Source: Planococcus liqunii
GTDB taxonomy: Bacteria > Bacillota > Bacilli > Bacillales_A > Planococcaceae
Direction of reading: 5' to 3'
Assembly (NCBI RefSeq): GCF_030413595.1
Contig: NZ_CP129238.1
Span: forward strand, 186,001-250,000
Length of the DNA: 64,000 bases
Position 1 is the stretch's first letter; every line of letters starts with the position of its first letter. Made by a program: the position numbers and the translations under genes. Shown piece by piece: positions 1 to 64,000 of the stretch. The notes beneath the pieces are model-generated. The model had not been told where the DNA came from, ran no database searches, and saw only the letters and a list, made by a program, of their open reading frames with translations.

Positions 1-1
1 T

Positions 2-1090
2 TCGCTTCTTTTTTTCTTCATGGAAAATATGGCATTAATCATTGCCTTGATGTATCTCGCTTTAAAAGCCAAAGAGTTTTTAAAATTGGAACTGAAAAAG
101 CCTTCTTACCTGCTTGGGTTGTCTGCTCTTTTTATCAGTTTTCTCACGTTTTCTGTTATGTACAATCCGTTCAATTATGAAGGCATGCGGCTGGATTTAA
201 GAGAAGTGCCTTTGTTTTTTGTCAGTTATGTAGGGGGTTGGCAATATGGGCTGCTGTCTGCTATTATTCCAGTAATTTATCGTGCTTTTATAGGCGGACC
301 TACGGCGGTCATCGGCATATTCCAAGCCATTTTGCTGCCGGTGATTATAGGTGCTTTTTTTCACCGCAAACACCCAAAGACCGATATCTTTTTTCCGCTC
401 GTTGACTTCAAAAGAATGGTTCTGGGATTCCTCGTATTTGAGCTTCTCAAATCGGTATGGATGCTGCTCAACACACCGGTTTCCGTATCAATCACTATTG
501 CGATGTTCTTTTTTGCGGTGATTGCGGTACTGGCAATGACATTGATTTTGAATGAAGAAAACCGCAGCTTTCTTTTGCGGAAGGAACTTGAAATGTATTC
601 GAATCAAGACGCGCTGACCCGCTTGCCGAATATCCGCTTTTTCAAAAACAAAGTGGAAGGCCTTCTAAGCGAAAATACGCCGATGCTGGTTTCGATGATC
701 GACGTCGATTATTTTAAAGTTTATAACGATACACACGGCCACCAGAAAGGGGATTCGGTTCTTCGGACGCTTGGCCAATTGCTGCTGGAAAGTGCAAGAG
801 AAGAAGACGTAGTCGCCCGCTACGGCGGAGAGGAATTTGTGATTTGCTATACAAACGTTTCCAAACCGGAAGAAGTGATTTTTTTGGCTGAGCGGTTCCG
901 CAAAAAAGTGGAGGATTACAAGTTTGAGGGAGAAGAGCGGCAGCCGGGAGGCAAACTGACCGTTTCGATGGGCTTAAGTTTTTCCTCTGAACATAAAACA
1001 ATGGAACAAATCATTGAACAAGCCGACCAGGCACTCTACGAATCGAAAAGACGCGGGAAAAACCGGGTCACGATATACGAAGCATCTTAA
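2..1090 (+). CDS. Membrane diguanylate cyclase, N-terminus cut by window edge
   Basis: Makes cyclic di-GMP from two GTP; a membrane-anchored signalling enzyme. The N-terminal half holds about six hydrophobic segments of the 5TM-5TMR_LYT type sensor; the C-terminal half is a GGDEF domain with the active-site motif GGEEF near residues 269-273 counted from the first in-frame ATG at 20, and the metal-binding DVDYFK. The frame stays open upstream of that ATG to the window edge, and the residues there read as part of the first membrane helix, so the true start probably lies before the window. The layout resembles Bacillus DgcK (YhcK). There is no EAL domain, and I see no RxxD inhibitory site just before GGEEF. 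Followed directly by a strong terminator. Confidence 0.88.
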   Translation, partial: SLLFFFMENMALIIALMYLALKAKEFLKLELKKPSYLLGLSALFISFLTFSVMYNPFNYEGMRLDLREVPLFFVSYVGGWQYGLLSAIIPVIYRAFIGGPTAVIGIFQAILLPVIIGAFFHRKHPKTDIFFPLVDFKRMVLGFLVFELLKSVWMLLNTPVSVSITIAMFFFAVIAVLAMTLILNEENRSFLLRKELEMYSNQDALTRLPNIRFFKNKVEGLLSENTPMLVSMIDVDYFKVYNDTHGHQKGDSVLRTLGQLLLESAREEDVVARYGGEEFVICYTNVSKPEEVIFLAERFRKKVEDYKFEGEERQPGGKLTVSMGLSFSSEHKTMEQIIEQADQALYESKRRGKNRVTIYEAS

Positions 1091-1127
1091 AAGCCTTCCG
1101 CTTAAACAAAGCGGAAGGCTTTTTGCA
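1091..1127 (+). terminator. Intrinsic terminator after the diguanylate cyclase
   Basis: An 11-bp perfect stem (AAGCCTTCCGC / GCGGAAGGCTT) with a 9-nt loop followed by a T tract. It overlaps the stop region of the convergent gene at 1128 and probably works in both directions. Confidence 0.9.
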
Positions 1128-1496
1128 TTACAAAAAGTAAATCGCTGAGGACAGCAGCAGGCCCGTCAGAAAAAACAGCAGGCCGACGTGGAAAAAGGCT
1201 TTTCGGGAAGGGAAATGTTTAGCATAAGCAACCGGCTCTCCAGTCCTTTTTTCACTTTCCCGGATCATCTGCTCGCGTTTATTTATTTTTGCAAAAAAGT
1301 TTTTAGTGCTTTGAATGAACGCAGCAAAAAATCTGCCTTCAATCAGCAGGAGGATGGAAGCGATGACCAGCAAAGACAGGCCGACCAGGAAAATGGCATC
1401 GAGCCATTGAGTGAAGCTCCAAGCGCTTTCCAGCAGGAAAGACAATATGAAAGAAGCAAACAGCGACAACGCAAACAAAATAGATTTAAATGTCAT
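1128..1496 (-). CDS. DUF3899-like small membrane protein
   Basis: A 122-residue protein with two hydrophobic segments near the N-terminus (about residues 5-25 and 34-52), a basic cytoplasmic stretch, and a third segment at the C-terminus. I recognise the DUF3899 pattern found beside opp operons in Bacillales; no function is established. A good ribosome site (AAAGGAC) precedes the ATG. Convergent with the diguanylate cyclase and divergent from oppA, with 137 bp between the start codons that must hold both promoters. The family assignment is from memory of the pattern. Confidence 0.72.
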   Translation of the reverse strand: MTFKSILFALSLFASFILSFLLESAWSFTQWLDAIFLVGLSLLVIASILLLIEGRFFAAFIQSTKNFFAKINKREQMIRESEKRTGEPVAYAKHFPSRKAFFHVGLLFFLTGLLLSSAIYFL

Positions 1497-1568
1497 AAAT
1501 AGTAGTCCTTTCTTTTCTTATCTAAAGATTACCACCCCTTTGTAGTTTTTGAAAATTAAAATATCTTA

Positions 1569-1597
1569 TTGCCTAATTGTAAAATAACTATTATGAT
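1569..1597 (+). promoter_or_regulatory. Sigma-A type promoter of oppA
   Basis: TTGCCT at 1569-1574, a 17-bp spacer, and TATGAT at 1592-1597, about 36 bp before the oppA start codon. The surroundings are AT-rich. Read by eye only. Confidence 0.55.
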
Positions 1598-1633
1598 TAA
1601 AAAGAATTATTAGAAAATAGGGGGTAGGGGAAA

Positions 1634-3286
1634 ATGGGGAGAAAGATCAGAATTCAAGCTTTAATGATTCTTATGGCATTCGTCTTAATATTATCCGGAT
1701 GTAACTTTAATTCTTCTGAAAGTTCTAGTGAAGGAAGCGGGGACAAAGAAGGGGATACGAAAGCAGCAGGCCAAGTATTGAACATTTCGGCAACAGCGGA
1801 CATTCCTACTTTGGACTCTACAAAAGCGCATGACGGCGTAGCGTTTACCGTATTGAACAACGTAAACGAAGGGCTTTACCGCCAGGATGAGAACCACCAG
1901 CCAATCGAAGCGTTGGTAACAGAACATACAGAGAACGAAGACCAGACCGTCCATACATTCAAATTGCGCGAATCGAAATGGAGCAATGGAGATCTGGTCA
2001 CGGCACAGGATTTCGAATATGCGTGGAAACGCGTGATGAAAGATGCAAGCCCGTACAACTTCATGTTTGTTACAGCAAGCATCAAAAATGCGGAAGCGAT
2101 TATGAACGGCGAAAAAGATGCAGCTGAGCTAGGGGTAAAAGCTGTAGATGAGCAAACTTTGGAAGTGACATTGGAAAGTGCCAACCCATTGCTGCAGTCT
2201 CTTTTGACTTTCCCGACATTCTTGCCGCAAAACCAGAAATTTGTTGAAGAGCAAGGCGACCAATATGCACTTGAAGCAGAAAACATTCTTTTCAACGGAC
2301 CATTCAAATTAATTGAATGGACACATGACCAGGGGTGGAAATATGAAAAGAACGCAGACTACTGGGATGCAGAAGCAGTTAAGCTGGATACGATCAATGC
2401 GTATGTCGTAAAAGATCCAGCAACTGGCGTTAACTTGTATGAAACAAATAAAGTGGACCGCATCGACTTGAGCTCAGAATCAGTTGATCAATTCAAGAGC
2501 GATCCAAACTTTGACACCATTTTGGAGCCAAGCATGATTTTCTTGCGCTTCAATCATACGCATCCGGTGCTTGGAAACAAAAACATCCGCCAGGCGATCA
2601 ATATGGCAATCGATAAAAAAAGTTTGACAGATGTTATCTTGAAAGACGGTTCTACGGCGTTGAACGGTGTAGTGCCGAAAGGATTCTTCCAATCTCCTGA
2701 AGGAAAAGACTACCGTGAGCTGAATGGCGACTTCAATACAGGAACAGTGGAAGAAGCACAAAAACTTTGGGAAGCCGGCTTGAAGGAAACGGGCGCATCT
2801 GACGTTGCAGTTTCCATCAACATCTCTGACTCCGAAGACCATAAAAAAGTGGCGGAATACCTTCAAGCTCAATTGGAAGACAACCTGCCAGGCTTTAAAT
2901 TGGAAATCAAAGCAGTTCCGTTCGCTCAGCGTTTGGAAATCGAAAAAGCCATTGACTACGATTTGTCTTTATCTTCGTGGGGACCTGACTACAGCGATCC
3001 AATGACGTACTTGGATATGTGGGTAAAAGGCGGTTCTGCTAACCGTATGGATTACCACAATCCAAAACTGGATGAATTGGTAACACAGGCACGTACAGAA
3101 ACAGATCTTTCAAAACGCTACGAGATGCTATTGAACATTGAGAAAATCCTATTGGAAGAAGACGCAGCAATCGTGCCTCTTTACCAGGACGGAACTTCTA
3201 TCTTGATGAGAGACAAAATTAAAGATTTAATCGTACACCCGACTGGTGCATCCCATTCTTACAAATGGGCATCGATCGAGGAGTAA
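1634..3286 (+). CDS. oppA: Oligopeptide-binding lipoprotein OppA
   Basis: Extracellular peptide-binding protein of an ABC importer (SBP_bac_5 family), 550 residues, the usual family length. A signal peptide ends in the lipobox LSGC (Cys near residue 23), followed by a Ser/Glu-rich linker. The mature part carries typical OppA features: a Trp-Ser-Asn-Gly/Asp segment after the first lobe, and the C-terminal segment describing the peptide pocket. The GGGGTAGGGG ribosome site lies just ahead of the ATG. First gene of oppABCD; a terminator-like hairpin after it likely makes it the most abundant product. Confidence 0.93.
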   Translation: MGRKIRIQALMILMAFVLILSGCNFNSSESSSEGSGDKEGDTKAAGQVLNISATADIPTLDSTKAHDGVAFTVLNNVNEGLYRQDENHQPIEALVTEHTENEDQTVHTFKLRESKWSNGDLVTAQDFEYAWKRVMKDASPYNFMFVTASIKNAEAIMNGEKDAAELGVKAVDEQTLEVTLESANPLLQSLLTFPTFLPQNQKFVEEQGDQYALEAENILFNGPFKLIEWTHDQGWKYEKNADYWDAEAVKLDTINAYVVKDPATGVNLYETNKVDRIDLSSESVDQFKSDPNFDTILEPSMIFLRFNHTHPVLGNKNIRQAINMAIDKKSLTDVILKDGSTALNGVVPKGFFQSPEGKDYRELNGDFNTGTVEEAQKLWEAGLKETGASDVAVSINISDSEDHKKVAEYLQAQLEDNLPGFKLEIKAVPFAQRLEIEKAIDYDLSLSSWGPDYSDPMTYLDMWVKGGSANRMDYHNPKLDELVTQARTETDLSKRYEMLLNIEKILLEEDAAIVPLYQDGTSILMRDKIKDLIVHPTGASHSYKWASIEE

Positions 3287-3308
3287 TTTGCAGCTGATAC
3301 AGCTATAG

Positions 3309-3349
3309 ATACGAGGGTGTAGCCGGGAAACCGGCGCCCTCGTATTTTT
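3309..3349 (+). terminator. Terminator-like hairpin between oppA and oppB
   Basis: Stem TACGAGGG(T)G...CGCCCTCGTA with an inner CCGG hairpin, followed by five T. It lies inside an operon, so it is more likely an attenuating or mRNA 3'-end stabilising structure that raises oppA over oppBCD, a layout common for binding-protein operons. Confidence 0.75.
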
Positions 3350-3390
3350 CATCCAGAAGGCTACTCAACTTACAGAATTGAGGTGTTACC

Positions 3391-4320
3391 ATGAAGCGTT
3401 ATTTCGTGCAGCGAATAGGATATATGTTACTTACTCTTTTTATCATTGTTACTGCTACGTTCTTTTTAATGCAGCTGTTGCCCGGAACGCCGTTTACCAA
3501 TCCGGAAAAATTGACGGCCCAGCAATTGACAGTCTTAAATGCAAAGTATGGACTGGACCAGCCGGTGGCTATTCAGTACATCCGTTATTTAGGAAATTTG
3601 GTACAAGGGGATTTGGGCTACTCTTTCCAACATGAAGGACGAACGGTTTCCAGCATGATCAGCACCCGCATTGGGCCATCCGCTTTTATCGGCTTGCAGG
3701 CTTTGGTCATCGGTGCCATTCTGGGCCTTGTGCTTGGCATTATTTCAGCTTTGAAGCATAATTCGATTTTTGATTACGGGTCGGTCGCATTAGCAGTTAT
3801 TGGCATGTCGATTCCATCTTTCGTTTTTGCTGCTTTGCTGCAATATTACGTCGGTGTTAAATTGGAATGGCTTCCGGTTGCGCTTTGGGAAGGCTACTCG
3901 AGCACCTTGCTTCCTTCCATTGCTTTGTCGGTAACCGTCACCGCGACGGTGGCACGGTTTATCCGAAGCGAAATGCTTGAAGTGCTGGGGCAAGACTACG
4001 TCATAACGGCGCGTGCAAAAGGCATGAAAGAAAACCAGGTCATTGTTAAACACGTTGTCCGGAACGCATTGATTCCGGTAGTGACGATGCTTGGGCCGCT
4101 TGCGGTTTCAATTATGACCGGAACATTGGTTATTGAAAAAATCTTCTCAGTTCCAGGGCTTGGCGAGCAGTTTACTTTGTCCATTCTTGTGCTGGATTAT
4201 AGCGTCATCATGGGGATTACCATTTTCTACAGCGCATTGTTCATTTTTGTGGTCTTTGTAGTCGATATTATCTACGGCTTCCTGGATCCCCGCATTAACT
4301 ATAAGGGGGAATCCGCATGA
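3391..4320 (+). CDS. oppB: Oligopeptide ABC permease OppB
   Basis: Inner-membrane permease subunit, 309 residues with about six helices. It has the N-terminal OppB signature region (first helix followed by the LPGTPF segment) and the EAA loop around residues 200-220 (EVLGQDYVITARAKG), which docks on the ATPase. The start ATG follows GAGGTG at good distance. It ends in an ATGA overlap with oppC, so the two are translationally coupled. Confidence 0.93.
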   Translation: MKRYFVQRIGYMLLTLFIIVTATFFLMQLLPGTPFTNPEKLTAQQLTVLNAKYGLDQPVAIQYIRYLGNLVQGDLGYSFQHEGRTVSSMISTRIGPSAFIGLQALVIGAILGLVLGIISALKHNSIFDYGSVALAVIGMSIPSFVFAALLQYYVGVKLEWLPVALWEGYSSTLLPSIALSVTVTATVARFIRSEMLEVLGQDYVITARAKGMKENQVIVKHVVRNALIPVVTMLGPLAVSIMTGTLVIEKIFSVPGLGEQFTLSILVLDYSVIMGITIFYSALFIFVVFVVDIIYGFLDPRINYKGESA

Positions 4321-5375
4321 AGGAATTTGATGCAAAACTTCCATTGCACCGGGATATTCAAACCCAGAACGATTACATCCCGGATGACATTCCATCTGAC
4401 TTGTTTGTAAAAGCGCCGCTCGACCAAAAGAAAAGCGAAGAAATTTCGACACCTTCTGTGTCCTTCTGGCAAGAGGCTTTCCAGCGTTTAACCAAAAACA
4501 AAGGGGCCATGATTTCATTGGTGCTGTTGCTGCTCCTGATTGTCATGGCATTGATCGGGCCAAGCATGAACGAATTTACGTACCGCGAACAGAATTTAGC
4601 TCATTCCAATATGCCGCCAAAAGTAGCCGGCCTGGAATGGATGGGCTTTGACGGCGTAGATGCGAATGGCGTGAACCAATACGCCGAACGCGATGTGGCG
4701 ACGAATTATTGGTTCGGTACCGATGAATTTGGCCGCGATCTTTGGACACGGGTTTGGAAAGGAACACAGATTTCTCTATTCATTGCACTAGTGGCAGCTG
4801 CGCTCGATCTGGTGATTGGGGTTATCTACGGTGGCATTTCTTCGTTTTACGGAGGACGGGTGGATAATGTCATGCAGAGGATCATTGAAGTTCTGATGGG
4901 GATTCCGAACTTGATTGTTATCATCCTCTTTATTCTGGTGCTCGAACCGGGCATCCGGTCCATCATCCTGGCGATGATCATTACCGGCTGGGTCGGGATG
5001 GCCCGGGTCGTACGCGGGCAAATCCTGCAGCTTAAAGGGCAGGAATTTGTCCTCGCTTCCCGGACGCTCGGCGCTTCAAACGGCCGTTTGATCTGGAAGC
5101 ATTTGATGCCAAACGTCATGGGACCAGTCATCGTCACCGTCATGTTCACGATTCCAACGGCGATTTTCTTTGAAGCGTTCTTGAGCTTTATCGGACTCGG
5201 GCTGCAGGCGCCGCTTGCGTCTCTTGGAGTGTTGATTGAAGACGGCTATAAATCGATGCGGTATTTCCCGTACAAACTGATTTATCCGGCGCTGGTCATC
5301 AGTGTCATCATGATTTGCTTTAACTTGCTCGCTGATGGTTTGCGCGATGCACTAGATCCGAAGATGAAAAAATAG
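4317..5375 (+). CDS. oppC: Oligopeptide ABC permease OppC
   Basis: Second permease subunit, 352 residues, with the long N-terminal cytoplasmic extension typical of OppC, a first helix near residues 60-80, the motif FGTDEFGRDLWTR and an EAA loop (LKGQEFVLASRTLGAS). It overlaps oppB by four bases and is followed by oppD after 13 bp. Heterodimerises with OppB to form the channel. Confidence 0.93.
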   Translation: MKEFDAKLPLHRDIQTQNDYIPDDIPSDLFVKAPLDQKKSEEISTPSVSFWQEAFQRLTKNKGAMISLVLLLLLIVMALIGPSMNEFTYREQNLAHSNMPPKVAGLEWMGFDGVDANGVNQYAERDVATNYWFGTDEFGRDLWTRVWKGTQISLFIALVAAALDLVIGVIYGGISSFYGGRVDNVMQRIIEVLMGIPNLIVIILFILVLEPGIRSIILAMIITGWVGMARVVRGQILQLKGQEFVLASRTLGASNGRLIWKHLMPNVMGPVIVTVMFTIPTAIFFEAFLSFIGLGLQAPLASLGVLIEDGYKSMRYFPYKLIYPALVISVIMICFNLLADGLRDALDPKMKK

Positions 5376-5388
5376 GGGAGGGTCCACC

Positions 5389-6408
5389 ATGAAAAACACC
5401 GTTTTAAAAGTTGAAGACTTGCATGTTTCATTTAAGACCCAAACCGGCAAAATCACTGCGGTACGGGGCGTGAATTTTGAATTGAAGAAAGGCGAGACGT
5501 TGGCGATTGTTGGGGAATCCGGTTCCGGAAAATCCGTGACGGCGAAGTCGATTATGCGCCTGCTGCCAAAAAGCACGACGGAAATCACAAAAGGCGACAT
5601 TCTTTATGACGATAAAAGCTTGTTGAAACTATCAAATAAACAAATAACGGATATCAGGGGTTCGGAGATCTCAATGGTGTTCCAGGATCCGATGACTTCA
5701 CTGAATCCGACGATGAAAGTCGGCAAACAGATCATGGAAGGCTTGCAGCGCCATCAAAGTATGTCGAAAGCGCAGGCGCGGGAACGGGCGCTTGAAATGC
5801 TGAAACTTGTCGGCATTCCAAAGGCGGAAATGCGGCTCGATAATTACCCGCATCAATTTTCAGGCGGGATGCGCCAGCGGGTTGTCATCGCCTTGGCACT
5901 TGCCTGCAATCCGAAAGTGTTGATTGCAGACGAGCCGACCACGGCACTGGATGTCACCATCCAAGCGCAAATTCTCGATCTGATGAAAGACTTGCAGAAA
6001 AAGACCGATACCGCAATCATCCTCATTACCCATGATCTTGGAGTCGTCGCCAATATGGCGGACCGGGTAGCTGTCATGTACGGCGGGAAAATTGTGGAAC
6101 AGGGCACTTTGGATGAAATTTTCTATAATCCGCAGCATCCGTATACTTTAGGCTTGCTGCAGTCAATGCCAAAGATGAACGAAGACCGTTCCCAACCGCT
6201 GCTGCCGATTGCCGGTTCGCCGCCGAATCTCGCGACGCTCGGAGAAGGCTGTGCATTTGCTGCCCGTTGCCCGCATACGATGAAGGTATGCCATACCTTT
6301 ACACCGCGCGACACAGTGGTAGGAAATGATCATCATACCGCTGCATGCTGGCTGCAGGATCCGCGGGTGTCAAAAACAGAAACCGAAGAAGTGCTAGTTA
6401 TTAATTGA
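5389..6408 (+). CDS. oppD: Oligopeptide ABC ATPase OppD
   Basis: ATP-hydrolysing subunit, 339 residues. Walker A GESGSGKS at residues 42-49, the signature FSGGMRQR, Walker B LIADEPTTALD, and the C-terminal oligopeptide (oligo_HPY) domain with the cysteine cluster CAFAARCPHTMKVC that can bind an iron-sulphur cluster in this family. The usual partner OppF is absent: a perfect terminator begins 22 bp downstream. OppD must pair with an ATPase encoded elsewhere, or act as a homodimer. Confidence 0.92.
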   Translation: MKNTVLKVEDLHVSFKTQTGKITAVRGVNFELKKGETLAIVGESGSGKSVTAKSIMRLLPKSTTEITKGDILYDDKSLLKLSNKQITDIRGSEISMVFQDPMTSLNPTMKVGKQIMEGLQRHQSMSKAQARERALEMLKLVGIPKAEMRLDNYPHQFSGGMRQRVVIALALACNPKVLIADEPTTALDVTIQAQILDLMKDLQKKTDTAIILITHDLGVVANMADRVAVMYGGKIVEQGTLDEIFYNPQHPYTLGLLQSMPKMNEDRSQPLLPIAGSPPNLATLGEGCAFAARCPHTMKVCHTFTPRDTVVGNDHHTAACWLQDPRVSKTETEEVLVIN

Positions 6409-6430
6409 CGTAACAATTAGTGAATAAAGG

Positions 6431-6473
6431 CTGCAGACAAACTCGAAAAGCCGAGTTTGTCTGCAGTTTTTTT
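6431..6473 (+). terminator. Strong terminator closing oppABCD
   Basis: A perfect 15-bp stem (6431-6445 with 6452-6466), a 6-nt loop and seven T. It marks the end of the operon and shows that oppF does not simply follow. Confidence 0.95.
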
Positions 6474-6607
6474 ATGGCTCTAAATCTTTTGGCAGAAGCA
6501 AATCTTCAAAGTTGAAAAGCAGAAAAAAGTCTCTAAATAAAATTTCTTTCAGTCAAATTACTCATATAGAACCTGTTTCTTAAATTTCAGAAAAGTCTGA
6601 AAACAAA

Positions 6608-6636
6608 TTGACTTTCTCTCGCTGGTAAGGAATAAT
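6608..6636 (+). promoter_or_regulatory. Candidate promoter in the 430-bp gap before the amino-acid importer
   Basis: TTGACT at 6608-6613, 17 bp, AATAAT at 6631-6636. A second possible -35, TTGACA at 6747-6752, is followed by the short palindrome TTTGCATGCAAA but has no good -10. The remaining gap 6474-6838 holds no gene or recognisable riboswitch that I can see; a transcript from the first site would have a leader of about 195 nt. Confidence 0.35.
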
Positions 6637-6838
6637 GAAGGGAATACCTGCTAGAAAAAGGGAATTCAAAACTTCATCTGCAGCAATTTACTCGCTCCTA
6701 TTCCCCGTACAAAAAAGTCCATTTACCCATGTTCTCCGATAAATCGTTGACAGATTTTGTTTTGCATGCAAATCGGCTGAACGTTATTTTTCCATGTCAA
6801 AAGAAAAAGCAGTTCTACAAAAGAAGGGGGAAAATAGA

Positions 6839-7660
6839 ATGAAGAGAAATGCTTTATGGTCAATCGTCCTTTTACTGCTTCTCGGTATGCTGGCAGCTTG
6901 TGGTTCAGGAGATGCCAAAGAAACGGTGCAGGGAGAAAAAGAAAGCAATAAAGACGGCGTACTTAACCGGATTGAAGAATCGAAGGAATTGAATGTGGCT
7001 TTTGAGGGAACTTACCCGCCTTTTAATTTCATTGATGACAATGATGAATACCAGGGGTTTGATGTTGATATTTCAAATGAAATTGCGGAGCGCCTTGGCG
7101 TGAAAGTGAATTTTATTGCAACTAAATGGGATGGGCTGATCGGTGGGTTGAAGGCCGATAAATTTGATATCATCATCGGCCAGATGACAGTGACAGAAGA
7201 ACGGAAGAAAAGCGTCGATTTCACGGATCCATACGTCATCACCGGGTCAGTGCTCGTGACACGCGAAGATACAGATAATATTACAAAACTTGAAGACATC
7301 AAAGGCAAAAAAGTCGGCGTCGGTGGTGGAACGACTTTTGAAGAAGTGGCAAACAGTGTCGATGGAGCTGAAGTGAAGTTATACAAAGCTGTCGGCGATT
7401 ACATCCAGGACCTGACAAACAAACGCTTGGACGTGATTATTAACGACCAATTGCTCATCAGCTACAACATCAAGGAACAAAACCTTCCGATTAAAATAGC
7501 CAGCGATATTTTGAATAAGGATGAAATCGGCATGGCGGTCAATAAAGGCAATGAAGATTTCATCGAAAAAGTGAACGTGGCGTTAGCCGAAATGAAAGAA
7601 GATGGAACTTATAATGAAATCTACAAAAAATGGTTTGGAACAGAGCCATTAGCAAATTAA
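6839..7660 (+). CDS. Polar amino-acid ABC substrate-binding lipoprotein
   Basis: Solute-binding protein family 3 (SBP_bac_3), 273 residues from the ATG at 6839. I prefer this start to the in-frame ATG at 6794 because AAGAAGGGGG sits 8 bp before it and a clean signal peptide with lipobox LAAC follows. Family hallmarks include the segment with FEGTYPPFNF near the mature N-terminus and the G-Q-M-T-V-T-E-ER hinge. It heads an operon with a dehydrogenase, one permease and one ATPase. The substrate cannot be read from sequence; lysine or another basic amino acid is a guess from the enzyme next door. Confidence 0.9.
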   Translation: MKRNALWSIVLLLLLGMLAACGSGDAKETVQGEKESNKDGVLNRIEESKELNVAFEGTYPPFNFIDDNDEYQGFDVDISNEIAERLGVKVNFIATKWDGLIGGLKADKFDIIIGQMTVTEERKKSVDFTDPYVITGSVLVTREDTDNITKLEDIKGKKVGVGGGTTFEEVANSVDGAEVKLYKAVGDYIQDLTNKRLDVIINDQLLISYNIKEQNLPIKIASDILNKDEIGMAVNKGNEDFIEKVNVALAEMKEDGTYNEIYKKWFGTEPLAN

Positions 7661-7669
7661 TAGTCGGAT

Positions 7670-7702
7670 AAAGTGGTCAAAGGAACGTCTTTGATCACTT
7701 TG
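7670..7702 (+). terminator. Hairpin after the binding-protein gene
   Basis: Stem AAGTGGTCAAAG / CTTTGATCACTT with a short loop; T tract only after a further 8 nt. Probably partial termination or 3'-end protection inside the operon, like the one after oppA. Confidence 0.6.
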
Positions 7703-7746
7703 TTTGCAACTTTTTTATAGGTTCATGGAGAAGGGAGAAGAGAAGC

Positions 7747-8901
7747 TTGCACATCTTCGTATTAGGTACAGGAATGATTGGCACGACGGTCGTGACAGAG
7801 ATGGTGAAATTCCCGGAAATCGACCGGATTACCGCTGTGGATGTAAACCAAGCGAGCATTGATAAATGCTTGGCCATTGCCGATAATCCGAAAGTGACCG
7901 GCAAAGTAGCTGCTCTCCAAACAGAAGAAGACATCGCGCGCGTATTGAGCAGCGCTGACGTGGCTGTTGCTTGTCTTCCTCATTCTCTTAGTCTGTCGGC
8001 CGTTAAGGCGGCTATTTCCTCTCAGTGCCATCTGGTGGATTTAGTCGGTTCACAGTTCATGGAAAAGATGGAGCTGGATGAGCAAGCAAAAAGCGCAGGT
8101 GTCATCATTGTACCGGGGTGCGGCGTAGCTCCAGGAATAACCAATTTTTTGGCGGCGCAAGGCATCGATCTCCTTGATGAAGCGGACGAAGCAGTAATGA
8201 CGTGCGGCGGAATCCCGAGGCATCCGATTCCGCCTCTTTGGTATCAAGTGGTGTACCGCCTTGAAAGCATGTTGCGGCTGTATACAAAGCCGGCTATTGC
8301 CATTCAAGACGGAGAAATTGTTGAATTGGCTTCGCTGTCGAATTTGCAGGAAATAACTTTTCCTGAGCCTGTCGGGCTTTGCGAAACGGTCATAACCGAT
8401 GCTCATAGCACAGCATTCATACTAAAAGGAAAAGTAAAAAATTTATATGAAAAAACAGTGCGCTATCCTGGCCATTGGGAAAAAATGAAAGTGATCGGTG
8501 AACTCGGCTTTCTGGACGACACACCGGTCGCAGTCGAAGGGATTTCGGTTACTCCGCGCGCCTTTGCTGAAAAGGTGCTGGCAACGAAAATGAAAGGAGA
8601 ATCACATCAAGACGTTACAGTAATGAGAGTTGAAGTAACGGGAGTGAAAGACGGCAACCGCATAAAGCATCAATGGGAAATGGTTGATTTGTACGATGAT
8701 GAACGAAATATCACATCAATGGCTAAAACAACGGCTCTTCCGTCGCTGCTTATGGCGAAACTGATTGCAACAAAACAAATAACCGAGACAGGCGTTGTTC
8801 CAATCGAAAGTTTGATTATTCGGGATCGGTTCCAGCCGTTTCTGGCAGAGTTGAAACGTTTAGGCATCGATATTGAATACAAGGAAGAAACTTTCGTATA
8901 A
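7747..8901 (+). CDS. Saccharopine dehydrogenase family protein, L-lysine 6-dehydrogenase-like
   Basis: An NAD(P)-dependent oxidoreductase, 384 residues. N-terminal Rossmann motif GTGMIG at residues 6-11; the segment VPGCGVAPG, the GGIPRHPIPPLWY loop and the late R-Y-P-G-H-W-E-K motif match what I remember of Geobacillus L-lysine 6-dehydrogenase and related Lys9-type enzymes. The start is TTG at 7747 behind AGAAGGGAG; no in-frame ATG fits better. It sits between the binding protein and the permease of an amino-acid importer, which suggests it acts on the imported amino acid. The exact substrate (lysine, or another alpha-amino acid) is inference. Confidence 0.82.
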   Translation: MHIFVLGTGMIGTTVVTEMVKFPEIDRITAVDVNQASIDKCLAIADNPKVTGKVAALQTEEDIARVLSSADVAVACLPHSLSLSAVKAAISSQCHLVDLVGSQFMEKMELDEQAKSAGVIIVPGCGVAPGITNFLAAQGIDLLDEADEAVMTCGGIPRHPIPPLWYQVVYRLESMLRLYTKPAIAIQDGEIVELASLSNLQEITFPEPVGLCETVITDAHSTAFILKGKVKNLYEKTVRYPGHWEKMKVIGELGFLDDTPVAVEGISVTPRAFAEKVLATKMKGESHQDVTVMRVEVTGVKDGNRIKHQWEMVDLYDDERNITSMAKTTALPSLLMAKLIATKQITETGVVPIESLIIRDRFQPFLAELKRLGIDIEYKEETFV

Positions 8902-8941
8902 ACGGAAGAACAAGCATAGCACTTGTCTGAATGGAGGATAT

Positions 8942-9598
8942 ATGGACGTTACCATTATAATTGACTCATTGCCGTCCTTGCTGAAAGCGACATTGATGAC
9001 GATTTTCTTAGCAGCAATATCCATCCTGATTGCATTGGTGATCGGATTTTTCACAGCTATTATCCGCATTCTGAAAGTAAAAGTATTGAATGAAGTAGCC
9101 AATACGTATGTTTCTCTCATGCGGGGAACGCCGCTTTTGGTTCAGATTTTTGTCATTTATTACGGCTTGCCGCAAATTGGAATTTCTTTGGACCCGATTT
9201 CTTCGGGGGTGGTGGCATTGAGCTTAAATGCCGGTGCATATCTTTCAGAGTCGTTCCGTGCTTCCATCCTGGCAGTTGATAACGGTCAAATGGAAGCCTC
9301 GATGTCAATGGGGATGACCTACCCCCAGGCGCTGAAGCGAATCATCTTGCCGCAAAGCTTGCGGATCGCCATTCCGACTTTATCCAATTCTTTTATTGTA
9401 CTGATCAAAGACACCTCACTCGTTTCGGTCATCACCGTTACCGAATTGCTGCAAATGTCGAGTTTGATCATCGCGAAAACGTTTGAACCGCTGACCATTT
9501 ATTTGGTGGCCGCTGCGATTTATTGGATTTTGATATCATTCTTCACCAAGCTGCTGGATAAGCTGGAAGTGCAGAGTTCCAAATACTTAGTCCGCTGA
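8942..9598 (+). CDS. Amino-acid ABC transporter permease
   Basis: HisM/GlnP-type permease, 218 residues from the ATG at 8942, which follows GGAGG by 4-5 bases; an earlier in-frame start at 8873 would overlap the dehydrogenase gene and lacks a ribosome site. It has about five helices, the MRGTPLLVQIF motif after helix 2 and the EAA loop (EASMSMGMTYPQALKRIILPQ). It forms a homodimer in this family, consistent with a single permease gene in the operon. Confidence 0.92.
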   Translation: MDVTIIIDSLPSLLKATLMTIFLAAISILIALVIGFFTAIIRILKVKVLNEVANTYVSLMRGTPLLVQIFVIYYGLPQIGISLDPISSGVVALSLNAGAYLSESFRASILAVDNGQMEASMSMGMTYPQALKRIILPQSLRIAIPTLSNSFIVLIKDTSLVSVITVTELLQMSSLIIAKTFEPLTIYLVAAAIYWILISFFTKLLDKLEVQSSKYLVR

Positions 9599-9615
9599 CA
9601 AGTTAGGAGAATACT

Positions 9616-10380
9616 ATGACAATGATTCAAATCGAACATCTAAAAAAGGCCTTTGGCGACAACGAAGTATTAAAAGGCATCGATTTGACAATCGATAAAA
9701 GCGAAGTTGTGGTCATCATGGGCCCCAGCGGTTCCGGAAAATCCACCTTGCTGCGTTGCTTGAATTTCTTGGAAGAGCCGACCGATGGCATCATTCAAAT
9801 TGGGGAATACCAAGTGCATGCTGGCGGTAAAATTGACCGCCAGCGTAAAAAAGTGATACGGGAGTTAAGGAAAAAAACCGGCTTTGTTTTTCAGTCGTTC
9901 AATTTATTTCCCCATAAAACCGCTATTGAAAATGTTATGGAAGGCCCTATTGCCATTCACGGGGCAAAACCGGAAGAAGCGAGAACGATCGCTGAAGCTT
10001 TGCTGGCCAAAGTAGGGTTAGGCGACCGCTGCGATCATTTTCCGGCACAACTGTCAGGCGGGCAACAGCAGCGCGTCGCGATTGCCAGGTCGCTTGCCTT
10101 GAATCCGCTCGTCATGCTTTTTGATGAGCCGACTTCAGCACTTGATCCGGAACTTGTACGCGAAGTGCTGCTCGTCATCAAAAGCCTGGCAGAAGAAGGC
10201 ATGACAATGGTCATCGTTACACACGAAATGAATTTTGCAAAAGAAGTGGCTGACCGTGTGGTTTTTATGGATGAAGGGGTGATTGTAGAGCAAGGGACGT
10301 CAAAAGAAATCTTCCTGAATCCAAAAGAAGAAAGAACAAAGCAGTTTCTTTATAAAGTCGAGGCAGTTGTCACGGAATAA
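9616..10380 (+). CDS. Amino-acid ABC transporter ATPase (GlnQ type)
   Basis: 254 residues; Walker A GPSGSGKS near residues 36-43, Q-loop [11 protein letters not shown], signature LSGGQQQR, Walker [15 protein letters not shown] and H-loop VTHEM. All catalytic elements are intact. Eighteen bases downstream of the permease with its own TAGGAG site. Last gene of the importer operon, followed by a terminator. Confidence 0.93.
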
Positions 10381-10398
10381 AAATAAATCACAGTTTTA

Positions 10399-10435
10399 AG
10401 AAACCGGTTGAATAATCATTAACCGGTTTCTTTTT
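10399..10435 (+). terminator. Terminator closing the amino-acid importer operon
   Basis: Stem AGAAACCGGTT / AACCGGTTTCT, 11-nt loop, T run to 10435. Confidence 0.9.
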
Positions 10436-10474
10436 GTGTACGATAAAAACAAGGACGGAAAAAGGAGGGATTGG

Positions 10475-11104
10475 ATGGAATCGGAAAAAATTAAAATTTA
10501 TACTGAAGATAACCGGTACCTTGGAATAGCGGCGCGCGAAGACATACATAAACAAGGGCACTGGCACAAAACGTTCCATTGCTGGATTGTCAGCCGGGAA
10601 GAAGGGGCTGACCGGATCCATCTGCAACTCCGCAGCAGCGGCAAAAAAGACTTCCCGGGGCTTTTGGACATTACAGCTGCGGGGCATCTCTTGTCGACAG
10701 AGACAGTGCGCGACGGGGTGCGGGAAGTACAAGAAGAGCTAGGGCTTGCAGTAGCCTTTGAAGACCTTGTACCGCTTGGCATTATCAAAGATCAAATCCG
10801 CCAGGAGAACTTTATCGACAATGAACTGTGCCATGTTTTTTTATATCGAATCAACAACCCTGACCTAAGGTTTGAGTTGCAAAAAGAAGAAGTGGCGGGG
10901 GTAGTGTCGGCTGATTTTCAGGATTTTTCAGAGTTATGTACGGGGAATAGGGCGCAGGCGGCTGTAGAAGGGTTTAAAATGGCAGATGACGGAACTGCAG
11001 AACCATTTGCTAAGACGATCAGTAAAACCGACTTGGTGCCGCATAGTCAAGATTACTTGGAACAAGTAGCAGTACGCATACAACAAGTGCTTGAGGAAGC
11101 GTGA
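10475..11104 (+). CDS. Nudix hydrolase
   Basis: 209 residues from the ATG at 10475, chosen because AAAGGAGG precedes it by 6 bases; the longer reading from 10436 would run into the preceding terminator. A complete Nudix box, G-x5-E-x7-REVQEELGL, lies at residues 70-92. The N-terminal region (HKTFHCWIV) resembles the isopentenyl-diphosphate isomerase-like Nudix group, which acts on nucleoside diphosphate-linked or related substrates. Followed after 36 bp by a small gene that may be co-transcribed. Substrate unknown. Confidence 0.88.
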   Translation: MESEKIKIYTEDNRYLGIAAREDIHKQGHWHKTFHCWIVSREEGADRIHLQLRSSGKKDFPGLLDITAAGHLLSTETVRDGVREVQEELGLAVAFEDLVPLGIIKDQIRQENFIDNELCHVFLYRINNPDLRFELQKEEVAGVVSADFQDFSELCTGNRAQAAVEGFKMADDGTAEPFAKTISKTDLVPHSQDYLEQVAVRIQQVLEEA

Positions 11105-11140
11105 ATTGTCCGGAAAAGGCCGAAATCAAGGAGGCTGAAC

Positions 11141-11377
11141 ATGAGCACTATTGATAAACGCAACCGGTTGGAAGAAGAACCCTTCACCTACAGAATCAGC
11201 AAGAATCTTACGGTATTTATCTCGTACAGAGGCAAAGAAATCAAAAGCGTTAAAGGGAAAGAAGCGGAAAAACTGATTAGCCGCCTGCAGCAAGCTGAAA
11301 CGCCCATAGACCTCCAGTTGGTGTTGGCGAAAGCGACCGGCCATTTCAAGCACGGCAATGAAAAAACAGGAAAGTAA
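11141..11377 (+). CDS. Small basic conserved-looking protein, unknown function
   Basis: 78 residues, highly charged and Lys-rich, without membrane segments or a motif I recognise. Supported by a strong AAGGAGG site 8 bases before the ATG and by placement between the Nudix gene and a terminator whose stem starts within a few bases of the stop. The predicted content is a short beta stretch (LTVFISYRGKEIKSV) followed by a helix. No function proposed. Confidence 0.7.
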   Translation: MSTIDKRNRLEEEPFTYRISKNLTVFISYRGKEIKSVKGKEAEKLISRLQQAETPIDLQLVLAKATGHFKHGNEKTGK

Positions 11378-11380
11378 ACG

Positions 11381-11415
11381 AAAAGACGCTGGAGCACAAT
11401 GCTCTCAGCGTCTTT
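11381..11415. terminator. Bidirectional terminator between convergent genes
   Basis: AAAAGACGCTG(G)AGC ... GCT(C)TCAGCGTCTTTT: A tract on one side and T tract on the other, so it can stop both the small plus-strand gene and the transporter on the minus strand. Confidence 0.88.
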
Positions 11416-11420
11416 TGCTG

Positions 11421-12608
11421 TTATTTGAACAATTGAGGAATGCCGTTCGACAAAGTATAAATGCCCATCCAAGCCATTGCGATGACGATGACAATACCGA
11501 AAATGGTCATCCAGAGCGGGTGTTTGTAGTCGCCGACAATTTTTGCTTTATGTGCAGCAACGAGCATAACGCCGAGTGCAATCGGCAGGATCAAGCCGTT
11601 CAAGGAACCGACCAGGACAAGAATCAGCACGGGCTGGCCGACTATGACAAAGACGGTTGTGGAAATAACGATAAAGGTAATGACCAGCCAGCGGTTGTTT
11701 CTGTCGAGAAACGCACTGAAGGTCCGGATAAAAGAAACCGAAGTATAAGCTGCTCCGACTACCGAAGTGATGGCAGCCGCCCACATGACAACACCGAAAA
11801 TCTTATAGCCGATATTTCCGGCAGCCAACTGGAAAACGGATGCCGGCGGGTTGGCTGGATCCAAAGAAAGCCCTTGCGATACAACCCCTAATACGGCCAG
11901 GAAGAGAATGATGCGCATGAGGGAGGCAATCCCGATGGCATAGATGGAACTGCGGGTGACTTGCGGCACCGCGGCTTTGCCGGTCAGCCCGGCATCGATG
12001 AGCCGGTGCCCGCCGGCAAACGTGATGTATCCGCCGACAGTGCCGCCGACCAGTGTGACGATGGCAAAGATATCGATTGTATCCGGAGCAAATGTTTTAA
12101 CGACGGCTTCGCCTACAGGAGGCTGTGCAGTGAACATGACGTAAAGGGTTAAACCGATCATGACAAAACCAAGAACCTGAGCAAAGCGGTCCATCGCTTT
12201 GCCGGCTTCTTTAATCACGAAGATGCCGACCGCTATTAAGCCGCTTACCAATGCCCCGACTTTAGGGTCAATCCCGAACAAGACATTGACTCCGAGTCCT
12301 GCTCCGGCAATATTGCCGATATTGAAAGCAAGGCCACCCATAACCACCAGAATGGCCAGCAAGTACCCAAGACCAGGAAGGACGTCATTGGCAATGTCCT
12401 GAGCCCGTTTTCCCGATACGGCAATAATGCGCCAAATATTTGTCTGGGCGCCAATGTCAATAATGATGGAAATGAGGATAACAAAACCGAATGATGCCAG
12501 CAATTGTTCGGTGAAAACAGTGGTTTGCGTCAGAAAGCCCGGTCCGATGGCGGAAGTTGCCATCAAGAAGGCAGCGCCAAGCAAAATGCTGCGGTTCGTA
12601 TTCTTCAT
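11421..12608 (-). CDS. Atypical Nramp-family transporter (YcsG-like)
   Basis: 395 residues with about eleven hydrophobic segments. The N-terminal GPGFL places it in the Nramp superfamily, but the metal-binding DPGN of helix 1 is missing (residues after GPGFL read TQTTVFTEQ) and the helix 6 MPH motif is replaced by a Gly-rich TFAGGHR. It is the last gene of the 5-oxoprolinase operon, like ycsG beside ycsF in Bacillus subtilis. A metal-ion role is therefore doubtful; transport of 5-oxoproline or a related compound is an inference from context. Start supported by GGGAGG before the ATG. Confidence 0.85.
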   Translation of the reverse strand: MKNTNRSILLGAAFLMATSAIGPGFLTQTTVFTEQLLASFGFVILISIIIDIGAQTNIWRIIAVSGKRAQDIANDVLPGLGYLLAILVVMGGLAFNIGNIAGAGLGVNVLFGIDPKVGALVSGLIAVGIFVIKEAGKAMDRFAQVLGFVMIGLTLYVMFTAQPPVGEAVVKTFAPDTIDIFAIVTLVGGTVGGYITFAGGHRLIDAGLTGKAAVPQVTRSSIYAIGIASLMRIILFLAVLGVVSQGLSLDPANPPASVFQLAAGNIGYKIFGVVMWAAAITSVVGAAYTSVSFIRTFSAFLDRNNRWLVITFIVISTTVFVIVGQPVLILVLVGSLNGLILPIALGVMLVAAHKAKIVGDYKHPLWMTIFGIVIVIAMAWMGIYTLSNGIPQLFK

Positions 12609-12632
12609 GTGTTTTCCCTCCCTTTCATTGTT

Positions 12633-13403
12633 TTACATAAATTCCTCCACTTTTGCGATCTCAATTTTCGCTTCTTTTAGTGATTTGGAAATGGCTGCTG
12701 CAAATTCCAATGCTGTTACGCCGTCGCCGTGTATGCAGATGGTTTCGGCTTTAATCGCAATGTCCTCGTTTTGTACGGTGTGCACTTTGTTTTCCTGCAC
12801 CATGCGGATGACTTGGCTGATTGCTGTATCTGGGTCGGTAATAAGGGCATTGGACTGCGTGCGCGGCGTCAATGTGCCGTCTTGCTGGTAGGTTCGGTCC
12901 GAAAAAACTTCATTGGCTGTGCGCAGCCCGATTTTCTCTCCGGCTTTCATCAATTCGCTGCCGGACAAGCCGAATAGGATCAGTTCAGGATTAACTTTAT
13001 ACACCGCTTCGGCAATTGCTTCAGACAAAGCGGCATCTTTTGCAGCCATGTTATAGAGGGCGCCATGTGCTTTGACATGCTGCAAGCGGCCGCCTTCGGC
13101 CTGTACAAAGCCGGACAAAGCCCCGATCTGATAGACTGTCAGGTCATAGGCTTCCTGAGGTGAAATCGCCATATTGCGGCGGCCGAAACCGACCAAATCC
13201 TGAAGGCCTGGGTGGGCGCCGATCCCTACATTTTTCTCAAGCGCCAAGGCCACCGTTTTCCGCATCGTTGCCGGGTCTCCGGCGTGAAAGCCGCAGGCAA
13301 TGTTAGCGGAAGTTACAAAATCAAGAATTTCTGCGTCGTTTCCTAATTGATAAGCTCCGAAACTTTCCCCCATATCACAATTCAAATCCACTTTAAACGT
13401 CAT
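12633..13403 (-). CDS. pxpA: 5-oxoprolinase subunit A
   Basis: LamB/YcsF family, 256 residues. With PxpB and PxpC it hydrolyses 5-oxo-L-proline to glutamate at the cost of ATP, clearing a by-product of glutamine/glutathione cyclisation. The N-terminus [14 protein letters not shown] and the motifs [12 protein letters not shown] and GAHPG are those of the family's metal/substrate pocket. It overlaps pxpC by four bases (ATGA) and is followed after 24 bp by the Nramp-like gene; all four are one operon. Confidence 0.95.
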
Positions 13404-14380
13404 TTTCCTGCCTCCCTTTTTAAATTGATGCCAACTTTTAATTGGCGGATTTGCGTTTCTTGATCCAGATAAAGCTGTTGTGCTTCTGCTACAGAAATTT
13501 CTTTGAAGCGGATCCTTTCACCGGGCTTTAACTGGCTGACAAGCGGCAAATCGACAGCCGCCACTTGGCCAATCTTCGGGTAGCCGCCGGTAGTCTGGCG
13601 GTCTGCCAAAAGGATAATGGGATTTCCGTCAGAAGGCACTTGAATCGATCCGAAGGACACCGCTTCTGAAATCAGTTCTTTTGGTTCTTCGAGTGAGAGC
13701 CTTGTTCCTTCTAACCGGTAGCCCATGCGGTCGGAATGAGAAGAAACCGCAAAAGCCTCACTGAAAATATGGCTCTGGCTGTCACGGCTAAACAATTCAA
13801 ACTGGCGGCCTTTCATCATCCGGACAACCGGTTCACTGGAATAACGGGGAGCAGCAGTTTTCCATTCCACTCCATTGCCCGTGGCGTGAAGCAAAGAAGC
13901 GGCAAGCTGAGGCGAAATAAGGTTGACCGGGACGATGTCGCCCGCTTGCAGTGCCCGTCCGTGGAAACCACCGATTCCAGCGCGCAAGTAAGTGGATTTG
14001 CTGTTCATCAGGTCTGGAACGTCTATTCCTCCTGCAACTGCTAAATAGGCTCGGCATCCTGAACGGGGGGCGCCGAATTTCAGGACACTTCCTTCTTTGA
14101 CAAAGGCTGGCCGCCACATTTTTAGATCGGTTCCATCGATTTGGGGAGACAAGTCTCCACCACAAAGCGAAATGAACGCATCTTGCTGAAACTGGATGGT
14201 AGGTCCCGTCATCGTCATTTCAAGTGTGGCAGCATTTTCTCCGTTGCCGACCAGCAAATTTGCTATTCGGTGCGCAAAAGGGTCCATGGCGCCGCTTGCA
14301 ATGACGCCATATTTTTGAAAACCAAAGCGGCCCAGGTCCTGCACGGTGGTCTGGAGGCCGCTTTTAATAATTTTCAGCAT
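13400..14380 (-). CDS. pxpC: 5-oxoprolinase subunit C
   Basis: Biotin-dependent-carboxyltransferase-like (AHS2/KipA) subunit, 326 residues. The start is the ATG at 14380 preceded by GGAAGGAGG; the frame extends further up to 14506 but that would lie inside pxpB. The N-terminus [15 protein letters not shown] and the later [11 protein letters not shown] are characteristic. It overlaps the end of pxpB by 17 bases. Its Bacillus homologue KipA was first described as modulating KipI. Confidence 0.94.
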
Positions 14381-15062
14381 GCTCTTCCTCCTTCCATGCG
14401 TCGTACTCTTTTTCCGATATTCGCCGAAAGACAATTTTGTCGCCAGCCCGCAGCAAGCTTGGAATTTCTTGTTCGGGGCGAAATAGCCGGATCGGTGTGC
14501 GGCCAATCAACTGCCAGCCGCCAGGTGTTTCAATGGGATAGACGCCTGTCTGTTTGCCGGCAATGCCAACGGTTCGTTCGGGAATACGCAGCCTCGGAGA
14601 CTCACGCCGCGGCGCTGCGATTTTCTCAGACATGCCGCTGATGAACGGAAAACCGGGAGCAAAACCGATCATGGAAACGGAATAAATGCCGGAAGTGTGG
14701 ATATCGATTACTTGTTCCGGTGTCAATCCATTGTGTTCGGCCACAAAGTCGAGGTCCGGACCAAACTCGCCGCCGTAGCAGACAGGGATTTCCACTGTAC
14801 GCGAAAGGGAAGATGCGGTTTCTTCGGCATGCGGCAGCAATGTTTCAAGATCGGATTTGACGGACTCATACAAAGCAGCCAGCGGATTGTAAAAAACCGC
14901 TACTGTTGTGAACGCCGGGATGAATTCGACCATCCAGGCCGGAGGTTGCGCTTCGAGCAAAGCCGCAATGGCCTGGACCCTTTTTTGTGTGTCTTCATTG
15001 ATTTCTGTTCCGGCTTCAATGACGATTGCCCCTTCGCCAAGAGGAGAAAATGTATAGGGCAT
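14364..15062 (-). CDS. pxpB: 5-oxoprolinase subunit B
   Basis: AHS1/KipI family, 232 residues, first gene of pxpBCA. The C-terminal cyclophilin-like domain has the motifs GFAPGFPF(I)SG, the R-x-PR-x-VGIAG-x-QTGVYP loop and GGWQLIGRTP. In Bacillus the homologue KipI inhibits the sporulation kinase KinA. Start ATG at 15062 with GAGGTGATC upstream. A TATACT-like -10 lies on the minus strand around 15105, but I could not place a convincing -35. Confidence 0.94.
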   Translation of the reverse strand: MPYTFSPLGEGAIVIEAGTEINEDTQKRVQAIAALLEAQPPAWMVEFIPAFTTVAVFYNPLAALYESVKSDLETLLPHAEETASSLSRTVEIPVCYGGEFGPDLDFVAEHNGLTPEQVIDIHTSGIYSVSMIGFAPGFPFISGMSEKIAAPRRESPRLRIPERTVGIAGKQTGVYPIETPGGWQLIGRTPIRLFRPEQEIPSLLRAGDKIVFRRISEKEYDAWKEEEHAENY

Positions 15063-15309
15063 GTGATCACCTCATCATCAGATTATTCTAACTACTCCGT
15101 TTAGTATAAGGTTTTATAGGAAGAGGTGAAAGGTTTACAGAGAAGGTGGAAGAAATTTTTTGAAAATAAACCAAAAATATTGGAGCGGAAGCGATTATTT
15201 TGCACAACGAAAGAGATGCTATTCGGTTTTCAATCCCGTAGTATAGAAACCATCAAAGAAGCTAAAGCGGAGATGCGAGAAAGGTCTGAAAAGCGGAAGG
15301 TGGAAGGCC

Positions 15310-16242
15310 ATGCTTGAAACGGAAGAGTTGAAAAAAGTATTCAAAGGAAAAGTCGCTGTGGAAGGGGCTGACCTGTACCTGGATAAGGGCGAGGCGGTCG
15401 GATTGCTTGGCCCGAATGGAGCTGGGAAATCCACAACGATATCCATGATTTCAACCTTATTGAAACCAACATCCGGAGATGTGCGGTTAAATGGAAAAAG
15501 TGTTATTCAAAATCCGAGTGAGATGAGGCGGGTTCTGGGCGTAGTGCCGCAGGAAATCGCTTTATATCCGGAATTGACAGCTTACGAAAACTTGAAGTTC
15601 TTTGGCAGAATTTACGGCCTTTCCGGAAAAGCGTTAGAAGCCGCCATTCAGCGATCCCTGGACTTGGTTGGACTGGCGGAGCGCCAGAAAGAGGTTGTCA
15701 AAACCTATTCCGGCGGCATGAAGCGGCGCATCAATATTGCTGCTGCTATGATGCACGAACCTGAAATCATTATCATGGATGAGCCGACGGTCGGAATCGA
15801 TCCGCAGTCGCGCAGCCACATTCTGGAGATGGTGCACCGCCTCAATCGGGAAAAAGGGCTGACGGTATTGTACACCAGCCACTACATGGAAGAAGTAGAA
15901 CGCCTCTGTGACCGAGTTTACATCATGGACCATGGGAAAATCATCGCCAGCGGCACAAAAGAGGAATTGAAAAATATTCTTTCCAATGAAGAAACGATTT
16001 GGATTGAATTGAACCGTCCGAATGAAGCCTTCTTTCAAGAACTGCAATCTTTTGAAGGGGTCAGGAAGGCATTTGAAACAGAGCAAGGCATCAAATTGAT
16101 TCTTCCAAAAGGAAGCCGTGTGCTGGGTGGGATTTTTCAAGCTTCGGAACGCCACCGGGTTCAAATCATAAACATCAACGTCCAGACGCCTAGTTTGGAA
16201 GATGTGTTCCTCCATCTGACCGGCCGGAAACTGAGAGATTGA
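15310..16242 (+). CDS. ABC-2 exporter ATPase (drug-resistance type)
   Basis: 310 residues. Walker A GPNGAGKS near residues 35-42, signature YSGGMKRR, Walker B IIMDEPTVGIDPQSR, H-loop TSHYMEE, and a C-terminal domain of DrrA type. The trio ATPase (310) - permease (421) - permease (367) has the same sizes and order as the Bacillus linearmycin-resistance system LnrLMN, so export of an amphipathic antibiotic is a reasonable guess. 12-bp and 2-bp gaps link the three genes into an operon. No regulator is encoded beside it. Confidence 0.9.
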   Translation: MLETEELKKVFKGKVAVEGADLYLDKGEAVGLLGPNGAGKSTTISMISTLLKPTSGDVRLNGKSVIQNPSEMRRVLGVVPQEIALYPELTAYENLKFFGRIYGLSGKALEAAIQRSLDLVGLAERQKEVVKTYSGGMKRRINIAAAMMHEPEIIIMDEPTVGIDPQSRSHILEMVHRLNREKGLTVLYTSHYMEEVERLCDRVYIMDHGKIIASGTKEELKNILSNEETIWIELNRPNEAFFQELQSFEGVRKAFETEQGIKLILPKGSRVLGGIFQASERHRVQIININVQTPSLEDVFLHLTGRKLRD

Positions 16243-16254
16243 GGAGGTGAGCCC

Positions 16255-17520
16255 ATGTATGCGTTTTTGAAGAAAGACATTCTGGTTTTAGTGCGCAACC
16301 GGACTGAACTGGCTGTACTTCTGGCAATGCCTTTTCTTTTGATTGCGATTTTAGGGTTTGCCTTGAGCGGATTGCTTAGCGGAAATTCAGAAGCATTATC
16401 GATGGAAGTCGCGATTGTCCAAGAAGATGATGAACAGCAGGGGCTCATCCGATTTTCCGAAGAGCTTGAAAAGTCGGGAATGCCTGCAGCCGAAAAGAGC
16501 CGGTTGATGGAAGCGGCTGAAGAAACGAGCCCTTCCGCTTTGCTGCAGGAGATTTTAAAAGGCGAAAGCCTCAGCAGTTTGGTGAAGGTTCATGAAATGG
16601 ATGCTGCAGCAGCGAAACGTGCGCTTGGAAAGGAAGAGATAGCGGCAACCCTCACCATACCGGAGGATTTCACTTTCCATGCGCTGCAAAAAATGTTGTT
16701 GGATGCGGGCAGCGGAAGCGAGCTTCAATTGGTGATTTCGGATCAGGCAGCGACTCAGGCGGAAGTTTTCCAAGGTGTTTTGGATGAAGTAGTCCGGTCA
16801 CTGAATTTTGAAAGCGCCATTTTCCGAACAGGTGTAGAAGCGGGAGCGGAAGAAACACAGCCGCAATTCGGTGGCGTCGAAAGCATTTCAGCAGCAGAAC
16901 CAATTTCTTCCTTTCAATATTATACGATTGGCATGGCGGTGATGTTTGCCTTATTTGTTAGCGGCATCATCTCATCCATGGCCTATATGGAGAAAAAGCA
17001 ATTTGTCTTCCAACGGATTTTGCTGTCGAACCATCATCCGTTCGTTTATTTAACTGGAAAGGCGATTTCTGCCGCGGTTATCGCATTATGTCAGTTTTTG
17101 ATTTTATTTTTCTTTTCTTCACTGATTTTCCAGGCATTCGATTTGACGGATTTGTCATTCTGGCCGGGCATGCTGTTGATTGCTGTCAGTTTGGCCGGTT
17201 GCGTCGGGGCATTGGCGGCTTTCTTAACTTCGTTAATGATGCGTTTTAATAACGACACCATAACAACAGTCTTTTCCGGCATCGTGGTCACGATGTTTGC
17301 TTTTCTTGGCGGAAGCTTTACCCCAACAGACAACTTGCCTGTTTTTATTCAGCAGCTTGGGAGCTGGACGCCGAATGGCGCTTCCTTACAAGCGTTTCTC
17401 ATCTGGGCACAGACCCAGGAAATCGGCCTGCTGTGGGAACCGCTTAGCCATGTTTTGCTGGTGGCCATTGCGCTGCTCATTTTAAGCCTGCTGATTTTTC
17501 CTGAAAAGGGGGAGGCTTAA
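16255..17520 (+). CDS. ABC-2 type exporter permease, first subunit
   Basis: 421 residues: one N-terminal helix (about 17-40), a long extracellular domain (about 45-220) rich in Ala/Glu, and five further helices in the C-terminal half with the ABC-2 motif. GAGGAGG precedes the ATG. The topology is that of YhgE/LnrM-type permeases. It ends two bases before the next permease gene. Confidence 0.88.
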   Translation: MYAFLKKDILVLVRNRTELAVLLAMPFLLIAILGFALSGLLSGNSEALSMEVAIVQEDDEQQGLIRFSEELEKSGMPAAEKSRLMEAAEETSPSALLQEILKGESLSSLVKVHEMDAAAAKRALGKEEIAATLTIPEDFTFHALQKMLLDAGSGSELQLVISDQAATQAEVFQGVLDEVVRSLNFESAIFRTGVEAGAEETQPQFGGVESISAAEPISSFQYYTIGMAVMFALFVSGIISSMAYMEKKQFVFQRILLSNHHPFVYLTGKAISAAVIALCQFLILFFFSSLIFQAFDLTDLSFWPGMLLIAVSLAGCVGALAAFLTSLMMRFNNDTITTVFSGIVVTMFAFLGGSFTPTDNLPVFIQQLGSWTPNGASLQAFLIWAQTQEIGLLWEPLSHVLLVAIALLILSLLIFPEKGEA

Positions 17521-17522
17521 CG

Positions 17523-18626
17523 ATGATCTCTGTGTTTTTACTGCAATGGCAAAGATTTCGCCGGGCCCCCGCAATGATTTTATCGTTTCTTGTCATGACT
17601 GTTGTCTTTGTGGCTTTACTCTCCGGCAACAACCCGGCGGAGCGCCCGCCGATCCTCACTTACGCAGATGATTCGCTTGGGGAAGCAGCAGCGGAAGAAT
17701 GGCTGGCTTCGCTGAATGAAACAGAAGAATTTGAGTTCCGGTTAATGGGGGAAAAACAAGTGCGCGAAGCGGTTTCAGCCGGTGATGCGCCGCTAGGGCT
17801 TTGCCTCATGGACGGGGATTACCGGATTTTGCTGGCAGCAGATGATGTGAGCCGCTTTGCTCTAGAGGCATTTTTGGACCGGAAGTACCAAGAGGAGATG
17901 CGGCTCGGGCAAGTGGAACAGCAAGTTCCTGGCAGCGATATCCGGACCCAAGCAGCGGACGTAATGAAAGAGCCGGCACTCCAAGTAGTCACGTCCACTT
18001 TGGGTGGCAAAGAAAAATTTCAATACGATAATCGATTGCAGATGCTTTTTGGGATGACGCTTTTCTTCTCGGTATACACCATCATGTTCAGCTTAGTGAA
18101 AATCGTTGAAGAAAAAAAGCAAGGCACCTGGAACCGATTGGTTTTGTCGCCGGTCGGGAAATGGGCGATTTACTTGGGCCATCTCGCATATAGCTTTGCC
18201 ATCGGCTATTTCCAGATCGTCTTGATTTTTGTATTATTCAAATACATCTTTCGTTTTGATATCGGCGACCGGTTCGGGGCGGTTTTATTGATTGCTGCAT
18301 GCTACACTTTTGCAATTGTAGCACTGGGGCTGCTCGTTATCAGCTTGCTCAGCCGTCCATCCCAGTTGAAAGCGGTTATCCCGGTTATGGCAACCGGCAT
18401 GGCGATGATCGGCGGCGCTTTTTGGCCGATTGAACTGGTCAACAACGGGATGCTGCTGGCCATTTCTAAGGTCTTGCCCATCACTTATGGCCTTGATGCG
18501 TTAAAAGGCGTCGCGATATACAACCGCAGCTGGCCAGAACTCAGTGAACCGATTTCATTTCTGCTGCTGTTTGGCGTGGTGTGCATAGGAATTGGCATCA
18601 GTTTGATGGAACGCCGTACTTATTAA
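17523..18626 (+). CDS. ABC-2 type exporter permease, second subunit
   Basis: 367 residues with the same plan as the preceding gene: one N-terminal helix, an extracellular domain of about 130 residues and five C-terminal helices. GGGGGAGG lies in the end of the upstream gene, so translation is coupled. It probably forms a heterodimer with the first permease. The operon ends at the hairpin at 18641. Confidence 0.87.
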   Translation: MISVFLLQWQRFRRAPAMILSFLVMTVVFVALLSGNNPAERPPILTYADDSLGEAAAEEWLASLNETEEFEFRLMGEKQVREAVSAGDAPLGLCLMDGDYRILLAADDVSRFALEAFLDRKYQEEMRLGQVEQQVPGSDIRTQAADVMKEPALQVVTSTLGGKEKFQYDNRLQMLFGMTLFFSVYTIMFSLVKIVEEKKQGTWNRLVLSPVGKWAIYLGHLAYSFAIGYFQIVLIFVLFKYIFRFDIGDRFGAVLLIAACYTFAIVALGLLVISLLSRPSQLKAVIPVMATGMAMIGGAFWPIELVNNGMLLAISKVLPITYGLDALKGVAIYNRSWPELSEPISFLLLFGVVCIGIGISLMERRTY

Positions 18627-18640
18627 ACAGAAATCATTGA

Positions 18641-18668
18641 AAAAGCTGCCCTGTATTTGGGCAGCTTT
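18641..18668 (+). terminator. Left copy of a duplicated terminator hairpin
   Basis: Stem AAAGCTGCCC / GGGCAGCTTT. The T tract is only three long because the inserted element begins immediately after; the missing T residues are found on the right-hand copy at 19148-19175. Confidence 0.85.
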
Positions 18669-19147
18669 CAGACTGTAGACAAAGTTTAGATTAAATGAAT
18701 AGCGATGCATCAAATCAACCGGACCAGCCACTTCGCTTTCCGTGGGCTCAGCTTCAGCCTCCTCGTCACTAACGTTCCTGCGGGGTCTTCAGCTTTCGTC
18801 GCTCAGTCGCGTTGCTCCTTCACTGCTCCCACAGGAGTCTCCGTGGCCGGACCGGTTGAGGTGGCTCTCTTTGATTCGAAAGTGAACGATGATCCGATTG
18901 AAGCCAAACTATCTAGTTAAAAAAGAAAAGCGACACCTTTCGATAGCTTCACGTTTAGGATCCGAAGTGAAAGCCGGCGACTCCAGCGGGATAGTGAAGT
19001 GCCGAAATCCACTCGGGACGTTAGTTCCGAGTTAGTTCGGCGCGAGCCCGCGGAACGCGTCCGGCTGAAACGAAGGATCCGGGATTTTCTCTCTAAGCGG
19101 ATATTTATTCAGTTATCATGCGTAAAAATTCTTTTGTCTACAAACTC
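18669..19147. mobile_element. Terminator-embedded MITE-like repeat element, copy A
   Basis: About 480 bp without a gene, bounded by inverted ends: left CTGTAGACAAAG, right CTTTTGTCTACA. It contains a foldback core whose arms (18716-18731 and 18843-18858) match at 14 of 16 positions, and a second, diverged core of the same REP-like class further right (about 18955-19080). A second copy lies in opposite orientation at 36543-36948. Both sides carry the same terminator hairpin. Short reading frames inside it are not genes: they lie in the repeat and their reading differs between the copies. The gap 18627-19177 holds nothing else. Confidence 0.82.
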
Positions 19148-19175
19148 AAGGCTGCCCTGTATATGGGCAGCTTTT
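19148..19175. terminator. Right copy of the duplicated terminator hairpin
   Basis: Stem GCTGCCC / GGGCAGC plus five T. Differs from the left copy by one loop base (TATTTG versus TATATG) and at the truncated outer end. For the minus-strand gene ending at 19178 the A-tract side of this hairpin now acts as terminator. Confidence 0.82.
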
Positions 19176-19177
19176 TC

Positions 19178-20026
19178 TCATTCCTCAATATCCACTTTTT
19201 GTGTCACGTCCGCACCGTTAAAGAAGTCGCCGGAGATTTTGGCGATGGTGCCGTCTTCAATCATTTCTTCAATGACACGGTTCACGTTCTCAACCAGTTC
19301 ACCATTGTCTTTGTTCATCACTACGCCCACTTCAGAAGGGCTGTATTTCAAGTCCGGGTGAATGGTGATGTTCAGTTCAGGGAAAGCGGCCAGTGCCAGC
19401 GTCTGCAAATAATAGTCGTTCAAAATGACATCAGTGCGTCCAATGGACACGTCGCGCAGGTACACTTCGTTTGTGGCGTTGTCATAAACCACTTCTTCTG
19501 CGCCGTATTCACGTGCAGTTTCCATATAAACGGAAGTGGATGCGCCTGCCGCTTTTTTGCCTTTTAAGTCTTCCATCGTCTTGATTCCGGACAAATCGTC
19601 TTTCCGCACAATAGCGGTGCCGTAGGAGTACTTGAACGGCGTTGAAAACGCGAAGTTTTCTTTCCGATCTTCGGTCACTTCAATGTCATTGGCGGCCAAA
19701 TCAACTTGGCCGGTTTGCACAGACGTCAACATTTCGTCAAAGCCCAGTTCCGTAAATTCAACTTCCAGCTCCAAACGTTTAGCCAGCTCACGCACGACTT
19801 CCACTTCAAATCCTGTCAGCTTGTCCGACCCTTCCTCACGGTAGGAAGTAGGAAACAACGTGCCGGAAGTGGCGACTGTCAGGGAGCCTTCTTCCTGAAT
19901 TCGATCCCATTCTGACGGTTTTTCTTCCGCCGTATTGTCACTGCCGTTTCCACAGCCAGCCAACAAAGTTAACGCCAATATTCCAGCGAACAACGAGCCG
20001 CTTTTTTTACTCCACAACTTTTTCAA
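19178..20026 (-). CDS. Amino-acid ABC substrate-binding lipoprotein, orphan
   Basis: SBP_bac_3 family, 282 residues, signal peptide with lipobox LLAGC near residue 25. Start codon is TTG at 20026 behind AGGAGG. Family features include the segment VATSGTLFPTSY in the mature N-terminus and the hinge after DLAANDIEVTEDR. No permease or ATPase gene is adjacent, so it must serve a transporter encoded elsewhere. It is convergent with the upstream exporter operon across the repeat element and divergent from the TetR gene. Confidence 0.88.
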   Translation of the reverse strand: MKKLWSKKSGSLFAGILALTLLAGCGNGSDNTAEEKPSEWDRIQEEGSLTVATSGTLFPTSYREEGSDKLTGFEVEVVRELAKRLELEVEFTELGFDEMLTSVQTGQVDLAANDIEVTEDRKENFAFSTPFKYSYGTAIVRKDDLSGIKTMEDLKGKKAAGASTSVYMETAREYGAEEVVYDNATNEVYLRDVSIGRTDVILNDYYLQTLALAAFPELNITIHPDLKYSPSEVGVVMNKDNGELVENVNRVIEEMIEDGTIAKISGDFFNGADVTQKVDIEE

Positions 20027-20132
20027 TTATTATTCCTCCTATAATTTATTTCAATTTGAACATAGCATTAAGTGGCAAACTGAGCAAAGGTTTAATTCTG
20101 AAAAATTAAAAATAGAAAAATCTGAAAACTGA

Positions 20133-20180
20133 TTGACCAAGGCGGTCTGCGGGTGTATTCTGTAGTCGACCAGAGGGGTC
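20133..20180 (+). promoter_or_regulatory. TetR-controlled promoter with two matching operators
   Basis: Promoter TTGACC (20133-20138), 17 bp, TATTCT (20156-20161). Two inverted repeats of the form GACC-N5-GGTC lie at 20135-20147 and 20168-20180, their centres 33 bp apart, about three helical turns. One overlaps the -35 and the other the expected start of transcription, an arrangement suited to repression by the TetR protein encoded just downstream. Confidence 0.72.
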
Positions 20181-20205
20181 TAAATGAACGGAGAGGTTGG
20201 TGCAG

Positions 20206-20829
20206 ATGGAAAAGTTCATAAATCTCGACGATAGGAAAAAACAAACAATCTTGGATGCGGCCCTTCAAGAATTTGCAGAACACGGATATCAGCAGGCTTC
20301 GACAAACCGTATTGTAAAAAAAGCGGGAATCGGCAAAGGGATGCTGTTTTATTATTTTAAAAGCAAAAAAGAGCTTTATGAATACTTGTTTGAATACAGT
20401 TTGGACATTGTCGTACATGCGTACTTCAAACAAGTGAATTCAGCAGAAACCGATTTTATCGAACGCTTAAAGCAAGCTGCACAAGTAAAAATGAAGGCAC
20501 AGCTGGAAAACGAGCAGGTTTTTAATTTTTTGGGGAGTTTTGTATTGGCGAAAGAAGCAGAAATGCCACCGCATTTACAGAAAAAATATGCCGAAATGAA
20601 TACTTTGGCAGCGGCATTGATGTATGAAGGCATAGATAAATCGCTGATCCGGAAAGAATTGGATGCAGACAAAGCGTTTCAATTGATTCGCTGGTCAATC
20701 GAAGGCTACCAGAATGAGTTGCTGCAGCGTCTTGAAGGAAGCAAGATGTCATCCATTGATTTTGGTCCTTATTGGGAAGAGTTCTATGGCTACCTGAATA
20801 TTCTTAAGAAAAGTTTTTACAGGGAATAG
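20206..20829 (+). CDS. TetR family transcriptional regulator
   Basis: 207 residues from the ATG at 20206; GGAGAGG precedes it, and in-frame TTG/GTG codons just upstream are less well spaced. The N-terminal helix-turn-helix reads FAEHGYQQASTNRIVKKAGI followed by GKGMLFYYFKSKKELY, the classical TetR recognition region. The C-terminal ligand domain is helical and not assignable. First gene of an operon with an antibiotic-type ABC exporter, and most likely its repressor through the GACC-N5-GGTC sites in its own promoter. Confidence 0.9.
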   Translation: MEKFINLDDRKKQTILDAALQEFAEHGYQQASTNRIVKKAGIGKGMLFYYFKSKKELYEYLFEYSLDIVVHAYFKQVNSAETDFIERLKQAAQVKMKAQLENEQVFNFLGSFVLAKEAEMPPHLQKKYAEMNTLAAALMYEGIDKSLIRKELDADKAFQLIRWSIEGYQNELLQRLEGSKMSSIDFGPYWEEFYGYLNILKKSFYRE

Positions 20830-20840
20830 GAGGATTGGGC

Positions 20841-21770
20841 ATGAGCATTTTGAAAACCAGCGCGTTGACGAAGGATTTCGGAAATTTTACGGCATTGGAC
20901 GGAGTGGATATTGAAGTTGGAAAAGGAGAAGTGTACGGCTTTATCGGGCCGAACGGTGCAGGGAAATCTACGACGATCCGCGTTCTTCTTGGAATCTTAA
21001 AAGCCACTTCCGGAAAAGCGGAAATTTTTGGGCTCGATGCCTGGGAAGAAGCTGTAGAGATTCACAAACGTGTGGCTTACGTGCCTGGCGATGTAAATTT
21101 ATGGCCGAATTTGACGGGCGGGGAAGTCATTGACCTGTTTGTGAAGTTGCGCGGAGGAAATGGCCGAACGCGGCGGGAAGAGTTGGTCCGGAGATTCGGC
21201 TTGGATCCGACCAAAAAATGCCGGACGTATTCAAAAGGGAACCGGCAAAAAGTGGCTTTGGTGGCGGCATTGTCGATGGAAGCCGATCTTTACATTCTTG
21301 ATGAGCCGACATCGGGGCTGGATCCTTTAATGGAACGTGTCTTCCAGGAATGGGTAGCGGAAGCCAAGCAGCAAGGCAAGAGCATTCTGCTTTCTAGCCA
21401 TATTCTCTCGGAAGTTGAAAAGCTTTGCGACAAAGTGGCGATTATCCGGCAGGGAAAGATTATTGAAACGGGAACGCTGCGTGAATTGCGGCATTTGACG
21501 GGAAGCATTTTAACGGTGGAAACGAAGCGCCCGATGCCTTTGCTGCACGAGGTAAAAGGGGTGCATGGAATTCGGGAACATCAGGGGACTGTTTCATTCC
21601 AGGTGGACACAGAAAAGATGGACGAAGTGATGCGCTATGTCAGCGGCTTTGGTGTGGTCCGGCTGGAAAGTTCACCGCCGACTTTAGAGGAATTGTTCAT
21701 GCGCCATTATGAAGAAAGGGGCACAACGCAGATACAGGAGGCGGCTTCCCATGAACAAAAACTTGTTTAA
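20841..21770 (+). CDS. ABC exporter ATPase (antibiotic type)
   Basis: 309 residues from the ATG at 20841, with TAGGAGG seven bases before it. Walker A GPNGAGKS near residues 38-45, signature YSKGNRQK (a Gly-to-Lys variant of SGG seen in this family), Walker B YILDEPTSGLDP and H-loop SSHILSE. Its end overlaps the permease gene by 20 bases. Works with a single large permease, the layout of polyketide/tetronasin-type exporters. Confidence 0.9.
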   Translation: MSILKTSALTKDFGNFTALDGVDIEVGKGEVYGFIGPNGAGKSTTIRVLLGILKATSGKAEIFGLDAWEEAVEIHKRVAYVPGDVNLWPNLTGGEVIDLFVKLRGGNGRTRREELVRRFGLDPTKKCRTYSKGNRQKVALVAALSMEADLYILDEPTSGLDPLMERVFQEWVAEAKQQGKSILLSSHILSEVEKLCDKVAIIRQGKIIETGTLRELRHLTGSILTVETKRPMPLLHEVKGVHGIREHQGTVSFQVDTEKMDEVMRYVSGFGVVRLESSPPTLEELFMRHYEERGTTQIQEAASHEQKLV

Positions 21771-23355
21771 TGGAACGGGCATATTGATGCGCTTTATATG
21801 GCGGCGCGACCGTTTGCGCATCCCGATTTGGCTGCTGTCATTCGCAGTTGTTTCCATGGTGACGGCCGTGGCGTTTACGGATTTGTATCAAAATGCAGCC
21901 GAACGGCAGGCAATAGCGGAAACGATGAGAAATCCAGCGATGACAGCGATGGTCGGCCCTGGCTATGGGCTCGATAATTATACGGAAGGAGCCATGATGG
22001 CCCATCAAATGCTGTTAATGACCGCTGTCGTTGTGGGATTGATGAGCATCTTGCTCGTTGCCCGCCATACGCGGAGCGACGAAGAAGAGGGCCGGATTGA
22101 ATTGATCCGATCCCTGCCGGTAGGGCGTTTATCGACTCTCCAATCGGTGCTGCTGGTCATGTTCATTGTCAATATTCTTTTAGCGGTTACGACGGGCATT
22201 GGGCTTTATGCATTAGGAATCAGCAGCATGGATTTGGAAGGCTCGCTGCTTTACGGAGCGGCATTAGGGGCGGTCGGCTTGTTTTTTGCAGCGCTTACCG
22301 CCGTATTTGCACAGCTTTCGCAGAATTCGCGAAATACCGTCGGGCTTTCAGTGATCGTGCTGCTTCTTGGCTATGCGCTGCGGGCAATCGGGGATATCGG
22401 GATGGAAGCCTTGTCTTGGACGACTCCGCTTGGCTGGGTTCTGCGTTCTGAAGTATACGTCCAAAATTTTTGGTGGCCGGTGTGGTTCACTATAGGAACA
22501 GCATGTTTGCTGGCGGTTCTGGCTTTGTATTTGAATTCCATCCGGGATTTGGGTTCCGGCTTTTTGCCTGCCAGAACCGGTAAGGCGCATGCCTCACCAG
22601 CCCTGCAAAGTTCTCTTGGCCTGGCGGTTCGCCTGCAGCGCACCGGGTTGATCGCCTGGGCACTTGGCCTTTTTTTGATCGGCGCTTCGTACGGTTCCGT
22701 ACTGGGGGATTTGGAATCTTTTTTTGCAGACGTGGAAATCATGCAGGAGTTCTTAGCCGCAGCGCCGGGAAGTTCCTTGACGGAACAGTTTATTCCGATG
22801 CTGATGTCGGTCATGGCGATCATTGGCACCATTCCGGTCTTATTGGCTGTTTTAAGGCTGAAAGGTGAGGAAAAGAACAACCGGCTGGAACATTTCCTCA
22901 GCCGAGCCGTTTCCAGAAACCGGTTATTGGGTAGTTATGTAGTAATTTCCCTTTTCACCAGTTTCATCATGCTGTCGCTTGCAGGTCTTGGAATTGGGCT
23001 CGTAGGCAATGCAATGATGCAAGAAGGGCTGCCGGTGGGGATGTTTTATAAAGCGGCGATTGTTTATCTGCCGGCAGCTTGGGTGATAACCGGTTTGGCA
23101 GTTGCTTTGATTGGCTGGCTGCCAAAAGCAACTGGAGTGGTTTGGCTGTATTTGGTGTTTTCTTTCACAGTTGTTTATTTGGGAGCGCTGTTTCAGTTTC
23201 CTGAATGGACAGAAAAAGCAACGCCGTTTGGCCATATCCCGCAGCTTCCGGTTGAAGAACAAAATTGGATGGTATTGGCCATTTTGACGGCTATTGCCGG
23301 CGTTTTGCTGATCGCCGGTTTTGCCGGCTTCAACCGAAGGGATATCAGCAATTGA
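21751..23355 (+). CDS. ABC exporter permease, polyketide-antibiotic type
   Basis: 534 residues with about twelve hydrophobic segments in two similar halves, matching the fused permeases of the COG3559 (TnrB3-like) group. The start is the ATG at 21751; AGGAG is present 11 bases upstream inside the ATPase gene. The frame is open further upstream only within the ATPase. Regulated by the TetR gene at the head of the operon; the exported compound is unknown. Confidence 0.87.
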   Translation: MNKNLFNGTGILMRFIWRRDRLRIPIWLLSFAVVSMVTAVAFTDLYQNAAERQAIAETMRNPAMTAMVGPGYGLDNYTEGAMMAHQMLLMTAVVVGLMSILLVARHTRSDEEEGRIELIRSLPVGRLSTLQSVLLVMFIVNILLAVTTGIGLYALGISSMDLEGSLLYGAALGAVGLFFAALTAVFAQLSQNSRNTVGLSVIVLLLGYALRAIGDIGMEALSWTTPLGWVLRSEVYVQNFWWPVWFTIGTACLLAVLALYLNSIRDLGSGFLPARTGKAHASPALQSSLGLAVRLQRTGLIAWALGLFLIGASYGSVLGDLESFFADVEIMQEFLAAAPGSSLTEQFIPMLMSVMAIIGTIPVLLAVLRLKGEEKNNRLEHFLSRAVSRNRLLGSYVVISLFTSFIMLSLAGLGIGLVGNAMMQEGLPVGMFYKAAIVYLPAAWVITGLAVALIGWLPKATGVVWLYLVFSFTVVYLGALFQFPEWTEKATPFGHIPQLPVEEQNWMVLAILTAIAGVLLIAGFAGFNRRDISN

Positions 23356-23374
23356 AAGAAGGAGTGTATAGACA

Positions 23375-23758
23375 TTGGAAAAAGCATTTCCCAAAATCAC
23401 CACGTTTTTAATGTTTTCCGGGCAAGCAGAGGAAGCGATGAATTTCTATATGGGTCTGTTTGAAGATTCCCGTATTGAGGCGATTGTCCATAGCGAAGAT
23501 GGGACAGTCATGCAGGCCACATTTACATTAAAGGGGCAAACTTTGATGTGCATTGACAGTGTGGCCAATCATGAATTTACGTTTACACCGGCAATTTCTC
23601 TTTTTGTTACATGCGATAGCGAAGAAGAGATTGACCGTTTGTTTGGCCAGCTTTCTGAAGGCGGCGGTGTTCTCATGCCGCTCGGTGAATACCCGCACAG
23701 CAAAAAGTTTGGCTGGCTGGTGGATCGGTTCGGCGTATCCTGGCAATTGAATTATTAA
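23375..23758 (+). CDS. VOC/PhnB-like (3-demethylubiquinone methyltransferase fold) protein
   Basis: 127 residues. Start codon is TTG at 23375 with GAAGGAG upstream. The pattern ITTFLMFSGQAEEAMNFYMGLF and the ending KFGWLVDRFGVSWQLNY are typical of the PhnB/YxeA group in the glyoxalase superfamily. Proteins of this group bind small molecules or act in resistance; no specific reaction can be assigned. It follows the exporter by 19 bp, so it may be the fourth gene of the TetR operon. Confidence 0.85.
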   Translation: MEKAFPKITTFLMFSGQAEEAMNFYMGLFEDSRIEAIVHSEDGTVMQATFTLKGQTLMCIDSVANHEFTFTPAISLFVTCDSEEEIDRLFGQLSEGGGVLMPLGEYPHSKKFGWLVDRFGVSWQLNY

Positions 23759-23763
23759 AAATG

Positions 23764-23812
23764 AGAAATCCTGCAGGGAAGCAGCCATGTGAAGTCTCCC
23801 TGCAGGATTTCT
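23764..23812. terminator. Long hairpin between convergent operons
   Basis: A 16-bp perfect stem (AGAAATCCTGCAGGGA with its complement at 23797-23812) and a 17-nt loop. There is no clear T run, so termination efficiency is uncertain. Confidence 0.6.
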
Positions 23813-23846
23813 GTGTGATGCGGCCGTAGAAAAAAGCTGTTCTCTA

Positions 23847-24542
23847 TTAAAAGAACAGCCATACAATCACAGGACCTAAAAAAGACCCAACAACCGCGCT
23901 TAACGTCATGGCCACAGAACTCATTGACGCTTCTTCAGGGCCGTATTCAAAAGCTTTTGCGGTGCCAAGGCCGTGGGCAGAAGAACCAAGGCCGATGCCG
24001 CGGCCGATTGAAGAGTCGATGCGCAGAGTTTTCAAGAGCCATGGCCCGACAAGGATTCCGGTAAAGCCGGCAACCATCACATAGACTGCCGCCAGTGAAG
24101 GAATGCCGCCAAAAGCTTCCGCCATTTGCATGGCGACTGGCGTGGTAATGGATTTCGGCAGCATCGTCAAAACCATTTCGGTGGAAAAGCCGAACAGCTT
24201 CGTCAACAAAGAGCCGCTGAGGAGGCCGGCAATCGAACCTGCCGTTACACCAATGGCAATAGGCAGCAAGTTCTTTCTGAGCAGTGCCCACTGCTTGTAG
24301 AGCGGCACCGCCAAAGCCACAACCGCTGGCCCAAGCAATTCCCCGATCCACTGGCCCCCGAGCATATACGTTTCATACGTAACATCAAATACGAGCAAAA
24401 TCATTACCAATGCCACAGTGGTGGTCAATACAGGATTCAGGATGGTCCAGCGGTATTTTATGTATTGGCTGTTCAAAAACAAATAGAGAACGGTGGTCAG
24501 TCCTGCAAAAAGAAGGGATAGCAGAAAAATGTGCATGTTCAT
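23847..24542 (-). CDS. lrgB: LrgB-type antiholin-like membrane protein
   Basis: 231 residues from the ATG at 24542 (AAGGAGGG upstream), with about seven hydrophobic segments. Contains the family stretch G-(L)-G-SSAHGLGTAKAFE near residue 200 and the KSITTPVAMQMAE motif. LrgB/CidB proteins act with LrgA/CidA in control of murein hydrolase activity, overflow metabolite (pyruvate) transport and programmed cell death in Gram-positives. It overlaps lrgA by four bases. Confidence 0.92.
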   Translation of the reverse strand: MNMHIFLLSLLFAGLTTVLYLFLNSQYIKYRWTILNPVLTTTVALVMILLVFDVTYETYMLGGQWIGELLGPAVVALAVPLYKQWALLRKNLLPIAIGVTAGSIAGLLSGSLLTKLFGFSTEMVLTMLPKSITTPVAMQMAEAFGGIPSLAAVYVMVAGFTGILVGPWLLKTLRIDSSIGRGIGLGSSAHGLGTAKAFEYGPEEASMSSVAMTLSAVVGSFLGPVIVWLFF

Positions 24543-24910
24543 TTGCCCTCCTTCTGCTGTGCTGTACGAGCCGTCCACTGGCTGATCCCTGCAGAAACCG
24601 ACATGGTCAAAAGCGTACTAAAGATGGCAATGACCAGAAGCCAAACGCCTTTGCCGGTAAAAACATCGGCATAATCGATGACGCCGACTGTCGCCGGAAT
24701 AAAATACAGCGATAAAAATGCCAACAGGAAATGAGCGCCGGAATCGATCCATTTCAGCGGATAGATTTTTAGGAGAAGCGCGGAAAATAAGAGCAAAAAC
24801 CCGATAATGCTGCCGGGGAGCGGCAAGTTGAAAAGTGTACGCAGCCATTCACCAAGCAAATAAAAGCCGAACAAAACGGCAAGTTGAATAAAAGTAAGAA
24901 GGAATTTCAT
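24539..24910 (-). CDS. lrgA: LrgA/CidA holin-like protein
   Basis: 123 residues with four hydrophobic segments and the family motif LPLPGSIIGFLLLF near residues 28-41. First gene of the lrgAB operon; the stop overlaps the start of lrgB (ATGA). GGAAGG lies 11 bases ahead of the ATG. No lytSR two-component genes are beside it, although they often are in other Firmicutes. Confidence 0.92.
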   Translation of the reverse strand: MKFLLTFIQLAVLFGFYLLGEWLRTLFNLPLPGSIIGFLLLFSALLLKIYPLKWIDSGAHFLLAFLSLYFIPATVGVIDYADVFTGKGVWLLVIAIFSTLLTMSVSAGISQWTARTAQQKEGK

Positions 24911-24927
24911 CAGCCATCGCGCCTTCC

Positions 24928-24969
24928 TGTAAAATGGACGAGTGGAATGTGGTCAAGATTTATTCCACT
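24928..24969 (-). promoter_or_regulatory. lrgAB promoter with a perfect inverted repeat
   Basis: On the minus strand TTGACC (24951-24956), 17 bp, TTTACA (24928-24933). Perfect 8-bp arms AGTGGAAT (24941-24948) and ATTCCACT (24962-24969) flank the -35 hexamer, so a protein bound there would control access of RNA polymerase. The implied leader is only about 10 nt. Confidence 0.6.
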
Positions 24970-25152
24970 GTCATTTATTTTACCGCAAATTTTATGAAAA
25001 GCGAGAGCTGTGCATATATATAGAAGGAACTGATTAAAAATAGAAATGTTGTATGTTTATTCGGTGCGGATGACCCGTGAGTAACGGTGTCTGGAGTGAA
25101 ACTTCATTATTTGAACAACGTATTGAATAGCATAAAGAAAGGAGAATGGACA

Positions 25153-25851
25153 ATGGGCAATTATACAATTGATGAATTTATTCAACAGACAAAGCAAGAT
25201 GAACAGGAGAACGATTATTTTGAGCTGGAAACGCCGCGCATTTTGGAAGTGAACTTATTGGAGATGGTATGGGCAAAGGCAGGTTCCATGATTTCCTATA
25301 CCGGCCAGATTAAGTTTGAGCGGGAACGGCTGCTTGAACACGGCGTGGGGGTCATGTTCAAAAAAGCGATGACCGGGGAAGGTGCTTCTCTGATGAAAGC
25401 TACCGGACAGGGGCGCCTGTATTTGGCGGACCAAGGCAAAAAAATCAATATTTTCGAGTTGAATGGCGAATCGATTACGGTTAACGGCAATGACCTTCTC
25501 GCTTTCGAACCGGGCATCGAGTGGGAAATCAAAATGATGCGGAAAGTGGCCGGCATGATGGCAGGCGGCTTGTTCAACGTAACATTAAAAGGGAAAGGAA
25601 AAGTCGCCATCACTTCCCATTACGAACCGTTGACGCTGCTTGTTAAGCCGGGAGAACCGGTCATTACTGATCCCGGAGCAACAGTCGCCTGGTCCGGCAA
25701 TTTAACGCCGGAGTTCCGGACAGACATCAGTATCCGGACCTTCCTTGGCAGAGGCAGCGGCGAATCGATTCAAATGGAATTTTCCGGTGAAGGCTTTGTC
25801 ATTGTGCAGCCGTTCGAAGAAAAGTATGCAACGCCAAACGTATCGGTTTAA
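25153..25851 (+). CDS. AIM24 family protein
   Basis: 232 residues from the ATG at 25153 (AAAGGAG upstream); a longer in-frame reading from 25087 lacks support. The pattern of short beta strands with VWAKAGSMISYTGQIKFER, KATGQGRLYLADQGKKI and NLTLLVKPGEPVITDP belongs to the AIM24 (TIGR00266-related) beta-barrel family, whose role in bacteria is not settled. Followed after 75 bp by the DUF2971 gene in the same direction. Confidence 0.82.
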   Translation: MGNYTIDEFIQQTKQDEQENDYFELETPRILEVNLLEMVWAKAGSMISYTGQIKFERERLLEHGVGVMFKKAMTGEGASLMKATGQGRLYLADQGKKINIFELNGESITVNGNDLLAFEPGIEWEIKMMRKVAGMMAGGLFNVTLKGKGKVAITSHYEPLTLLVKPGEPVITDPGATVAWSGNLTPEFRTDISIRTFLGRGSGESIQMEFSGEGFVIVQPFEEKYATPNVSV

Positions 25852-25926
25852 GCTGTTTGAATCATGGGCAATCGGGAATAAAAAAGTCAATCAGCTGTTT
25901 CATTTTAGACGGAAGGAGCTGCTGTT

Positions 25927-26844
25927 ATGGCAAAGAGCGGCGGGTTGGCGGAAACACTGGAATGGCAGTTTCGGAATGAAGTCGACAAACAAATCCGGAA
26001 AACCCATGAATCCGGCCAAACACTTTATCACTACACAAGCCTTCAAAGCTTAATGGGGATGATTGAAACCAACAACTTGTGGATGAGCAAAGGCAATTTT
26101 CTCAATGATTCGAGTGAATTGATTTATTTTTCCAATGTGCTGAGGAGTGTCATGGGAAAGATGGAAATCCAAAGGGAAACGGAACTTTGGCAAGTGTTTA
26201 TAACGGAATTGGAAGACTCTATGAATCGTTTCCTGGAAGGAATTGAAGAAAGCGGTTTTGAAGTTTATATTTTTTCGCTGTCCTATTCGCCGGATTCTTT
26301 GGCTCTTTGGTACAACTACGCAAAAGGTGAAGGGTATAACCTTGGTTTTGATGCGGAAGAGCTGCTTCAAAAAGCATCCGCTTTCCCGGACGAATCAGAT
26401 GTCCTGCATGGCTTGGTCGTGTACGATCGGCAAGAACAGGAATTGATTTTGATGAATTTTTTGATTGAAACATTCAAACGGGTGGTTCAATACGAACCTG
26501 GCGACATCAAAAAAGCATTGCCGAACCATTTTTTATCCGTCATTGCGACATGTGCCATCTTTTTTAAAGACCCGGCTTTTAAAAGCGAAGAGGAATACCG
26601 CATTGCTTATATGAATACAAGCGGAGCTATGCATTCCGCGGTACGCTTTCGGGCACAAAACGGCGTAATTATCCCATTCATCACCGTCGACTTTGAAGAA
26701 CGCTTGCCCATCAGCCATATTACCATCGGTCCGAAGAACAACATTGATATTGCCAAAAGAGGCATAGAGCATTATTTGAAAAGCAAAGGTTACAATATGA
26801 AAAGCCTATCCATCAACAAATCTGTCGCGGCCCTAAGGTATTGA
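25927..26844 (+). CDS. DUF2971-like protein
   Basis: 305 residues, soluble. The segment LYHYTSLQSLMGMIETNNLWMSK-type opening and the later FSLSYSPDSLALWYNYAKG are the features by which I recognise DUF2971, a family with an ART-like/abortive-infection flavour in some contexts but no proven activity. Start supported by GGAAGGAG. It lies between AIM24 and an SDR gene, with a 25-bp gap to the latter. I see no toxin-antitoxin partner beside it. Confidence 0.78.
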   Translation: MAKSGGLAETLEWQFRNEVDKQIRKTHESGQTLYHYTSLQSLMGMIETNNLWMSKGNFLNDSSELIYFSNVLRSVMGKMEIQRETELWQVFITELEDSMNRFLEGIEESGFEVYIFSLSYSPDSLALWYNYAKGEGYNLGFDAEELLQKASAFPDESDVLHGLVVYDRQEQELILMNFLIETFKRVVQYEPGDIKKALPNHFLSVIATCAIFFKDPAFKSEEEYRIAYMNTSGAMHSAVRFRAQNGVIIPFITVDFEERLPISHITIGPKNNIDIAKRGIEHYLKSKGYNMKSLSINKSVAALRY

Positions 26845-26869
26845 CTTTAAATCGCCAAGGAGTGGTTGG

Positions 26870-27646
26870 ATGTATCAAGATTTAGCGGGAAAAACGGCAA
26901 TAGTCACCGGTGCTTCAAAAGGAATTGGCAAAGGAATCGCCGAACGTTTCGGAAAAGAGCAGATGAACGTTGTAGTGGATTACCACACAGATCAAGAAGG
27001 TGCTGAAGATACTGTCGCAAGTATTGTAGCAAGCGGCGGCAATGCAGTGGCAGTCGAGGCGGATGTGGCAACAGAAGAAGGCATCCAAAAGCTCATGGCT
27101 GCAGCAATCGATCAGTATGGAAAACTCGATGTGCTGGTGAACAACGCCGGCTTCAGCAAAAGTGAGCCATCGGAAGAACTGAGTTTGGAAAACTGGCAGC
27201 GCGTATTGGACGTCAACTTGACGGGCGCTTTCATCGCCAGCCGTGAAGCAATCAGGCACATGCTCGAAAATAGCGGAACGGGCTGCATTCTCAACATTAC
27301 GAGTGTCCATCAAACAATTCCAAAAGTGAACAACGCCCATTACGCGGTGACGAAATCGGGGCTAAAGATGCTGACGGAAACGATGGCTCTTGAATACGCA
27401 GAACGAGGCATCCGGATTAATGCCATTGCACCCGGCACCATCAACACATCGGCTAATCCCGCAGAAGAAGCCGACCCGGAAGAAAAGAAAAAAACGCTTG
27501 AAAAAATACCGATGAAAAAGATTGGCCATCCGGAGCAAATTGCAGCAGCGGCTGCCTGGCTTGTATCTTCTGAAGCAGATTATGTGACCGGCACCACATT
27601 ATTCGTAGATGGCGGGATGACTTTGTACCCTTCCCAATTAAAATAA
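26870..27646 (+). CDS. Short-chain dehydrogenase, glucose 1-dehydrogenase-like
   Basis: 258 residues. NAD(P)-binding TGASKGIG near residues 14-21, NNAG, catalytic Ser145, Tyr158 and Lys162: the same numbering as Bacillus glucose 1-dehydrogenase, and the ending GTTLFVDGGMTLYPS also matches that enzyme group. It would oxidise a sugar or related alcohol with NAD(P). Sugar specificity cannot be read. Preceded by AAGGAG and followed by a perfect terminator. Confidence 0.88.
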   Translation: MYQDLAGKTAIVTGASKGIGKGIAERFGKEQMNVVVDYHTDQEGAEDTVASIVASGGNAVAVEADVATEEGIQKLMAAAIDQYGKLDVLVNNAGFSKSEPSEELSLENWQRVLDVNLTGAFIASREAIRHMLENSGTGCILNITSVHQTIPKVNNAHYAVTKSGLKMLTETMALEYAERGIRINAIAPGTINTSANPAEEADPEEKKKTLEKIPMKKIGHPEQIAAAAAWLVSSEADYVTGTTLFVDGGMTLYPSQLK

Positions 27647-27650
27647 TCCA

Positions 27651-27681
27651 AAAAGCTTTGCCGATGTGGCAAAGCTTTTTT
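27651..27681 (+). terminator. Terminator after the SDR gene
   Basis: Perfect 12-bp stem AAAAGCTTTGCC / GGCAAAGCTTTT with a 5-nt loop, then T. Confidence 0.92.
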
Positions 27682-27810
27682 ATTTGCTAGATGTTACCTC
27701 AGCCTATGTGCCGTAAGGTTTGAAGCGTTTAAATTATGGTGATAAAACATAAGACATCCATTGAATTAACAAAATAGACAGACTTTTTTAAAATTATTAG
27801 ACATTAATCG

Positions 27811-27861
27811 TTGCAATTTCTTAAAAATGTTGTATTATTACTTTATGCGATATATTGCATA
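27811..27861 (+). promoter_or_regulatory. brnQ promoter with GntR-type operator
   Basis: TTGCAA (27811-27816), 16 bp, TATTAT (27833-27838). The palindrome core TGCGATATATTGCA at 27846-27859, extended to TATGC...GCATA at 27844-27861, starts where transcription should begin. The same 14-bp core recurs in front of the GntR gene (30154-30167). A repressor bound here would block brnQ. Confidence 0.7.
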
Positions 27862-27944
27862 CCTTTTTTAAGCGTTATACTGAAATTATTGTCTAATGGT
27901 ACCACAGGAAAATACACGGTGATATGCACCCAGGAGGAAACAGA

Positions 27945-29315
27945 ATGGATACAAAATTATCTTTTAAAGCTTATGCGGTCGTCGGCATGATGTTATTCGC
28001 ATTATTTTTTGGAGCAGGGAACTTAATCTTTCCAGCACAGCTCGGCCAATATGCCGGTTCAGAAGTATGGATTGCGATTGCCGGATTTTTGATTACAGGC
28101 GTCGGCTTGCCATTGCTTGGTATTTTAGCAATCGGCTACTCGAAAAGCAATGACCTGCAAGACTTGTCAAGCCGGGTTCATCCGATTTTCGGGTTAGTCT
28201 TTACAGCCTTGCTGTATTTGACCATTGGGCCGTTCTTCGCCTTGCCAAGAACCGGTGCGGTTTCTTATGAAGTCGGGATTGCACCGTTTATCGGACAGGA
28301 ATACATGTCAATCGGCCTGATTGTCTTCTCAGCTATTTTCTTTGGAATTTCACTTTGGCTTTCCTTAAACCCCTCAAAAATGGTGGACAGCATCGGGAAG
28401 TTTTTGTCTCCAGCAATTTTAGTGACGTTAGGCGTGCTATTGATAGCGGCCATTTTCAATCCGATGGGTTCAACGGAAGCGCCGCAGGAAGCTTATGCGA
28501 GCGGAGCTTTCTTGAAAGGCTTCACTGAAGGCTATAACACAATGGATGCTTTGGCGTCTTTAGTGTTCGGAATTATTGTCATTGCGACCGTACGTAAACT
28601 GGGCGTTACTTCGTCCAAAGGCATTTTAGCTGCTACGCTGAAAAGCGGAGTTGTCGCAGCAGCCTTACTGGCGATTGTCTACACAGGAATTGCTTATTTG
28701 GGTGCGACAAGCACAGCCACGCTTGGCCTGTTGGATACTGGCGGCCCCGTATTGAGCGGAGCGTCTTCCCATTACTTTGGAACGTTCGGCACTTTGCTAT
28801 TGGCCGTTATTATTACCCTGGCTTGTTTGACAACAGCAATTGGCTTAATCGTAGCCAATGCAGAATTCTTCCATAAGCTGACGCCAAAAATCAGCTACAA
28901 AACTTATGTTGTGATTTTTTCGGTATTCTCGTTCATTGTGGCCAATGCAGGATTGGCGAATATCATTACGTATTCGATTCCGGTATTAATGTTCTTGTAC
29001 CCGCTTGCGATTGTCTTGATCATCCTGGCTTTCACTTCTCCGTTGTTTAAACATGACCGGATGGTTTATATTGCGGCAATCACCGTAACATTCTTTATTG
29101 CGATTATCGATGGCTTGAAAACTTTGACGAGTTCACTCGGAGTTGCAAATCCAGGCTGGCTGCAAGCGATTGTTGATTTTTATGCAGCCGTATTGCCTTT
29201 ATATGCAGACGGCCTTGGCTGGCTGTTGCCGGCAGTCGTTGTGATTGCAGTTACAGGATTAATTGCGCGCAGCAGAAAAAGCGTAAGTGTTCAAACCGCT
29301 CAAAACGAATATTAA
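27945..29315 (+). CDS. brnQ: Branched-chain amino-acid carrier BrnQ
   Basis: LIVCS family sodium/proton symporter for Leu, Ile and Val, 456 residues, about twelve membrane segments. The ATG at 27945 follows CAGGAGG; an upstream in-frame ATG at 27924 lacks a site. The N-terminus LFALFFGAGNLIFPAQLG and the motif GPFFALPRTGAVSYE near residue 100 are typical. Transcribed toward the GntR gene on the other strand, with a bidirectional terminator between them. Confidence 0.95.
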   Translation: MDTKLSFKAYAVVGMMLFALFFGAGNLIFPAQLGQYAGSEVWIAIAGFLITGVGLPLLGILAIGYSKSNDLQDLSSRVHPIFGLVFTALLYLTIGPFFALPRTGAVSYEVGIAPFIGQEYMSIGLIVFSAIFFGISLWLSLNPSKMVDSIGKFLSPAILVTLGVLLIAAIFNPMGSTEAPQEAYASGAFLKGFTEGYNTMDALASLVFGIIVIATVRKLGVTSSKGILAATLKSGVVAAALLAIVYTGIAYLGATSTATLGLLDTGGPVLSGASSHYFGTFGTLLLAVIITLACLTTAIGLIVANAEFFHKLTPKISYKTYVVIFSVFSFIVANAGLANIITYSIPVLMFLYPLAIVLIILAFTSPLFKHDRMVYIAAITVTFFIAIIDGLKTLTSSLGVANPGWLQAIVDFYAAVLPLYADGLGWLLPAVVVIAVTGLIARSRKSVSVQTAQNEY

Positions 29316-29360
29316 TAAAGTTAAGGCAGGCGGGTCCGGTTTCGGATCCGCTTCTCATAT

Positions 29361-29402
29361 AAAAAGCTGTCCCGAAAGCTAATTGCTTTGGGACAGCTTT
29401 TT
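29361..29402. terminator. Bidirectional terminator between brnQ and the GntR gene
   Basis: Stem AAAAAGCTGTCCC / GGGACAGCTTTTT with a 16-nt loop; A and T tracts on opposite sides. Confidence 0.9.
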
Positions 29403-29423
29403 CAATGGAATCAAAACCGGAAA

Positions 29424-30077
29424 TCAATTTACAGTCAGTTCCTCTATGGTGCGGATCCAATTTGACTTCATCAGCTTTGTGGCTTTTTCAATATCTCTAT
29501 CTTTAAAGGTTTGGATGATTTCAATATGCTCATCTACTGAAGACTGCGTCAAAATCAAAGAATGGTGGAAGAACAGTCTTCTAACATGGGCTTGCAGGCG
29601 ATTTAAAATATTGTCGACATATGGATTTTGGGAAGCGGTCACAATGTGTTGATGGAATTCTTCATCAATTTTCAATGCTGAAAAATTATCGCCTGCTCCA
29701 ATGGCTTCGGAAAAACGGCGGTTTGTATCTTCCAATAGTTCAATCAGCTCTTCGTCTGAATTGGGAATAGCTAATTCGACGGCAAGTGATTGAAGAGCGG
29801 CAAGAGGCGGCAAGAGGATTTTGATGTCTTCTTTATCCACTTTCGTCACATGGGTCGCTTTTCCTGGGAACATTTCCACAAATCCTTGGACTTCCAGTAG
29901 CTGCAACGCTTCTCTGACAGGGGTTCTGCTTAGGTTAAGGGCTTGAGCAAGCTCCGTATCGACTAGTTTTTCTTCAGGCTGCAATGTACCATCTATAATC
30001 CATTGTTGCAATTGTTCGAATGCGCTTTCCTTCGCGGTAACACGAATCGGTTTAGCATGGTTGACTGGAATCGGCAT
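29424..30077 (-). CDS. GntR family regulator, FadR/FCD type
   Basis: 217 residues. N-terminal winged helix with LVDTELAQALNLSRTPVREAL near residues 38-58 (the recognition helix), then an FCD ligand domain with the metal-site histidines in DEEFHQHI, AHVRR and DEHIEI. The palindrome in front of this gene also sits on the start of the brnQ promoter, so it is probably a repressor of brnQ and of itself, with a ligand from branched-chain amino-acid metabolism; that ligand is inference. Confidence 0.9.
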   Translation of the reverse strand: MPIPVNHAKPIRVTAKESAFEQLQQWIIDGTLQPEEKLVDTELAQALNLSRTPVREALQLLEVQGFVEMFPGKATHVTKVDKEDIKILLPPLAALQSLAVELAIPNSDEELIELLEDTNRRFSEAIGAGDNFSALKIDEEFHQHIVTASQNPYVDNILNRLQAHVRRLFFHHSLILTQSSVDEHIEIIQTFKDRDIEKATKLMKSNWIRTIEELTVN

Positions 30078-30153
30078 TGCAGATTCATCCTTTCTATGTC
30101 ATGCAGTATAGAATAATTATACCCTATTTTGTGGAAAAATGAAATATTCATAA

Positions 30154-30167
30154 TGCAATATATTGCG
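30154..30167 (-). promoter_or_regulatory. Second copy of the GntR palindrome
   Basis: TGCAATATATTGCG, 13 of 14 positions as in the brnQ operator when read on the same strand and symmetric about its centre. It lies about 80 bp upstream of the GntR start codon; a TATAAT on the minus strand near 30115-30120 would place it some 40-50 bp upstream of transcription start. Confidence 0.6.
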
Positions 30168-30248
30168 TCAGTTATTCTTGAATAGTCTCCGTTTTGCTTT
30201 TTCGGAATAGGGAATAAAGAAAACAAGCTTTTAAAAGGAGGCCAAACG

Positions 30249-30605
30249 ATGCTCGCATTTGTACCAAGCAAAGATACCGAAACAATTGCAATGGAGTTTA
30301 ACGGAAAAGCTACTCAAGAAGATTTGGAGAAGTTCGACAAAGTCACTCAGGAAAAGTTTGGGGAAAAAGGAGGCTTCAATGTATATTTGGTGGTTCATGA
30401 CTTTGACGGGGCAAGCGCCAAAGCGATGTTTGAAGAAGTGAAAATTGATGTGAACCGCTGGAGCCAGTATAACAAACTGGCGGTGGTCAGCGATAAAAGC
30501 TTACTTGGGGCAATAGCAGAGTTTGCCGGTTATTTGCCGGGAGTCCAAGCCAAGCATTTTGATATGGACGAAATGGAAGCCGCTTGGGAATGGATTAAGA
30601 ACTGA
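30249..30605 (+). CDS. SpoIIAA-like (STAS/SEC14-type) small protein
   Basis: 118 residues, pattern of the DUF3478/SpoIIAA-like family: LVVHDFDGASAKAMFEEVKID and NKLAVVSDKSLLG with a C-terminal acidic helix ending in EAAWEWIKN. It resembles a STAS fold but lacks an obvious phosphoacceptor serine of the SpoIIAA kind. Preceded by AAAAGGAGG. Monocistronic with its own terminator. Role unknown, possibly membrane/lipid associated by analogy to SEC14-like folds. Confidence 0.83.
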   Translation: MLAFVPSKDTETIAMEFNGKATQEDLEKFDKVTQEKFGEKGGFNVYLVVHDFDGASAKAMFEEVKIDVNRWSQYNKLAVVSDKSLLGAIAEFAGYLPGVQAKHFDMDEMEAAWEWIKN

Positions 30606-30608
30606 TTG

Positions 30609-30638
30609 AAAAGCCTTGCGAACCTGCAAGGCTTTTTA
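30609..30638 (+). terminator. Terminator after the SpoIIAA-like gene
   Basis: Stem AAAAGCCTTGC / GCAAGGCTTTTT with a 5-nt loop. Confidence 0.9.
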
Positions 30639-30744
30639 GTTGGAGCTGCATCCATTGAAGTTCCTTTTGGCGATGGTATGAATGAGGTCCGGTTTGTATT
30701 AAACTGGAGAGAAGACAAATGTGTTTTAACGGATAGGATGAGTG

Positions 30745-31941
30745 ATGATGAGACAAGAAATTACATTAACGGTGACCGATAAAGCGAAAGCGGAATTCCA
30801 GCGGGGGTTCCCATTGATCGCAAAAGAAGCCCTTGAAGATGCAGACCAGCTGACACAAGAGGGGACGATTGTAAACCTGGCGGATAAACAGGGCAAGTTT
30901 CTGGCAAAAGGGTATTACGGCAAGCAGAACAAAGGCTATGGCTGGGTATTGACGCGCAACAAAGACGAAGCGATCAGCCAAGGCTTTATGGAACGCACGC
31001 TGTCGGCGGCGCTTGACCAGCGGAAAAGCTTTTTCAACAATCCGGATACGACGGCTTTCCGTGTATTCAATGGAGAAGGAGACGGCTTTGGCGGTTTGAC
31101 GATTGATTATTATGCCGGATTTTATTTGCTGAACTGGTATAGCGAAGGGGTATATACCTTTAGAGATGAAATCATCGCAGCACTTGGCAATGTAGTGGAT
31201 GCAAAAGGCATCTACCAGAAAAAACGCTTTGATACAAAAGGCCAGTACATTGAAGATGATGATTTTGTAGCGGGCGAACGCGGCGAGTTCCCGTTGATCG
31301 TAAAAGAAAACGGTGTGAATTTTGCGGTTTACTTGAACGATGGGGCAATGACGGGCATCTTCCTGGACCAACGGGACGTGCGGAATGCCATCAAGGAAAA
31401 ATACGCCAAAGGCAAAACGGTCTTGAACACCTTCTCTTACACAGGCGCTTTTTCAGTGGCGGCAGCGGCCGGCGGTGCGGTGAAGACGACGAGCGTCGAT
31501 TTAGCGAAACGCAGCTCTGCGAAAACCATTGAACAGTTCAGTGTCAATGGCATCGACTACGAACATCAAGACATCCTTGTCATGGACGTTTTCAATTACT
31601 TCAAATACGCAAAACGGAAAGAATTGAAATTCGATTTGGTCGTTCTCGACCCGCCGAGTTTTGCGCGTTCAAAGAAATACACATTCAGTACGGCAAAAGA
31701 CTATACCAACTTGATGAAAGAAGCCATTGCGATTACGGAACAAAAAGGCATGATTGTCGCTTCCACCAATAGTGCTTCGTTTGGCATGAAGAAATTTAAA
31801 GGCTTTATCGAAAAAGCGTTCAAAGAAGAAGGCAAGAAATACCGCATCGTTGAGGAATACACGCTGCCTGCTGATTTCCGTGTACGCAAAGAGTTTAAAG
31901 AAGGCGATTACTTGAAAGTGTTGTTTGTGGAATTGGTTTAA
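30745..31941 (+). CDS. Class I rRNA large-subunit methyltransferase (RlmI-like)
   Basis: About 398 residues. Start is one of GTG 30742, ATG 30745 or ATG 30748; 30745 is best spaced from the AGGA at 30735. N-terminal PUA-like RNA-binding domain (about 1-75), a beta-barrel middle, and a C-terminal SAM-dependent domain with LNTFSYTGAFSVAAAAGG (SAM site) and LDPPSFARSKK (catalytic DPPxF). It transfers a methyl group to a cytosine C5 of 23S rRNA in E. coli RlmI; the exact target here is not shown. Confidence 0.88.
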   Translation: MMRQEITLTVTDKAKAEFQRGFPLIAKEALEDADQLTQEGTIVNLADKQGKFLAKGYYGKQNKGYGWVLTRNKDEAISQGFMERTLSAALDQRKSFFNNPDTTAFRVFNGEGDGFGGLTIDYYAGFYLLNWYSEGVYTFRDEIIAALGNVVDAKGIYQKKRFDTKGQYIEDDDFVAGERGEFPLIVKENGVNFAVYLNDGAMTGIFLDQRDVRNAIKEKYAKGKTVLNTFSYTGAFSVAAAAGGAVKTTSVDLAKRSSAKTIEQFSVNGIDYEHQDILVMDVFNYFKYAKRKELKFDLVVLDPPSFARSKKYTFSTAKDYTNLMKEAIAITEQKGMIVASTNSASFGMKKFKGFIEKAFKEEGKKYRIVEEYTLPADFRVRKEFKEGDYLKVLFVELV

Positions 31942-31984
31942 GGGCCGCATAAAGAATGCAATAAGCGATTGCAGGAGACTGCCT

Positions 31985-32018
31985 CAAACACCTACGGATT
32001 TTTTCCGCAGGTGTTTTT
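31985..32018 (+). terminator. Terminator after the methyltransferase
   Basis: Stem AAACACCT(A)CGGA / TCCG(C)AGGTGTTT followed by T. Confidence 0.88.
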
Positions 32019-32095
32019 GTCTTTGTCTGCCGATTGCCGGTGAACTGTTCTATAATGGAATTATCTGATTATATCTTTTTACAGGAGGAAATTTA

Positions 32096-33307
32096 ATGAC
32101 GAAAGCAATAAGTTCCCCTTTGGTTGGGAATCCGGTTTATCCAGTCATGTTTGCAATGGGCGCTTGCCATTTGCTGAATGATTCCTTGCAAGCGGTCATT
32201 CCGGCAATGTTTCCGATTCTGGAAAAAGACCTCGGCTTAACATTCACTCAACTTGGGATGATTGCCTTTGCGTTGAATATCGTGGCCTCGCTGCTGCAGC
32301 CGGTAGTAGGCTTTATCAGCGACCGAAAACCGATGCCATTCGCTTTGCCGCTTGGCATGACCAGTTCATTTATCGGCATGGCGGGCCTGGCGTTTGCGCC
32401 GGAATATTGGATGATCCTTGTATCGGTGATGTTCTTAGGATTCGGTTCAGCGATTTTCCATCCGGAAGGCTCCCGTGTTTCATATATGGCAGCGGGCACG
32501 AGACGAGGCCTATCGCAGTCTATTTACCAAGTGGGCGGAAACTCGGGGCAGGCGCTGGCGCCTTTGATCAGCGCCTTCATTCTCGTGCCGCTCGGGCAAC
32601 ACGGTGCCGCTTTGTTTTTATTTGTCGCAGCTCTCGGCATCTTCATTCTTTCCAAGATCTCATTCTGGTATAAGGAACAGCTGGCCAAGGAGAAATTGCA
32701 GAAAGGCAAAAAAGTCTTGCTGTCTTCGCTGCCTGCCCTGACGAAAAAGCAAGTGGGCGTAGCCTTGGCGCTATTGTTAATCATCATTTTTGCCCGATCG
32801 TTTTACGTCACCAATATGACCAGTTTCTACATTTTCCATTTGATGGACACCTATGGGCTGACGATTCAAACCGGACAGCTTTACATTTTCTTGTTTTTAG
32901 CAGTCGGTGCAGCCGGCACATTTTTCGGTGGGCCGATGGCGGACAAAATTGGCCGGAAAAATGTGATTGTCTTATCGATTCTCGTTCCCATTCCACTCGC
33001 GATTGCGTTGCCTTATGTGCCGCTGTTTATCGTGATCATTCTGTTGGCGTTGATCGGCTTTTTCATCATGCTGAGCTTCTCAGTAACCGTCGTCTATGCC
33101 CAGGAACTGGTTCCGAGCAAAATCGGTACGATGTCCGGCCTGACCGTCGGACTCGCTTTTGGCATGGGCGCAATTGGCGGTGTTGTGATCGGCATTTTGA
33201 TGGATTACATCGGAGTCTATGAAACAATGGTGGTTGTTTCGTTTCTGCCGATTATCGGCCTTGTCGGTTTAGGCTTGCCGAAAGACCGCAAAATAACAGC
33301 AGCATAA
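32096..33307 (+). CDS. MFS efflux transporter, fosmidomycin-resistance type
   Basis: 403 residues, twelve membrane segments. N-terminal motif CHLLNDSLQAVIPAMFP and the inter-helix FISDRKPMPF match Fsr-type exporters; FHPEGSR at the start of helix 4-5 is a family signature. Pumps out fosmidomycin and similar compounds in E. coli; the natural substrate here is unknown. CAGGAGG precedes the ATG. The next gene begins 22 bp downstream. Confidence 0.9.
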   Translation: MTKAISSPLVGNPVYPVMFAMGACHLLNDSLQAVIPAMFPILEKDLGLTFTQLGMIAFALNIVASLLQPVVGFISDRKPMPFALPLGMTSSFIGMAGLAFAPEYWMILVSVMFLGFGSAIFHPEGSRVSYMAAGTRRGLSQSIYQVGGNSGQALAPLISAFILVPLGQHGAALFLFVAALGIFILSKISFWYKEQLAKEKLQKGKKVLLSSLPALTKKQVGVALALLLIIIFARSFYVTNMTSFYIFHLMDTYGLTIQTGQLYIFLFLAVGAAGTFFGGPMADKIGRKNVIVLSILVPIPLAIALPYVPLFIVIILLALIGFFIMLSFSVTVVYAQELVPSKIGTMSGLTVGLAFGMGAIGGVVIGILMDYIGVYETMVVVSFLPIIGLVGLGLPKDRKITAA

Positions 33308-33329
33308 TTTGACAAAAAGGATGATGAAC

Positions 33330-33890
33330 ATGGACAAAGCAGTTCCTGAAATTCCCGAAGAAATCCGCACTGAACGTTTATTGATCCGCATGCCGAAACC
33401 GGGAGACGGAAAAGCGGTGAATGCAGCAATCCGGGCTTCCATCAAAGAACTGAAAGCGTGGCTGCCTTTTGCCCAGCAGCTGCCTTCGGTTGAAGAAACG
33501 GAAATCAATACAGTGGAAGCACATCTCAACTTCTTAAAGCATGAAAATCTGCGTTACCTTATTTTTAACAAAGAGACAGGCGAGTTTATCGGTTCGAGCG
33601 GTTTTCATAGCATAGAATGGGAAGTGCCGAAGATGGAAATTGGCTATTGGATCGACACGCGCTGGAGCGGCTTTGGCTATATGGCAGAAGCGGTATCTGC
33701 GCTGTCTGAACTCGCTTTGGATGGATTCGGGTGCAAACGGCTGGAAATCAGGTGCGATGCTGAAAACGTAAAAAGCCGCGCTATTCCTGAAACCCTTGGC
33801 TTTGTTCTCGAAGGTGTCTTACATAATGATGAATTGTCAGTGGACGGCAAGAATCTAACGGATACGTGCATTTACGCGAAATTCATGTAA
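33330..33890 (+). CDS. GNAT acetyltransferase, RimJ/RimL type
   Basis: 186 residues from the ATG at 33330, spaced 8 bases from AAAGG; several earlier starts (33309, 33321, 33324) are too near it. The motif IGYWIDTRWSGFGYMAEAV gives the acetyl-CoA loop and CKRLEIRCDAENVKSRAIPETLGF the C-terminal signature. N-acetylates a protein terminus or a small amine; the acceptor is unknown. It lies between an efflux pump and an ABC exporter. Confidence 0.88.
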   Translation: MDKAVPEIPEEIRTERLLIRMPKPGDGKAVNAAIRASIKELKAWLPFAQQLPSVEETEINTVEAHLNFLKHENLRYLIFNKETGEFIGSSGFHSIEWEVPKMEIGYWIDTRWSGFGYMAEAVSALSELALDGFGCKRLEIRCDAENVKSRAIPETLGFVLEGVLHNDELSVDGKNLTDTCIYAKFM

Positions 33891-33934
33891 ATAAGAAAAG
33901 AAAGCAGAAATTTAATTTTAGAATGGAGCTTTCA

Positions 33935-35677
33935 ATGATGGAAAAAGCACAAGCGACGACAAGCATCAAAACATTTATTTCACTTCTCCTTTCGTTAAAG
34001 ATTCCGAAGTGGGCACTGGTTATCGGATTGGGCTCGAGCGTGATCACCACATTAGTAGGGTTGGCGGTTCCGCTGTTGACCAGAAATTTAGTGGATGGAT
34101 TTTCTATTGATGCTATCAGTCCATGGCTGGTCGGCGGCTTGGTTGCTGCTTTTATCCTACAGGCTGTTATCAATGGAGTTTCGATTTATTTACTGAGTAT
34201 GGTCGGCCAAAAAATCGTGGCGAATTTGAGAAGCCGGATGTGGACCCATCTGATTCGGCTGCGTGTTCCGTATTTTGATCAGCAGGCGAGCGGGGAAACG
34301 GTCAGCCGGGTCGTCAATGACACAGGAATTGTCCGCAATTTGATTACCGATCATTTTCCACAGTTCATCACCGGCATCATCTCTATTATCGGAGCGGTCA
34401 TTATCTTGCTGGTGCTCGATTGGAAAATGACGTTAATTATGTTGTTGTCTGTACCAATCACGATTGCCATCATGATTCCGCTTGGGCGCCGGATGGCCAA
34501 GATTTCCCGCAGCTTACAGGATGAAACCGCAGTGTTTACAGGTCATGTGCAGCAGACGCTGAGCGAGATTCGCTTGATGAAATCTTCAACCGCTGAAAAA
34601 ACAGAAGAAGACCGTGGCTTGGGCGGCATTCAAAAGCTGTTCAAGATCGGCTTGAAAGAAGCGAAAATATACGCCTTGATCGCCCCGCTCATGTACACGG
34701 TGGTCATGGCGGTCATTGTCCTGATTATTGGCTACGGCGGCGTCCGTGTGGCAGAAGGCACGATGTCAACAGGGTCACTGGTGGCATTTCTTTTGTATCT
34801 GTTCCAAATCGTCATGCCGATGACCAGTTTTGCGCTGTTTTTTACGGAGCTGCAAAAAGCAAAAGGGGCCACAGAGCGCATTATTGGCATTTTGGATTTG
34901 CCGCTTGAAGAAAGGCAAAAGGGCCGTGAAATCGACATCGCCAATAAAACCCTGCGAATTGAGCAGGTGGATTTTGCTTATGACAAAGGGGAGCCTGTTC
35001 TTCGGAACGTTTCCTTTGAAGCGAATCCCGGCGAAATGATTGCTTTTGCAGGGCCGAGTGGAGGCGGGAAAACGACTGTCTTTGGTCTGATTGAGCGCTT
35101 TTATGAGCCGGCTGCCGGAATCATTACCATTGGGGGCATCCCCATTAACGAATTGTCGATGACTTCCTGGCGCAGCCAAATTGGCTACGTGTCGCAGGAA
35201 AGCGCGATGATGGGCGGCACAATCCGTGCGAACTTGACCTATGGCTTACCAGATGCCGAACAGATTCCAGACGAGGAGCTGTGGCATGTTGCACGAATGG
35301 CTTATGCGGAAGAATTTATTCAGGGCTTTCCGGACGGCCTGGACACGGAAGTCGGGGAACGCGGCGTGAAATTGTCCGGCGGCCAGCGCCAGCGGATAGC
35401 CATTGCACGGGCTTTTCTCCGCGATCCAAAAATTCTCATGATGGATGAAGCGACAGCGAGCCTCGACAGCCAGTCGGAAGGCATTGTCCAACAGGCATTA
35501 AGCCGTTTGATGGAAGGGCGTACAACCTTGGTGATCGCTCACCGCCTATCGACGATTGTCGATGCAGATAAAATTGTGTTTATTGAAAAAGGACGAGTTA
35601 CGGGAGTCGGAACCCATCTCGAACTCAGTGGGTCCCATGAACTTTACAGTGAGTTTGCCGAACAGCAAATAACTTAG
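33935..35677 (+). CDS. ABC multidrug exporter half-transporter (BmrA/LmrA type)
   Basis: 580 residues from the ATG at 33935 (TGGAG six bases ahead). N-terminal domain with six helices (residues about 25-300), C-terminal ATPase with Walker A GPSGGGKT at 373-380, signature LSGGQRQR, Walker B ILMMDEATASLD and H-loop IAHRLST. Works as a homodimer. The frame extends upstream into the GNAT gene but without a start. A MerR regulator follows within 62 bp of the stop and may sense a drug. Confidence 0.93.
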   Translation: MMEKAQATTSIKTFISLLLSLKIPKWALVIGLGSSVITTLVGLAVPLLTRNLVDGFSIDAISPWLVGGLVAAFILQAVINGVSIYLLSMVGQKIVANLRSRMWTHLIRLRVPYFDQQASGETVSRVVNDTGIVRNLITDHFPQFITGIISIIGAVIILLVLDWKMTLIMLLSVPITIAIMIPLGRRMAKISRSLQDETAVFTGHVQQTLSEIRLMKSSTAEKTEEDRGLGGIQKLFKIGLKEAKIYALIAPLMYTVVMAVIVLIIGYGGVRVAEGTMSTGSLVAFLLYLFQIVMPMTSFALFFTELQKAKGATERIIGILDLPLEERQKGREIDIANKTLRIEQVDFAYDKGEPVLRNVSFEANPGEMIAFAGPSGGGKTTVFGLIERFYEPAAGIITIGGIPINELSMTSWRSQIGYVSQESAMMGGTIRANLTYGLPDAEQIPDEELWHVARMAYAEEFIQGFPDGLDTEVGERGVKLSGGQRQRIAIARAFLRDPKILMMDEATASLDSQSEGIVQQALSRLMEGRTTLVIAHRLSTIVDADKIVFIEKGRVTGVGTHLELSGSHELYSEFAEQQIT

Positions 35678-35686
35678 ATTTCATGC

Positions 35687-35717
35687 TTGACCTTGACGTT
35701 GCGTTAAGGTGTAAAGT
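35687..35717 (+). promoter_or_regulatory. MerR-type promoter with 19-bp spacer
   Basis: TTGACC (35687-35692), a 19-bp spacer, TAAAGT (35712-35717). The spacer holds a dyad, arms ACCTTGACG and CGTTAAGGT around TTG (35690-35710), with one mismatch in nine. Overlong spacers with a centred dyad are the hallmark of promoters activated by MerR proteins through DNA untwisting. It lies 10 bp after the ABC exporter stop and drives the merR gene itself. Confidence 0.78.
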
Positions 35718-35739
35718 GAAGGCATCAGGAGGTGAGCTT

Positions 35740-36504
35740 ATGGAATACACCATTCAAAAGCTGGGGAACTTGGCAGGGGTCAGCACGAGGACTTTGCGGT
35801 ATTACGATGAAATCGGAATTTTAAAGCCGGCACGAAAAAATTCAGCGGGATACCGGATCTATGGCCGGCGGGAAGTGGACAAGCTGCAGCAAATCCTCTT
35901 TTACCGGGAACTCGGGCTCGATTTGGACAGCATCAAGCAGCTTGTCAACGATCCAGCTTTTGACGGGGCTGCAGCCTTAAAGAATCATCGGCAGCAGCTT
36001 CTGGAAAAACGCCGCCAGCTCGATCTCTTGATCACTAATGTGGGAAACACCATTTCCGCAGCGGAAAGGGAAATCCAAATGACTGACAAGGAAAAGTTTG
36101 AAGGGTTCAAGCAAAAGCTCGTGGATGACAACGAACAGCAATACGGCGAAGAAGTGCGTGCCAAATACGGCGACGACTTGGTCGATCGCTCAAATGCCAG
36201 AATGCTGAATATGAGCGAAGCGCAGTACGAAGAATTTATGAGCATCGAAAGCACGCTCATGGAAAAATTGGCTGAAGCCTGTGAAACGGGAGATCCGGCA
36301 AGCGGCATTGCCCAACAAACAGCCGACCTGCACAGACAATGGCTGAGCTTCACATGGCCGATGTACAGCAAAGAAGCGCATGCGGGGCTTGCCGAGATGT
36401 ATGTAGCCGATGAGCGTTTTGCCGCTTACTACAACAAAGTGCATCCAAATGCAGCCAAGTTCCTTCGGGATGCGATTTTGATCTACGCCGGCAGAAGCGA
36501 ATAA
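35740..36504 (+). CDS. MerR family regulator with TipAS-like domain
   Basis: 254 residues from the ATG at 35740 (TCAGGAGGTGAG upstream); the longer frame from 35683 would cover the promoter. N-terminal winged helix (YTIQKLGNLAGVSTRTLRYY), a long coiled coil near 80-125, and a C-terminal TipAS-like drug-binding domain with the ending HPNAAKFLRDAILIYA. This is the Mta/TipAL plan: activator of multidrug exporter genes. Its own promoter has the MerR 19-bp spacer, indicating positive autoregulation. Confidence 0.92.
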   Translation: MEYTIQKLGNLAGVSTRTLRYYDEIGILKPARKNSAGYRIYGRREVDKLQQILFYRELGLDLDSIKQLVNDPAFDGAAALKNHRQQLLEKRRQLDLLITNVGNTISAAEREIQMTDKEKFEGFKQKLVDDNEQQYGEEVRAKYGDDLVDRSNARMLNMSEAQYEEFMSIESTLMEKLAEACETGDPASGIAQQTADLHRQWLSFTWPMYSKEAHAGLAEMYVADERFAAYYNKVHPNAAKFLRDAILIYAGRSE

Positions 36505-36510
36505 AGAAAG

Positions 36511-36542
36511 AAAAAGGTTCCAGCCAAACGGCTGGAACCTTT
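36511..36542 (+). terminator. Left copy of a duplicated terminator (merR gene end)
   Basis: Stem AAAGGTTCCAGCC / GGCTGGAACCTTT with loop AAAC. A 30-bp segment (36513-36542) is repeated without change at 36949-36978 on the other side of the inserted element. Confidence 0.92.
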
Positions 36543-36948
36543 GAGCTTGTAGACAAAAGAATTTTTACGCATGATAACTGAATAAATATCCGCTTGGAGA
36601 GAAAATCCAGGATCCTTCGTTTCAGCCGGACGCGTTCCGCGGGCTTTCACTTCGGATCCTTAACATGAAGGCTATCTAGAGATGTCACTTTTCACCTTGG
36701 GATGTCTTTTAAGCTTCAATCGAATGATCATTCAGTTGCGAATCAAAGAGAGACGCCCCAACCGGTTCGGCCACGGAGACTCCTGTGGGAGCAGTGAAGG
36801 AGCAACGCGACGGAGCGACGAAAGCTGAAGACCCCGCAGGAACGTTAGTGACGAGGAGGCTGAAGCTGAGCCCACGGAAAGCGAAGTGGCCGGTTCGGTT
36901 GATTTTATGCATTGCTATACATTTCATCTAGACTTTGTCTACAGTTTG
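36543..36948. mobile_element. Terminator-embedded MITE-like repeat element, copy B
   Basis: About 406 bp, opposite in orientation to the copy at 18669-19147. Ends: left CTTGTAGACAAAAG, right CTTTGTCTACAG. The REP-like foldback core lies at 36771-36891. Compared with copy A, about 70 bp of the second core is deleted between short GGCT repeats. Flanked on both sides by an identical 30-bp terminator. Nothing else is visible in the gap 36505-37115 apart from an AT-rich promoter region after 36981. Confidence 0.85.
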
Positions 36949-36980
36949 AAAGGTTCCAGCCAAACGGCTGGAACCTTTTT
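36949..36980 (+). terminator. Right copy of the duplicated terminator, with full T tract
   Basis: Same hairpin as at 36511-36542, followed by TTTTTC. Together the pair forms a perfect 30-bp direct repeat around the element. Confidence 0.92.
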
Positions 36981-37115
36981 CTTATGTAATATAGCTTTAC
37001 AAACTCTTAACAGGAATTTACATATTTAAAATAAGAATCGATCATTTAGTTTGCTATACTCAAGGTGACTAAGGTACTGAACGTAAAATTGCTTCATTCA
37101 AAAGGAGAGGTTTAC

Positions 37116-37967
37116 ATGCTTGAAAGAGGAAAAGAACCACTTGTTTCTGTAAAAGTCATGTCATTTAACATCGCTCACGGTTTAGGAATGAACGGAATAG
37201 TGGACTTGGAAAAAACGGCAGGCATTATTGAAGATTCCTGTGCCCATATTGTCGCTTTGCAGGAAGTCGACCGTTGCTTTTCGGAGCGCAGCGCTTTTGC
37301 GGATCAAGTGCAATGGCTAAGCGAAAGGTTGGGCATGCAGGCAGTATTTGGGGCGAACCTCGATTTTGAACCGGTGGAAGCGGACGGACCGCGCCGCCAA
37401 TACGGCAATGCGATTTTAAGCAAACACCCGATCAAGTATTCGGAAAATCATTTGTTGACCCAAGTGCTGACCGACTTTGGCAAGAATGAGCAGCGCGGCA
37501 TCTTGGAAGCGGTGATTGAAATTAAAGGGAACTTGATTACGGTGTATAACACTCACCTGGCATTAGAGGAAGAAGAGTTGAAAGTCAGCATTGGCGAACT
37601 GGTCGGCATCATCGAAAAGCGCAGCTTTCCACGAATCGTTCTGGGAGATTTCAATGCACTTCCACGGGATGGACAAATTAAGAGATTGAACCGCCATTTA
37701 AGCGACGCTTTTTTGAAATTGAAAAGAGGAGACGCTTATACGTATCCGGCACCTTATCAAAATGCGGAAACAGGTGAAAACTTCAAACCGATTACCCGCA
37801 TCGATTATATTTTCGCTGATCCCGAGCTGGATCCGGTGCAAGTAGCGGTTATGGAAACGGATGTCTCGGACCATTTGCCGATTGCAGCAGATTTTGTTGT
37901 CACGCCGCTCCAAAAACCGTTGCAGAAGCCAGCGCAGACTGCCTTCCCGAAAGTCATTGTTTCTTAA
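37116..37967 (+). CDS. Endonuclease/exonuclease/phosphatase family protein, paralog 1
   Basis: 283 residues from the ATG at 37116 (AAAGGAGAGG upstream). Motifs of the Mg-dependent EEP hydrolase fold: SFNIAHG at the start, LQEVD (metal-binding Glu), the NTHL(A)L strand, GDFNA and SDHLPI (catalytic His). No signal peptide. Such proteins cut phosphodiester bonds in nucleic acids, inositol phosphates or sphingolipids. A close paralog follows after 160 bp, from tandem duplication. Confidence 0.88.
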   Translation: MLERGKEPLVSVKVMSFNIAHGLGMNGIVDLEKTAGIIEDSCAHIVALQEVDRCFSERSAFADQVQWLSERLGMQAVFGANLDFEPVEADGPRRQYGNAILSKHPIKYSENHLLTQVLTDFGKNEQRGILEAVIEIKGNLITVYNTHLALEEEELKVSIGELVGIIEKRSFPRIVLGDFNALPRDGQIKRLNRHLSDAFLKLKRGDAYTYPAPYQNAETGENFKPITRIDYIFADPELDPVQVAVMETDVSDHLPIAADFVVTPLQKPLQKPAQTAFPKVIVS

Positions 37968-38127
37968 ACTTCTTAAAGATGGCATTAGCAGGAATAATTT
38001 TGATGTTCAAAAATTATACGAAAATAGAGCACATAAGTAAGTGCTTTTGTATCAGAAAATTGCTATAATCAATGCATCTATTATCCCTTGCCATGGACTC
38101 GGTTCATATTAAAAGGAGATGTTTTTT

Positions 38128-38967
38128 ATGGAGAGTGACAAAATCCCCCCCACGGTGCCCATTAAAGTGATGTCGTTTAATATCGCTCACGGACTCGGCA
38201 TGGACAACATTGTAGACTTGGAAAGAACAGCAAAGGTCATTGAACAGTCAGGAGCAGAAATCGTCGGTTTGCAGGAGCTTGACCGGCATTTTACGGACCG
38301 CAGTGAATTTATCGATCAGGTAGATTGGCTGAGCCATCGGCTGGGCATGTACGGTGCGTTTGGCGCCAATTTGGATCTGGAGCCGAATGAACCCGAAAGG
38401 CCACGGCGCCAATACGGCAATGCGGTTTTAAGCAAACATCCGATCAAGTATGTTGAAAACCACCTGCTGACAAAAGTTATCTCTCCCATTGCAAACAGTG
38501 AACAACGTGGAATACTGGAAGTCGTACTCGAAGTAAAAGGAACGTATGTGAGCTTTTTCAACACTCATTTGTCATTAAAAGAGGAAGAGCTGAAAGTCAG
38601 TATTGATGAAATTCTGGAGATTACGGAAAAAAGCCGCTTCCCTAAAATCATTACAGGTGATTTTAATGCAGATCCCGACCATCTGCAGATCAAAAGAATG
38701 GAAAATCATTTTGACGATGTGTTCTTAAAAACTGGCAAAAACAATATGTATACGTATCCGGCTCCTTATGAACACGACAGCGATGGCGTGAAGTTAAAAC
38801 CGGTAACACGCATCGACTATATTTTTACAGATCAACACTTGGAGCCCGAACAAGCCGCTGTTATCGAAACGTCCATATCGGACCATTTGCCGATTACAGC
38901 AGATTTGGTTCTGTCGCGAGTAGGCAGTAAAATGAAAACGGCTAATGGAGCCAGAAGCTTAAAGTGA
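38128..38967 (+). CDS. Endonuclease/exonuclease/phosphatase family protein, paralog 2
   Basis: 279 residues from the ATG at 38128 (AAAAGGAGA nine bases before; the ATG at 38119 overlaps that site). The same motifs in the same order as paralog 1: SFNIAHGLGMDN, LQELD, NTHLSL, GDFNADPD, SDHLPI. The catalytic residues are intact in both, so both are likely active. The C-terminal tails differ most, and each has its own ribosome site and upstream spacer. Confidence 0.88.
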   Translation: MESDKIPPTVPIKVMSFNIAHGLGMDNIVDLERTAKVIEQSGAEIVGLQELDRHFTDRSEFIDQVDWLSHRLGMYGAFGANLDLEPNEPERPRRQYGNAVLSKHPIKYVENHLLTKVISPIANSEQRGILEVVLEVKGTYVSFFNTHLSLKEEELKVSIDEILEITEKSRFPKIITGDFNADPDHLQIKRMENHFDDVFLKTGKNNMYTYPAPYEHDSDGVKLKPVTRIDYIFTDQHLEPEQAAVIETSISDHLPITADLVLSRVGSKMKTANGARSLK

Positions 38968-39024
38968 CTCAACCCCTTTTATTCAGCAATTGAACTTATC
39001 CGGAGAAGCATTTTCTCCTATATA

Positions 39025-39074
39025 AAAAACTGTAACCAAGCTCAGGAAAAGATGAACTTGGTTACAGTTTTTTA
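39025..39074. terminator. Bidirectional terminator between EEP paralog 2 and queuosine transporter
   Basis: A 16-bp stem (AAAAACTGTAACCAAG with its complement at 39057-39072) and A/T tracts on both sides. Confidence 0.92.
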
Positions 39075-39083
39075 TTTTGTGCA

Positions 39084-39713
39084 TTATCCGTAAACGCGTA
39101 CGCTGCTGGACTCGCTGCGTCTGCATAGCTTCACCAGCAAGTAGACAAGCGGAGTATCGCAAGCAGCTGCAAGCCACTTAAAGGCGTATTGCGTAAAGAT
39201 CATGGCCACAAGTGCGGCAGTAGGCATGGTGCCATAAAAAGCGATGGCGATAAAAATCGTTGTATCGACCAATTGGCTTACCATTGTTGATGCGTTATTG
39301 CGCAGCCAAAGTTTGGATTCGCCGTGGCGGTCTTTCAGCTTATGGAAAATGGTTACGTCCAAGTTTTGGCTGATAAAGTACGAAATCAAGCTGGCCAAAG
39401 TGACCCGGAACCCCGCAGAGAAAATGGTTTCAAACGATGCCTGGTCTCCGAAGAATGGCGCTGAAGGCAAGTGAATAGCCAAATAGATGAACGCAAGCGC
39501 GCAGCATTGCGTGAAGAATCCGGCAAAAACGGTTTGGCGGGCCGCTTCTTTTCCGTAGACTTCCGCAATCGTGTCCGTAATGGGAAAAGTGAAAACATAA
39601 ACGACCACTGCTGCCGGCAGCACCAGCCATTCACCAATACTAAACAATTTAACTGCCAGGATGTTTGATAAGATAAGCAGTCCGACAAATGCCCCGTTTA
39701 AGTAAAGTAACAT
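39084..39713 (-). CDS. Queuosine precursor transporter (YhhQ-type)
   Basis: 209 residues with about six membrane segments. The motif FPITDTIAEVYGKEAAR near residues 43-59 and the later NLDVTIFHKLK identify the VUT/YhhQ family that imports queuosine precursors such as preQ0/preQ1. It follows queF by 11 bp and so shares the preQ1 riboswitch, which supports the function strongly. GGGAG precedes the ATG. Confidence 0.92.
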   Translation of the reverse strand: MLLYLNGAFVGLLILSNILAVKLFSIGEWLVLPAAVVVYVFTFPITDTIAEVYGKEAARQTVFAGFFTQCCALAFIYLAIHLPSAPFFGDQASFETIFSAGFRVTLASLISYFISQNLDVTIFHKLKDRHGESKLWLRNNASTMVSQLVDTTIFIAIAFYGTMPTAALVAMIFTQYAFKWLAAACDTPLVYLLVKLCRRSESSSVRVYG

Positions 39714-39724
39714 AGCGCGCTCCC

Positions 39725-40219
39725 TTACCGGTTGGTGATCGTTTCCGGATACATATCGTGGTTCATCATCCGGTAAGATGCCATTTCTTCGTATTTTGTA
39801 CCTGGTTTTCCGTAGTTTGTATAAGGATCGATCGACAAGCCGCCGCGCGGTGTAAACTTGCCCCAGACTTCGATATAGCGGGGTTCAAGCAATTTAATCA
39901 AATCGTTCATGATGATATTGACGACGTCTTCGTGGAAATCGCCGTGGTTGCGGAAGCTGAACAAGTACAATTTCAACGATTTGCTTTCCACCAATTTTTT
40001 GTCCGGAATAAAGCTCAAGTAAATCGTGGCGAAATCCGGCTGTCCGGTTTGCGGGCACAGGGAAGTGAATTCCGGGCAATTGAATTTTACGAAATAATCG
40101 CGTGTATGCAAATTATCGATCGCTTCCAGAATGTCCGGATCGTACTCAAATTGGTATTTCGTGTTTTGATTGCCGAGAAGCGACAAGTGGTCCAGTGTAT
40201 CTTCGTTTCTTCCTGCCAT
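39725..40219 (-). CDS. queF: NADPH-dependent preQ0 reductase
   Basis: 7-cyano-7-deazaguanine reductase, 164 residues: reduces the nitrile of preQ0 to the amine preQ1 with two NADPH, in queuosine tRNA modification. The Cys of [20 protein letters not shown] (residues about 45-64, catalytic Cys near 56) and the following Asp are present, and the QueF segment [20 protein letters not shown] is complete. Unimodular type. Controlled by the preQ1-I riboswitch upstream. Confidence 0.95.
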
Positions 40220-40226
40220 AAAAAAA

Positions 40227-40261
40227 GGCCTCCTTCAAGTGTCCGACTTGAGAGAGGCCTA
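40227..40261 (-). promoter_or_regulatory. Hairpin that buries the queF ribosome site
   Basis: On the minus strand a 15-bp stem (two mismatches) whose 3' arm contains the GAAGGAGG Shine-Dalgarno of queF, followed by seven T and the ATG. It could act as a second terminator or block translation. It lies downstream of the riboswitch terminator. Confidence 0.6.
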
Positions 40262-40272
40262 TAAAAAAACGG

Positions 40273-40307
40273 AAAAAGAAAAAGCCAAATCGCATGTGGA
40301 TTTGGCT
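40273..40307 (-). terminator. Riboswitch-associated terminator
   Basis: Stem AGCCAAATC / GATTTGGCT with loop CACATGC, then a T-rich tract, 17 nt after the end of the preQ1 aptamer on the minus strand. This is the expected expression platform. Confidence 0.78.
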
Positions 40308-40323
40308 GAATTTCGTCAATCCA

Positions 40324-40360
40324 TAGTTTTTTATAGAGGGTGAAATGCTATGAACCTCTC
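40324..40360 (-). promoter_or_regulatory. PreQ1-I riboswitch
   Basis: Minus strand reads GAGAGGTTCATAGC, ATTTCACCCTCTA, TAAAAAACTA: the P1 stem (AGAGG/CCTCT), the conserved GGTTC and CACC positions, and the A-rich tail that forms the H-type pseudoknot. It is an almost exact match to the type I preQ1 aptamer. It represses queF and the transporter when preQ1 is plentiful. The rest of the 40220-40576 gap shows only the P450 upstream region, in which I see no strong promoter. Confidence 0.95.
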
Positions 40361-40576
40361 CCGTTGCCGGGTTATGTAGTTAATGTTACCTCACTCATCG
40401 TAAAAGACTTTCGGTTTGCTGTCAATTCTCTTTTTAAAGAAATCATACAAATTACCGGACAGGCCACGGGAAGTTTTTGGCGCCTTACAAAAATGAATGT
40501 ATCTGATTGTTTCGCAGATTTTCCTTGCGGGTAAGTGAATTGGAAAAGCAGCGCATTAAAGGAGGAATTGCAGTTC

Positions 40577-41839
40577 ATGGCAGAGACTCGACCAATCCCC
40601 CGTGATAAGGGCGTAGACAATACATTGGCTTTGATGACAGAAGGGTATCTATTCATACCGAACCGTACAAGGCAACTGAAGACAGATGTTTTTCAAACGC
40701 GTTTGCTTGGCCAAACGGCAGTATGCATAGCGGGCGAAGAAGCGGCGCGTGTGTTTTATGATGAAAGTAAATTTCGGCGAAGAGGAGCCGTGCCAAAGAG
40801 AGTACAGAAAACCTTAATGGGCGAAAAAGCGATCCAAACAATGGATGATGCATCTCATAAGCATCGAAAACAGCTTTTTATGTCGCTTATGACTCCCGAA
40901 CGTTTGCGTCTCTTAAACATTTACGTTACAGAAGAATGGCGTTCTGCTGTCGAGCGATGGAGCACAATGGAAGAAGTTTTATTTTTTAAAGAAGTAGAAG
41001 AATTAATGATGCGGGTAGCCTGCCGTTGGGCAGGAGTTCCTCTTCGGGAAAACGAAGTAGAAATGCGTTCCCGCGATATGGGGGCGCTGATTGATTCGTT
41101 TGGGGCTGCTGGTCCAAGGCATTGGAAAGGCAGAACCGCACGCAAACAGTCGGAAGATTGGGTCGAGAAAATAGTAAAAGCGGTGCGTAAAGGAAAACTG
41201 CAAGCACCAAATGGAACGGCGCTTCAAGCCATGGCCTGGTATAAGCAGCCGAATGAAAAGAAAATGACGACTCATATGGCGGCCATTGAAGTGATTAATA
41301 TTTTACGGCCGATTGTAGCGATTGGCCGCTACATTACTTTTGGTGCAATCGCTCTTCATGAACATCCCGAAACACGTGAGAAATTGGCTGCCAACCGGGG
41401 AGACTATAGCCAGTGGTTTGTCCAGGAAGTGCGCCGATATTATCCATTCGGGCCATTTACAGGGGCGAGAGTCCGTGAAAACTTTGTTTGGCAAGGGTAT
41501 CACTTTAGAAAAGGGACGCTTGTGCTATTAGATATCTACGGCACGAACCATCATCCGGAATTGTGGGTCCAGCCGGAAGAATTCCGTCCGGAACGGTTCC
41601 GTGACTGGAAGGAAAGCCCCTTCAGTTTTATTCCGCAAGGTGGCGGGGAATACGATTTGGGCCATCGATGCGCAGGAGAATGGGTAACGATTGAAGCGAT
41701 GAAGACCAGCCTGGAGTTCTTGGTCAGAAAAATGGAATACGATGTTCCAGATCAAGATGTCAGTTACAGCATGGCCCGAATGCCTACACTTCCGAAAAGC
41801 CGTTTTGTTATTCGAAATGTGCGGCCAGTCAGGTATTAA
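40577..41839 (+). CDS. CYP152-type fatty-acid peroxygenase (cytochrome P450)
   Basis: 420 residues from the ATG at 40577; AAAGGAGG lies 11 bases ahead. Cys365 in GHRCAGEW is the heme ligand, and Arg244-Pro245 in NILRPIVAI replaces the acid-alcohol pair of ordinary P450s; the Arg binds the fatty-acid carboxylate. This is the pattern of Bacillus P450-BS-beta (CYP152A1), which uses hydrogen peroxide to hydroxylate fatty acids at alpha or beta carbon, or to decarboxylate them. No redox partner gene is present beside it, as expected. Confidence 0.92.
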   Translation: MAETRPIPRDKGVDNTLALMTEGYLFIPNRTRQLKTDVFQTRLLGQTAVCIAGEEAARVFYDESKFRRRGAVPKRVQKTLMGEKAIQTMDDASHKHRKQLFMSLMTPERLRLLNIYVTEEWRSAVERWSTMEEVLFFKEVEELMMRVACRWAGVPLRENEVEMRSRDMGALIDSFGAAGPRHWKGRTARKQSEDWVEKIVKAVRKGKLQAPNGTALQAMAWYKQPNEKKMTTHMAAIEVINILRPIVAIGRYITFGAIALHEHPETREKLAANRGDYSQWFVQEVRRYYPFGPFTGARVRENFVWQGYHFRKGTLVLLDIYGTNHHPELWVQPEEFRPERFRDWKESPFSFIPQGGGEYDLGHRCAGEWVTIEAMKTSLEFLVRKMEYDVPDQDVSYSMARMPTLPKSRFVIRNVRPVRY

Positions 41840-41914
41840 AGCTTTAAATTTGCCTGCCGAGCTGGTTTAGCCAGAAGGTGGGCTTTTTTCTGTCCGATGA
41901 AAGGAGACGGGAAG

Positions 41915-42850
41915 ATGGCGATAAAACAAACGGGATGGCCGTCCAACGCCGTAGATTGGGTGAATAAAAAAATCGGCGAACAAAAAGAACTTCTCCGTAT
42001 CGAACCGCTTGCGGGAGGCACTTCTTCCCATCTGTATGAAATGGACTATTCAGATGGCGGCGGTACAGAATCCTGCGTCCTCAGGCTTTTTACAAAAGCA
42101 GAATGGCTGGCGATGGAACCAGATTTGGCGGGCCATGAGGCGGCAAGTTTACTGGAAGCCGCCAAAACAGGTCTTGCCGTACCAGGACTATTGGCGTTTG
42201 ATGCCAGTGGCGAACAGTGCGGCGTACCGGCCGTTTTGATGACGAAAATTGAAGGAAGCGTCGTACTGCAGCCGGACAATGAACAAGAATGGCTGGAGGG
42301 GTTGGCTGCGGTACTCGTAAAAATCCATTCGCATGAAGCTGCCAGCTTTCAGTGGGAATACTTTTCTTACAATCAGGCACTGTCTCTGGAGAGGCCAGAT
42401 TGGTCAGACTATCCGGAAGAATGGTTGCGGGCCTTTTCGATTGCCCGCGAAGTCCGGCCATCCGTCGAATCTTGTTTTCTGCACCGTGATTTTCACCCGG
42501 CAAACATATTGTGGAAAGGGCAAGAAGTGAGTGGGGTAGTGGATTGGGTGAATGCGTGCAGAGGGCCTGCCGGGGTAGACGTCGGCCACTGCCGATTAAA
42601 CCTGGCCCAGCTTTGCGGCATCGAAACAGCTGACCGGTTCCTTGAGGCGTATATGCGGTATGCCGATGGCTTTATTTACCGGGCTTATTGGGATATTCTC
42701 GCTTTAACCGATATTTTGGACGGACCGCCAGTGGTTTATCCGGGCTGGGAAACTTTTGGGATAACCGGACTGACAGATGGCTTAATCAGGCAGCGGCTGG
42801 ATGCCTATTTGCTCAGTTTGCTTGCTCGTTTTGAGCAAGAATCTGGCTGA
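41915..42850 (+). CDS. Aminoglycoside phosphotransferase (APH) family kinase
   Basis: 311 residues from the ATG at 41915 (AAAGGAG upstream). Catalytic loop FLHRDFHPANILW near residue 192-204 and Mg-binding DWVNACRGPAGVDVGH. The N-terminal part has the LAGGTSSHLYEM glycine loop. The substrate of this broad family may be a sugar, choline or an antibiotic; the specificity cannot be inferred. A weak terminator-like hairpin (41851-41889) precedes it. Confidence 0.85.
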   Translation: MAIKQTGWPSNAVDWVNKKIGEQKELLRIEPLAGGTSSHLYEMDYSDGGGTESCVLRLFTKAEWLAMEPDLAGHEAASLLEAAKTGLAVPGLLAFDASGEQCGVPAVLMTKIEGSVVLQPDNEQEWLEGLAAVLVKIHSHEAASFQWEYFSYNQALSLERPDWSDYPEEWLRAFSIAREVRPSVESCFLHRDFHPANILWKGQEVSGVVDWVNACRGPAGVDVGHCRLNLAQLCGIETADRFLEAYMRYADGFIYRAYWDILALTDILDGPPVVYPGWETFGITGLTDGLIRQRLDAYLLSLLARFEQESG

Positions 42851-42935
42851 ATACCGGAGGGCTTCTCTGGCATCAGGTTTGATTTCTCTGAAAAAGGAAA
42901 TATACAGAACAAGCAAGTTTTGAGGAGGAAGCCCA

Positions 42936-43469
42936 ATGACTGATGAACAATTAAAGCAATTAAAAAACCAATTAACGGAACAAAAAAATTCACTTGAAGA
43001 CCGTGTGGAACATACCGAAGAATTTGATACGACGGAATTGTCCACTTATGACAACCATCCAGCCGATAATGCCACTGACTTGTTTGACCAGGAACGCGGC
43101 ATGGCGTTGAACCGTTTTAAAGAAGACGAGCTCGAGGACACGAATGCCGCGCTGGAAGCGATAGAAAACGGCACGTATGGCAAATGTACAGTATGCGGAA
43201 CGGAAATCCCATTCGAACGCTTAGAAGCGCTCCCTACAGCTTTGACATGCATTGACCACGCTCAACAGGACACCGACATGACGTCGCGTCCGCCAGAGGA
43301 AGATGTGCTGCAAAGTTCTACCAGCCAGCCAGTGGAAAAAGAAGACAGCCGGCTTCGCGATTATACGGACACTTTCCAGGATGTTGAAGACTTTGGTTCG
43401 TCCGATGGCCCGCAAGATCAGCCTGGAGAAGATAAAGACATGAAAGATTTCTACGAAGAAAAAGAATGA
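42936..43469 (+). CDS. TraR/DksA zinc-finger protein (YteA-like)
   Basis: 177 residues, very acidic. The N-terminal helical part (about 1-75) is followed by a zinc-finger-like segment CTVCGTEI...CIDH (Cys at about 86 and 89, then Cys-x-x-His), then a disordered Glu/Asp/Gln-rich tail. Similar to yteA family sporulation-associated proteins of Bacillus. GAGGAGG precedes the ATG. Whether it binds RNA polymerase like DksA is not shown. Confidence 0.85.
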   Translation: MTDEQLKQLKNQLTEQKNSLEDRVEHTEEFDTTELSTYDNHPADNATDLFDQERGMALNRFKEDELEDTNAALEAIENGTYGKCTVCGTEIPFERLEALPTALTCIDHAQQDTDMTSRPPEEDVLQSSTSQPVEKEDSRLRDYTDTFQDVEDFGSSDGPQDQPGEDKDMKDFYEEKE

Positions 43470-43550
43470 CCATAACCCTGTGCCTGATGAGCATGGGGTT
43501 TTCTTTGGTTTAAATGCAATTGACGAAGCGGCAACTGGAGGGAACAAGAA

Positions 43551-43898
43551 ATGAACGAGCTGGAAAAAGAAATTTTCGAACTGGAATGCAGCCATATCCG
43601 GCCCGATGTCCGGGTTTCAAAAGAGAAGCTGGGAGAAGTGCTGGATGATGATTTTTTTGAGTTCGGAAGCTCAGGAAGAGTGTGGAAACGATCTGATTAC
43701 AACGAAAGCCATTCTTTGTCTCCTGATGAAATGGAGATTTCCGGCTTTAAGCTGGACGAATTGGGTCCCGCAGCCGTCCTCACTACATACCGGATTTTCA
43801 ACAAGACCACGGGGGTATCTTCCATCCGAAGTTCCGTATGGAAAAAGAGGGAAACCGGGTGGAAACTGTTTTTTCATCAAGGGACGCTTTCGAAATAG
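43551..43898 (+). CDS. DUF4440 (SnoaL-like) protein
   Basis: 115 residues with a SnoaL/NTF2-like pattern: an N-terminal helix FELECSHIRPDVRVSKEKLGEVL-type segment, LDDDFFEFGSSGRVW, and the ending W-K-K-R-E-T-G-W-K-L-F-F-H-Q-G-T-L. Homologs named as nuclear transport factor 2-like proteins have no assigned reaction. Good GAGGG site. Confidence 0.82.
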   Translation: MNELEKEIFELECSHIRPDVRVSKEKLGEVLDDDFFEFGSSGRVWKRSDYNESHSLSPDEMEISGFKLDELGPAAVLTTYRIFNKTTGVSSIRSSVWKKRETGWKLFFHQGTLSK

Positions 43899-43964
43899 GT
43901 GTTTGAGGAAAGCGAAAAGAGGCTATTAAATAACTAGGTGTTTTAACGTGAAGGAGGGATAGAG

Positions 43965-44366
43965 ATGGATCATGCGGTAGTATTATTTGATGGGGATTGT
44001 AATTTCTGCGATTCCAGTGTGCAGTTCATCATAAACCACGACCCCGCCGGCTATTACCAGTTTGCTTCTTTGCAAAGTGACATTGGCCGTGAATTGAGAA
44101 AGAAACATGAAGTACCGGAAGACGTGGACAGCCTGGTCTTGATACAGGACGGCAAAGCGTACGTTAAATCAGAAGGTGCATTGATGATTTCCCGCCACCT
44201 GACAGGTTTGTGGAAATTGGCTTTTTACTTAAAATCTTTCCCGCGCCCGCTGCGCGATGGGGCCTACGATGTTGTAGCAAAAAACCGCTATAAGGTATTT
44301 GGCAAACTCAATAGTTGTATGTTGCCGCCGCCTCATATTCGGAAACGTTTTCTAGATAAACAATAA
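43965..44366 (+). CDS. DCC family thiol-disulfide oxidoreductase
   Basis: 133 residues with the N-terminal VVLFDGDCNFC (Cys12 and Cys15), the DxxCxxC hallmark of DCC/YuxK proteins, and VKSEGAL in the middle. Thioredoxin-like fold suggested for the family; substrate unknown. AAGGAGGG precedes the ATG and a terminator begins at the stop codon. Confidence 0.88.
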   Translation: MDHAVVLFDGDCNFCDSSVQFIINHDPAGYYQFASLQSDIGRELRKKHEVPEDVDSLVLIQDGKAYVKSEGALMISRHLTGLWKLAFYLKSFPRPLRDGAYDVVAKNRYKVFGKLNSCMLPPPHIRKRFLDKQ

Positions 44367-44403
44367 AAAATCCTGACGCGCTGAAGCGCATCAGGATTTT
44401 TTT
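44367..44403 (+). terminator. Terminator after the DCC gene
   Basis: AAAATCCTGA(C)GCGC / GCGC(A)TCAGGATTTT with loop TGAA and a T tail. Confidence 0.93.
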
Positions 44404-44410
44404 GTGTGTT

Positions 44411-44567
44411 GGCCGGGGCTACATGGGCGCCTGCGTTTTTCCTACTGTCCAGCTGCAGCGCCTAACTCCTCGGGTCATAAGCCACTTTGGCTATGCGGCT
44501 GGAAACACGCCGCTTCGCCAAATCGTCTTATGCCTTTCGGAGCTGAACAGGCGCTTTCAATTTCCTA
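44411..44567. repeat. Degenerate copy of the 122-bp REP-like repeat
   Basis: Contains CAGCTGCAGCGCCTAACTCC, GGGTCATAAGCC, the inverted partner GTCTTATGCC and GAACAGGCGC, in the same order and spacing as each unit of the array at 53928-54307. The first 22 bases resemble the end of a preceding unit (GGCCGGGGCT...GGGCGCC), so this may be the remnant of a small array. Its edge supplies the stop codon of the minus-strand DUF3238 gene. Confidence 0.78.
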
Positions 44568-45770
44568 CTCAAAATTTGAGATTCGCCAGTATTGGCTCGC
44601 GGTGCTTCGTGACATCCAGGCGAGGCCTTTGCTTTCCGCTTCATGGATTTGGAACCAGTCATCCATTTTATCATTTTTCAAGTAGACTTCATGGTTGGGT
44701 GCCTGATCGTGAAGGCCGGTGATGTCATAATGTCCGTCCCGATAAAATGTGGCAGATACGTCATAGTCGATATTCGGTGAAGTCGTTAATGGATTGCCAA
44801 CGCTATGAGTCAAGTTAACCATCACGTTACGGTCGTCTTCTTTTGCTTTTTCCAATTGAATGCCTTCAGAAGAAGCGACATCCGCTTTCCGGAATTTTTT
44901 CCGCCAATCATACGCAATGCTAGGGCCGACGTCTTTTTGGAATTCCAAAGTGGTCTCTTCATTTCCCAATTGCAGTGAAAAGTTTACTTGCGTGCGATAA
45001 TGAGAAGATTCAGGAGTGAATGTCCGATTGTCTCCGGCAAAATAGCGGTTGGGCGACAGCAGATTCGGATTGGCTAAATATTCGTCGGGAAGGAAAGTGG
45101 TATAGCGCAAATCCCAAGTACGTTTGAATTCCGATACATTGACTTGAGGAGCATCGGCGAGCAGCTGCTCCAATGGCGCTATTTTTTTGGCAATCCAAAA
45201 CTTTTCCATCGCAGCCTCTTGCTGAGACGACTTAATGTTGAGCAAGCCGAAAATACGGGCAGCAACAGATTTTTCTTCACTGAAGCCGGTTTCGGATCGT
45301 TCCAATGGACGTTCCGCACGGATCCAATAAGAGTATTCCCGGTCCATTTCAACATCAAAATCAGTAAATTGGGTTTTTTGGGTAGTTTCCATCGGTTCAC
45401 CGTCACGGTAAATTTCATATTCATCAATTCCGTCGATGGCTCCCCATGCCAAAATGATCTTCGATTCCGAGACGATCGTTGTAATGGCAATTTGCTGCAA
45501 ATAATTGACGGTGTCTTCTGAGTGGTCTTCCGTGCTGGTTTGCATTTTGATCCGCTCTTTCACTTCGCCGTCGTTGCCAAGGCGTTCAATCGTATACGTA
45601 TACAATTCGCCAATTTGCAGATTTTCATCCTTTAAACTGTTTTCGTTGCCGGTATAGATGGTATCTGCATCTCTTTTGACGACACATGTATCTCCCGTAT
45701 CCGACCATTCAAAGTAAATTACCGTATCTGTCTGCTGCAGTAAGTCAATTTCCAGGTGCTTCGCAACCAT
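44565..45770 (-). CDS. DUF3238-like protein with fibronectin-like N-terminal repeats
   Basis: 401 residues, no signal peptide. Residues about 15-170 show two fibronectin-type-III-like modules (YTYTIERLGNDGEV; YEIYRDGEPMETT...YSYWIRAERPL). The C-terminal half carries the DUF3238 segment around YDVSATFYRDGHYDITGLHD and ends a few residues after SQYWRISNFE. The TAG stop falls in the flanking repeat, so the natural C-terminus may have been changed. AAGGAG lies before the ATG. Function unknown. Confidence 0.75.
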   Translation of the reverse strand: MVAKHLEIDLLQQTDTVIYFEWSDTGDTCVVKRDADTIYTGNENSLKDENLQIGELYTYTIERLGNDGEVKERIKMQTSTEDHSEDTVNYLQQIAITTIVSESKIILAWGAIDGIDEYEIYRDGEPMETTQKTQFTDFDVEMDREYSYWIRAERPLERSETGFSEEKSVAARIFGLLNIKSSQQEAAMEKFWIAKKIAPLEQLLADAPQVNVSEFKRTWDLRYTTFLPDEYLANPNLLSPNRYFAGDNRTFTPESSHYRTQVNFSLQLGNEETTLEFQKDVGPSIAYDWRKKFRKADVASSEGIQLEKAKEDDRNVMVNLTHSVGNPLTTSPNIDYDVSATFYRDGHYDITGLHDQAPNHEVYLKNDKMDDWFQIHEAESKGLAWMSRSTASQYWRISNFE

Positions 45771-46012
45771 TCCACCATCTCCTTACAAAGGTTATAGTAA
45801 AGCTATACCCTATTCTGGAAATTCCTGAACCCCGGGTGGCTATTCCTCCATTTTGTCACATAAATAACATGATAAATCTGCAAATATAATTGTATGATTA
45901 AGGAAATGAATGCAAGAGAGTAGATTTGCAAAGCCATACAACAAATAGTATGTTAAAGAAAGATGATTAGCGACGAATCAGAAAGAGAAAACGAGACGGG
46001 GAGGTTATGGGA

Positions 46013-46885
46013 ATGTCTTTAAAGGAAACAAAAAAAGCAGGAAGTTTTAAAAATTTTGATGACGCTGCTGAACATATTCTTCATCTGTTAAGCAAACAAT
46101 TAAAGATCAACACTTTATTTATTGCCAAAAATGATGGGCAGACGAATGAAATTGTCAAAGCGTTAAATACAAAAGAGGAATTGGTGACTGCAGGCAGTGC
46201 CTCTCCTTTGGGCCAGACTTTCTGCAGTTTGAGCATCAACCACGGCCAAGAACCCTTGATTATTGAAGATATTTCCCGCAACGATTTATCAAACAAATTA
46301 GATATTGCTCCCCGTTTTGGCAACGGTTCGTTTATTGGCATCCCAATTCTTTATGAATGCGGTGAAGTGTACGGAACGATTTGTGGCATTGACCAAGTGC
46401 CTTTTGAATTTAAGGAAGAACACGAAGAGGCATTTGCGACAATGTCTTCGTTGCTGACTTATGTTTTGGAGCTTGCCAAGGCAAACGAGCAAATCGAATC
46501 GCTTTCTTCTCCGCTTGTTCCAGTGACGCGGGGAGTTTCGATTCTGCCTGTGATTGGCGAAGTGACAGCGGGCCGGGCACAAACAATTATCAATCATGTT
46601 TTGGAAAAGTGCGGCGAAGCCGAATTGGACTATTTGATCATTGATGTCTCCGGTGTTTCCCAAATCAATTCAGCCGTAGGCGAGTATTTGCTGAAACTTG
46701 TCAGTGTCTTAAAAATAATTGGCATTACACCAGTCGTTACGGGCATACAGCCTTTTATGGCGCTGAAAGTTCCGTATTTCGCCCAAGCGTTAAAAGGTGT
46801 CATGATCCAGGCAAATCTTGAAATGGCGTTAAAAGAACTTGGATTTGTGTTAATAAAAGAATGCAAGGAAAAATCGAGCCGATGA
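46013..46885 (+). CDS. GAF-STAS protein (RsbR-like, possible stress sensor)
   Basis: 290 residues from the ATG at 46013, 8 bases after GGGGAGG (the ATG at 46007 is too near). Residues about 15-150 form a GAF-like sensor, and residues about 170-285 a STAS domain with IIDVSGVSQINSAVGEYLL; the serine after Asp-Val lines up with the phosphoacceptor region of RsbR paralogs. Such proteins belong to sigma-B stressosomes. No rsb genes lie beside it. The 242-bp upstream gap shows no clear promoter. Confidence 0.82.
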   Translation: MSLKETKKAGSFKNFDDAAEHILHLLSKQLKINTLFIAKNDGQTNEIVKALNTKEELVTAGSASPLGQTFCSLSINHGQEPLIIEDISRNDLSNKLDIAPRFGNGSFIGIPILYECGEVYGTICGIDQVPFEFKEEHEEAFATMSSLLTYVLELAKANEQIESLSSPLVPVTRGVSILPVIGEVTAGRAQTIINHVLEKCGEAELDYLIIDVSGVSQINSAVGEYLLKLVSVLKIIGITPVVTGIQPFMALKVPYFAQALKGVMIQANLEMALKELGFVLIKECKEKSSR

Positions 46886-46906
46886 GAAATCCGGCTCGAT
46901 TTTTTA
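46870..46906. terminator. Terminator overlapping the GAF-STAS stop codon
   Basis: AAAATCGAGCCG / CGGCTCGATTTT with a 10-nt loop; also serves the convergent phosphoesterase gene. Confidence 0.9.
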
Positions 46907-47404
46907 ATGTTCCTTATCAAAAAAGACATGCCTTAAATTCCAAGTATCGCCGATTTCCAGCAGCCCAAATGAATATTGAGACTGTTTCCGCTTGTCTGTA
47001 GGAGAGCCGGGATTGAAAAGCGTAATTCCATCCACTTCCCGCATCACCGGGATATGGGAATGGCCAAAAACGATGATCTCCACCTCTTCGTCGGCAAAAG
47101 CCTCAAAAGCACGCTGTTCTGTCGTTTTTCGGCTTCCATCGCCATGGATGACCCCGACCTTCAAATCACCGAAAGCAAAAATCTTTTTCTTTCCGAAACG
47201 GTCAGCTACTTCCCAAGGGTCGACGTTTCCGGTAACGCCATCTGTTTTTGTATATGCAGCCAATTCATAATACACATCAAGCGTCTGCCAGTCGCCGGCA
47301 TGAATAATGAAATCCGCGGACTGGCATTCCTCGACCAAACGCTGAGGGAGCTTTTTCGCCCGGACCGGGATATGGGTATCCGACAAAATCACGATTTTTT
47401 GCAT
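46904..47404 (-). CDS. Metallophosphoesterase, YfcE/YsnB type
   Basis: 166 residues from the ATG at 47404 with GGAGG before it. The full two-metal set is visible: SDTHIP, HAGDW, GNVD, HGDG and GHSHIP. Small calcineurin-like phosphodiesterases of this type act on phosphodiesters in vitro; the physiological substrate is not known. Convergent with the GAF-STAS gene. Confidence 0.92.
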   Translation of the reverse strand: MQKIVILSDTHIPVRAKKLPQRLVEECQSADFIIHAGDWQTLDVYYELAAYTKTDGVTGNVDPWEVADRFGKKKIFAFGDLKVGVIHGDGSRKTTEQRAFEAFADEEVEIIVFGHSHIPVMREVDGITLFNPGSPTDKRKQSQYSFGLLEIGDTWNLRHVFFDKEH

Positions 47405-47565
47405 AGGTACGCCTCCATTCATCAACTTTCTTCCACTGTAACAAAATTTCCTGAAGGCGTCCTATTTTAATGAAACGGCCTATTGGCCAACAGGGTTACT
47501 CAACCGAAAAACGGGGATAATAAATGAAAGCAAGTTTTAAATCTGCGGGAAAGAGGAGGGAGAAC

Positions 47566-48096
47566 ATGGACCAGGAACGCAAAATCACGTGTTACATCGC
47601 GACCAGTCTGGACGGCTATATCGCCACGAAAGACGATTCGCTCGATTGGCTTTTTAAAGTAGAGATGGAAGGAGATGCCGGCTATGCCGAATACATGGAA
47701 ACCATCGACACGGTAGTGATGGGGCGGCGCACATACGATTGGATCATGGAAATGGAAAAGGGGAAAGCTCCTTATCCTGAGAAAAAATCTTATGTGTTTT
47801 CAAAGTCGAAAAGCGGCCAAGAAGGTCACGTCATTTTTACCAATGAAGACGTGGCGTCTTTTGTGCAAAGAGAAAGAGCCTTGCCGGGAAAAGACATTTG
47901 GGTAGTCGGAGGAAGCGCACTTCTCCACGATTTTCTAAAGGAAAAGCTGATCGACGAATTTATTATTTCGATTGCGCCTACATTGATTGGACAAGGCATT
48001 CCTCTTTTTCAGGAATTGGACTTTGAACTGGAATTCACCTTAAAAACTGTCCGGCCATCCGGCCAGTTTGCACAGCTGCATTTAATCCGCAAATGA
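47566..48096 (+). CDS. Dihydrofolate reductase-fold (RibD C-terminal-like) protein
   Basis: 176 residues from the ATG at 47566 (GAGGAGGG upstream; an in-frame ATG at 47524 lacks a site). Pattern: YIATSLDGYIA, MGRRTYDWI, and IWVVGGSALLHDFL, typical of the YyaP/RibD_C group related to but distinct from folate reductase. Possibly NADPH-dependent; substrate unknown. Between 48097 and 48200 an open stretch in one frame has protein-like codon use without a start codon (see findings). Confidence 0.87.
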   Translation: MDQERKITCYIATSLDGYIATKDDSLDWLFKVEMEGDAGYAEYMETIDTVVMGRRTYDWIMEMEKGKAPYPEKKSYVFSKSKSGQEGHVIFTNEDVASFVQRERALPGKDIWVVGGSALLHDFLKEKLIDEFIISIAPTLIGQGIPLFQELDFELEFTLKTVRPSGQFAQLHLIRK

Positions 48097-48203
48097 AAGG
48101 AAGAAATATACACGGCTATATTAAACCGTGAACCGGTCGTCAAAGCAGAAATGAATATTGCCGATAAAGCGCTAGGGGTCCAAGTCAATCTATGATTTAC
48201 TCC

Positions 48204-48227
48204 AAGGGCCGCTAAATGGTCCTTTTT
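48204..48227 (+). terminator. Weak terminator between convergent genes
   Basis: AAGGGCC / GGTCCTT with one G-T pair and loop GCTAAAT, then TTTTTC. Confidence 0.6.
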
Positions 48228-48243
48228 CTTTTTCAGCTATCCC

Positions 48244-48615
48244 TTATTGGTTAAACAGAATGGCCCTGGCTTTGGCTACTACATGGTCCTGGTCATCGTG
48301 GATGATGCAGTCTGCATGCGTAATGTTGCGCCCCTCTTTTACAGCAAAAGCACGGGCAGTTAAAAACTCGGATTTTGCTCCTTTAAGGAAAGTGACATTT
48401 AAATCGACGGTCACCACTTTTTGCTTGCCGTCTACATCAGGTGCTACCGTATTGCAGAGTGCGACATCAGCGAGTGTAGCAATAACGCCGCCGTGAATCA
48501 CCCCTACACTGTTAACGAATAGAGGTTGGATAGGCAATGTTACTTTTACACTGTTTTCACTTATCCGTTCGTATGACATATCTAAAAATTCATCAAAAGG
48601 CTGTCGGATGAACAT
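48244..48615 (-). CDS. PaaI-type hotdog thioesterase
   Basis: 123 residues from the ATG at 48615 preceded by GGGGAGG. Contains NSVGVIHGGVIATLADVAL, the hotdog motif with the active-site Asp/Glu region (HGG...LAD), then TVDLNVTFLKGA. Hydrolyses acyl-CoA thioesters, probably of aromatic or short-chain type; specificity unknown. Confidence 0.9.
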   Translation of the reverse strand: MFIRQPFDEFLDMSYERISENSVKVTLPIQPLFVNSVGVIHGGVIATLADVALCNTVAPDVDGKQKVVTVDLNVTFLKGAKSEFLTARAFAVKEGRNITHADCIIHDDQDHVVAKARAILFNQ

Positions 48616-48884
48616 CGCAATTCCTCCCCAAAATAACATGATTTTTTACTCTATTCGCCAATCCATCACTTGAACCCTTTTTCCCAGCTTCTTTTAGGTG
48701 AAATCCCGCAAAGAAATGACATTTATTATGTAATTTTATTCCATTAAATCATTATGCAAGACTTTAGTACTTTTATTAATTGGAAATTAAGTAGGTATGA
48801 AGGGTTTAATTTTCTAATCTCACCCTATATACTGGGGAAAGGAATTGTTTTTTTACAATTCCAGATACAGGAAGGAGAGAAAGC

Positions 48885-49508
48885 ATGAAAAGTCTTAAAA
48901 CTTTAGCATTCGGTTTGTTTGTAGTTCTGTTCCTGAGTTTTTCCCAGACAGAAGCAGAAGCGCATTCTCCAGATCTTCACTCGGGCTCTACGGGTCAGGC
49001 AGTAACTGAACTGCAGACAAAACTGAAAAAACTCGGTTACTTCCATGTTGCCCCAACAGGTTATTATGGTTCGATTACAGAAACGGCAGTAAGCCAGTTC
49101 CAGCGTGATTTCGGCGTCCCAGCAACAGGTTACACGGGAACTTTGACTCGAAATAAATTGGAGCAAGTAGATATGATGGCACACGTAGTGCATGGAGAAG
49201 CAAGAGGCGAGGTTCATAAAGGAAAAGTGGCTGTAGCAGCCGTGATTCTGAATCGCATCAATTCCGGCCACTTCCCTAACAGTACATACGATGTCATTTT
49301 CCAGCGCAATGCATTCACCGCAGTTAATGACGGACAGTACTGGTTAACGCCGGACGCTTCCGCTTACCAGGCAGTGCGTGACGCTTATCAGGGATGGGAT
49401 CCAAGTGCCGGCGCCACGTATTATTACAATCCAGCAGGCGTAACGAATAACTGGATTTTCTCACGGACCGTCATTACAAAAATCGGCAAGCATTATTTCG
49501 CGAAGTAA
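48885..49508 (+). CDS. Cell-wall hydrolase with peptidoglycan-binding domain (SleB-like)
   Basis: 207 residues; signal peptide about 1-26 (cleavage near AEA). Residues about 35-95 are a PG_binding_1 domain (GSTGQAVTELQTKLKKLGY), and 100-207 a SleB-type lytic transglycosylase with Glu105 in VVHGEARGE as catalytic acid and the ending ATYYYNPAGVTNNWIFSR. SleB opens spore cortex peptidoglycan in spore formers. The AGGAAGGAG site fits. Confidence 0.93.
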   Translation: MKSLKTLAFGLFVVLFLSFSQTEAEAHSPDLHSGSTGQAVTELQTKLKKLGYFHVAPTGYYGSITETAVSQFQRDFGVPATGYTGTLTRNKLEQVDMMAHVVHGEARGEVHKGKVAVAAVILNRINSGHFPNSTYDVIFQRNAFTAVNDGQYWLTPDASAYQAVRDAYQGWDPSAGATYYYNPAGVTNNWIFSRTVITKIGKHYFAK

Positions 49509-49511
49509 ACG

Positions 49512-49543
49512 AAAAGCCCTGGAGTTTTCTCCAGGGCTTTTAC
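49512..49543 (+). terminator. Terminator after the SleB-like gene
   Basis: AAAAGCCCTGGAG / TCCAGGGCTTTT with a 5-nt loop. Confidence 0.92.
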
Positions 49544-49618
49544 TATTCCAAACAAAAGATATGCAGGTCCGCTCCTTCGTTTATAATGAAGGGGAAGCAA
49601 ACGAAAGGCGGAATGAAA

Positions 49619-49966
49619 ATGGCTGAATTACTTAACAACGAATTGCCACCCAAAACATGCAGCATCGAGAAATTGGTGACGAATAAAAAAGATGTGGCAA
49701 AAGTGCTGGCCGGCAACAAAACGGCTACTCGGCGGAATGGCCGCTATGCGGATATCGGCGAAGTGATGGTGCTGGAAGGAAGCGAATTTGTGGTAGAACG
49801 CGTCTATGCACAAACGCTGGGTGAATTGACGGACGAACATGCACGCCAGGAAGGATACGGCAGTGTGGAGGAATACAAACAATCCATCCTTAAATTTCAT
49901 CCAGGCATGCCTTGGCTTCCACAAATGTCCGTATGGGTCCATGAGTTTGCACCGGTTGTGAACTAA
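49619..49966 (+). CDS. ASCH domain protein
   Basis: 115 residues from the ATG at 49619, seven bases after AAAGGCGG. The ASCH fold is seen in KVLAGNKTATRRNGRYADIGEVMVLEGSEF and the ending LPQMSVWVHEF. ASCH proteins bind RNA or act as amidohydrolases on acetylcytidine (YqfB in E. coli). Stop and next start are three bases apart, implying coupling. Confidence 0.87.
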   Translation: MAELLNNELPPKTCSIEKLVTNKKDVAKVLAGNKTATRRNGRYADIGEVMVLEGSEFVVERVYAQTLGELTDEHARQEGYGSVEEYKQSILKFHPGMPWLPQMSVWVHEFAPVVN

Positions 49967-49969
49967 ACG

Positions 49970-50401
49970 ATGTATACAGTGGTTCTGTTTCTGCATGTTC
50001 TCAGTGCCGTTTCATCAATCGGGCCATTCTTTGTGCTCGTGCCATTAACTCAACGGATGAATGGGGCGCCTAAAGATGTGCTGAGCGCGCAAATCGTTAC
50101 GTTCCGTTCAGCGGTCCGCCTCGTTAAACATGCAGGCCATGTACTGGTGACAACGGGTGTGCTGCTGATTTGGCAAAGTTATTGGCAATGGACGACGTCG
50201 TGGATTGTGATGACGCTTGTCATTATGTTTGGGTCCATCGTCTTTTTGGCCCGCGCATTCAAACCGGTTTTGAAAAAGTTTGAAGAGCCGCATGCCGACC
50301 GGCGTTCCCTTATCAAAAAACTGCAGCGTTCGTTGTGGATCTATATTGTGATTTTATTGGCGATGCTGTGGCTGATGGTGGCTAAGCCGGAGTTATGGTG
50401 A
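49970..50401 (+). CDS. DUF2269-like integral membrane protein
   Basis: 143 residues with four hydrophobic segments (about 2-24, 52-70, 78-96, 118-138). The N-terminal VLFLHVLSAVSSIGPFFVLVP matches predicted DUF2269 proteins. There is no Shine-Dalgarno of its own; it is likely translated by coupling to the ASCH gene. Terminator follows. Confidence 0.82.
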   Translation: MYTVVLFLHVLSAVSSIGPFFVLVPLTQRMNGAPKDVLSAQIVTFRSAVRLVKHAGHVLVTTGVLLIWQSYWQWTTSWIVMTLVIMFGSIVFLARAFKPVLKKFEEPHADRRSLIKKLQRSLWIYIVILLAMLWLMVAKPELW

Positions 50402-50407
50402 AAAGAT

Positions 50408-50441
50408 AAAAGACTGTCGAGAAATTCTCGACAGTCTTTTT
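50408..50441. terminator. Bidirectional terminator
   Basis: AAAAGACTGTCGAG / CTCGACAGTCTTTT with a 5-nt loop between the DUF2269 gene and the sugar permease gene on the other strand. Confidence 0.93.
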
Positions 50442-50448
50442 GAATAGG

Positions 50449-51258
50449 TCAGCCTTTGACGGCGCCTGCGGTCATGCCGGCAACGAAGAAACGCTGCAGG
50501 AAGACGTACGCGACGACCATCGGAGCAGAGGCGATAATGACACCGGTGAAAAGCATTGGATAGTTGGTAGAATATTGTCCCTGAAACTCGAGCAAAGCGA
50601 GCGGCAAGGTCTTGTAGGCATTGTCTGTGATGAACAGCAACGGATAAAGCAAATCGTTCCAGTGCATCACAAACAGGAAAATGGCAGTTGCCGACAGGGA
50701 AGGCAACGACAGTGGAATCGCAACTTTTGTGAACATCTGCCAATTTCCGGCTCCGTCAATCGTCGAGGCCTCAAACAGTTCTTTTGGCAAAGTTTTCATA
50801 AAACCGGTCAAAATGAATACGGCTATTGGCAAGGTTGTCGAAACATTCACCAGGATCAAGCCTACTAAGCTATTGGTAAGATTCAAGTCGAGCATCAGCG
50901 AATAGAGCGGCACCATGATAACTTGCGCCGGTACCATCATGCCAAGTATAAATAGCGTAAACATAATGTTTCCAAGCCAGCTGCTGAGGCGGGTGATGCC
51001 AAAAGCGATCATGGCAGCGAACAGCAGCGTAAAAGTTACAGAAAAAAGCGTAACGATGACACTGTTCATGAAGTAGCCGGCCATTGTCTGCTCCTGGAAA
51101 ATGGCTACGTAATTATCAATGTTTATGCCGTCTGCAGGAAGCCCGAGCGGATTGGAAAATGTTTCTCTCAAAGTTTTCATGGAGGTCAAAACAACAACCA
51201 ACAACGGGATTAAGATAAGCAACGCATAAACGAGCAGAGAAAATCTTCGGAAAAGCAA
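50449..51258 (-). CDS. Sugar ABC permease, MalG/LacG type
   Basis: 269 residues with six helices. Start is TTG at 51258, eight bases after AAAGGAGG. The EAA loop near residues 175-195 (EASTIDGAGNWQMFTKVAIP) and the N-terminal LLVVVLTSMKT are typical of the CUT1 group. Last of three genes; no ATPase gene follows. Confidence 0.92.
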   Translation of the reverse strand: MLFRRFSLLVYALLILIPLLVVVLTSMKTLRETFSNPLGLPADGINIDNYVAIFQEQTMAGYFMNSVIVTLFSVTFTLLFAAMIAFGITRLSSWLGNIMFTLFILGMMVPAQVIMVPLYSLMLDLNLTNSLVGLILVNVSTTLPIAVFILTGFMKTLPKELFEASTIDGAGNWQMFTKVAIPLSLPSLSATAIFLFVMHWNDLLYPLLFITDNAYKTLPLALLEFQGQYSTNYPMLFTGVIIASAPMVVAYVFLQRFFVAGMTAGAVKG

Positions 51259-51277
51259 GCTGTTTTCCTCCTTTCAA

Positions 51278-52153
51278 TTAATAGGAAATCCGATCCGAGC
51301 GCAATGCTTTGAATTGCAGGAACGTGATAATCGCTATGATGATCATGAAAATAACGGAAATGGCACTTGCATAACCGAATTGATAATTTCTAAAAGCGAT
51401 GTCGTAAATGTACGTAGCGATGATTTCGGTCGAATTGTTCGGACCGCCGCCTGTCATCGCAAACACCAAATCGAACGCTTTAAACGATTGAATGGTGGTA
51501 TAAGCGACAACAATGGTAGCGGAAGGGGCAAGCAATGGCCATGTTACAGAACGGAACGTCTGCCACTTGGATGCCCCTTCAATTTTGGCTACTTCATACA
51601 TTTCCTGCGGAATGGCTTGGAGGCCAGCGACAAATACAATCAGCATTTGGCCTGCGTGGAACCACACTTGGGTAATGGCCAAGGAATAAATCGCGATATT
51701 GGCGTTCCCCAGCCAATTCTGCGCTATAAAGCCAAGGCCAATTCCTTCAAGCAGCTGATTTAGGATGCCCAGCGACGGATCGTAGACGAATGCCCAGATA
51801 AAGGCCACTGAAACGGACGACAGAATCGTCGGGAAGAAATACAGAGCCCGCAGGAAAACCGTGGTCTTTGAATTCTTGATCAGGATCATGGCAAAGGCAA
51901 GCGCTACAATCGTTTGGAAAACGACGACGACCAGCATGAATTTCAAGTTATTGCCGATCGTTTTCCTGAAAATCGAATCGCCCGTAAACGCCCGTTCGAA
52001 ATTGTCGAATCCGATAAAGGCGAAAGCATCGCTAAACCCATCCCAATCGGTGAAGGAGTAGAACAATGCACTTACAGTTGGATATAGAAAGAAAATGCTA
52101 TACAGGACTAAGCCCGGAACAAAGAATAGAAAAATGGTTTTTGAGGTTTTCAT
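51278..52153 (-). CDS. Sugar ABC permease, MalF/LacF type
   Basis: 291 residues, six helices. N-terminal FLFFVPGLVLYSIFFLYPT and the EAA loop EVAKIEGASKWQTFRSVTWP. Its ATG lies four bases after the stop of the binding-protein gene; AGGGA provides the site. Confidence 0.92.
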   Translation of the reverse strand: MKTSKTIFLFFVPGLVLYSIFFLYPTVSALFYSFTDWDGFSDAFAFIGFDNFERAFTGDSIFRKTIGNNLKFMLVVVVFQTIVALAFAMILIKNSKTTVFLRALYFFPTILSSVSVAFIWAFVYDPSLGILNQLLEGIGLGFIAQNWLGNANIAIYSLAITQVWFHAGQMLIVFVAGLQAIPQEMYEVAKIEGASKWQTFRSVTWPLLAPSATIVVAYTTIQSFKAFDLVFAMTGGGPNNSTEIIATYIYDIAFRNYQFGYASAISVIFMIIIAIITFLQFKALRSDRISY

Positions 52154-52157
52154 GACA

Positions 52158-53423
52158 TCATTCCCTGTTTTCGTCTACGATTTTCTGTGCAGCTTCAGCA
52201 GCTGCCATCGGATCTTCTCCGCCTAATACGTTTTCAATTGAGCTGAGTACAGCATCTTCAACTTGGGCGTTGGTAATCAAGTAACGCGGCTGGAATCTGG
52301 TTTTTCTTTCATCGATCCAATAAGCTGTATTTTTCAATGCTTCAGATTCATAGTTCACGTCTGTAACCGTCAAATGCTGCCCGGTTTCATTGGCATATTT
52401 AGAAGCGACTTCCGGCTGGCTTAAGTAATCGATAAATTTCTTCGCTTGTTCTTTTTTCTCGGAATTGCTATTGACCGCAAGCATGAATGTTGCTGTGTTG
52501 ATGCCTTCATAGACAGCTTCGCTTTCTTCGACGGTAATCGGTGCAAGCAAGTCCAGTTGAAGCTCAGGGTTCAAGCCTAGAAGTGATGCCATGTGGTAAG
52601 AGCCTGTTGCAAGCATGGCAGCTTCTTCATTGGCTACCATAGCCATTGCAGCATCTTGGTTTGTGCCCAATGCATTTTTCTGGATATATCCTTTTTGCTC
52701 AAGCAATTGGAAATCTTCGAGGGTTTTCACCCACCATTCGTTTGTCAGTTTTTCTTCGCCGCTTAAAAGCTTGGCAAAAATTTCTTCATCCGGCGCATTG
52801 TTCATGACCATGCTGTTCATGAATTGGTTAGGGCCGATATCGGCGCCAGGGAAAGCGATAGGGGTAATGCCGTTTTCAAGAAGCGTATCGCATAATGCCT
52901 GGAATTCAGACCAGCTTTTCGGCACTTCCAAGCCCAGCTCTTCAAACATGCCTTTGTTGTATATCGGCATATTGAACACCAGCTGATACGGAAGCGCGAA
53001 TTGCTTGCCGTCCACTTGGCCGACACTGATTAGGTTTTCATCAAAATTAGAAACAAATTTTTCACTGCTTAAATCCTCAAAAATACCGGCTTCTTGAAGC
53101 GACTGGAATTGTGCTCCGGGGAATGAAGCGAATACATCGCCCGTGGAACCTTCCTGCAGCATGCGCTGTGCCGTTCCGAGGTATTGATCGGAAGGATAGA
53201 TGTTCATTTCAACAGAAATATCCGGATTTTCTTTTTGGAATTCAGCAATAATTTCATCGAATACAGCTTTGTCTTCACCGCGCCAATGCATAAAGCTGAT
53301 TTTTGTTTTGTCGCCGCTTTCGCTGCCGCTGTCACTGCTGCTGTTGCTTTCTCCGGCACAACCCGAAAGAATTAAAATGAGCATGAGAAATCCAGCCAAT
53401 AGAAATTTAAACTTTTTTGTCAT
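52158..53423 (-). CDS. Sugar ABC extracellular binding lipoprotein
   Basis: SBP_bac_1 family, 421 residues, lipobox LSGC near residue 22 and a Ser/Gly-rich linker. First gene of a binding protein-MalF-MalG unit; the sugar is unknown. Like many CUT1 importers in Bacilli it probably borrows a common ATPase of MsmX type. GGGAGG precedes the ATG. An inverted repeat ATAACT/AGTTAT (53450-53471) lies in the region where transcription should begin. Confidence 0.92.
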   Translation of the reverse strand: MTKKFKFLLAGFLMLILILSGCAGESNSSSDSGSESGDKTKISFMHWRGEDKAVFDEIIAEFQKENPDISVEMNIYPSDQYLGTAQRMLQEGSTGDVFASFPGAQFQSLQEAGIFEDLSSEKFVSNFDENLISVGQVDGKQFALPYQLVFNMPIYNKGMFEELGLEVPKSWSEFQALCDTLLENGITPIAFPGADIGPNQFMNSMVMNNAPDEEIFAKLLSGEEKLTNEWWVKTLEDFQLLEQKGYIQKNALGTNQDAAMAMVANEEAAMLATGSYHMASLLGLNPELQLDLLAPITVEESEAVYEGINTATFMLAVNSNSEKKEQAKKFIDYLSQPEVASKYANETGQHLTVTDVNYESEALKNTAYWIDERKTRFQPRYLITNAQVEDAVLSSIENVLGGEDPMAAAEAAQKIVDENRE

Positions 53424-53532
53424 TTCTGTATCCTCCCTTTTTATAAGTAATAACTGCTTATTATTAGTTATACCGCAAAAATACCATCATGTACAAACAA
53501 TACTGAATTATCGAATATCGAGCAGTTTTTTG

Positions 53533-53561
53533 TTGACAAAGGATTAAAATTCCAATAAGAT
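53533..53561 (+). promoter_or_regulatory. Promoter of the trp T-box leader
   Basis: TTGACA (53533-53538), a 17-bp spacer, TAAGAT (53556-53561). Perfect -35 and good -10; the transcript would begin near 53568, giving a leader of about 760 nt to trpE. Confidence 0.72.
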
Positions 53562-53650
53562 AGGTGCAACCTTTTTGTACGGATTAGGCAGAAGGTGTCG
53601 GGAGCGGCATCGCCGGAAGTACAGTTGAGCTGAGAATAGCAGAGCAAATC

Positions 53651-53890
53651 GTTGAATAAGAAGAGTAGCGCATCGAATTCCTCTCAAAGAGAGCCGGTGG
53701 CAGGTGGAAACCGGCGAGGAAAATGCGTGAATGGGCTTATGAGAGATTCCTTGAATTACAGTAGAGGAGTCCGTTTTCCCCGCGTTACTGGGGATCGAGT
53801 GAAAGCTTTTTCAGCTTTAACAAGAGGTGGCACCGCGGTCAAACCGTCCTCTGCAAGGGAGATTCCTGTTCCTTGCAGAGGGCTTTTTTT
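53651..53890 (+). promoter_or_regulatory. T-box riboswitch, tryptophan specifier
   Basis: Stem I has AGAGTAG near its base and the apical GAGAGCCGGTGGCAGG. The specifier loop TGAATGGGCTTATGAG shows the codon TGG (53732-53734), so it reads tRNA-Trp. The T-box sequence AGGTGGCACCGCGG (53825-53838) gives a variable base C that would pair with the G discriminator of tRNA-Trp. A terminator (53848-53890: CCTCTGCAAGG / CCTTGCAGAGG plus T tract) follows. About 80 nt of extra leader with a small hairpin lies before stem I. Uncharged tRNA-Trp should turn on trpEG. Confidence 0.95.
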
Positions 53891-53927
53891 ATTGGTTGCA
53901 GGTGTGTGGTTGAAGCGGTAATGTGGC

Positions 53928-54307
53928 CGCTTCCGCTTTTCTAAGTGTCTAGCTGCAGCGCCTAGCCCCTCGGGGTCTTAAGTCAGCCCACTCTGGAAAT
54001 CAGGATTTCCGGCGTGTTCTGCCTTAAGCCTGTCGGGGCTGCACAGGCGCTTCCGCTTTTCTAAATGTCTAGCTGCAGCGGCCAGGTTCTCGAGTCATAA
54101 GCCAACCCAGCTGTGCGGCAAAGAGCGCCACTTCGCTGGTCCGTCTTATGCCTGTCGAACCTGAACGGCCGCTTCCGCTTTTCTAAATGTCTAGCTGCAG
54201 CGGCCAGGTTCTCGGGTCATAAGCCAACCCAGCTGTGCGGCAAAGAGCGCCACTTCGCTGGTCCGTCTTATGCCTGTCGAACCTGAATGGCCGCTTCCGC
54301 TTTTCTA
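53928..54307. repeat. Tandem array of three REP-like repeats (about 122 bp each)
   Basis: Units at 53928-54047 (120 bp, diverged), 54048-54169 and 54170-54291 (122 bp, only two differences) plus a partial unit to 54307. Each unit starts CGCTTCCGCTTTTCTAA and holds inverted arms GCGGCCAGGTTC...CATAAG and CTTATGCC...GAACCTGA.GGCCGC, so it folds into a long hairpin in RNA or DNA. It lies in the leader between the T-box terminator and the trpE ribosome site. It is not a CRISPR: the units are adjacent, without unique spacers. Confidence 0.92.
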
Positions 54308-54330
54308 AAAATCGAGGGAGATGAGCTGAG

Positions 54331-55671
54331 ATGAAGTTGAGAAAAATTGATGGAGATTCACTGACGCCGATTGTCGTATTCAACCGGCTGCAAGGCAAAC
54401 GGAAGTGTTTATTGGAAAGTTCGCTGAAAACGGGTGTGACTGGCCGTTATTCATTTATCGGAGCGGATCCTTCGAAATCCTATATTGGAAATGGAAATTC
54501 ATTGAAAGAGATAGATTTCAGAACCGGCGTTGAAGAAATTTATAGCGGAAAGCCATTAGAGCTTTTAAAATCCCTTTTGCCGGTTTTTGAAGCAAAAGCA
54601 GCGGAATTGCCGTTTACCGGCGGGGCTCTCGGCTACATTGGCTACGATGCGATTGGCGCTTACGAACCGGTTGAAGCAGCGCGGGTGAACAGCTTGGAGA
54701 TGCCAGACCTTCATTTGCATTTGTACGAGACCATCGTCGTTTTTGACCATGTGAAAAATGACATCACCATTATCTCGTTTGAAGACAAACTGGATGAAGT
54801 GGAAGCACAGCTTAGCGTATCGGAACCAACTATTGAACAGAAGAAACAGCCGCCGCTTGAATTCACTTCCAAAACTACCGCAGCAAAATTTCGGGCACAG
54901 GTAGAGCAGGCAAAAACGCATATCCGGAATGGAGATGTGTTTCAATTGGTGTTATCGCAGCGCTTATCGGCTGCTTACCAAGGAGAAGCTTTTCAGCTAT
55001 ACCGCAAACTGCGCAAGGAAAACCCGTCGCCTTACCAATTTTTCATCGACTTTGATAAGTATGCGGTTGTCGGAGCATCGCCTGAAAGTTTATTGACGAT
55101 TCGGAATGGCCATATGGTGACCAACCCAATTGCAGGAACAAGAAAGCGGGGGCATACGGAAAAAGAAGACGCCTTTCTTGCCGAAGAACTAGCGAACGAT
55201 GAAAAAGAACGGGCAGAACACCAAATGCTGGTTGACCTCAGCCGCAATGATGTAGGCCGTGTAGCTGCCATTGGTTCGGTGAAGATTCCGAAATACATGG
55301 TCATCGAGCGATATCAGCATGTGATGCACTTGGTTTCGGAAGTGACGGGTGAGTTGAACCGCCGAATGCACCCGCTGGATGCACTGGTATCTTGTCTTCC
55401 GGCCGGAACAGTATCCGGGGCGCCGAAAGTCCGCGCAATGCAGCTGATTCAGCAATTTGAAGAAGAGCGGCGGGGCGTCTACGGCGGAGCTGTCGGTTAT
55501 TTCGGCTTTAATGGAAATCTGGATGTGGCCCTTGCGATTCGGACCTTTGTTGTCAAAGACCAGCAGGTCCATGTGCAAGCGGGGGCAGGCATCGTCTATG
55601 ATTCCGATCCGCAGGCAGAATTTGAAGAAACCTTGCACAAAGCGCGTTCATTGACGGAGGTGTTCGGATGA
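54331..55671 (+). CDS. trpE: Anthranilate synthase component I
   Basis: 446 residues. Converts chorismate with ammonia/glutamine to anthranilate, first step to tryptophan. LLES at residues 27-30 is the tryptophan feedback site that sets TrpE apart from PabB; the chorismate-binding domain carries AGTRKRG, FLAEELANDEKERAEHQMLVDLSRNDVGRV-type segment and the C-terminal VQAGAGIVYDSDPQAEFEET. The T-box with a Trp codon upstream supports the identity. GGGAG lies 11 bases before the ATG. It overlaps trpG by four bases. Confidence 0.95.
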   Translation: MKLRKIDGDSLTPIVVFNRLQGKRKCLLESSLKTGVTGRYSFIGADPSKSYIGNGNSLKEIDFRTGVEEIYSGKPLELLKSLLPVFEAKAAELPFTGGALGYIGYDAIGAYEPVEAARVNSLEMPDLHLHLYETIVVFDHVKNDITIISFEDKLDEVEAQLSVSEPTIEQKKQPPLEFTSKTTAAKFRAQVEQAKTHIRNGDVFQLVLSQRLSAAYQGEAFQLYRKLRKENPSPYQFFIDFDKYAVVGASPESLLTIRNGHMVTNPIAGTRKRGHTEKEDAFLAEELANDEKERAEHQMLVDLSRNDVGRVAAIGSVKIPKYMVIERYQHVMHLVSEVTGELNRRMHPLDALVSCLPAGTVSGAPKVRAMQLIQQFEEERRGVYGGAVGYFGFNGNLDVALAIRTFVVKDQQVHVQAGAGIVYDSDPQAEFEETLHKARSLTEVFG

Positions 55672-56258
55672 TTCTCTTAATCGATCATTATGATTCTTTT
55701 ACGTACAATATTTACCAAGCTGCAGCAGAACTGGGAGAAGACGTGGAAGTCGTACGCTACGGTGCATTAACGATTGACGAGATACTTGCGAAAAAACCGC
55801 AAGCCATTATCTTATCGCCAGGCCCAGGCCATCCGGAGGCCTTGCCGGAATCGCTGCGGTTGATCCGCCAAGTTTACCAAAGCATTCCCATTCTCGGGAT
55901 TTGCCTGGGCCACCAATTGATTGGCGCTGCTTTTGGCGGGGAAATTTCTCAGGCACCAATTATCCGGCACGGCAAAGTTTCACTGGTGGCCCATGAACAG
56001 CAAGGCATTTTTGCCGGCTTGCCGAATCCGGTCCCGGTCATGCGCTACCATTCGCTGGCGGTACAGGCAGATACTATGCCGCTGTGTTTTGAAGTCCATG
56101 CTGCGGCAATGGATGACGATACCGTCATGGCCATCAAACACCGCGATTATCCGGTGTATGGCTTGCAATTCCATCCCGAATCAATCGGCACCCCTGATGG
56201 CGCTAAATTACTGGGGAATTTCTTTGCTGAAATCAAGCGGAAGGCTGCCGTTCGGTAA
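55668..56258 (+). CDS. trpG: Anthranilate synthase glutamine amidotransferase
   Basis: 196 residues, class I GATase. Active-site Cys79 in GICLGHQ and the FHPESIGTP segment with the catalytic His and Glu. Supplies ammonia to TrpE, and may serve folate (PabA) as well, as in Bacillus subtilis. Coupled to trpE by ATGA. The other trp genes are not in the window; a terminator follows. Confidence 0.94.
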   Translation: MILLIDHYDSFTYNIYQAAAELGEDVEVVRYGALTIDEILAKKPQAIILSPGPGHPEALPESLRLIRQVYQSIPILGICLGHQLIGAAFGGEISQAPIIRHGKVSLVAHEQQGIFAGLPNPVPVMRYHSLAVQADTMPLCFEVHAAAMDDDTVMAIKHRDYPVYGLQFHPESIGTPDGAKLLGNFFAEIKRKAAVR

Positions 56259-56274
56259 AATCAAAAGAAAAAGG

Positions 56275-56325
56275 GGCTGCCCAATAAGTCAAATAATGAA
56301 CTTATTGGGCAGCACCTTGCTTTTA
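56275..56325 (+). terminator. Terminator after trpG
   Basis: Stem GCTGCCCAATAAGT / ACTTATTGGGCAGC with a 10-nt loop; T tract interrupted, a little distant. Confidence 0.75.
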
Positions 56326-56369
56326 ATAATGGGGGGTAATACTATTGCGCCTGTTTCTGCATCGCTTTG

Positions 56370-57224
56370 CTATTTTCTGACGAGCGGCATCGTGCAGCAG
56401 CGGAACGCGCCGCCGGATTTAATGATTTCGGAAAAGTCCACTTCAATCACATTGAAATTATGCTTTTTCAGCAGGTGATTGACTTTCTTGTTTTGAGGCT
56501 GGCTGAAGACTCGCCGATTCCCAATAGACAGTACGTTGGTGCCAAGTGCAAATTGCTCCTCAGCATTCACTTTTAGAAGCGTGTATCGCTTGGCCAGCAT
56601 TTTTATCGTTTCTGCATCCAATGCTTCCGGGAAGATGAGGGCTTCTGTGGGCGATAGGATATTAAACACACAATCAAGATGCAAGTATTTTTCATCAAAT
56701 GAAACAGGGACGACGTTAAAGCGCGGAAGTTTATCCTGCAGTTCATGAATAGCGGTTTTGGATGTGCGGCTGCTGATGCCGACATACAAGGTGTCATGGT
56801 CAATAATGACATCTCCGCCTTCCATGCGGTTGCATCCGAGCGATTCAAAGTTGATTTGCTGGCTTTTCAGCCATTTTTCCAGTTCTGCTTCTTCGCCTTG
56901 CCGGATGGACGAGGCCATTTCTCCGATAAAGACGGTATCGTCTACTGTAAAACCGATGTCCCGGGTAAAGACCTGTTCAGGAAACTGCTCAGACGGTTGG
57001 AGCAGCTCTACAGCCACTCCATTTTCCTGAAGCGCTTTTACAAATTGTTTATGTTGCTGAGTTGCTTTTTCTGTATCGATGTTTTCTTTTTGATAGCGCT
57101 TTTGTACATCATTGATCACTTCTTTGATTTCCATGTAATGCGGTGGGCATACCAAGACCGACTGAAGTGTATCGTATTCGCTTCTGCACCAGGCAAACGG
57201 CGCTTCTTTTGCATAAGACGTCAT
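56370..57224 (-). CDS. Dimethylarginine dimethylaminohydrolase-like enzyme (YkgA type)
   Basis: 284 residues, amidinotransferase/arginine deiminase superfamily. Motifs of the guanidine-modifying fold: FTRDIGFTVDD, EGGDVIIDHDTLYVG, and the catalytic Cys of the C-terminal GGAFRCCTMPL. It may hydrolyse methylated arginines or arginine-like guanidines. GGAGGAG precedes the ATG. Convergent with trpG. Confidence 0.9.
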   Translation of the reverse strand: MTSYAKEAPFAWCRSEYDTLQSVLVCPPHYMEIKEVINDVQKRYQKENIDTEKATQQHKQFVKALQENGVAVELLQPSEQFPEQVFTRDIGFTVDDTVFIGEMASSIRQGEEAELEKWLKSQQINFESLGCNRMEGGDVIIDHDTLYVGISSRTSKTAIHELQDKLPRFNVVPVSFDEKYLHLDCVFNILSPTEALIFPEALDAETIKMLAKRYTLLKVNAEEQFALGTNVLSIGNRRVFSQPQNKKVNHLLKKHNFNVIEVDFSEIIKSGGAFRCCTMPLVRK

Positions 57225-57367
57225 ATTTTCTCCTCCAAAAAACCTAGTTAATTACTTACCTATTCCCTTTTGACTAGCGCATTAAAACATAAGAATGCAG
57301 TACAATCGAAAAGAGGCAGCCCAAAGCTAAAAAGCTGCAGACGATAATCGGGGGTAGGAGGAATTAT

Positions 57368-57784
57368 ATGAATATTATTAAACAAGAAGTTCAAGAAGAC
57401 CGTGAGTTTATCCGCAACAAAGTCATTCAACACAATACGGCAAGCTTGCCGGAAGAACAGAAATCACCGAAAGAAGGAATCAGCTTTATTGCCCGCGATG
57501 AGAACGGGGAAATCATTGGCGGCATTACAGGCACCGCTTACTGGGGGCATATGCACATCGATTTTTTATGGGTGGATCCTAAAGCCCGGGGCCAGCGGAT
57601 TGCGGAACGATTGATGCAGCAAATGGAAGAGTACTCAAGAAACCAAAACTACAGCCTGCTGGTTGTTGAAACCTTCAGCTTTCAGGCGCCCGGTTTTTAC
57701 AAGAAGCAAGGATTCCGTGAGTTTGGCTTATTGGAAGACCATCCTAAAGGGCATACTAAACACTTTTTTGAGAAACGCTTATAA
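57368..57784 (+). CDS. GNAT family N-acetyltransferase
   Basis: 138 residues. Acetyl-CoA loop [18 protein letters not shown] and the C-terminal [15 protein letters not shown]. Substrate unknown; possibly self-resistance or small-amine acetylation. GGAGG precedes the ATG. Confidence 0.9.
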
Positions 57785-57794
57785 GAAAAGAAAT

Positions 57795-57826
57795 AAAAAA
57801 AGACGCCAAAGCGGCGTCTTTTTTAA
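57795..57826. terminator. Bidirectional terminator
   Basis: AAAAAAGACGCC / GGCGTCTTTTTT with a 5-nt loop. Confidence 0.92.
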
Positions 57827-58210
57827 CTATTCCTGGTCTTTGTAAAACACTTTGTCGACATTGTATTTCGCTTTATGGGCATTGATCAAATAGGTTTCGT
57901 AAATTTCACGCTCCATTGGATCTTCTACAATTGAAACGGTGATGCGGTAAACTTCTTCGCGATGGTTTTTCAAAGGCGATATGTTGTCTTCGAAATGTTT
58001 TTTCACGCGCTGGCGCAATTTGCGGGCTTTGCCGACAAACAGCAATTCGCCGCTGTGGTTGAAAAATTGGATGATGCCGCCTTTGTCGCGCGGGATTTCA
58101 TGCAAATCGATAAAGCCGTACAATGGTTTAATGACCGCTTCGTCGCCTGTGATTTCCTGTTTGCGCTGTGTAATGGTGATATCAGCTTTCGGTGGTTGGA
58201 TATTAATCAT
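57827..58210 (-). CDS. GIY-YIG domain nuclease-like protein
   Basis: 127 residues from the ATG at 58210, ten bases after AGAGGA; a GTG at 58219 is only one base from it. The GIY-YIG core is degenerate at the first motif (GGIIQFFNHSGELLFVGKARKLRQRVKKHF), keeping the Arg and the later Glu of IYETYLI. Resembles the small YurQ/UvrC-N-like proteins; cleavage is not proven. Confidence 0.85.
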   Translation of the reverse strand: MINIQPPKADITITQRKQEITGDEAVIKPLYGFIDLHEIPRDKGGIIQFFNHSGELLFVGKARKLRQRVKKHFEDNISPLKNHREEVYRITVSIVEDPMEREIYETYLINAHKAKYNVDKVFYKDQE

Positions 58211-58301
58211 GCTTATCACGTCCTCTATTATCGTAATGCCTATCGTAACACAAAAAAGAGCGAAAATCTATTCGCTCTTCATGTAAACGGCTGCCAGGAA
58301 A

Positions 58302-58949
58302 TTATAAATTATTCAGCTCTTCTTCGAGCGGAGTGTCTCCTTGGAGCACTTCAAAAATTTTGTGATGCGTGTTCGGCTGATCCAAGGCTTTCACCAACAC
58401 CGCAGCCACATCGGCTCTTGGAATCGAACGGCCTTCTATGGAAGTGAAGCCTTCGGAAGAAACTTCGATTTTGCCGGATTTGTCTTCGTTGGATAAAGCA
58501 CCTGGCCGGATAATGGTGTAATCGAGATTGGTCGTTTGCAAGATATCGTCTGCTACTCTTTTGGCAACGAGGTAAGGCTTCATTTTTTCGCCGCCTTCGT
58601 CAGGGTCAGGCGTACCCATAGAGCTCAGTTGGACAAAGCGTTTTACGCCTTTGTCTTCGGCATATCTTGCAGCTTTTACAGAACCCCACAAATCAATCGT
58701 CAAGGTTTTATCGGGGCCAGTTGAACCGCCGGAACCGGCAGCGAAAATCACCGCATCCACATCTTCAAACGCTTGGCTGAAGTCTTTTTCCAAATCTCCC
58801 AGCACCACTTTTGCAGCTCCGAGTTCTTTTAAATGATCGACTTGTTCTTCTTTGCGGACCATGGCTACCGCATCATGCTGTGATGCTGCCAGTTCCTGGA
58901 CAACCCGGCGTCCGACTTGCCCGTTTGCGCCAATAACTAATACATTCAT
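58302..58949 (-). CDS. NAD(P)-binding SDR-like protein (YhfK type)
   Basis: 215 residues, atypical short-chain dehydrogenase with GANGQVGR at residues 7-14 and the segment FVQLSSMGTPDPDEGG. Matches the YhfK/NmrA-like group that often lacks the full Ser-Tyr-Lys set. Role unknown. AAAGGAG site before the ATG. Confidence 0.9.
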   Translation of the reverse strand: MNVLVIGANGQVGRRVVQELAASQHDAVAMVRKEEQVDHLKELGAAKVVLGDLEKDFSQAFEDVDAVIFAAGSGGSTGPDKTLTIDLWGSVKAARYAEDKGVKRFVQLSSMGTPDPDEGGEKMKPYLVAKRVADDILQTTNLDYTIIRPGALSNEDKSGKIEVSSEGFTSIEGRSIPRADVAAVLVKALDQPNTHHKIFEVLQGDTPLEEELNNL

Positions 58950-59084
58950 GTAAGTTCCACTCCTTTAAAGTTTACCATTTAGTTATTATTCCCGTTGCTT
59001 GGCACGTTAAACGTCCGTGGATTTCGAGACGAAGCTATCAAAAACCTAGTTAACAGGCTAAAATGGAAAGACGGAGGTGTATAA

Positions 59085-59363
59085 ATGGAGATTACAAATT
59101 TTGGTTTTAATCAGTTAAAAGACCCAACCGGCATCATCTTGGGCGAACGCTACGAATTTCTGCTGGATGTAGAAGTGGAAGAAGATGATGAGCTGTTTAC
59201 AGAAGGCGGTTTGGAGCTGCGTGTTATTTTAGCAGTAGAGGAAGATGGCGCACGGATTGCCCATTATAATTTTGCTGACAAAATGTCCCGCGAAGTTTTG
59301 GAGTTTGGGTTGGAAGAAGACGAAGAAGCGGAAGTATTGGCTTTTTGCAAAGACAAATTATAA
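59085..59363 (+). CDS. DUF6509-like small acidic protein
   Basis: 92 residues, strongly acidic. The opening MEITNFGFNQLKDPTGI and the segment GERYEFLLDVEVEEDDELF match small Bacillales proteins annotated as DUF6509. No function known. GGAGGTG site nine bases ahead. Confidence 0.75.
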   Translation: MEITNFGFNQLKDPTGIILGERYEFLLDVEVEEDDELFTEGGLELRVILAVEEDGARIAHYNFADKMSREVLEFGLEEDEEAEVLAFCKDKL

Positions 59364-59372
59364 GAATGCTAG

Positions 59373-59413
59373 TAAAAATCCCGGCTCAAATTGAATTGAG
59401 CCAGGATTTTTTT
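59373..59413. terminator. Bidirectional terminator
   Basis: AAAAATCC(C)GGCTCAA / TTGAGCC(A)GGATTTTT with a 6-nt loop and T run. Confidence 0.92.
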
Positions 59414-60149
59414 AAATTTTTACGTCGATTTTTGCTGTTTCTTTTAATTCCTCAATGCGGTCGTAAACCGCTTTTTGTGTATTTTGCTGTTCAAGAGACT
59501 GGCGGATGGTTGGTTCCATTTCTTCAAAAGCGGGAGCTTCTTCTCCAGCGGTCTCAGCAAAGCCGTCATACGCTTCTTGTACTTCTTTATCCGTCACTTC
59601 AGCAGCCTTCACTTCCTTGGCGACGTAGTTTTCATAAGTAATTTGTTCACGGAGCTGGCTTTCCATATCGTCCAGGGTATAGCCGTTTTCTTTCAAAGCT
59701 GCGTTCATCGCTTTTTCGTCTTCAAACTGGCCTTTCAATTCTTCAAGGCGTTCTTCAACTGCCGCATCTTCTGCGCTATAGCCTTTTTTTTCTGCGTCCT
59801 GCAAAATCAGCTTGTTGCCGACAATTACAGTGATGGCTTGTTCTTTGATCAAATCGGCATTCTCAGCTTCTGCAGTGTCTTTTCCTTGCGTCGCAAGAGA
59901 AGATTCCAGCTGGCGGGCCACACTGTTATAGACGTTGCCCAACACTTTTTCATCGTTAACAACGACCACTACATCTTTTTCAGCGGGCAGTTTCAGTTTT
60001 GACTCCTGCTCTGCTGGTTGTTCAGTCGAAGCTGCTGTTTCTTCTTTTGTGGTTTCTTCTTTTGGCGCAGCATCATCGCTATCTGAACAAGCACCAAGTG
60101 CCAATGCCAATAAAAGCGGTACCGCAGCGTATTTCATTTTTTTAATCAT
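59412..60149 (-). CDS. SurA N-terminal-like lipoprotein (chaperone-like)
   Basis: 245 residues; lipobox LGAC near residue 21 and a Glu/Thr-rich linker to about residue 55. The rest is the helical SurA/PrsA N-terminal domain (VVVNDEKVLGNVYNSVARQL; ITYENYVAKEVKAAEVTDKEVQEAYDGF); no parvulin peptidyl-prolyl isomerase domain is seen. An extracytoplasmic folding helper by analogy. Confidence 0.87.
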   Translation of the reverse strand: MIKKMKYAAVPLLLALALGACSDSDDAAPKEETTKEETAASTEQPAEQESKLKLPAEKDVVVVVNDEKVLGNVYNSVARQLESSLATQGKDTAEAENADLIKEQAITVIVGNKLILQDAEKKGYSAEDAAVEERLEELKGQFEDEKAMNAALKENGYTLDDMESQLREQITYENYVAKEVKAAEVTDKEVQEAYDGFAETAGEEAPAFEEMEPTIRQSLEQQNTQKAVYDRIEELKETAKIDVKI

Positions 60150-60296
60150 GTGTAAACTCCTCTTTGGTTAGTCTCGTTACAGTTAAACATATTTGCAGAT
60201 GGGATACAAATAGTTGCGGTTCCTCGTTTAAATAATAGCACAATTCTGTATAATGGAACGATATTCAGAATAAGAGCTGCTGAAGGAGATAGAGAA

Positions 60297-61202
60297 ATGA
60301 GCAAGTACTTTACCCGGGCGACCGGATTGTTGGCCCTGTTGGTCATCATATGGGGAGTCAGCTGGTCCATTTACAAGCTGGCACTTGAATACACGCCGCC
60401 GATTTTGTTTGCCGGCACCCGCTCTTTCTTTGGCGGCCTGCTGCTGGCACTTGTGCTGCTGCCTGCGTGGCGCAAAATCCGCTGGCGGGAAAATTGGAAA
60501 GCTTATATGATTTCCGCTTTGTTAAATGCAGTGTTGTTTTACGGCTTGCAAACGGCCGGGCTTGAATATTTGCCGGGCGGCTTGTTTTCCGTTGTGGTTT
60601 ATTTTCAGCCAGTGCTGATCGGGATTTTTGCCTGGATGTGGCTTGGAGAAAAGATGACTGCTTTTAAAATAGCCGGATTGCTTACAGGGTTTCTTGGAAT
60701 TTTGGTTATCAGTGCGGATAGCTTGACCGGCGACATTTCCATAATAGGAATCGTCATGGCGCTTCTGGCAGCGCTTAGTTGGGCGCTGGGCGTTATTTAT
60801 GTAAAGAAAGTGGGCCGGCAGGTGGATTCCATGTGGATGGTGGCTTTGCAATTCATCATTGGAGGAGCAGTGCTGTTGGCGGGGGGCAGTGTAGTTGAAA
60901 GCTGGTCCGATATCACCTGGAACTTGCCTTACTGGGCAGGCCTCTTGTTCGGCGCCACTTTTGGCGTACCGATTGCTTTTGTAATTTATTTTTTTCTGAT
61001 GAATAAAGGCGAAGCGAGTAAAGTGGCGGCTTTTACTTTTCTCGTGCCGCTGGTCGCAGTATTGACGGGGACCGTATTTTTGGATGAACCCGTCACAGCG
61101 ACGCTGGCAATTGGACTTGTCCTGATCATTTTAAGCATTTACCTCGTAAACCGGCGCCCGCGGCAAGCGAAAGCACTGATTCAGGAGAAAAAAAACGAAT
61201 GA
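60297..61202 (+). CDS. EamA/DMT family transporter
   Basis: 301 residues with ten hydrophobic segments in two EamA halves. Typical features: IWGVSWSIYKLALEYTPP and GLQTAGLEYLPGGLFSVVVY. Exports amino acids, metabolites or drugs; substrate unknown. GAAGGAG precedes the ATG. Confidence 0.9.
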   Translation: MSKYFTRATGLLALLVIIWGVSWSIYKLALEYTPPILFAGTRSFFGGLLLALVLLPAWRKIRWRENWKAYMISALLNAVLFYGLQTAGLEYLPGGLFSVVVYFQPVLIGIFAWMWLGEKMTAFKIAGLLTGFLGILVISADSLTGDISIIGIVMALLAALSWALGVIYVKKVGRQVDSMWMVALQFIIGGAVLLAGGSVVESWSDITWNLPYWAGLLFGATFGVPIAFVIYFFLMNKGEASKVAAFTFLVPLVAVLTGTVFLDEPVTATLAIGLVLIILSIYLVNRRPRQAKALIQEKKNE

Positions 61203-61324
61203 CTCGGGAAAAGAAAAGTCGCTTTAGCATTTTAGGGTGCCGATTTAAAGGATGACTGGTATAGTTAAAAGTGTATTTAAATAAAAATTCGAGCAATTGA
61301 AACAAACCTGTTGGAGGGACTACT

Positions 61325-62434
61325 ATGCGAAATAATAAAAACATTCAGCCGCGCAAAACTTTGAATTCAATCCAGCCTTATTCTCCGGGCAAGCCGATAT
61401 GGGAAGTGCAAAAAGAATTGGGTCTGGAGCGCGTGATTAAATTGGCTTCAAACGAAAACCCGCTTGGCCCTTCTCCAAAAGCGGTAGCAGCCATCCAGGC
61501 GAGCTTATCTGAGCTAAACCGCTACCCGGATGCAGATACTACGGCGATGAAACAATCAATCTCTGCTGCTTACGGAGTAACGCCGCAGCAAGTGATTGCG
61601 ACAAACGGTGCAGATGAATTGATCACGCTTGTATCGGAAGCATTTTTGGAACAAGGCGATGAAATCATCGTGCCTTCTCCTTCTTTCAGCGAATACGATT
61701 TCGGTGCCCACATCATGGGGGCTTCTGTCGTGCCAGTGCCATTTGCCGAAAACTTCCAGTTTGATGTGGAGGCCATTATTGCAGCAGTTACGGAAAAAAC
61801 AAAAATCATTTATATTTGCACACCGAACAATCCGACTGGCACCGTCATTTCCAAAACGGACATCGAAAAGCTGTTGAATGCGGTTTCCGATGTGCTGGTC
61901 GTCATTGACGGCGCATACAGCCATTTTGCAGATGCACCGGAGTACACAAATGGCATTGAGTTTGTAAACGCTGGGCATCCGGTTCTTGTTCTTCAAACTT
62001 TCTCAAAAATTTATGGCATCGCCGGCATTCGTGTAGGTTTCGGAATTGCACCAGAAGCGATCATCCAATCGATTTTGAAAGTGAAAGAACCGTTTAACGT
62101 CAATGCTTTGGCGCAAGCTGCAGCTGTTGCCGCAATTTCCGATCAGGAGCATGTGCGCGCTTCACAAGAAGCCAACAAAGCAGGGCGTGAGCAGCTTTAT
62201 GCCGCGTTCACGGACCTCGGTTTAAACTACATCGAAAGCATGGCGAATTTTGTGCTTGTCCAAATAGGGGCGGAAGGCGAAGAAGTCTACAAAGCATTGA
62301 TGGCGAACGGCGTAATTGTGCGCTACGGAAAAACATGGGGACTGCCGGATTATATCCGCGTTACCGTCGGAACGCCGGAAGAAAATGAATTCTTTATTAA
62401 GGTGTTAACAGGATTATTGGCAAAACAAGTATAA
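61325..62434 (+). CDS. hisC: Histidinol-phosphate aminotransferase
   Basis: 369 residues, class I/II PLP enzyme: histidinol phosphate plus 2-oxoglutarate interconverted with imidazole-acetol phosphate and glutamate. Catalytic Lys228 in TFSKIYGIAGIRVGF, CTPNNPTGT for the phosphate end, and VIDGAYSHF in place of the more usual DEAY. It stands alone, without other his genes; in Bacilli such copies also serve aromatic amino-acid transamination. TTGGAGGG site. Confidence 0.92.
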   Translation: MRNNKNIQPRKTLNSIQPYSPGKPIWEVQKELGLERVIKLASNENPLGPSPKAVAAIQASLSELNRYPDADTTAMKQSISAAYGVTPQQVIATNGADELITLVSEAFLEQGDEIIVPSPSFSEYDFGAHIMGASVVPVPFAENFQFDVEAIIAAVTEKTKIIYICTPNNPTGTVISKTDIEKLLNAVSDVLVVIDGAYSHFADAPEYTNGIEFVNAGHPVLVLQTFSKIYGIAGIRVGFGIAPEAIIQSILKVKEPFNVNALAQAAAVAAISDQEHVRASQEANKAGREQLYAAFTDLGLNYIESMANFVLVQIGAEGEEVYKALMANGVIVRYGKTWGLPDYIRVTVGTPEENEFFIKVLTGLLAKQV

Positions 62435-62436
62435 GA

Positions 62437-62468
62437 TGGAGCTGCTTCCTTATGGGAAGCAGCTTTTT
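62437..62468 (+). terminator. Terminator after hisC
   Basis: GGAGCTGCTTCC / GGGAAGCAGCTTTTT with loop TTAT. Confidence 0.9.
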
Positions 62469-62569
62469 ATTTGGGGAAATTCCTTGCGGGATGCAGTGAA
62501 AAGCGTTTATCAAAGCTGCCAAGGGGGAAGGTTTAGGGAAAAACCTACTAAACAAAGGATGGAGTTCAT

Positions 62570-63481
62570 ATGCGCTACGACTGTGTGATTGTCGGCGGAG
62601 GCCCTGCTGGATTAAATGCTGCTTTGGTACTTGGACGCTCAAGAAGAAACGTGATTCTTTTTGATGATGACAGCGGGCGCAATCTGGTGACCAGAGAATC
62701 TCACGGATTTATTACCCGCGACGGGATCAAACCGGAAGAATTTAAGCGCCTGGCACACAAGGATATTGCAAAATACGATTCGGTTGAAATAAAACAAGAA
62801 CGGGTCATGTCAATCAACCGCGTTTCAGATACTCATTACGAAATCACTACCGAAGAAGGCAAAACCTATCACAGCATCAAAATTATCCTGGCAACAGGAT
62901 TGCGGGAACAACAGCCCAATATTCCCGACATCGAAAAGTATTACGGAACGTCTTTGTTCAGTTGCCCTTATTGTGATGGCTGGGAATTGCGCGATCAGCC
63001 ATTGGCCGTAATTGCCGATAAAAGTGTCTTTGAGTTGGCAAAAAAAGTCTATACGTGGAGCAAGGATTTGATCGTTTTTACGAACGGCGAAGGCCGGCTG
63101 GAACTGAAAGACCGGGACCGGCTGGTTGCCAAAGGCATCGGAGTTCGGGAAGAAGTCATCGACGGGCTGGAAGGCGATAACGGACAATTACGCAGCGTCA
63201 GGCTTGAAGACGGCACGCTCATTGACCGGGTGGGAGGCTTCGTGACGCCCCTATGGAGCCACAATGCCCATTTCGGGAAAGAGCTGGGCTGTGAAGAAAA
63301 TGAATACGGCGGCATCAAAACCGACGAATACGGGCGCACGAATGTCTGGAATGTCTATGCTGCTGGAGACGCTTCTTTGATTGTGCCGGCCCAAGTAGTC
63401 ATTGCAGCAGGAGAAGGAAGCGCAGCGGCTATCGGGGTAAACGGTGATTTAACGAATGAATACTTCGATGCGGAGGATTGA
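62570..63481 (+). CDS. Thioredoxin-reductase-like FAD disulfide oxidoreductase
   Basis: 303 residues. FAD-binding GGGPAGLNAALVLGR at residues 9-23, redox CPYC with Cys132 and Cys135, and the C-terminal AAGDAS with QVVIAAGEGSAAA for FAD. The middle domain reads LAVIADKSVFELAK where thioredoxin reductases have the GxGxxA motif for NADPH. It may use another donor or act as a dithiol oxidase. The ATG follows GGAG by about 6 bases. Confidence 0.87.
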   Translation: MRYDCVIVGGGPAGLNAALVLGRSRRNVILFDDDSGRNLVTRESHGFITRDGIKPEEFKRLAHKDIAKYDSVEIKQERVMSINRVSDTHYEITTEEGKTYHSIKIILATGLREQQPNIPDIEKYYGTSLFSCPYCDGWELRDQPLAVIADKSVFELAKKVYTWSKDLIVFTNGEGRLELKDRDRLVAKGIGVREEVIDGLEGDNGQLRSVRLEDGTLIDRVGGFVTPLWSHNAHFGKELGCEENEYGGIKTDEYGRTNVWNVYAAGDASLIVPAQVVIAAGEGSAAAIGVNGDLTNEYFDAED

Positions 63482-63621
63482 AGGGAAAGCCCAGTTGAAG
63501 GGTACAGATGGAGAGCACTAAAACAGGCCGGCTTTCCGAGCCGATTGAGGACGGAACTTTTGCTTGTTGGAATGCGGATAAGGTAAACTTGACTCAATCG
63601 CAAGTCAGGAGGCGAATGGCC

Positions 63622-63921
63622 GTGGACCATGCAAACTCACTATCTTCCATCACTTACATTGACACGGAGCGTTCAATCGAAGCGGGTGAGATGAAACTGG
63701 TGCACTTGGAATATCACTTGCACCTCTATGAAGATACTTTGGTGGCGCCTACCGCGAAGTATCATTTGGCGAATGTTTGGGATATTTCCTATAAATCATT
63801 TTCCGAAGAAGCAAACTTATTGTATCTGCATACGCACCGTGGAGTGATAACTTATAAAGTGTATGAAGACCCTGGCCAATTCGTGACAACTTTTAAAAAA
63901 TTAAAAAATTCCAACTACTGA
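63622..63921 (+). CDS. Conserved-looking protein of unknown function
   Basis: 99 residues from the GTG at 63622, eight bases after AGGAGG (63608-63613); an ATG at 63616 is too near and the longer frame from 63508 would run over a plausible promoter (TTGCTT at 63559, TAAACT about 18 bp on). The sequence has a beta-strand pattern (MKLVHLEYHLHLYEDTLVAP; LLYLHTHRGVITYKVY) but no motif I recognise. The start is uncertain; the longer reading (137 residues) remains possible. Confidence 0.6.
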   Translation: MDHANSLSSITYIDTERSIEAGEMKLVHLEYHLHLYEDTLVAPTAKYHLANVWDISYKSFSEEANLLYLHTHRGVITYKVYEDPGQFVTTFKKLKNSNY

Positions 63922-63953
63922 AGAAGACAAGCCCATCGCTTGTCTTCTTTTGT
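63921..63953 (+). terminator. Terminator after the last complete gene
   Basis: AGAAGACAAGC / GCTTGTCTTCTTTT with a 5-nt loop. Confidence 0.9.
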
Positions 63954-63983
63954 GTTAAAATTTAGAAAAAAGGGGGTTGCTTA

Positions 63984-64000
63984 ATGGAGAACGATTACGC
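63984..64000 (+). CDS. Start of the next gene (partial)
   Basis: ATG at 63984 eight bases after AGGGGGT; only five codons are inside the window (M-E-N-D-Y). Nothing can be said of its product. Confidence 0.45.

Follow-up and report, generated by a model that had tools for sequence, protein, structure and literature searches.

A gene-less repeat element between duplicated terminator hairpins in Planococcus liqunii, and the IS1182-family transposases that probably mobilise it

The window analysed here, a 64,000-nucleotide stretch of Planococcus liqunii DNA (contig NZ_CP129238.1, positions 186,001 to 250,000), contains two copies of a short gene-less element, each lying within a transcription terminator (Table 1). 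Copy B splits the terminator of a MerR-type regulator gene, with the terminator hairpin AAAGGTTCCAGCCAAACGGCTGGAACCTTT present on both sides of the element. A preliminary description of this DNA had reported the hairpin as a 30-bp segment repeated without change, and both its coordinates and its identity hold (30/30 positions). The predicted folding energies of the two hairpins are -23.4 and -24.1 kcal/mol, and in each case none of 200 shuffled sequences folded as low. On the + strand the left hairpin runs into the element with no T-tract and the right hairpin retains one; as read from the sequence, the merR transcript would continue through the element and end at the right hairpin. The outer sides of both hairpin copies retain the original A- or T-runs, such that termination could persist, which suggests a way for repeats of this kind to occupy many terminators with little harm. 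A scan of the whole window at Rfam gathering thresholds detected no group II intron inside the element, the only matches being a T-box leader (53643-53854, + strand) and a PreQ1 riboswitch (40317-40364, - strand) that was barely over threshold.

Table 1. Positions, within the window, of the two element copies and of the features that adjoin them.
Feature	Position	Strand	Details	Pfam
Hairpin copy beside copy A	18642..18668	+	25/27 identical to its partner	
Copy A of the element	18669..19147	-	479 bp	
Other hairpin copy beside copy A	19148..19174	+	Resembled by the single hairpin of the G007 empty site, which has the same loop	
MerR/TipAS regulator gene	35683..36504	+	Upstream of copy B; its own terminator is the one hit	PF13411, PF07739
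Left copy of the duplicated terminator hairpin beside copy B	36513..36542	+	30-bp target-site duplication	
Copy B of the element	36543..36948	+	Non-autonomous (MITE-like), 406 bp, no transposase gene	
Left end of copy B	36543..36558	+	GAGCTTGTAGACAAAA; 10-bp core TGTAGACAAA common to IS ends	
Right end of copy B	36933..36948	-	CTTTGTCTACAGTTTG; copy A and many other copies have CTTTGTCTACAGTCTG	
Right copy of the duplicated terminator hairpin beside copy B	36949..36978	+	Precedes the T-tract used by + strand transcripts	

Alignment confirmed that copy A is the same element in the opposite orientation, inside a different terminator hairpin, as had been described. The two copies are 87% and 97% identical over two aligned pieces, copy B being 73 bp shorter (406 vs 479 bp). 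Because the aligned pieces overlap by 8 bp, their sequences suggest that the difference arose by deletion between short repeats; the copy B of a relative, G007, retains the stretch that is missing here. The perfect repeat at copy B had been taken as a sign that B is the younger copy and A the older, but this was not borne out. Copy B is found at the same site, with the same duplicated hairpin, in this genome (G000) and in G004 and G007, and copy A is absent from both of these relatives. Since B is present where A is absent, the sequences indicate by parsimony that copy B would predate the split of the three genomes, that copy A would not, and that B would be the older. The alternative, a precise loss of copy A in both G004 and G007, costs more steps and is less parsimonious. 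A perfectly repeated stem, which is perhaps under selection, is not a clock for the age of an insertion.

Both copies belong to a gene-less repeat family, of which 33 loci were examined in the single 3.96 Mb contig of this genome. Element lengths, read from the aligned ends, range from 337 to 608 bp, and the ends read GAGCTTGTAGACAAAAG...CTTTGTCTACAGTCTG. The flank before the left end of each element was aligned with the flank after its right end. At 26 of the 33 loci the two flanks share a hairpin and outscore all 660 control pairs (control maximum 27), and because of this the sharing of hairpins across the element is not due to chance; the copy B locus itself scores 60. One locus (L025), with a score of 24, is within the control range (99th percentile 23, maximum 27). 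Three others (L006, L018 and L019; scores 17-22) have lost the right end or the right hairpin and kept the left hairpin, and three (L023, L034 and L035; scores 13-15) are fragments without ends. A further copy with only a left end (L061), outside the 33 loci, also adjoins a hairpin.

The hairpin belongs to the host, because relatives without the element carry one hairpin at the same place. For copy A this is the case in G004, which has no element, and in G007, where the single hairpin is followed by a group II intron spanning the gap between two contigs; G025 and G038 also align there without the element. For copy B, a single hairpin and no element are found in G023, G030 and G012. That the hairpins might instead be the element's own terminators would explain why one is found at each end of complete copies, but hardly deserves credence, as the hairpin sequence varies from locus to locus while the element ends stay alike, and as the empty sites of A and B alike hold one hairpin. 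The preliminary description had already assigned the hairpins to the host as the target of insertion, and it is this assignment that the site-to-site variation and the empty sites support.

No transposase was found in G000 itself by a PF13751 profile search, nor did the transposase protein of the G044 genome find a match there at E 1e-20. PF13751 transposase matches are present in 18 of 46 genomes of the genus. That of G044 belongs to an element at the edge of a contig, whose terminal ...CTTTTGTCTACACTCTGA abuts a hairpin, and relatives of its protein were detected in 76 of 261 genomes of the family (E 1e-20). The search for a full-length IS with matching ends, proposed earlier as a check, thus yielded a partner: an IS1182-family IS of related bacteria, with a transposase of about 450 aa and ends CAGACTGTAGACAAA, most copies reading CAGACTGTAGACAAA...TTTGTCNACANNCTG. 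Its hosts include Lysinibacillus, Ureibacillus, Sporosarcina, Cytobacillus and Peribacillus. The right end of copy A is identical to the IS ends over 15-17 bp, and the left end of the element shares with them the 10-bp core TGTAGACAAA; outside this core the two differ, with GAGCT in the element versus CAGAC in the commonest IS end, although L185-L187 carry AGCTTGTAGACAAA. The G+C-rich inner stretches of copy A (18669-19147) are similar to the leader that precedes the transposase gene of several partner IS; one member of the clade (L146) has such stretches at both ends. Because of the resemblance to this leader, the element may descend from an IS of the about-450-aa clade by internal deletion.

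The partner IS has the same target and duplication behaviour as the element, with hairpin-shaped repeats at 54/70 and 65/80 loci in two sets, as against 26/33 for the element. In the first set, 70 loci gave 54 distinct direct repeats of 20-52 bp, together with 2 duplicates and 14 loci where none was found. The mean palindromic fraction of these repeats is 0.93, compared with 0.45 in 2700 control windows, and a fraction of at least 0.8 is reached by 53 of the 54 repeats vs 7/2700 flank windows of the same length. The second set, comprising the best 80 of 526 loci from a scan of named genomes, added 65 new repeats (5 had already been seen and 10 loci had none); 59 of the 65 have a palindromic fraction of at least 0.75 vs 45/3250 controls, and 6 fall below it. 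When pooled, the 119 distinct insertions have direct repeats of 19-52 bp that are nearly all palindromic and, in 113 cases, letter-identical on both sides. An A precedes the repeat at -1 in 103/119 and a T follows it at +1 in 96/119. Where no shared repeat was found, a hairpin was seen by eye at one detectable end or more in 23 of 24 loci, some of the 24 being the same site in related genomes. In six of them the hairpin on one side differs from that on the other, a pattern that recombination between copies would leave, and three of these six look like one site in related genomes.

Insertion follows hairpins at the element loci and at the partner IS loci alike, in agreement with the structure-guided targeting first proposed from the two copies in the window. 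Whether the duplication always equals one whole hairpin, a check proposed alongside, is answered with a qualification: the repeats are hairpin-shaped, but in some cases a longer hairpin could be drawn, the predicted stem overrunning the repeat by at least 4 positions on its 5' side in 22/54 IS insertions. Since A's precede the repeat, T's follow it and stems overrun it this often, the joint seems to sit at the junction of the inner stem with the A/T run, not at the last drawable pair.

We consider it probable that copies A and B were mobilised in trans by transposases of the about-450-aa IS1182-family clade, joining at the 5' feet of the target hairpin. As no such transposase was found in G000, it is the shared ends that point to mobilisation in trans. 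The transposase would take a DNA hairpin as its target, usually one with A's before and T's after it, as in an intrinsic terminator, and most likely extruded as a cruciform. Each element end would be joined to the 5' foot of the hairpin, one on each strand, and repair of the gaps would leave a hairpin on both sides of the element. Because both joints would lie at the same four-way junction, the length of the duplication (19-52 bp) would follow the size of the hairpin. Pathway b of the 2017 IS1272 model fits copies A and B, in that 5'-foot joining with gap repair gives the pattern seen. The overrunning stems count against a uniform joining at the stem foot, and because they are frequent the edge of the A-run may guide the joint no less than the foot does.

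A reading by sequence rather than structure would take this last point further, with the transposase joining at the edge of a short A-run on each strand, however far apart the two lie, and terminators being hit for their A/T bounds. The strong flanking preferences and the many predicted stems that reach beyond the repeat are in its favour, but the stretch between the joints is palindromic in nearly all cases and two insertions (L140 and L149) have no AAA just outside the repeat, and we regard this reading as improbable. Survivor bias, whereby insertion would be random and tolerated only in terminators, is more improbable by far: terminators lie downstream of genes, where little harm would be expected, but selection on position would not fit the length of the duplication to the hairpin, and the rarity of strongly palindromic windows of the same length in the flanks tells against it as well. 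The most serious competitor to a duplex cruciform, though still an unlikely one, retains the hairpin and makes it a single-stranded DNA substrate, as for example on the lagging strand. IS200/IS605 and other hairpin-using transposases do act on single strands; duplication by two-ended DDE strand transfer, however, needs joints on both strands.

The about-450-aa transposases were compared with two further clades. One representative of each clade was scored against NCBIfam NF033551 (IS1182), giving 477.7, 353.1 and 447.5 bits, all above the cut-off of 270 bits, and each contains PF13751 and PF05598; the contig-edge fragment of G044, at 224.7 bits, is below the cut-off. On a tree of 52 rows, comprising 26 rows of the about-450-aa clade (what a motif filter and thinning by order left of 34 unique frames), 22 of 36 from a clade here called the loop clade, 3 from a replacement clade and 1 fragment, each clade forms one supported group. 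The outcome labels on this tree follow the clade: for 3 of the 26 whole-hairpin rows (L127, L145 and L184) no repeat was found at the locus itself, and among the 22 loop rows 4 (L273, L275, L276 and L280) were dropped or have no repeat.

In the about-450-aa clade the whole hairpin is duplicated. The replacement clade, with transposases of 606-638 aa and ends GGGGCTGTCCC, has no repeat at any of 9 loci. Pairing between its flanks exceeds the control 95th percentile at 6 of these (10-14 of 20 pairs; 95th percentile 8, maximum 12), and the remaining 3 have 6, 7 and 7 pairs, within the controls. At the one site tested for its empty state (L256), the relatives examined (11, with more that match) carry 23-27 bp of palindrome in the place now taken by the IS. 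Among the matches listed, the named plasmid elements near this clade include IS1182 and ISSau3, at 44%, and none is named IS1272. The loop clade has transposases of about 490 aa, ends GAGGSCACTGAAAAA and 70 loci, of which 3 were dropped (L273, L275 and L280). With 2 bp of slop allowed at each end, 63 of the 67 left have repeats of 7-12 bp, 45 of these being 8-9 bp, and the others comprise 1 locus with a 4-bp repeat and 3 with none. Strongly paired arms (at least 9/12 pairs) were found at 30/67 loci vs 12/2010 controls; more than half of the loci are thus not in clear hairpins at this cut, and in the clear cases the duplication is at the hairpin loop. A search for loop-clade empty sites gave no match running through both flanks; at the gene end in question, the inspected stretches of G012 and G035 carry a hairpin without interruption.

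Elements with ends TGAATCAATTTCATAA (L106, L117 and L123) were set aside; visual inspection revealed no hairpin where they are inserted. In G021, an IS1182-type element that is more distant (L096), with ends TCAGGCTGTCGAGAAACC and its gene split into two frames, lies between two identical copies of a hairpin of about 30 bp. Searching solved structures by sequence brought up no credible relative, the one match being to a ribosomal protein (E 0.59).

Descriptions of DDE transposases usually give one fixed length of duplication; for IS1182, a review table reportedly lists 0-60 bp. On balance we favour the view that the clade decides where the joint falls, at the 3' feet (replacement), the 5' feet (whole duplication) or the loop (about 8-9 bp), so that structure and not a fixed stagger would set the length, and that non-autonomous elements spread through terminators in this way. 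A variable duplication length that tracks the hairpin points to an integration complex clasping a four-way junction, and the three clades, each with its own outcome, lend themselves to a search for the residues that move the strand-transfer point.

Hairpin targeting by IS1182-type elements is already known, and we rate the duplication of the whole hairpin at many sites as the probably new aspect. IS1272 and TnSha1, both of the IS1182 family, are described as targeting hairpins, often terminators, without a sequence consensus, and IS1272 as removing or replacing the hairpin with no duplication (PMC5678879, PMC4923244). The partner IS resembles them in its IS1182-family transposase and its hairpin or terminator targets; the difference lies in the fate of the hairpin, reportedly removed or replaced by IS1272 and duplicated in full here, and in the element's lack of a transposase gene. 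Replacement of the IS1272 type did not occur at copies A and B, and was seen here in the 606-638-aa clade. The 2017 IS1272 model draws three outcomes, of which replacement was proposed for IS1272 itself (PMC5678879, PMC4923244), and the three clades match these with one candidate clade for each outcome. All insertion sites but one of the clostridial family member ISCbo5 are reported as hairpins at gene ends, read as transcription stops; a duplication of these hairpins, as at the element here, does not figure in that description, and the direct repeats are listed in a supplement (PMC3098183). Members of the family vary in this respect, one from Paracoccus being tabled with a 4-bp duplication (PMC3281130), and IS1182 is listed among the families over-represented between convergent genes (PMC9208149). 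A 2025 account has IS1182-related insertion occurring with or without duplication, with or without deletion, and by sequence or structure (PMC12056078), and the split by clade offers an order for the mixed outcomes given there. Searches of the open-access literature yielded no paper on whole-hairpin duplication across many sites, nor on this element; an earlier record in subscription papers or ISfinder is possible.

In G007, two unrelated kinds of mobile element have used the same terminators. In both cases a group II intron follows directly on the terminator, at the empty site of A (L438/L437) and behind the right hairpin of B (L195/L439). Group II introns are RNA-based retroelements, and we take those of G007, which match Rfam RF02001 and RF00029 and are each split over two contigs, to be of the terminator-seeking kind, group IIC. 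They are like the element in occupying these two terminators, but the intron follows the T-tract and leaves the hairpin at the site of A single, whereas the element duplicates the hairpin. Elsewhere in the window there is a tandem repeat of about 120 nt (53895-54316), with a related unit at 44395-44516, and a 127-nt direct repeat, 75% identical (37779-37905 and 38791-38917), which is perhaps a gene duplication and has its first copy inside an endonuclease/phosphatase-type gene beside copy B.
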